Part shown: positions 1-20,534 of the stretch, in pieces
Numbering within the stretch: the first letter of the stretch is position 1
Layout: every line of letters starts with the position of its first letter
IMG/VR virus record: IMGVR_UViG_3300015263_001032
Span: 1-20,534 of that record
From: a virus
Reading direction: 5' to 3' (one strand)
DNA: 20,534 nt
Made by a program: the position numbers and the translations under genes
Notes under the pieces: generated by a model
Told to the model about the DNA's origin: nothing
Seen by the model: the letters and a program-made list of their open reading frames with translations, nothing else
Database searches by the model: none

Positions 1-201
1 GCGTTTCTTTGCTTGTTCAGATAAATTTTTTAAAAGAATATGATAGCCATGATCAGAGTCTACTAGGATTGTATTAAATCCAGCTTCGGCCGCAGTTCCA
101 GCTAACCATGTTTTGCGCGTTTTTGGTGAGCCATAGAAAAGCTGCCGCAATAAAGGCGGATTCTTTTCTAAGTCAGAAATTTTATCTAGTAGTATTGGCA
201 T
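1..201 (-). CDS. P-loop ATPase, N-terminal 67 residues (runs off the window)
   Basis: This partial gene encodes an N-terminus beginning MPILLDKISDLEKN. A P-loop-like strand-loop-helix follows (LFYGSPKTRKTWLA, about residues 22-35), then a strand of the type FNTILVDSDHGY. This is the layout of phage AAA/RecA-like nucleotide-binding proteins (AAA_24 type), which usually read YGPPKTGKT. The usual glycine before the lysine is arginine here (GSPKTRKT), so the Walker A box is non-canonical although the Lys-Thr pair is kept. The start is fixed by a TAATG overlap with the stop of the upstream gene and an AAAAAAGGAATCC ribosome site. It is the last visible gene of the leftward early operon, next to the DUF3310 gene. 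A recombination or replication ATPase role is inferred from fold and neighbours. The nuclease- or helicase-specific motifs lie outside the window. Confidence 0.7.
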   Translation of the reverse strand, partial: MPILLDKISDLEKNPPLLRQLFYGSPKTRKTWLAGTAAEAGFNTILVDSDHGYHILLKNLSEQAKKR

Positions 202-770
202 TAGGATTCCTTTTTTGTTTTAGAAGCATACGAAAATGGAATGAATTTAGAAATAATCATTCGTATATTATGAAGTCTTACATATGGATCAGTTACTTGA
301 TGATTCAATACTGCATGGATTTCTCTTATTGCAGTATTCATACGATTGAATTCTTCTTCAAAAATGGTTTGTTCTTTTTCTTGTGGTCGATCATGAACAA
401 AAACTTTATAAAAAGCAGTCAGAATTTTTTCTATATTAAATTTGTTTTCTTTTAATAACTCGTATAATTCATTTTCAAAATCTGAAATTTTCTCAGTTAA
501 TGAGAGACTAGCAGTTTGTTTTTCTTCCTGATATTTTTTATCAGCTTCCATATCTTCTATGTGAACTTTTAGAAGTTCATTATACTTCCAACATTTTTCA
601 GCATCACGTGCACCGCCATCATTATTTTTAAAATTCAAACGGCAAGAATATTTAATTACGTTGCCAAGAAAATAACCTTTCAATTGTTCTGGTGTTAATT
701 TTGCGCGAATTACTGAAATGACTTCAATTCCACCTGCATCATAATAATTAGCTTTCTCGTCTAGAGCCAT
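201..770 (-). CDS. DUF3310-like protein (189 aa)
   Basis: Residues 8-70 carry the signature of the DUF3310 phage family: a GIE motif (14-16), then NVIKYSCR (37-44), then a DAEKCWKY segment (56-63). The family typically reads GIE...FNaiKYi.R...D..Ka..Yl. It is common in phage early regions and is often annotated as a nucleotide-kinase-like or SaV-like protein, but the biochemical role of most members is not established. After the domain comes a charged, probably coiled-coil stretch (70-110) and a helical C-terminal region of unknown function. The start has an AAGGAATCGATATC-ATG ribosome site and lies 23 bp inside the preceding gene; the stop overlaps the ATPase start as TAATG, so translation is probably coupled. 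Family assignment is by motif reading only. Confidence 0.72.
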   Translation of the reverse strand: MALDEKANYYDAGGIEVISVIRAKLTPEQLKGYFLGNVIKYSCRLNFKNNDGGARDAEKCWKYNELLKVHIEDMEADKKYQEEKQTASLSLTEKISDFENELYELLKENKFNIEKILTAFYKVFVHDRPQEKEQTIFEEEFNRMNTAIREIHAVLNHQVTDPYVRLHNIRMIISKFIPFSYASKTKKES

Positions 771-981
771 GATATCGATTCCTTATCCAAGGTTGATTGT
801 TATTTCTTAATAAAGTGAAGTCATAAATGTATGGAGCTTTGTTAATACAAATTGATCCAGTGAATCCATGTTTTCGTTTTATCGTAGTCAGCAAATCTTT
901 TAAAGCTGCATTTAATTCTTTTCTTGAAAGAACATCTTCAAACCATTTGCCGCCTTCATATAAAGTAAAATAAATTTTCAT
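748..981 (-). CDS. small protein of unknown function (77 aa)
   Basis: Not recognised. It starts MKIYFTLYEGGKWFEDVLSRKEL and has a predicted strand-helix arrangement with a basic C-terminus (RNRYHGSRRES). Its last 23 bp overlap the DUF3310 gene in another frame, and it begins 2 bp after the stop of the 126-aa gene upstream. This tight packing is the main support for it being real. Start and stop fit the tiling of the operon. No cysteine pairs, membrane segments or nucleotide-binding motifs are visible. Confidence 0.6.
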   Translation of the reverse strand: MKIYFTLYEGGKWFEDVLSRKELNAALKDLLTTIKRKHGFTGSICINKAPYIYDFTLLRNNNQPWIRNRYHGSRRES

Positions 982-983
982 AA

Positions 984-1364
984 TTATAATAACTTTATAA
1001 TATTTGAATATCTATACTTCGGAGCTTCTGGTAACAAAGGAAAGCCCATATATTTACATTGCATATCAATCATTGGCCATTTGCTTGTCATATTATTTGG
1101 GTCTATGCCATATAAAGATGCAATAGAAACAAATAATTGCTGGTAATTACAACGAGGGTCATCATCACCTTCATAAACAATTGGATTTCCAATTTCATAA
1201 ATCTCGTAAGTTCTCATTGCATTTAAATAATAAAACATTAAAGCATGAGATTCCAACGCCCAATCCAAATGACCTTTTGGATGAATAAAATCTTCGAAAA
1301 TTATAAGTTCAATTTCGAAATGTTCTGGTACGTAGTTAACTAATGGCGGCATTTTTTCAGGCAT
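984..1364 (-). CDS. hypothetical protein (126 aa)
   Basis: Not recognised. It is an acidic protein with an aromatic-rich middle (HALMFYYLNAMRTYEIYEIG, residues about 40-59) followed by VYEGDDDPRCNYQQLF and a proline-rich C-terminal stretch (GFPLLPEAPKYRY). The start codon overlaps the stop of the small frameshifted gene just upstream (TAATG), so it is probably translated by coupling. It ends 2 bp before the next gene. No signal peptide or known catalytic motif was seen. Confidence 0.65.
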   Translation of the reverse strand: MPEKMPPLVNYVPEHFEIELIIFEDFIHPKGHLDWALESHALMFYYLNAMRTYEIYEIGNPIVYEGDDDPRCNYQQLFVSIASLYGIDPNNMTSKWPMIDMQCKYMGFPLLPEAPKYRYSNIIKLL

Positions 1365-1532
1365 TAAAAATCTCCCGATGCATAGTGAATAGATTCTTTA
1401 TCACGTTGTTTGATATAAAGTTTATTGTTTTTTCGATCAATTATTAAATCTTCAAAATATAATGCACCTTCACGGGCATTTCCATTTCTAGATTTAAATT
1501 CTATTTCAATCTAAAAATTCTTGTAATAACAT
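1364..1532 (-). pseudogene. small early gene apparently broken by a frameshift (about 57 aa when joined)
   Basis: An ATG at 1532 overlaps the stop of the nuclease gene (TAATG, as elsewhere in this operon) but reads only eight codons (MLLQEFLD) before TGA at 1506-1508. A shift of +1 nt around 1508-1512 opens a frame of 48 codons (IEIEFKSRNGNAREGALYFE...YASGDF) that ends in a TAATG overlap with the next gene. The downstream frame has no ATG, GTG or TTG in frame before a stop, only ATT at 1510. Both ends keep the operon's coupling pattern, so the piece was a normal small gene. Options are a real frameshift mutation, a one-base sequencing or assembly error near GATTGA, or rare ATT initiation. Function is unknown. 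Confidence 0.55.
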
Positions 1533-2467
1533 TATACAATCTCCAAGTCTAGAACAATATCTGGTTCAAAAGGTTTATCATCTGGTTTGTTTAATGATGA
1601 TAGCATTAATTTTATAGTTTTCATTTTGCGCGACTGGCATAATTCAAAAAATTTGCAAGTCCTATTGAAAGAAACACACGCTCCCGATCTTCTAGGCCAC
1701 CATTTTGTATCGATGTAGGTTTTAATATTCATTAATTCCATCCATAAATCTCTTGACCACTCTTCCACATCTTGTAGAGATTTATCAAATTGGAGCACAA
1801 AAGTTTTTGCCTCCATAATATCTACTTTAGAAATTAAATATTCTACATGCAGATTTTCAAAATTCCGTCCCAATGCGCGTGCCAATACAAGAGCATATGG
1901 TAAACATTGAGGAGAATATTTATAAACTGGAGTGAAATCTGCTAAATTCCATGTAGTATTTTTTAAATCTAATACGAAATATGAATTTTCTAAACGATTG
2001 TAAAAAACAAAATCTATATAGCCGCGATATTTAACAGGCATTAAACCTTCTATGCCATGTTTTACATTTATTAAAAAAGCAACTTCAATTGCAGGTTTGC
2101 CATTAATTTCTGCAATTTCTAATTCTGTATGTTCTTCCAAATAATTAATTGTAGAAATCAAAGAAGCATAGCAAGCTTCCAATGACCATTTCCATACAGG
2201 ATTATCGCATAAATGAATAGGGTAAAGAAGCATTAATTTCAGAATAGCTAATTCCTTTGAGCCGGTTTTTATGAATTCGCCAACGGCTTCGTGCAAAGCA
2301 TTTCCACCGTCGCCCGGTAAGGATTCGCCTTTTAAATTAAAACCATATAATTTAGTGAATTCTAAAATGCGCGGGCAAGATTCATAAGCCGACATAGTTG
2401 AATGAGAAATTAATAACTCATCAACTGGGTAAGAATCTTCTTGCGAAAGATGAATTGGAGAATTCAT
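1532..2467 (-). CDS. RecB/Cas4-like PD-(D/E)XK nuclease with Fe-S cysteines (311 aa)
   Basis: Motifs of the PDDEXK_1 family appear in order: an N-terminal SHSTMSAYESCPR box (21-33), a conserved His in NALHEAV (H59), E128 in AIEVAF, D152 in YRGYIDFVF, the catalytic DLK (D167, K169), and the QCLPYALVL helix (Q187, Y191). Four cysteines (C31, C264, C271, C277) have the one-plus-three spacing typical of the 4Fe-4S cluster of Cas4, AddB and related nucleases. The protein would degrade or process DNA ends. In phage early operons such enzymes act in recombination, replication or host DNA breakdown; which applies here is not shown. Its start overlaps the preceding stop by 4 bp (ATGA). The C-terminal 30 residues are charged and probably disordered. 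Confidence 0.85.
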   Translation of the reverse strand: MNSPIHLSQEDSYPVDELLISHSTMSAYESCPRILEFTKLYGFNLKGESLPGDGGNALHEAVGEFIKTGSKELAILKLMLLYPIHLCDNPVWKWSLEACYASLISTINYLEEHTELEIAEINGKPAIEVAFLINVKHGIEGLMPVKYRGYIDFVFYNRLENSYFVLDLKNTTWNLADFTPVYKYSPQCLPYALVLARALGRNFENLHVEYLISKVDIMEAKTFVLQFDKSLQDVEEWSRDLWMELMNIKTYIDTKWWPRRSGACVSFNRTCKFFELCQSRKMKTIKLMLSSLNKPDDKPFEPDIVLDLEIV

Positions 2468-2673
2468 TTAGAATTCCTGATTATTTCAATAGTTATAGTT
2501 GCAGGGTAGTCAAAAACATTTATTTTTATTTTTGTATTTAATTCATCGCGACCTTCTGATAATAATTGTTTATACATAGAATATTTTTCTACAAATTCTT
2601 CAACGGAATTGAATTTTTCAATTTCAGAAATTTCATCTGGTGTTTCATATGTATATTTAACTGTGGTTTTCAT
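2464..2673 (-). CDS. small acidic protein of unknown function (69 aa)
   Basis: Not recognised. The N-terminal half (TPDEISEIEKFNSVEEFVEKYSMYKQLL) is probably helical and acidic; the C-terminal half (KIKINVFDYPATITIEIIRN) alternates as beta strands. It is packed between the 85-aa gene (2-bp gap) and the nuclease gene (4-bp overlap), so translation with the nuclease is probably coupled. It could be a small regulator or partner of the nuclease, but that is only positional inference. Confidence 0.6.
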   Translation of the reverse strand: MKTTVKYTYETPDEISEIEKFNSVEEFVEKYSMYKQLLSEGRDELNTKIKINVFDYPATITIEIIRNSK

Positions 2674-2675
2674 TT

Positions 2676-2933
2676 TTAATATTCTCCAGCTTGCGCATAT
2701 ACTTCATCTATAGTACCAAGCCATTCGCCAACAAAAACTTCGTATTTTCCATTATCATAAACTACAATTTCTGCTGCCATTAATTCGTTATTCCATTGAA
2801 TCGTATCATAACCTTTTCCGTTTTGATCACCAAACATGAAAGCTTCACAAACCAAAGGATGACTAATAACATCTTGACAGTCCCAATAGTGTTTTTGTTC
2901 AATGAGTTCTACAGTTATTTCATAAATTTTCAT
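2676..2933 (-). CDS. small protein of unknown function (85 aa)
   Basis: Not recognised. It begins MKIYEITVELIEQKHYWDCQDV and ends with an acidic FVGEWLGTIDEVYAQAGEY segment. The protein looks like a small alpha/beta fold with many aromatic residues. The two cysteines (in DCQDV and LVCEAF) are isolated and do not form a CxxC pair. Gaps to both neighbours are 2 bp, so it is part of the same transcript. No enzyme motif is visible. Confidence 0.6.
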   Translation of the reverse strand: MKIYEITVELIEQKHYWDCQDVISHPLVCEAFMFGDQNGKGYDTIQWNNELMAAEIVVYDNGKYEVFVGEWLGTIDEVYAQAGEY

Positions 2934-2935
2934 AA

Positions 2936-3685
2936 TTAAAAACTCAAATTAGCAAGATCATCTAGAACAGCAGAAACTTTTTGTTCTTTTGCCTTTCGTT
3001 TCTCACCTTTTTCAGTTTTAGCTTTCACGATAAACCCATATGATCTGCGAAGTCCATTTGTCAAAACGCCAACAGCTTCTGGTTTTAAAATATCAGCCAA
3101 AAACGCATGTTCTTTTATGAATTTTAAACATCTAGCCACATTTGTTGGAACCTGTTCACCAGTTGCTAATGAAAGATCATCTAGCATAGAAGAAAATAAA
3201 TCAGTTATTTCTTGCGTTGAATGCTCTGGTTGTTCTTCAAAAACAAATTTCTCCACGTCTGTTAGAGTGGGATTTTTGAATTGTTCATTTGGATTTGGTG
3301 TTTGTTGATGTTGTTCATTAAATGCTGATTCTGATATATCAGATAAATCAAAAGATATTTCATCTAATACATTTCCCAATGAAGCAAAAGGATCAGGATT
3401 TTCAGTAACAACAGATTTTAAAACTCCATTACCATCAGGCAATGGTGAAATAATTAATTCATCTGGTTTGTGTGTTTGTTTTTTACTTCCTAGGTTAAGA
3501 GAAAATCCCATTGGTTTTTTTGGTTCTTCCTTTACCAATTTACTATCGTGTACAGAATTGCTGTTATTATTACTGATAGTATTAAGGATACTATTTGAAT
3601 TTTTACCTGCAATTCCGGTTCCAATGGTTTTGGTGTTTTCATTTTTGTTTTTTCCTTTTCCCAACAAATCATTTATAGAAGTCAT
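2936..3685 (-). CDS. early protein with disordered N-terminus and conserved-looking C-terminal domain (249 aa)
   Basis: Not recognised. The start at 3685 is preferred over an upstream in-frame ATG at 3709: it lies 2 bp after the preceding stop and has an AGAGGATATCTAGCC-ATG ribosome site, whereas the upstream one lies inside the neighbouring gene. Residues 1-150 are low complexity (Asn, Ser, Lys, Glu) with two short motifs, INDLLGKGK (4-12) and GFSLNLGSKK (60-69), that resemble segments of the helicase and of the 409-aa protein in this block. The last 90 residues form a probable helical domain ending in a basic stretch (KAKTEKGEKRKAKEQK), which could touch nucleic acid. It sits between the nuclease and the 130-aa gene. 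Confidence 0.65.
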   Translation of the reverse strand: MTSINDLLGKGKNKNENTKTIGTGIAGKNSNSILNTISNNNSNSVHDSKLVKEEPKKPMGFSLNLGSKKQTHKPDELIISPLPDGNGVLKSVVTENPDPFASLGNVLDEISFDLSDISESAFNEQHQQTPNPNEQFKNPTLTDVEKFVFEEQPEHSTQEITDLFSSMLDDLSLATGEQVPTNVARCLKFIKEHAFLADILKPEAVGVLTNGLRRSYGFIVKAKTEKGEKRKAKEQKVSAVLDDLANLSF

Positions 3686-3687
3686 GG

Positions 3688-4080
3688 CTAGATATCCTCT
3701 TCCATACAAAAAGTGTCCAATAGAGAATCTAATTCAGGAGAAATTTCTTTTTCGATTTGACGTTGTAAAATTATTTCGCAAGTCCGTGTTTTATTATCAT
3801 GAATAATGGATTTACGTAAAATTTTAAACTGTGTTGGAGTGCGACCTTGTGCAATCGCTTTTCGGCGTAAACGAGAAAGTTCTACGCGCATACAGTGAAT
3901 AAAATTAGTTGCTACAGTTTTTGTCCCTTTAATTGTAAAGGTGTATAGCAAATCTTCTTTATTCGTTTGTTGTAGGAATTCTATTAAAACAGCTTTTGGC
4001 TGTTTACTTTCGAAATTATCAGGATCAAAATCATCCTGTGAAAAAGCATCTTTAATTGTTTCAGAAATTTTATTAGTCAT
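3688..4080 (-). CDS. hypothetical early protein (130 aa)
   Basis: Not recognised. An acidic N-terminus (DAFSQDDFDPDNFE) is followed by a strand-rich section (LLYTFTIKGTKTV) and a basic central helix (HCMRVELSRLRRKAIAQGR, about 63-81) that could bind nucleic acid, then more strands (TCEIILQRQI) and an acidic tail (FCMEEDI). It is the first gene after the consensus promoter at 4112-4140. Its ribosome site is AAAAAGGAACC about 8 nt before the ATG. It ends 2 bp before the 249-aa gene. Being first behind the strongest promoter of the block suggests it is made in quantity. Confidence 0.65.
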   Translation of the reverse strand: MTNKISETIKDAFSQDDFDPDNFESKQPKAVLIEFLQQTNKEDLLYTFTIKGTKTVATNFIHCMRVELSRLRRKAIAQGRTPTQFKILRKSIIHDNKTRTCEIILQRQIEKEISPELDSLLDTFCMEEDI

Positions 4081-4111
4081 TTAGTGCGGTTCCTTTTTCA
4101 AAAGTTCAACC

Positions 4112-4140
4112 ATTATAACACAAAGGTATTAAAATGTCAA
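4112..4140 (-). promoter_or_regulatory. perfect consensus sigma70 promoter inside the leftward block
   Basis: Read on the minus strand: TTGACA (4135-4140), a 17-bp spacer, TATAAT (4112-4117), with TGT just before the -10 box (extended -10). All twelve core bases match consensus. It lies in the only sizeable gap between early genes (4081-4155) and would drive the 130-aa gene and everything to its left. Confidence 0.88.
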
Positions 4141-4155
4141 GTGTTTTGTTCTAGT

Positions 4156-4398
4156 TTATTTATTTGTATTTCGTAAAGCAATTAATTCTTTTTCCATTTC
4201 TTCCATAGAAAATAGTAAATCATTGATGCGTTTTTTGTGCTGGTTTATTTGTGTTTGTAGATTTTTAGAAAGCAATTTATAATCACGGTAATAAACATAT
4301 TCTCCAATTTCATGTACTGCCATTCGTGGATTTTTACCACCGGTATTACTCAATTTAAAACGCAAAACTCTTTTGTTTTGTTTGATATTTGTTTTCAT
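4156..4398 (-). CDS. small basic protein with C-terminal coiled coil (80 aa)
   Basis: Not recognised. The start at 4398 is chosen over the longer frame beginning at 4443 because an AAAAAGGAATCC ribosome site sits just upstream and the start follows the preceding stop by 1 bp. The N-terminus is basic (MKTNIKQNKRVLRFKLSN). The C-terminal 38 residues (LSKNLQTQINQHKKRINDLL onward) form a probable coiled coil, suggesting a dimer. It is the last gene before the internal promoter. Confidence 0.6.
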   Translation of the reverse strand: MKTNIKQNKRVLRFKLSNTGGKNPRMAVHEIGEYVYYRDYKLLSKNLQTQINQHKKRINDLLFSMEEMEKELIALRNTNK

Positions 4399-4399
4399 A

Positions 4400-4717
4400 T
4401 TAGGATTCCTTTTTAATGTATTTAAAAAATGTAAAAGATTCATAGTTTTGATTTACAGCAAAAGCCCAGGTAGCTTTATGAATTTCCCAAGCGTCAATTG
4501 TTTTATTATCAAAATTATATTCTTGGTCTATTAAATTATTGTTATATTTATTTAGTTTTAAATATTTTTCAGTAAAGATATTTATAGATTCTGTACAGAC
4601 ATAACAAAATACAGAATTTGTAAATACCTTTTCATAAGAATAGCAAACCACCTTATTACAACATTTACAACGGATTGCAAAAGGTGGCTTGCTGTTTTGT
4701 TCTAAATCAAAGTCCAT
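4400..4717 (-). CDS. zinc-ribbon-like protein (105 aa)
   Basis: Two CxxC pairs, C17-x2-C20 (CKCC) and C38-x2-C41 (CYVC), are separated by 17 residues with intervening strands, the pattern of a zinc ribbon. Additional cysteines are C19 and C25. The remaining 60 residues are Asn/Tyr/Phe-rich and unrecognised. Phage zinc ribbons of this size often bind nucleic acid or RNA polymerase; no specific role can be assigned. The start is directly adjacent to the stop of the membrane protein gene (TAAATG). Confidence 0.65.
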   Translation of the reverse strand: MDFDLEQNSKPPFAIRCKCCNKVVCYSYEKVFTNSVFCYVCTESINIFTEKYLKLNKYNNNLIDQEYNFDNKTIDAWEIHKATWAFAVNQNYESFTFFKYIKKES

Positions 4718-4912
4718 TTATTTTAATATAAAATTTAAAGTAGGTAGTCCTGCTATAATAAATCCAATTACAAAAATTCCAGTTATACTATATATATCAT
4801 CTTTTCTTTTGTGTTTTAAATTAAAGAAAAGAAATAGAGCGAGTAACATAGTTCCACAACCACTAATAATTAAAAACCAAGATAGTATGAGAAAAAGTTG
4901 TGCTGATATCAT
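4718..4912 (-). CDS. small two-helix membrane protein (64 aa)
   Basis: Two hydrophobic segments (about residues 5-31 and 41-58) are joined by a basic loop (NLKHKRKDD), so the loop should face the cytoplasm with both ends outside. There is no known family. The ribosome site (GGGAGG) lies within the last codons of the upstream gene, 9 nt before the ATG, so the two are coupled. Lying in the early block and away from the packaging genes, it is more likely a membrane-acting early protein, for example host takeover or superinfection exclusion, than a lysis protein; this is inference from position. Confidence 0.6.
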   Translation of the reverse strand: MISAQLFLILSWFLIISGCGTMLLALFLFFNLKHKRKDDIYSITGIFVIGFIIAGLPTLNFILK

Positions 4913-4918
4913 GATAAA

Positions 4919-5143
4919 TTAACCTCCCATTGCAGTTAACGGAACTGGGTATTTAAAGCCGTTCATTATTTTCCAGACACGATAAACAAAATGTTTGTCC
5001 GGCCGATTGGAAGCAGTAAAACCGCAACTAATAAACGATTTTTTAATGGCATTAAAACCTTGTGTTGTATCATAGGTTACGCCATTTATTTGTATTTCGT
5101 AAAAAGGTATAGATGTGTTAATTGTCGTGATTTTCTTGGCCAT
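4919..5143 (-). CDS. small protein of unknown function (74 aa)
   Basis: Not recognised. It begins MAKKITTINTSIPFYEIQINGVTYDTTQGFNAIKKSFISCG and appears beta-rich at the N-terminus followed by a helix. The ribosome site AAGGAGAAACTAA-ATG is strong. It overlaps the end of the 51-aa gene upstream by 26 bp, and its 3' end carries the ribosome site of the next gene. The DNA coding FYEIQIN contains a 20-bp stretch repeated at 4158-4177. Confidence 0.6.
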   Translation of the reverse strand: MAKKITTINTSIPFYEIQINGVTYDTTQGFNAIKKSFISCGFTASNRPDKHFVYRVWKIMNGFKYPVPLTAMGG

Positions 5144-5273
5144 TTAGTTTCTCCTTATGAATGTTTAAATAATTTTCTGCATTTTTAGCCAGAATATTAT
5201 CTTTGTCGTATTTTCTAATTTCTAGAATCATTTCTTCCATTAGAAAAATTAAAGTTTTAATCATGTCTTTCAT
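5118..5273 (-). CDS. very small helical protein (51 aa)
   Basis: A short frame starts at an ATG that overlaps the helicase stop by 4 bp (ATGA) and ends 26 bp inside the next gene. The product (MKDMIKTLIFLMEEMILEIRKYDKDNILAK...) has an amphipathic Met/Leu/Ile-rich helix (residues 4-21) followed by a charged tail. The 4-bp overlap and the filling of an otherwise empty gap support it; there is no family match. An AAAGG ribosome site lies in the helicase end. Confidence 0.5.
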   Translation of the reverse strand: MKDMIKTLIFLMEEMILEIRKYDKDNILAKNAENYLNIHKEKLNGQENHDN

Positions 5274-7063
5274 TTTTTACCGACCTTTTTTGGTTCACCT
5301 AACATTGGCATTGCAGTATCATCTTTTTTACTTAATGCGATGAATCGCTCCGCTTTTTCCTGAATAGTTTTACCTTTTAATAATTGCCTGTTAACAGCAT
5401 GATTCATACCGCGATGATTTGTTAAAATAACAACTCTTTCTTTTGCGCGTGTTACGGCAGTGTAAAGCCATTCACGCGAAAGCATAATTAAATTCGCAGA
5501 ATGAATTAATAAAACTACGGTTCTATATTCTGAACCTTGGGATTTATGACAAGTAATTGCATAAGAGTGCATAACTTTTCCATATGCACCAGCCGATGAA
5601 AATTCTACTAAATCATCCACGTTTTGAAATTTAACAAACATAGAATGTGAAGCTTGTCTTTCACGTTCGTCTGGATCATCTGTTGAATTTTCTTGATCTG
5701 CAATTTCTTCTGCTAAATCTGATAAATCCAGAGTAAAATTTTCCGATGAAAGATCAGTTAAAACCTGATCTGCAATTGCATCACCTTTAAATTTTGGATT
5801 TGGGCGAATTTCTTTTACCACTCCAATCATTCCATTGGTTAAACCTAAATCGCGATCATTTGAAGTTATCATTACTTTATCGCCGACTGCGAAAGTTTCA
5901 TGTTTCCAGCCAGCCGTTATTACAACTGGTGGATTAACTGGAATTCCGTCAATTTCTTTTGTCGGATTAAAGTAACGAACTAGTTTTTCATTAAATGCAA
6001 TTTGCCCCAATGTTTCTATATTTTGTGGCACAATGAAAGCGTCAATCATCGGATCAAATAAATTGCGTTTATGTAAAGTTTGAATAATTCCTGTTGTATG
6101 TTGAAAAGCTTCAAATGCAGAATCAGGAATATCCATAATTAAAAACTTTTTAGGATGTTTAATTGGCTTTTTGCCGTCAATGATTCTGGAAGCATTTTCA
6201 ATAATGGGATTTTCTTCACCTTTTTGCCGATGAATAGTATTTAAAACAAAAGTCGGCCATTTTGTAATTGCAAAACCTAAAACACTTCTGCCAGTTACAG
6301 GGGGCAATTGGTTTAAATCTCCCATTATAATTATTCTGCAATCATCTGGCAAAGCTGCTACCAGTTCATTAAATAAATAAACCGGAACTGAGCCGCCCTC
6401 ATCTATAACGCATAATTTAAAAGGCAGTTTATTGTTTGCTGTAAACATTGGGCGAAAAACTTTTACTTCGTAAGTTTCTCCCGTTTTTTCGTCTGTTCTT
6501 TCTTCCATTACAGGCGAATAACCTAGTGTGGAGTGAATAGTTCCACACAATGGATGATATTCTTTTGGCAATGCGCGTTTTATTTGTTGCACAGCTTTTC
6601 CCATAAATGAAACAATACAAACAGCAATGTTTAAATCTTCTGATCCAGTTTGATTATTTTCCATTCTGGCAGAATTCAAATTAATAGTCGGTATATCTTT
6701 TATTAATTTGTTTATTAAAGCTTTTGAAGTCGTAGTTTTACCAGTTCCAGCTTTTCCAATTAGACAACCATATTTTTCAAATTCTAAACCTTGAACAGCG
6801 GCTAATTGATCACCGTCTAATTGTAAGCCCTCATCCATTAAAGAATCAGGTAGATTTAGATTTATAATTTCCCCTAAATCATCTTTGTGTTCTTCAGCAA
6901 GCGCAAAAGATTTTGCTTGCAATTTTTCCTGTTGACGTTCTGCAATTTCAGCTTTGCGTTTTGTAACTCCAGAGCCAAATAATAAATCATGGCCAGAAGT
7001 TTTCAATTTAATAGGCGTTGCTGTTTTTGCAGGTTTATTTAATAAATCTGCTAATTTTGACAT
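5270..7063 (-). CDS. RecD/Dda-like superfamily 1B DNA helicase (597 aa)
   Basis: SF1 helicase motifs appear in order: Q-like motif LDGDQLAAV (82-90), Walker A GKAGTGKTT (103-111), motif Ia region SFMGKAVQQI (152-161), IHSTLGY (176-182), Walker B VIDEGG (219-224), motif III GDLNQLPPV (248-256), HRQ (279-281), an SH3-like insertion around DKVMITSNDRDLGLTNGMIG (395-414), motif V AITCHKSQGSE (502-512), and motif VI LYTAVTRAKERVVI (533-546). This is the layout of RecD2/Dda helicases, which unwind DNA 5' to 3' using ATP. The usual motif II Ser/Ala after DE is Gly. Residues 1-75 are a non-catalytic extension with ADLLNKPAK and PIKLKTSG, similar to segments in two other proteins of the block. The ribosome site is AAAAAAGGAAATC. 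A role in phage replication or recombination is likely. Confidence 0.93.
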   Translation of the reverse strand: MSKLADLLNKPAKTATPIKLKTSGHDLLFGSGVTKRKAEIAERQQEKLQAKSFALAEEHKDDLGEIINLNLPDSLMDEGLQLDGDQLAAVQGLEFEKYGCLIGKAGTGKTTTSKALINKLIKDIPTINLNSARMENNQTGSEDLNIAVCIVSFMGKAVQQIKRALPKEYHPLCGTIHSTLGYSPVMEERTDEKTGETYEVKVFRPMFTANNKLPFKLCVIDEGGSVPVYLFNELVAALPDDCRIIIMGDLNQLPPVTGRSVLGFAITKWPTFVLNTIHRQKGEENPIIENASRIIDGKKPIKHPKKFLIMDIPDSAFEAFQHTTGIIQTLHKRNLFDPMIDAFIVPQNIETLGQIAFNEKLVRYFNPTKEIDGIPVNPPVVITAGWKHETFAVGDKVMITSNDRDLGLTNGMIGVVKEIRPNPKFKGDAIADQVLTDLSSENFTLDLSDLAEEIADQENSTDDPDERERQASHSMFVKFQNVDDLVEFSSAGAYGKVMHSYAITCHKSQGSEYRTVVLLIHSANLIMLSREWLYTAVTRAKERVVILTNHRGMNHAVNRQLLKGKTIQEKAERFIALSKKDDTAMPMLGEPKKVGKK

Positions 7064-7078
7064 TTTAGATTTCCTTTT

Positions 7079-7267
7079 TTAATAAACTGCATTAATATCC
7101 ATTGGATCAAAACTTGGCGCAATTGGGTCTTGATCTCCAAGTATTTTTCCTGCTTTTGGATTCGGTTCATATAAATTAATTTGCCACATAACGATTTTTG
7201 CAATTGGTTCTTTCAACCACTGTTTATCGTAAAATAAAATTTCTGTTATAGTTTCATCTGTATTCAT
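7079..7267 (-). CDS. small acidic protein of unknown function (62 aa)
   Basis: Not recognised. The sequence MNTDETITEILFYDKQWLKEPIAKIVMWQINLYEPNPKAG... is acidic, with a hydrophobic middle and a Pro/Asp-rich C-terminus (DQDPIAPSFDPMDINAVY). It lies between the 409-aa gene (12-bp gap) and the helicase (15-bp gap). An AGAAGGTCTCAATATG ribosome site precedes the ATG. Support is position, codon use and ribosome site only. Confidence 0.55.
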   Translation of the reverse strand: MNTDETITEILFYDKQWLKEPIAKIVMWQINLYEPNPKAGKILGDQDPIAPSFDPMDINAVY

Positions 7268-7279
7268 ATTGAGACCTTC

Positions 7280-8509
7280 TTAAAGTTTGAGTTTAAAACC
7301 TGTAGTGTTAATTTCTTTCTTTTCTTCAATGATTGGATTTTCTAAACTTTCAATTGTTATTGGTTTTGGCTTCTTTTTACCTAATAAAGATAGATCAATT
7401 TTTTCTTTTGGCTTTTGCATTTGTTCAATAGATTTTTTCTTGAATCCCTTGAACTCGCCCTCTAAAGAAAAATTATTTAATAATTCTAGTTCCTCTTTTG
7501 GAGAATCAAAAACCGCTAAATCATCTAACAATTCACTATCACCAAATTCATCGATAATGAATTCCTGCAAATCAAGCATAATTGAAACTCGTTTGGGTTG
7601 ATTCTTAATAGAAGGTTGATTGTGAAAAGCAGATAATCCAGCCAATTCGCGCTTGATAGACTCAATGTCGTTTGAGGTTATCTTATATAAATCTTGCTGT
7701 CTGTATATTAATTTTTGGCGAATGTTTTTAAAATGCCGTTGTAATAGGAAAGTTAAATTTTCCTTGATATTATTAATAAAAATGGTTAATGATTCTTTTG
7801 TTTCCGTTGCTTCGACAATGTTTTGTGCGGTGAAAAATGTTGTAAACATTGCTTTTGTTGGTTTTGCTAGACCTAGCAATCTTCGCATTAATTCATTCGA
7901 TTCAATAATTAAATCTAAATACTCACTTTGCAAAATAGATAAATTATTTCTAGCTTTTATTTTATCTTGTAAACGTAGAAATTTATCTTTGTATTCTATG
8001 GGAACTGATTCAAATGAAAGGTTTTTACCTTGCGTTTTTGGTAGGGATAAATCAAAGAAGTGACTTGCAGCATAAATGAAATAACCGCTAGAATCTTGAA
8101 CCATTAATTTGTTCAAGGTTTTATAGTCAGTGCTCATCCACTCTAAAGAATAGTTTGAACTAGATAATTGCATTAAAAGCGAAAGCGTTTTTTCCTTTCC
8201 ATGTATAGCAAGCATATCAGAAAAACGTTCTAATGAATAAGAATTCAAATACTTGCCAGACTTGAAACAATAGTTTTTGATAAACGGTTTAAAACAATCT
8301 TCGTTTGCAACTAACATCGCTTCAGTCATGTTAGGAAATTCTAGAGAATCAATTTTCGCTTCAATTCCTTCCGGTGAAACTGTCAATGTGTTATTTAAAG
8401 ACTTTTGTAAATTTGGAGCTAACTCACTAAAATTTGTAGCGCTTGAATATCTTTGCAGTTTTTCTGCAAGTTTGCGCTTCATGCTTTTGCGTTTAGATTC
8501 TTTTGACAT
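7280..8509 (-). CDS. large early protein of unknown function (409 aa), origin-proximal
   Basis: No family recognised. A very basic N-terminus (KESKRKSMKRKLAEKLQR, residues 3-20) precedes a long, mainly helical body (30-320) with no Walker, nuclease or polymerase motifs visible. The C-terminal 100 residues are charged and probably disordered, and carry IDLSLLGKKKPKP (371-383) and a final GFKLKL. Both resemble segments of the helicase and 249-aa protein. It is the first long gene leftward from the repeat-rich central region, so a replication initiator, loader or origin-binding role is possible but not shown. The ribosome site is AAAAAAGGATAGTATCC-ATG. Its codon use is AT-rich like its neighbours. 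Confidence 0.8.
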   Translation of the reverse strand: MSKESKRKSMKRKLAEKLQRYSSATNFSELAPNLQKSLNNTLTVSPEGIEAKIDSLEFPNMTEAMLVANEDCFKPFIKNYCFKSGKYLNSYSLERFSDMLAIHGKEKTLSLLMQLSSSNYSLEWMSTDYKTLNKLMVQDSSGYFIYAASHFFDLSLPKTQGKNLSFESVPIEYKDKFLRLQDKIKARNNLSILQSEYLDLIIESNELMRRLLGLAKPTKAMFTTFFTAQNIVEATETKESLTIFINNIKENLTFLLQRHFKNIRQKLIYRQQDLYKITSNDIESIKRELAGLSAFHNQPSIKNQPKRVSIMLDLQEFIIDEFGDSELLDDLAVFDSPKEELELLNNFSLEGEFKGFKKKSIEQMQKPKEKIDLSLLGKKKPKPITIESLENPIIEEKKEINTTGFKLKL

Positions 8510-8539
8510 TGGATACTATCCTTTTTTAGTAAAATTAGT

Positions 8540-8707
8540 TTAATTAGGTTTAATATTATTTAATTTAATTAATACAAATAAATTTAAAATCTCAGAAGTT
8601 TTAATTTTACGTTTATTTCCATTTGGGTAAATGATAAATCCCGAAAACGAATCACTCTCGAATTCAAAATAAATATTTAAATCTTTCAAATAATATTTAG
8701 TTTTCAT
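8540..8707 (-). CDS. first gene of the leftward operon, 55-aa protein of unknown function
   Basis: A short frame (MKTKYYLKDLNIYFEFESDS...LIKLNNIKPN) lies between the leftward promoter and the 409-aa gene. It is Lys/Asn/Ile-rich with a beta-rich first half and a hydrophobic helix near residues 38-50. A GAGGTG sequence lies about 11 nt before the ATG, a little far for a ribosome site. Its position about 50 bp downstream of a good promoter makes it the first early product; there is no family match. Confidence 0.5.
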   Translation of the reverse strand: MKTKYYLKDLNIYFEFESDSFSGFIIYPNGNKRKIKTSEILNLFVLIKLNNIKPN

Positions 8708-8762
8708 ATTATTTTTAGCACCTCGGTTTAGTTAATCAAATTAGTATTTCTAGCAACCGCGT

Positions 8763-8791
8763 ATCCTACCACACTTTAAGAACAATGTCAA
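8763..8791 (-). promoter_or_regulatory. leftward early promoter
   Basis: On the minus strand: TTGACA (8786-8791), a 17-bp spacer, TAGGAT (8763-8768). It points at the 55-aa gene and the whole left block. The -35 box is perfect; the -10 box matches 4 of 6. Confidence 0.8.
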
Positions 8792-8874
8792 GCATTATTT
8801 TCAACTTTATTTTAGAGCTGACTATTTATAGCTATTTCAAAATTGATGCAAATAAATAACATTCATAACATAAC

Positions 8875-8926
8875 TTTCATAACAATAACCTAACGCTAAC
8901 ATAACAATAACCTAACAATAACAACC
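8875..8926 (+). repeat. left iteron block (two 17-bp direct repeats, 22-bp period)
   Basis: CATAACAATAACCTAAC occurs exactly at 8878-8894 and again at 8900-8916, 22 bp apart (two helical turns), followed by a partial third unit AATAACAACC. Related CATAAC units precede it at 8864-8874. It is a likely protein-binding array. Confidence 0.85.
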
Positions 8927-8952
8927 AATTTCAGACCGCCCCTAGGTTGTTA
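8919..8952. repeat. 8-bp inverted repeat at the inner edge of the left iterons
   Basis: TAACAACC (8919-8926) and GGTTGTTA (8945-8952) are exact reverse complements with an 18-nt gap that includes the GC-rich CCGCCCC. It could be an operator or a hairpin. Confidence 0.7.
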
Positions 8953-9087
8953 CTAATAATCCTAATCGATCTCTTTTTCATTCCAATTTATATTTCTTTT
9001 TCACATTCTATTTTTAAATCTCTTTTTGAGAGAGCTATTCCAATATACCGTCAAAAAAATTTGTTATTTTGTTCATAGGGTATTATC

Positions 9088-9158
9088 TATTTGTCCATTT
9101 GGGATAGAACTATTATTATTTGGGCTAATCCATTTGGAATATAATTTGGGGACAAATA
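9088..9158. repeat. 9-bp inverted repeat with internal direct repeats
   Basis: TATTTGTCC (9088-9096) is exactly complemented by GGACAAATA (9150-9158). Between them TCCATTTGGGATA (9094-9106) recurs as TCCATTTGGAATA (9129-9141), 35 bp apart. The compact symmetry suggests protein-binding sites in the middle of the control region. Confidence 0.65.
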
Positions 9159-9189
9159 CCAATTAGGAATATTAGTAACAAGGTATGGA

Positions 9190-9202
9190 CGCCCGCCGGG
9201 CG
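9190..9202. other. isolated GC-only palindromic hairpin
   Basis: CGCCCGCCGGGCG forms a 5-bp CGCCC/GGGCG stem with a 3-nt loop in otherwise very AT-rich DNA, directly next to the right iteron arm. No T-run follows on either strand, so it is not a normal terminator. Confidence 0.6.
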
Positions 9203-9242
9203 GCTGTTACTGTTAGGTTACTGTTACGTTATTGTTATGAAA
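9202..9242 (-). repeat. right, inverted copy of the iteron block
   Basis: Read on the minus strand, this segment begins TTTCATAACAATAAC and continues with GTAACAGTAACCTAACAGTAACAGCC. It matches the left block at 8875-8926 with about 11 bp missing and mostly A-to-G differences, so the two blocks form a large imperfect inverted repeat around a 275-bp core. Confidence 0.75.
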
Positions 9243-9256
9243 TGTTTGTGATTTTG

Positions 9257-9298
9257 TTTGTTATTAATTTGTTATTCTTTTGTTATTAATTTGTTATT
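9257..9298 (+). repeat. four TTTGTTATT repeats at 11-bp spacing
   Basis: TTTGTTATT occurs exactly at 9257, 9268, 9279 and 9290, one helical turn apart, separated by AA, CT, AA. As 22-bp units, 20 of 22 bases are identical. The array ends 29 bp before the rightward -35 box. Confidence 0.88.
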
Positions 9299-9306
9299 TA
9301 AAATGC

Positions 9307-9318
9307 TTGTTTAAACAA
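9307..9318. promoter_or_regulatory. 12-bp perfect palindrome beside the rightward promoter
   Basis: TTGTTTAAACAA is a perfect palindrome ending 9 bp before the -35 box at 9328. It could be an operator for a dimeric regulator of the 245-aa gene. Confidence 0.5.
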
Positions 9319-9327
9319 ACAAATAAC

Positions 9328-9355
9328 TTGACAATTCCGTTATTTCTGTTACACT
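9328..9355 (+). promoter_or_regulatory. rightward promoter for the 245-aa gene
   Basis: TTGACA (9328-9333), a 16-bp spacer, and TACACT (9350-9355) lie about 75 bp before the ATG at 9431. The -35 is perfect; the -10 matches 4 of 6. It faces the leftward promoter across the repeat region. Confidence 0.7.
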
Positions 9356-9430
9356 CCTCTATAGTTAAATAGATTTTTTGTTTAACTACTAACTCAAACA
9401 TTAACTTTTAAATTTAAAAGGAATCAAAAT

Positions 9431-10168
9431 ATGAACGCACAAGTTGAAAACGTCACTGAAGAAAAAATTACTCTGCAAGATATTGCACGTCGCAGTTTTT
9501 CAGTTGATGAACTAGAGAACGCGCAAAAGTATATCGGTGAAGCTGTTGCAGTTGCGAAAGCTGAGGGAGTAGAGCCGATCTTTAACTTTGATGTAAATGA
9601 AAATTTGCCTGAAGGTTATGGACTAGCTGTTATTCCTTTAACTGAACGTGTTGCAGGACAAGGCAATGTAACAAAAGGTTTGTGTATTGCGGCAGTTCCT
9701 TCTGTTAATACAATTTTAGCTGATGATTCGGGCGAGAGCTGGGTTGTAAAACAAATCACTGATATTTTGGTACGCAATATTAAATCGGCTGCTATGCCTT
9801 CAGACGATGGATCAATAACTTCTATTCCTTTCAAAGTGCAAGATTTTACAACTAGCACAAGATCAAGCGCTTTGGCGGCTTTCAATGCTGTTGCTTCTCT
9901 TTATGTAAAAGCACTGAAAGACAAAGGTTTGAAATTCATGTCAAAAGGTTTACTGCGTCAAGTACTTTCAAGCGCTGCTTTTGCAAAACAACAATTTCCA
10001 CGTATTGGGCAAGATAACTGGTTAGTGGTAATTGGTTCAATGAAAACTCACGCGGCAAAAGAAGGTTTAGATTCTGGTATTTTGTCTCACTGGGAAAATA
10101 CACGCGATCAAGTCGAAGTATCTACAACTGAAATCGATCTTTCAGATATTGACGGAATGGTCGAATAA
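9431..10168 (+). CDS. monocistronic protein with acidic C-terminal tail (245 aa), function unknown
   Basis: Not recognised. It is a soluble, alanine-rich protein: acidic N-terminus, a beta-rich section (about 60-145), a helical basic section (KALKDKGLKFMSKGLLRQVL, about 160-179), and an acidic tail (TTEIDLSDIDGMVE). The tail recalls phage and bacterial single-stranded-DNA-binding proteins, where it recruits partners, but no OB-fold signature can be claimed. The gene has its own promoter (9328-9355), an AAAAGGAATC ribosome site and a strong terminator (10188-10230), so it forms a single-gene unit that is probably strongly expressed. Its location beside the putative origin fits an abundant replication or DNA-coating protein; a regulator or host-takeover protein is equally possible. 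Confidence 0.75.
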   Translation: MNAQVENVTEEKITLQDIARRSFSVDELENAQKYIGEAVAVAKAEGVEPIFNFDVNENLPEGYGLAVIPLTERVAGQGNVTKGLCIAAVPSVNTILADDSGESWVVKQITDILVRNIKSAAMPSDDGSITSIPFKVQDFTTSTRSSALAAFNAVASLYVKALKDKGLKFMSKGLLRQVLSSAAFAKQQFPRIGQDNWLVVIGSMKTHAAKEGLDSGILSHWENTRDQVEVSTTEIDLSDIDGMVE

Positions 10169-10187
10169 CTTTTAAATCTACCTGGAC

Positions 10188-10230
10188 GAAAAGCGGAAAT
10201 TTATAGTTTTACTTTTCCGCTTTTCTTTTT
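10188..10230 (+). terminator. intrinsic terminator of the 245-aa gene
   Basis: GAAAAGCGGAAA (10188-10199) pairs perfectly with TTTCCGCTTTTC (10214-10225), a 12-bp stem with a 14-nt loop, followed directly by five T residues. Confidence 0.9.
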
Positions 10231-10239
10231 CTAACAACC

Positions 10240-10268
10240 TTGATTTTTTTAATTTACTGTTCTATGCT
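10240..10268 (+). promoter_or_regulatory. promoter of the 86-aa gene
   Basis: TTGATT (10240-10245), a 17-bp spacer, TATGCT (10263-10268), 37 bp before the ATG at 10305. It directly follows a terminator, so a new promoter is needed here. Confidence 0.65.
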
Positions 10269-10304
10269 TTTATTTTAAACACTAAATTAAAAGGATTAAA
10301 TATC

Positions 10305-10565
10305 ATGAATCATTTACCGATTGAAGATCAAAAACGCTTTGCTAAACATTTATCACGGAAATTGCCTAATAATCCGTACACATTTGAAGCTTGGCAAGTT
10401 TCTGAAATTTTGCGAGTTTATGCTAAATCAGCTTGTCGCAGTAGATCGTATTCAGTTTCTAACCAGCAAGATATGATCGATCTACACTCTGATTTAATAT
10501 CGCAGTTTTGTAAGGATAATAAAATCTCTATCATTCCCAGCATTGTAAAAAATCAAGCTTGTTAG
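10305..10565 (+). CDS. monocistronic small basic protein (86 aa), function unknown
   Basis: Not recognised. The protein is mainly helical and basic (RFAKHLSRKLPNNPYTFEAW, RVYAKSACRSRSYSVSNQQ) with no clear helix-turn-helix. It has its own promoter-like sequence, an AAAAGGATT ribosome site and a terminator at 10584-10612, forming a second one-gene unit between the 245-aa gene and the packaging cluster. That isolation suggests separate timing, for example a regulator of late transcription, but nothing in the sequence proves it. Confidence 0.65.
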   Translation: MNHLPIEDQKRFAKHLSRKLPNNPYTFEAWQVSEILRVYAKSACRSRSYSVSNQQDMIDLHSDLISQFCKDNKISIIPSIVKNQAC

Positions 10566-10583
10566 CTGGGATAGAATAATTTG

Positions 10584-10612
10584 ATGGGGGGTACTAGCCC
10601 CCCATTTTTTTT
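10584..10612 (+). terminator. strong GC-rich intrinsic terminator before the packaging cluster
   Basis: ATGGGGGG (10584-10591) pairs with CCCCCCAT (10598-10605) around a TACTAG loop, followed by eight T residues. It isolates the late genes from upstream transcription. Confidence 0.92.
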
Positions 10613-10676
10613 ATGGCCACCCCCCGTATAAATAGTGACACTTAAAAATTTCCTAAAAAATTTGAGAAAAAAAATT

Positions 10677-10916
10677 ATGAATCCAGTAAACTTTAAAGAA
10701 CAAAATGCTGTATTTGCGGAAAACCAACCTGAGTATATTCCGTTGCCAGCGCATATTAAAAATGATTTAGAAGTAACAATAATTTGTTGCTGGCAATTGA
10801 GCTGGAAAGAAAGATTTCAAATTTTATTTACTGGAAAAATCTGGCATTCTGTATTAACATTTGGACAACCTTTACAACCTCAGTTATTGGAAATTGATAA
10901 ACCAAAAATGGAGTAA
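10677..10916 (+). CDS. small protein upstream of the terminase genes (79 aa)
   Basis: The product reads MNPVNFKEQNAVFAENQPEYIPLPAHI, then ...CWQLSWKERFQILFTGKIWHSVLTFGQPLQPQLLEIDKP. The second half (W-x-LS-x-x-E-R-x-x-I-L-x-TG-x-I-W ... QPLQP) resembles a small conserved phage protein commonly found near terminase genes and of no known function. A GTG 42 bp upstream (10635) would add 14 basic residues; ATG at 10677 is preferred because it starts the typical N-terminus and has a GAGAAAA sequence in front. The next gene starts 6 bp after its stop. Confidence 0.65.
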   Translation: MNPVNFKEQNAVFAENQPEYIPLPAHIKNDLEVTIICCWQLSWKERFQILFTGKIWHSVLTFGQPLQPQLLEIDKPKME

Positions 10917-10922
10917 TTCAAA

Positions 10923-11483
10923 ATGCAAAATGAAACTGGAGCATTGACAAAAGAGAAAATGCTAAAGTTAGCGCGCATGGAATTACATGGTGTGCCGCGA
11001 AAACAAACTGCTATGGCTATGGCTTTAAGCGAAAGCAGAATAAGTCAAATAATGGAAACCGCTGAATATCAATCTGCGGCAGAAATTATTGCGGCTGAAA
11101 ATTTTGATAGAAACGAAATGATCAACAAAGGATGGGATGGAATTGAAGCTTTAGGAATTCGCAAAGTTGTTGATTATTTGCAACATGATCCTGATCCAGA
11201 ATTTGCATTACGCGCTGCAACTTTAGCAAATAAAGCTTCACGGCGTGGCGGATTTTCACAAAATCCAATTGCACAAAATGTTGGAGTTCGAGCTATTATA
11301 AATTTAAATGCAAATTTTGTTGAAAAACTACAACAGAATTTTGAAATTACAAAAGACAGAACTTCTGTTTTAGTGGAAAAACAAAAAGATTCTAATTTCC
11401 TTGGAGCAAAAGCTGTGCAAGAATTATTGCAAATTAAACCTAAAAAAGAAGATATTGATCTTCTGGCTGGTACGTCATTCTAA
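10923..11483 (+). CDS. terS: terminase small subunit (186 aa)
   Basis: The N-terminal 50 residues (KEKMLKLARMELHGVPRKQTAMAMALSESRISQIM) form a helix-turn-helix with the resolvase/sigma-like pattern used by many small terminases to bind the packaging site. A helical oligomerisation region follows (55-110), then a Lys/Gln-rich C-terminus. The stop is directly followed by the large subunit ATG. Length and position immediately before the large terminase support the call. The protein would recognise phage DNA and load the packaging motor. The sequence does not show whether packaging is by cos, pac or direct terminal repeats. Confidence 0.8.
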   Translation: MQNETGALTKEKMLKLARMELHGVPRKQTAMAMALSESRISQIMETAEYQSAAEIIAAENFDRNEMINKGWDGIEALGIRKVVDYLQHDPDPEFALRAATLANKASRRGGFSQNPIAQNVGVRAIINLNANFVEKLQQNFEITKDRTSVLVEKQKDSNFLGAKAVQELLQIKPKKEDIDLLAGTSF

Positions 11484-12983
11484 ATGGGCGCGGAACTCGT
11501 ACCAGCCCAAATAACTCATACTGAAATCAAGCAAGCTTTACAGCATGATCCTGAGTTTTTTATTCAATTTTTCCTAGGGGAAGAATTAACTTTTCCAGTT
11601 CCGGAATTTCACCCGGAAATTTTTGCTTTAATGACAAATCTGGAAATCGACAAATTTGCTTGTGCAATTCCGCGTGACCACGCAAAAACAACTTTGGCGA
11701 AATTAGCTTGTGTTTGGTTTTTTCTATTTTCGGATTTTCGTTTCATAATTTATTTATCAAATACAGTTTCTATTGCAATTCCTTCTGTAAATGACGTAAT
11801 TGCATTTATGCAGTGTGATAATTTTAAAGCTGTATTTGGTGAAATTAGATTAGAAATAAATCAAGATGGAAAAGGTATTTATAAGTTCTGGCTTGGTGAT
11901 AAACTTTGTATTCTAAGAGCTTTTGGTATGGGGCAACAAGTTCGTGGTATAAATATTGATAACCAAAGACCTCAATTAGCAGTCTTAGATGACATTGATG
12001 CAGTTCAAAATGAAGTAACAGAAACTTCATTTAAACAAGCTAAAAGATGGTTTTATGGGCCATTCAGAAAAGCTCTTGATAAATTCCATAATAAAATGGT
12101 ACAAATTGGAAATCTTACTGAAGCACAATCTTTGATTGCGGAAAATTGTCAATCTAGATTTTGGCATTCTCGTGTTTATGGTTGTTTATTGCAAAATGGA
12201 GAGCCGCTTTGGAAAGATGCATGGCCAATTCAAAAATTAATTGAAGATTATAATGAATATTTAGAAAATGGCATGGCAGACGTTTGGTTTGCCGAAATGA
12301 TGAATATGCCTACGGCTGGAGGTCGAGGCGTAATTTTACCAGAGGAAATTTGTTATGCACCAGCAAGACAGCAAGATGATATCAAATACGGATTTATTAC
12401 AATCGATCTTGCAATTTCAGAACGAACATGGGCCCATAAGACTGTTGTGGCGGTTCACGGATGGGTCGAGGAAGGCGGTATTAATGGCCAATGGCAGGCA
12501 GTTGATTATACCGGATTCACTGGAATTGACCCAATTAATTTGTTTTGGGAAGTAATTCGTCTTTGTAAGAAATGGCGTATTAAAACTGTTGGAATTGAAT
12601 CTGTGGCTTATCAAGCTTCAGTTAAATATGTATTTCAACATGAATGCTTGCGAAATGGAATTGAGTTTAATGAAAATGCGGTGGCTGGACAGCGAGGAAT
12701 TGCTTTTGTCCAGCTATATGCTATTGGCAGAAAACCTCAAAGAATTATTGCTTGGGCTGCGATGGTAAAAGCAAAAGAATATGCAATTAATTATGGAGAT
12801 TTCATTTTAACTCAAGAATTAATAACATATAGACCTGATAAAAAAATGAATCAGGACGACTATATTGATGCATATGGTTATGCTCCACAAATGTTACAAA
12901 ACTTTATGTATTTAATAATGCAAGAATATGATGATGATACACAAACAAGTATAGAAGGTTCATATAAACTTTGTTCTGATTAA
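11484..12983 (+). CDS. terL: terminase large subunit, packaging ATPase-nuclease (499 aa)
   Basis: The N-terminal ATPase shows a terminase-type Walker A, PRDHAKTT (63-70), and Walker B LAVLDDID (165-172) with a downstream coupling motif region near VQIGNLTEAQS (206-216). The C-terminal RNase H-like nuclease has three acidic motifs: ITIDLA with D308, VGIES with E372, and QDDYIDA with D458/D459 and D462. Length is normal for the family. The enzyme cuts the concatemer and pumps DNA into the prohead through the portal encoded next. The start follows the small subunit stop with no gap, so no separate ribosome site is needed. Confidence 0.95.
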   Translation: MGAELVPAQITHTEIKQALQHDPEFFIQFFLGEELTFPVPEFHPEIFALMTNLEIDKFACAIPRDHAKTTLAKLACVWFFLFSDFRFIIYLSNTVSIAIPSVNDVIAFMQCDNFKAVFGEIRLEINQDGKGIYKFWLGDKLCILRAFGMGQQVRGINIDNQRPQLAVLDDIDAVQNEVTETSFKQAKRWFYGPFRKALDKFHNKMVQIGNLTEAQSLIAENCQSRFWHSRVYGCLLQNGEPLWKDAWPIQKLIEDYNEYLENGMADVWFAEMMNMPTAGGRGVILPEEICYAPARQQDDIKYGFITIDLAISERTWAHKTVVAVHGWVEEGGINGQWQAVDYTGFTGIDPINLFWEVIRLCKKWRIKTVGIESVAYQASVKYVFQHECLRNGIEFNENAVAGQRGIAFVQLYAIGRKPQRIIAWAAMVKAKEYAINYGDFILTQELITYRPDKKMNQDDYIDAYGYAPQMLQNFMYLIMQEYDDDTQTSIEGSYKLCSD

Positions 12984-12999
12984 CTGGAGAATCCATAAG

Positions 13000-14886
13000 A
13001 TGGCTTTGAAAATAGGGAAGAAATTCCAAGTAAATGAAAATATCACTTTAACAGAAAAAAATCATACAGATTTGTTAAAGCATGTAAAAGAACGTTTGAC
13101 TTTTGCAAAAGATTTACACGATCAGCAAGTTGAAAAATTTAGAAAGATTGATCAAGCTGTTTATGGCTATCTTGTTTTAGATGAAGATGATGAAAAACGC
13201 AGAAAAGATAATGAAAAAGGTTATGGTGTAAAACCTGTTGACACAATTTTACCTTTAACTTTGACTCAGCTTGATGAAGCTGTAACTTATATAATTGAAG
13301 TTGTCTCAACAGATTCTGGTTTATATGGTGCAATAGCTCCAGCTGAAAAGAAAAAAATCGCAGATGGATTTGCTTCATTAATGAATGAACATGCAGATAG
13401 ATTTAAACATTTGCGTGATATGAATAAATTCCTATTCAATGCAATGAAATACAATTGGGCTGCGTTAAGTCCAAGTTGGAAAATCGTAAAAGGTAATAAA
13501 ATTGAAAACGCTGTAACTGATACTCCAAATATAAAAGAAAATGTAGTAGTTTATCAGGGAAATGAATTACATTCATTAGACCCATACAATACTTATTATG
13601 ATGTTTCTGTAAGCCCAATTGATTTGGCCGCTGAAGGTGAATTCTTTGCAGAAGCAGATGTTGTTACACCTTTTAAAGCAAGAAAATTACTTGCAAACGA
13701 AGAAATCTATAATGCAAAAGACATTATTGACAAAGGCGGGTATGCAATTAATTGGTATACGGATAAACCAAATATTGATACAAGTTCTGAAAATGCAATT
13801 TCTTCGAATTTTCTTCAGCTACTTGGTGGAGATAATACAGAAAGAACTTCAACACAGGCGATAGAAATTGTAAAACTATACATGTGGTTGAATACAAAAG
13901 ATTACGGAATTTCTAAAGAAGATGAAATGAAAATCTGCCGTTTATCATTGATGAACAATGAAAGAATTGTTCGTTTAGAAATTATGAATAATGCTCATGG
14001 CTTATTACCAATTGGCGTAACAATGCCGTGGGAAGATGGTTTTAAAGAAGCAACAAAATCTTATGCACAATTATTAAATCCCTTCCAATTATTTGCTTCC
14101 TCGCAAATGAATGTACATCAAAAATCAAATAGAAAAGCTCTTTATGGTGTAACATTCTATAACAAAAATGTTTTAAACTTGGGTGATGAATATGACCCGG
14201 TTGCATCAAAAGTGCCTGTAAATGCACAACCAGATTCTGATATTAGAAAAGCAATTCATCAAGTTTTTGATGCACCAAGAACCGAAAACACAATTCGTGA
14301 TATCAGCACGATTACCGATTTCATGCAAAGAATTCTGCCGACTGATATTTTAAATCAAGTTGCTGGATTGGAAAGAGCAACTCAATATCAATCTGCCGCA
14401 ACAGTTCAAGGTGCAAATCGCAGAAATTTGAAAATCGCACGCATGATCGATATTCAAGCTTTATCTCATGTTCGACAAATTCAGCTTTTCAATATAATGC
14501 AATATCAAGAACAAGTTGAAATCATTTCTCCAGAAGGTGAATTAATCAATATTGTACCTGCAGATTTCAGAGAAACTAAAATTGAATTTGCTGTTTCAGA
14601 AGGTTTGCGTGGATTAGATAGACTTTCTATGTCTATAGCAATTCAAGATGTTCTTAATTCAATTCTACAATCTCAACAAGCCAGTTTGCAAATTGATGTT
14701 GTAGCTTTAATCAATTATTGGACTTCTTTTATTGGTGACAAAACAGATTTCTCTCAGTTTAAATACAAATCTGAAATGGATAAACTGCCACCAGAACAGC
14801 GGGATATGGCTTTTCAAGTATTTCAACAATTTCTTGCTGCACAAGAAGCACAAAAAAACGGCGAAACAACTGTAACTTCAGCTTAA
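13000..14886 (+). CDS. portal (head-tail connector) protein (628 aa)
   Basis: Position directly after the large terminase, the size, and the composition (long helical segments, NPFQLFASSQ, then a helical stretch TDFMQRILPTDILNQVAGLERATQYQSAATVQGANRRNLKIARMID) fit a portal protein. The helix-rich segment 470-550 matches the stem/wing region of portals of podovirus-like phages. It forms the dodecameric ring for DNA entry and exit. No specific portal subfamily can be named from sequence alone. The ribosome site is CTGGAG, 9 nt before the ATG. The C-terminus is Gln/Ala-rich and probably flexible. Confidence 0.82.
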   Translation: MALKIGKKFQVNENITLTEKNHTDLLKHVKERLTFAKDLHDQQVEKFRKIDQAVYGYLVLDEDDEKRRKDNEKGYGVKPVDTILPLTLTQLDEAVTYIIEVVSTDSGLYGAIAPAEKKKIADGFASLMNEHADRFKHLRDMNKFLFNAMKYNWAALSPSWKIVKGNKIENAVTDTPNIKENVVVYQGNELHSLDPYNTYYDVSVSPIDLAAEGEFFAEADVVTPFKARKLLANEEIYNAKDIIDKGGYAINWYTDKPNIDTSSENAISSNFLQLLGGDNTERTSTQAIEIVKLYMWLNTKDYGISKEDEMKICRLSLMNNERIVRLEIMNNAHGLLPIGVTMPWEDGFKEATKSYAQLLNPFQLFASSQMNVHQKSNRKALYGVTFYNKNVLNLGDEYDPVASKVPVNAQPDSDIRKAIHQVFDAPRTENTIRDISTITDFMQRILPTDILNQVAGLERATQYQSAATVQGANRRNLKIARMIDIQALSHVRQIQLFNIMQYQEQVEIISPEGELINIVPADFRETKIEFAVSEGLRGLDRLSMSIAIQDVLNSILQSQQASLQIDVVALINYWTSFIGDKTDFSQFKYKSEMDKLPPEQRDMAFQVFQQFLAAQEAQKNGETTVTSA

Positions 14887-14917
14887 AATTTAATTTTTTA
14901 ACAAGAGGAGAAACTTC

Positions 14918-15388
14918 ATGCTAGGTTTATTCAGTGTTTTGGGAAATATGTTTGGAACAAAAGAAGCTGGTGCTACTGTTTTACAAAGTGTAACTGATGG
15001 AGTTGACAAACTTTGGCACACAGACGAAGAAAAAGCTGAAGAAGCTGCAAAAGCTCGAACGGAAGGATTTGCAGTTTATATGGAATGGTTGAAATCAACT
15101 TCTGGTTCCAGAATTGCAAGAAGAGTTATCGCATTTATGGTTACTGGGATTTGGGCATTTGAACATTTAACTTCAGTTTTCTTTGGTTTACTTGGCGTTT
15201 TTGCAGATGATCCAAAACAATTTCTTGAAGCCAGTGATATGTTTGCTAGACATGCAAATGAAAACAATGCGCTTGTTGGTGTTGTTTTATTATTTTACTT
15301 TGGCGGCCCAGCAGCAATTGATGGTGTAAAAGGTTTAGTTGAAAAATGGACTAATAAATCTAACAACAAAGCGGATGGAGTTAAATAA
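14918..15388 (+). CDS. 3-TM GTA-type holin-like membrane protein (156 aa)
   Basis: The motif series DGVDKLWHTDEEKAEEA (27-43), a helix with YMEWLKS (54-60), and GSRIARRVIAF (63-73) followed by hydrophobic segments at about 69-95 and 117-135 matches the GTA_holin_3TM family (Phage holin of three transmembranes). These proteins are predicted to permeabilise the inner membrane for lysis or particle release. A lysis gene between portal and scaffold is an unusual place, and no endolysin is seen in the window. The ribosome site is AAGAGGAGAAACTTC-ATG. Membrane topology is inferred from hydropathy only. Confidence 0.8.
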   Translation: MLGLFSVLGNMFGTKEAGATVLQSVTDGVDKLWHTDEEKAEEAAKARTEGFAVYMEWLKSTSGSRIARRVIAFMVTGIWAFEHLTSVFFGLLGVFADDPKQFLEASDMFARHANENNALVGVVLLFYFGGPAAIDGVKGLVEKWTNKSNNKADGVK

Positions 15389-15397
15389 AAAAAATTT

Positions 15398-15530
15398 GAC
15401 TAGGGAAGCCCAATGTTAGGCTACTTTGCCACGGGTCTACGGGTTTATGAAGTGGAGCGAGGCACGAGCGAAACGGAATCCCGTTGACCGGCAAAGAGCC
15501 GTAAACATTGATAGGCGAGGGCCCCTTGTC
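15398..15530 (+). ncRNA. compact GC-rich structured RNA between holin and scaffold genes, family unknown
   Basis: A 133-nt element of about 56% GC stands in AT-rich DNA and folds into a long nested hairpin. Helices: GAC-U-AGGG (15398-15405) with CCC-UU-GUC (15523-15530, one U-U mismatch); GCCC (15408-15411) with GGGC (15519-15522); AAUGUU (15412-15417) with AACAUU (15504-15509); GGCU (15419-15422) with AGCC (15497-15500); CUUUGCC (15424-15430) with GGCAAAG (15490-15496); GGUC (15434-15437) with GACC (15486-15489); a tip hairpin AACGG/CCGUU (15472-15485). The loop 15438-15471 is G-rich with ACGGG repeated (15431, 15439), which could form an alternative pairing with CCCGU (15480-15484). There is no open frame across it and no T-run after it. 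Similarity to hammerhead, HDV-like, twister, tRNA or riboswitch consensus was sought and not found. It could be a processed leader, a ribozyme, or a packaging or regulatory RNA. Confidence 0.72.
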
Positions 15531-15559
15531 ATAATTTTATTTTTTAACGAGGAATCAAA

Positions 15560-15796
15560 ATGAGTAATTTTAATAATCTTACAGAGACAGAAAAAGCAAT
15601 TTTACAACAGGTTGCTGCAAATCCTGTTTTTATGAAATTAATTCGAGATCAAAAGGAGGAAATAGAAGAACAAATATTAAATTTTTGGGCGCTTGAAAAT
15701 GAATCTGATAAAGACTACCGGCGACGTCACGAAGCATTGTATGAAAAACGAAGATATTTAACCGAACAAGTACAATTTTACGAAAAACTACTTTAA
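15560..15796 (+). CDS. small coiled-coil protein before scaffold (78 aa)
   Basis: Not recognised. It is highly charged and helical throughout (LTETEKAILQQVAANPVFMK, then KEEIEEQILNFWALENESDKDYRRRHEALYEKRRYL), probably a coiled coil. It lies 18 bp before the scaffold-like gene and 29 bp after the structured RNA. The ribosome site is ACGAGGAATC. Position suggests a head-assembly accessory protein or a product regulated by the RNA upstream; both are inferences. Confidence 0.65.
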   Translation: MSNFNNLTETEKAILQQVAANPVFMKLIRDQKEEIEEQILNFWALENESDKDYRRRHEALYEKRRYLTEQVQFYEKLL

Positions 15797-15814
15797 CAAA
15801 TAGAGGATAAAATT

Positions 15815-16573
15815 ATGAATGGCGGATTTTTAAGCAAATTTATTGGTGGAAATTCAGTTTCTACAAATAATGAAAATGGTGCTCCTGAAACAAAGAAGTC
15901 AACCAATGGTAACAAAGATAACAACGAAAATAACATTGACAATTCTACCAATATATGGGAGAATCCAGTCAAACAAGATGCAAATGCGAATAATAATCAA
16001 CCGCAACAACAATTTATTCAACAACCTGTTGTAGAACCTGATCCACAAGAAGCTTTACAAAAACATATTGCAAGTTTGAAATTAACTGATGGAATTGATT
16101 TTTCACAAATTCAGCAAGATTTACAAACTGGTAGTACAGAATCTTTGACTAAAGCTTTGGAAACAACTGCGGCAAATGCATATAAATCTTCCATGATGCA
16201 AATGAGTAAAATCATGGATAATAAACTTGCTGCTGTTAAACAAGAAGCTTTAAATGAATCTAAAGCTACAATGAATGCAGATTTAGCAGTTCGTCAAATG
16301 AATACAGATTTGCCTTTTACAGCTGATCCTAACATAGCTCCAGTTGCAAAGGCAGTTTTGAATCAATTCATTAAAGGTGGAAAAGATTTACCTTCAGCAA
16401 TTAAAGCAACGGCTGAATTTTTTAAATCTACTGCTTCTAAAATTAATTCAAGCGGTACTCCTCCTGGGAATCAAAACAATTCAAATTTTAGTCAGTATAA
16501 AAATTCTGATAATAATAACAGCAATGAAAACCCTTCGGAACACGATGAGTGGTTGGACTTGTTAAGCGCGTAG
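15815..16573 (+). CDS. scaffold-like (prohead core) protein (252 aa)
   Basis: Assigned by position immediately before the major capsid gene and by composition. Residues 10-75 are Asn/Gln/Lys-rich and disordered, residues 80-215 are helical and charged (ALQKHIASLKL, AANAYKSSMMQMSKIMDNKLAAVKQEALNES), and the C-terminus (SEHDEWLDLLSA) is acidic with a small helix, as in scaffolds that bind the capsid protein through their C-terminus. Scaffolds diverge rapidly, so lack of sequence recognition is expected. It would guide capsid assembly and then leave the prohead; a protease is not seen nearby. The ribosome site is TAGAGGATAAAATT-ATG. Confidence 0.72.
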   Translation: MNGGFLSKFIGGNSVSTNNENGAPETKKSTNGNKDNNENNIDNSTNIWENPVKQDANANNNQPQQQFIQQPVVEPDPQEALQKHIASLKLTDGIDFSQIQQDLQTGSTESLTKALETTAANAYKSSMMQMSKIMDNKLAAVKQEALNESKATMNADLAVRQMNTDLPFTADPNIAPVAKAVLNQFIKGGKDLPSAIKATAEFFKSTASKINSSGTPPGNQNNSNFSQYKNSDNNNSNENPSEHDEWLDLLSA

Positions 16574-16635
16574 AAGTAAATTTTGGTAAAATTAAATTTA
16601 ATTTTTTATTAATTAACTAGAAGAGGTATAATATT

Positions 16636-17802
16636 ATGGCTGTAAAAGGCGTTTTTGCATCTGACCAAAATGTTGCAGGAACAGTTAAGGGTAGTTTTGC
16701 TTCTGCGATTCTTCAACTTTATCCAACTGGTTCTTCACCACTTTTGGCTCTTTCTTCTGGTATGCAATCAGAAGATGAAAAATCTGTTGTAATCACATGG
16801 TTTGAAGAAAATCATTTATCTGGTTATTTGACTGTAACAAATAATGCTGGTACTGGTACTACTTTCACTCTGTCTGATGGTACTCAAGTAGTTGCTGGTA
16901 CTATTATGTTAGTCCATTCAACTGGTGAATATATTTTTGTTGATTCTATCACTGGTAACTCTGCAACTGTGACTCGCGGATTTGCTGGATCAACTGTTAC
17001 TTCAATTAACGGTTCTGTAACTCCAGTGCCAATTCAGCGAATCACCACAGCGCACGAAGAAGGTTCTGCAAAACCAACTTCAATTGCAAATCTGGGATAT
17101 CCACGTTTTAACTACATGCAAATTTTCCGTAATGCATGGGATGCAACTGGAACTGCAAAAGCTGTTGAATATCACACAGGTGATGTTGTTGCGAAAAACA
17201 AACGTGATGCTGGTGTTTTTCATGCTGAAGATATTGAACGTGCTTTGTTATGGGGCAAACAAACAATTGGTGTTCTGAATAATAAACCTTTCCGTACTAT
17301 GGACGGTATTACTAATCAGATTACCACCAATGTTTCTGCAAAAGCTTCAAATACCCCGCACGAAAATATTGACACGTTCCTGCAAACAATTTTTGAACGC
17401 AATATTAAAGGCAAACCAAACGAACGGATTGCTTTTTGTGGAAACACAGTTGTTTCTGTAATTAACAACATTGCGCGTATTGATGGAACAATTAATATTC
17501 AGCCTGGTCAAACTGAATTCGGCATGAAAGTCATGAAATGGATGACTCCTTATGGAGATATTTCATTGATGACTCACCCGCTGATGAATGAAAATCCAGT
17601 TTGGACAAAAGAGCTTTATGTTCTTCACCCCGGTGCCATCAAAATTAAATATCTGCGTCGCACGCATCACGATACCAATGATCGTGACGGAACTCGTGCT
17701 GGTGCTGATGCTGATTTTGGTGTTTACACTACTGAAGCTTCAATTGAATATGGTGCAGAACTGACTGGTGGTATTTACACAGGTATTGATACTGCGGCTT
17801 AA
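16636..17802 (+). CDS. major capsid protein, SU10/DUF5309-type HK97 fold (388 aa)
   Basis: Residues 60-140 show the pattern of the SU10-like capsid family: an insertion of the type GTIMLVHSTGEYIFVDSITG, NSATVTRGFAGSTVTSING, then IQRITTAHEEGSAKP. The family segment WDATGTAKAVEYHTGDVVAKNKRDAGVFHAEDIERALLWGK (about 168-208) follows, then a P-domain helix and a strand-rich C-terminus (YTTEASIEYGAELTGGIYTGI). Known members use the HK97 fold and form the icosahedral shell. It follows the scaffold gene and has an AGAAGAGG ribosome site. Codon use is less AT-biased than the neighbours, fitting high expression. A hairpin that could attenuate transcription overlaps its stop. Confidence 0.88.
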   Translation: MAVKGVFASDQNVAGTVKGSFASAILQLYPTGSSPLLALSSGMQSEDEKSVVITWFEENHLSGYLTVTNNAGTGTTFTLSDGTQVVAGTIMLVHSTGEYIFVDSITGNSATVTRGFAGSTVTSINGSVTPVPIQRITTAHEEGSAKPTSIANLGYPRFNYMQIFRNAWDATGTAKAVEYHTGDVVAKNKRDAGVFHAEDIERALLWGKQTIGVLNNKPFRTMDGITNQITTNVSAKASNTPHENIDTFLQTIFERNIKGKPNERIAFCGNTVVSVINNIARIDGTINIQPGQTEFGMKVMKWMTPYGDISLMTHPLMNENPVWTKELYVLHPGAIKIKYLRRTHHDTNDRDGTRAGADADFGVYTTEASIEYGAELTGGIYTGIDTAA

Positions 17803-17824
17803 TCCCCCGCAGTTTCACTTTTTT
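17791..17824 (+). terminator. hairpin plus T-run at the end of the capsid gene
   Basis: ACTGCGG (17791-17797) pairs with CCGCAGT (17807-17813) around a 9-nt loop containing the stop codon, followed by TTCAC and six T residues. The stem is short and the T-run is 5 nt away, so it is likely a partial terminator that lowers expression of later genes. Confidence 0.5.
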
Positions 17825-17860
17825 CAAATTTTCTTTTTTATTTAGTAGAGGAAACTTATT

Positions 17861-18097
17861 ATGGCTGTTTCAGAACTTCCAAATGCTTATGCAGCTGTTA
17901 CCGGAGTTGTTAACGGTACTGCAGCAGCAGAAATTGTAGTGCTAATTGCAGCACTAAAAGCTTTAATTCCTGATCCAACTTCCACAGATACCCCACCTTC
18001 TCCAGATTGGGGTGATATCCCTCCACATACAGCTTCAAAACTTCGAGATGAAATTGATGCTTTTGCTGCTGCGATTGCCGCTGCTCCAACAGCGTAA
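17861..18097 (+). CDS. small Ala/Pro-rich head-region protein (78 aa)
   Basis: Not recognised. Its sequence is rich in Ala and Pro (NGTAAAEIVVLIAALKALIP, then DPTSTDTPPSPDWGDIPPH, then an Ala-rich helix at the end). The gene follows the major capsid gene and has an AGAGGAAAC ribosome site. Its location fits a minor head or decoration protein, but no family is visible. It is not a membrane protein despite the hydrophobic helix at 24-36, which has no flanking second segment. Confidence 0.6.
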   Translation: MAVSELPNAYAAVTGVVNGTAAAEIVVLIAALKALIPDPTSTDTPPSPDWGDIPPHTASKLRDEIDAFAAAIAAAPTA

Positions 18098-18127
18098 TTT
18101 AATATAGTTTAATACAATATAAAACTC

Positions 18128-18155
18128 AAAGGGTGGGATATTTTTCCCACCCTTT
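18128..18155. other. 11-bp stem-loop without T-run between head genes
   Basis: AAAGGGTGGGA (18128-18138) pairs with TCCCACCCTTT (18145-18155) around TATTTT. On neither strand does a T-run follow, so it is not a classic terminator. It may pause polymerase, protect the capsid mRNA 3' end, or be a processing site. Confidence 0.6.
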
Positions 18156-18174
18156 AATATAAAAGGAATCTATT

Positions 18175-18651
18175 ATGACTAAATTAAACGAACCAGTTAT
18201 TTACATAAGTGACAAATACCCTTCATTTATGATTTCTGTTGAAAAAAAGAATTACCGGTTTACAAATCATGAATTACGAATTCAAACGCAAGAAGAAGTT
18301 GATGCGTTTGATAAAGTTCTTGCAGAAGTTCCAGTTCTTTCTACGAAATTTCGCAAAGTAGACAAAGCGGCTGCTGAAGAATTTGTTAAAAATCTAATGC
18401 AAAGAAATTCTCGGCATTCCGCAGTTAAAGGCCCCGTATCTTCACAAGATATTTTACATGCTCAATCGCCTTTACAAGAACGTGATGCAGATTTAAGTGC
18501 TTTACAGCCAGATCAATTAGCAACTTTAACACAAGAAATGGCTGCTGATAATTCATTTATCATGACTGAAAAAGCAAAAAATCCTTTAACATCCACTGTG
18601 GATGCACCAGTTCCACAAAAACTTTCACTGGGTTTAAAAGAGAATAAATAA
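18175..18651 (+). CDS. hypothetical head-region protein (158 aa)
   Basis: Not recognised. The N-terminal 75 residues (VIYISDKYPSFMISVEKKNYRFTNHELRI... EVPVLSTKFRKVDKAAAEEFVKNLM) are beta-rich then helical; the rest is low-complexity with Gln, Ala and Pro and ends in KLSLGLKENK. It lies between the capsid cluster and the adaptor gene and starts with an AAAAGGAATC ribosome site. By position it may be a small head-completion or joining protein. No motif supports a firmer call. Confidence 0.6.
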   Translation: MTKLNEPVIYISDKYPSFMISVEKKNYRFTNHELRIQTQEEVDAFDKVLAEVPVLSTKFRKVDKAAAEEFVKNLMQRNSRHSAVKGPVSSQDILHAQSPLQERDADLSALQPDQLATLTQEMAADNSFIMTEKAKNPLTSTVDAPVPQKLSLGLKENK

Positions 18652-18654
18652 TCC

Positions 18655-19378
18655 ATGTCTGAAATTAATACGTTTTCTGCTGCGGTTGACGATATAATTA
18701 CACGTTCTGGGCGTCCGGATAGAAAAGCTGATATTATTGCTTTTGTTCGGACGTCCATTCGTGAATGTCAAGTTCGCGCTTTTTTCAAACGAGATATGAC
18801 AGAGGATAGTTTAACTACGGATGCAAAACCATACATCTGGGAAACTCCTCAAGAATTCAGAATTATTCGCACAGTTAAATACCCAATTTTAAGTTTGCGT
18901 AATAAAGAAATTTATCCACCAGAAGTTCTTCCTGGAAAATTACAAAGAGACCATGAACATTATTATTATGGTGGTCCTGGTTATTATGCTTTTGCGAGAC
19001 CATGAACATTATTATTATGGTGGTCCTGGTTATTATGCTTTTGCTGGATTAGATTCAGGTTCTTCTATTGATATTGCTTATTATTCTTTTTTAAGAAAAC
19101 TTCCCTACTATGCTGTTGCTGACAGACCTGCAACTTTTAGTTTAGAAGACAATGCTTGGGCTTATTTAACTGCATCTACTGATGCTGAAAAATTAATAGC
19201 GCGTGAAGCAGTTTCAAATTGGCTTTTATTTGATTATTATGACACTGTTGTTGAAGGTGGATTAGCAAAAGTTTTAAAAGTTGTTGGTGATGAACGTGCA
19301 ACTGCTACATATGCACTTTATAAATCATATCAAAATGATTTAGTAGCAGCAGAACCTTCTGATTCATTAAATAAATAA
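18655..19378 (+). pseudogene. adaptor (head-tail connector)-like gene split by a 49-bp duplication
   Basis: Two overlapping frames belong to one gene. The first frame (from 18655) reads MSEINTFSAAVDDIITRSGR... to YYAFARP and stops at 19003-19005. The second (to 19378) continues YYAFAGLDSGSSIDIAYYSF... to SDSLNK. The break is at a direct 49-bp repeat (18947-19044); with one copy the frame is continuous, giving 224 residues. Such proteins with an N-terminal helical bundle and later beta-strands resemble SU10-type adaptor proteins that join portal to tail; position after the head genes supports this. As written the gene yields a truncated 116-aa product. A +1 shift or loss of one copy would restore it. 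An assembly artefact is quite possible. Confidence 0.7.
18947..19044 (+). repeat. perfect tandem duplication, 2 x 49 bp
   Basis: GAGACCATGAACATTATTAT and the following 29 bp occur twice without mismatch or spacer (18947-18995 and 18996-19044). The period of 49 is not a multiple of three, so it breaks the adaptor gene. Sequences outside the copies differ at once. Confidence 0.95.
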
Positions 19379-19394
19379 AGGGAATTATTTTATT

Positions 19395-20534
19395 ATGAAT
19401 ATATTTAATCCATTTATACCTTTAGACGTGTCTTCTATATCACCAAGAACACCTATGGCAAGAATAAAAGGAAATGCTCCCATTATTGGTAAAGGAAATC
19501 CTGCTCAAGGGCCTTTATATTCTGGATTAGAAACTTTTATTTATAAAGCACCAAATGCTATTGCACGTGCAGATGATAATGCAGTTGCACAATTTATTGC
19601 TGATGGATGGACTAATGGTAAATCAGAAATTTCCACCTTTGCTGGATATGCTAGTGGGTATACTTATACAGAGGAAGCAGCAAATATTTCTGCAAATCCT
19701 TTAATAAGTGTTACTCCATCTGGAAGGAGTCGATGTTTGGCAATGGAACCACTTTGTTATACACTACAAAGTCAAACAGATTTTTATCTTGGTTATGGAA
19801 ATTCTCAATGGGCTATTCCACCACATGTATTTTATCAAATGTGGATTTATAGAAAACCTGATACAGGTGATACAAGAGTATATGCAAGTGAAGATGCAGC
19901 TCTTAATAGAGCAGCAAATTATGTTTCAGCTAATACGATAACAATAACTCAAACCGGCGATAAGGCATTTGTATTTGATCCTAATGCTCGTGGTGGCTCA
20001 ATTCCGATAACTTTAATTCAAAATGGTGTACCTGTATATACAACAATTTCTGTTTATGCTTATGATGGGCCATCAGATACAATAACATTGACATTATCAG
20101 ATGCTGTTGCTGATGCAACTCTTACACATTTAAGAGTAAGCCACTGTTATTGGTCTGCTACTTATGTTGATAGTACAACTTTAGACCTTATTGTTCCTGA
20201 TGATGGTCAATTTGCTGTAGGTAATGCAGTAAAAATTTATTATTCTAATAATACTACACAAACATCCACTGTATCTTCTAGACCAGGTTCCGCTCGAGTT
20301 GTAATAGCCGATGCAATACTTGATGCAACTATTACACATGTTGAATATCAAACTTGGCGCTCTGGATATAATGGAAGTAAATTTCTGTATCACAGCCATA
20401 ATGGTGTATATGGTACAAACTGTGGAAATGGTGGAGCTGCCTATATTATAGATTTAGACAATTTTGTTTCTACTGGTGGTGATACTCCTCCAAATCCAAA
20501 TAGCCCTGTTACACCAAGTGTTGCTGGTACTCTT
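19395..20534 (+). CDS. virion/tail protein, N-terminal part (at least 380 aa, runs off the window)
   Basis: The frame is open from ATG 19395 to the end with no stop. The N-terminus (MNIFNPFIPLDVSSISPRTPMARIKGNAPIIGK) leads to a beta-rich protein with many Thr, Ser, Asn and Gly. Two segments repeat with a period of about 70 residues: SDAVADATLTHL (235-246) and ADAILDATITHV (305-316 or so). This suggests two tandem beta domains, as in tail fibre, tailspike or needle-like proteins. No family is recognised and enzymatic motifs are absent from the visible part. The ribosome site AAAGGGAA lies 14 nt before the ATG. Placement right after the adaptor gene fits a tail protein. Confidence 0.75.
   Translation, partial: MNIFNPFIPLDVSSISPRTPMARIKGNAPIIGKGNPAQGPLYSGLETFIYKAPNAIARADDNAVAQFIADGWTNGKSEISTFAGYASGYTYTEEAANISANPLISVTPSGRSRCLAMEPLCYTLQSQTDFYLGYGNSQWAIPPHVFYQMWIYRKPDTGDTRVYASEDAALNRAANYVSANTITITQTGDKAFVFDPNARGGSIPITLIQNGVPVYTTISVYAYDGPSDTITLTLSDAVADATLTHLRVSHCYWSATYVDSTTLDLIVPDDGQFAVGNAVKIYYSNNTTQTSTVSSRPGSARVVIADAILDATITHVEYQTWRSGYNGSKFLYHSHNGVYGTNCGNGGAAYIIDLDNFVSTGGDTPPNPNSPVTPSVAGTL

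Follow-up and report, generated by a model that had tools for sequence, protein, structure and literature searches.

Among the structured RNAs described from phage transcripts, the RNase III processing hairpins of T7 are intercistronic, lie on the sense strand, have a long closing helix, and sit between gene blocks needed in different amounts. The element described here shares all of these properties. T7 sites are shorter and simple; unlike in these, the internal loops, bulges and apical region of the present RNA are conserved. The put RNAs of HK022, which function in antitermination, are also structured phage RNAs within an operon; put sites lie at operon starts and form two hairpins in about 70 nt. 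Some of the GOLLD and ROOL RNAs are phage-linked, but these comprise several hundred bases, as against 105-170 nt for the RNA discussed here. Like the pRNA of phi29, the element is a small structured RNA of a phage that retains its shape as its letters change; unlike pRNA, it occurs alongside an ordinary terminase large subunit, and in its main fold a single interrupted hairpin takes the place of the three-way junction. It has no Rfam match, which also sets it apart from put, pRNA, GOLLD and ROOL. To our knowledge, structured RNAs with real covariation have rarely been described in the late operons of lytic phages. GOLLD and ROOL are presented as orphan structured RNAs found by comparison (PMC12286853), and the phi29 phage group has been reviewed (PMC11476376).

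The window analysed here is a viral record of 20.5 kb (20,534 nt) from a phage whose late operon contains, in this order, a terminase gene, the portal gene (13000..14886; PHROG 15554), a holin-type gene (14918..15388; PHROG 9646), a 78-aa gene (p78; 15560..15796), a scaffold-position gene (15815..16573) and the gene for the major head protein (16636..17802; PHROG 1328), the last five all on the plus strand. In relatives, the homologues of p78 are likewise found between portal and scaffold genes. The sequence-only reading had placed a 133-nt element of 56% GC in AT-rich surroundings, between the holin-type gene and the 78-aa/scaffold genes. Both points are confirmed: positions 15398-15530, on the sense strand of the late transcript, have a GC content of 0.56, compared with 0.28-0.41 in the surrounding DNA, and the open reading frames together with PHROG 9646 bear out the location. 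The element takes up the gap that separates the stop codon of the holin-type gene from the p78 ribosome-binding site.

The predicted folding energy of the 133-nt element is −51.1 kcal/mol (z −3.4). Adding an AU-rich closing helix (15380-15396 with 15532-15548) improves the fold to −59.6 (z −4.85), and the feature is therefore longer than first proposed: 15398-15530 holds as the core, whereas the whole hairpin (15380..15548, plus strand) extends from the region of the holin stop codon to just before the p78 ribosome-binding site. It coincides with an inverted repeat (I1, 26 nt, 81%). Folding energy was rejected as proof of an RNA, since the element comes only 9th among the 510 windows of a sliding scan, and good folding is seen for the opposite strand as well. 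With an energy unremarkable for this genome and the strand unsettled by folding, comparison with relatives was relied on, and covariation is decisive.

A capsid search of IMG/VR yielded ten relatives. One sister record carries an element identical to that of the window. In L007, the element occupies the same place and its DNA core is 83% identical to the window's; at fourfold sites, the portal, holin, scaffold and head-protein genes of the two phages are 54-65% identical, and the 78-aa gene, with only 12 such sites, is 17% identical. Two further copies are very divergent, and yet lie at the same junction, where lysis genes give way to the p78-scaffold-capsid genes. The first (L037:3760-3870; GACAAGGG...GGGCCCCTTGTC) is located between a holin-position gene from a different family (PHROG 1544) and a homologue of the 78-aa gene, at the other end of a 44.8-kb record that is a relative of L003. 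The second, in L083 (from a portal search), is found at 8707-8846, downstream of an endolysin-type gene, a small gene and a holin-like gene. Both were located by synteny, independently of any covariance model. A covariance model built from the window and L007 only finds both divergent copies, at 82 bits (E 1e-18) and 35 bits (E 3e-6), the E-values of this and the other covariance models being rough; in 454 kb, it gives no further matches.

In the four-sequence alignment of the window, L007, L083 and L037, which was fitted to the model structure, 97.7% of cells pair, and 12 of the 34 pairs show changes on both sides, where shuffles give 3.5 and slid controls 0-3. A second alignment was made by hand and checked letter for letter against the loci. 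As its helices were chosen from folds, it favours pairing, and the informative part consists of the double changes. Compensated pairs occur in P2, P3 and P4c; in P1, one U-U mismatch apart, and in P4a, the sequence itself is kept. Even between the window and L007, three adjacent pairs of P3 differ on both sides with pairing retained. In the portal tree, the four phages form one supported group, within which the divergence of the element follows the tree. The compensatory changes looked for in relatives with the same gene order are thus present, and, together with the lack of an Rfam match, they give strong support to the proposal of a functional structured RNA outside the catalogued families. 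The element is almost certainly a feature that is under selection at the RNA level.

The closing helix P0 pairs an A-rich 5' strand (15380..15396), which overlaps the holin stop codon (15386-15388), with a U-rich 3' strand (15532..15548); it is defined by the inverted repeat and the fold. P0 is kept in L007, and L083 has a helix of other sequence in its place, with a fold z of −8.4 including P0 and −5.3 without it. P1 (UGACUAGGG, 15397..15405) pairs with 15523-15531; its pairs are identical in the four homologues, except for the U-U mismatch in the window and L007, and covary in L107/L103. The short P2 (15408..15410 with 15514-15516) shows compensatory changes, as does P3 (15411..15417 with 15504-15510), where the hand layout contains three doubly compensated pairs relative to L007 alone and six over the four sequences. 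In P4a (GGCU, 15419..15422, with 15497-15500), GGC/GCC is invariant in all four, while P4c (15424..15430 with 15490-15496) is compensated, with one G-U pair in L083. P5 (GGUC U ACGGG, 15434..15443, with 15480-15489) shows compensation in L083, and in L037 a different helix takes its place. P5 is capped by a purine-rich apical loop (15444..15479), whose GGAGCGA motif is kept in L007 and L037. The descending side, as laid out in the four-sequence hand alignment, comprises the 3' strands of P5 (15480..15489) and of P4c and P4a (15490..15500), then the GUA side of an A/GUA internal loop (15501..15503; kept in L007 and L083), followed by the P3 3' strand, an AUA bulge and the P2 3' strand (15504..15516). 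Homologue comparison places a G-rich bulge, GAGGGC, and the P1 3' strand (CCCUUGUCA) at 15517..15531, where GGGCCCC is kept in L007, L083, L037 and L107. The G-rich bulge and the C run of P1 (15517-15531) also contain the palindrome GGGCCC, present in the window group and in L107, which could allow RNA dimers to form.

Two details of the sequence-only reading need qualification. It had seen no open frame; a 24-codon frame does begin at an ATG at 15413, but this frame is broken in L007, absent in L037 and longer in L083, and the element is therefore not coding. It had also described a repeated ACGGG able to choose between two CCCGU pairings. The direct repeat is real (15431 and 15439), but has one CCCGU partner, and the switch built on it is not supported, since the first copy of ACGGG has not been kept in L007, L083 or L037.

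The RNA is not confined to this group. In L107 and L103, more distant portal relatives that were examined through their intergenic gaps, it directly follows the portal gene. A hand layout from the two folds has 34 of 34 pairs kept, 12 of them with changes on both sides; internal loops UUC, GUA/GGA and UAA as well as a GCA triloop are constant between the two. UGAAG-UCGGGCCCC is common to L107 and L037, at the same structural spot. The G-U pairs in L083, L103 and L107, which would turn into A-C mismatches in the opposite strand, favour the sense strand as the one that functions. The first-group model (R2) finds L107 with 18.5 bits (E 0.003, unfiltered, in a 6.5-kb locus). Conversely, the model from L103 and L107 (R3) finds L007 with 21.6 bits (E 0.004 in 455 kb) and also matches L006 weakly at the portal junction, with no other matches in the 455 kb. 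Weak as they are, these cross-matches fall at the expected places and speak for the homology of both groups. Models link only six members, namely the window, L007, L083, L037, L103 and L107.

Strongly folding RNAs are also present at the portal junction of L006 and L101 (z −5.0 and −8.1, respectively). They have the UUGAC...GUCA closing, and are likely homologous to the family. Among cultured phages, the corresponding junction of PaP2, between p09 and p10, is occupied by a long unannotated hairpin (L123:3205-3330; NC_005884.1 about 7144-7269), which is 99-100% conserved in PaP2 and near-identical Pseudomonas phages, 16 records altogether. It resembles the family in its junction, its length, its folding (z −6.3 for a 133-nt stretch) and a G-rich one-sided bulge, GGGGU, next to CCCC. 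Aeromonas phage P5 has a smaller hairpin with a GC-GTA-GC apex at the same junction. Neither R2 nor R3 matches the PaP2-type hairpin or that of Aeromonas phage P5, and both are hence called positional analogues. Searches by BLASTN with the L101, L006 and L107 elements against cultured phages found nothing, and neither did R2 in 274 class-level or R3 in 399 phylum-level bacterial genomes; these genome searches, made under strict filters and with no positive control, carry little weight. Pattern matches in genome contigs were all attributed to chance, none having the set of internal motifs; literature searches found no description of this RNA. Apical GC-GNA-GC mini-hairpins (GCGAAGC, GCGCAGC, GCGTAGC) were seen in L037:3800-3830, L107:5425-5445, L006:3845-3865, L101:3950-3975 and L032:2612-2635, and in L103 in the compensated form GU-GCA-AC.

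Throughout, the RNA keeps to one position, between the portal gene and the scaffold/capsid genes. Its immediate neighbours vary. In the window, L007, L083 and L037, it lies just 5' of the ribosome-binding site of p78, and in L103 and L107 it is followed by a lysis-region gene rather than p78; upstream, the neighbour is the PHROG 9646 holin-type gene, a PHROG 1544 gene or the portal gene. Lysis genes precede the RNA in the first four phages, come after it in L103 and L107, and are nowhere near it in L006 and L101. A link to the lysis cassette was dropped, because in L103 and L107 the RNA comes before the lysis genes rather than after them. Since the neighbours differ on both sides, the RNA is not the leader of one gene; a gene-specific riboswitch or leader would have the same downstream gene in all members, whereas p78 and the lysis-region gene alternate here. 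The idea of a spacer or switch specific to holin and capsid is too narrow for the same variation in adjoining genes.

The clearest information on dispensability comes from L106 and L107, which are 80-85% identical on both flanks of the RNA site. In L107, the portal stop codon is separated from the following ribosome-binding site by 137 extra nt, made up of the RNA and flanking A and U tracts. L106 joins the region of the portal stop codon directly to the next ribosome-binding site, without exactly these 137 nt, and neither model finds a copy anywhere in the 49-kb L106 record. This makes the element accessory. In the portal tree, presence and absence require five changes, at least four of which are forced by well-supported branches. 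Many relatives are without the element, and wherever it was found, it occupies a single site per record in all records searched. Judged on these genome comparisons, the element is an accessory structured RNA in the late (head) transcript. A pRNA-like component would be present wherever its packaging motor is; L106 has portal and terminase like those of L107, and the earlier suggestion of an essential packaging RNA is disfavoured by its lacking the RNA despite a nearly identical terminase-portal region.

No known RNA family or kind of phage RNA passed all its membership tests. Among 4227 Rfam families, none matches the window at gathering threshold, leaving the novelty of the element intact; the best sub-threshold score within it is 16.3 bits against a threshold of 70, and the homologues are likewise below threshold. 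ARAGORN gave no tRNA or tmRNA match. Several partial resemblances were discarded: to the snoRNA sR16 (a sub-threshold Rfam score, due to chance); to integron attC sites (GTTRRRY at the left end, but with wrong orientation and partner); and to group II domain V (GAGCCGUA, without the following hairpin or an Rfam match). A promoter in the conserved TTGAC[A/T] lacks a conserved −10 at proper spacing, and another, TTGATA/CATAAT at 15508-15535, is not retained in L083 or L037. A search for a T7-type RNA polymerase, made with no positive control, was empty. Nothing supports a guide RNA. In being an intercistronic sense-strand hairpin in a phage operon, the element resembles a T7-type RNase III site, and it has basal helices (P0 and P1) in which such an enzyme might cut.

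The simplest mechanism, given the constant position, the self-contained closing helices and the specific internal loops, is a boundary element of the late mRNA that is processed or bound by a protein; this is our preferred reading, held tentatively. The hairpin, which is long, interrupted and closed by a helix of an A-rich and a U-rich strand, is conserved in structure across divergent phages. Such an RNA would fold as soon as it is transcribed, and its basal helices would be bound or cut by an RNase III-like enzyme or another protein. The portal/lysis message would thereby be split from the scaffold-capsid message, the latter gaining a stable structured 5' end, and the output of scaffold and capsid would be raised relative to portal and lysis proteins. 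The changing neighbours, the absence from L106 and the unconserved repeat disfavour a one-gene leader, an essential packaging RNA and an ACGGG switch. A plain processing site, on the other hand, needs no conserved internal loops, bulges or apical motifs; these suggest a specific partner or a role in trans, and the constancy of position may reflect inheritance rather than need. Close behind the boundary element, and itself doubtful, is a trans-acting accessory RNA (an 'RNA moron'), in which the hairpin would be freed from the late transcript and act at another place, for instance bound to a host protein or RNA, serving as a decoy or taking part in particle assembly. It would suit the conservation of internal loops and apical motifs beyond base pairing, the differing neighbours on both sides, the clean presence/absence between L107 and L106, and the patchy occurrence on the portal tree. 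It is harder to reconcile with there being no sign of an own promoter, the nearby site not being conserved, and with the single operon position among the records searched. An extended form, somewhat less probable again, would have a fast-evolving class of accessory RNA between the portal and scaffold genes of a wide podovirus-like group, possibly including PaP2, with a UUGAC...GUCAA closing helix, conserved loops, and a late role in trans as the RNA counterpart of protein 'morons'.

The remaining explanations are all improbable to different degrees. A head or lysis protein might bind the hairpin as an operator and control translation of the next gene; the location directly upstream of the p78 ribosome-binding site in four phages fits this, but the next gene in L103/L107 is a lysis-region gene and the ribosome-binding sites lie outside the structure, so that we consider an operator unlikely. 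Distinctly less likely is that an unusually large hairpin serves here as a transcription terminator or attenuator. Most members have an A-rich tract before and a U-rich tract after the RNA, with U5-U6 in L103, L107 and L006; in the window, however, the U-rich tract is broken and displaced by several bases from the GC-rich stem, and L037 has almost none. Termination here would reduce capsid expression, hairpins with proper tails exist elsewhere in the window (10583-10606 and 18126-18157), and the conserved loops would be left unexplained. The exact 137-nt presence/absence with intact flanks, along with the patchy distribution, might also reflect a small mobile or selfish element, but a deletion accounts for L106 equally well, and divergence within the window group follows the portal tree. 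A MITE-like element would have copies at several sites; here, there is one copy per genome at one site, and none elsewhere in viral contigs (by pattern) or sampled bacterial genomes, which makes mobility very improbable. Least credible is a self-cleaving ribozyme of a new class: the fold is compact and conserved with invariant unpaired bases, but matches no Rfam ribozyme family and has no recognisable cleavage motif.

The pair L107, with the RNA, and L106, without it, amounts to a built-in natural experiment. A defined fold with divergent homologues reveals the invariant parts, making the role directly testable; if PaP2-type phages carry a true relative, this could be done in a culturable phage.

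Other structures were seen in the window. A strong intrinsic-terminator-like site, GATGGGGGGTACTAGCCCCCCATT followed by a T run, lies at 10583-10606 between open reading frames ending at 10565 and starting at 10635, probably before the late operon proper; L086, L095 and L111 have similar G-run/C-run hairpins upstream of their portal regions. At 18126-18157, a 13-pair hairpin (AAAGGGTGGGA/TCCCACCCTTT) follows the small gene after the head protein, and L005, L008 and L098 have comparable hairpins after the capsid gene. A further hairpin, GAAAAGCGGAAA...TTTCCGCTTTTC, is located at 10187-10225, after an open reading frame ending at 10168. The segment 4580-4720 folds strongly on both strands (z −5.2 and −4.2) and overlaps small minus-strand open reading frames. 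An AT-rich divergent region at the early/late gene boundary (8840-9300) contains repeated CATAACAATAACCTAAC and TTTGTTATT units and is possibly an origin or regulatory region. Finally, a repeated RDHEHYYYGGPGYYAFA segment at 18953-19025 is common to two overlapping open reading frames, suggesting a small tandem duplication or an assembly error.
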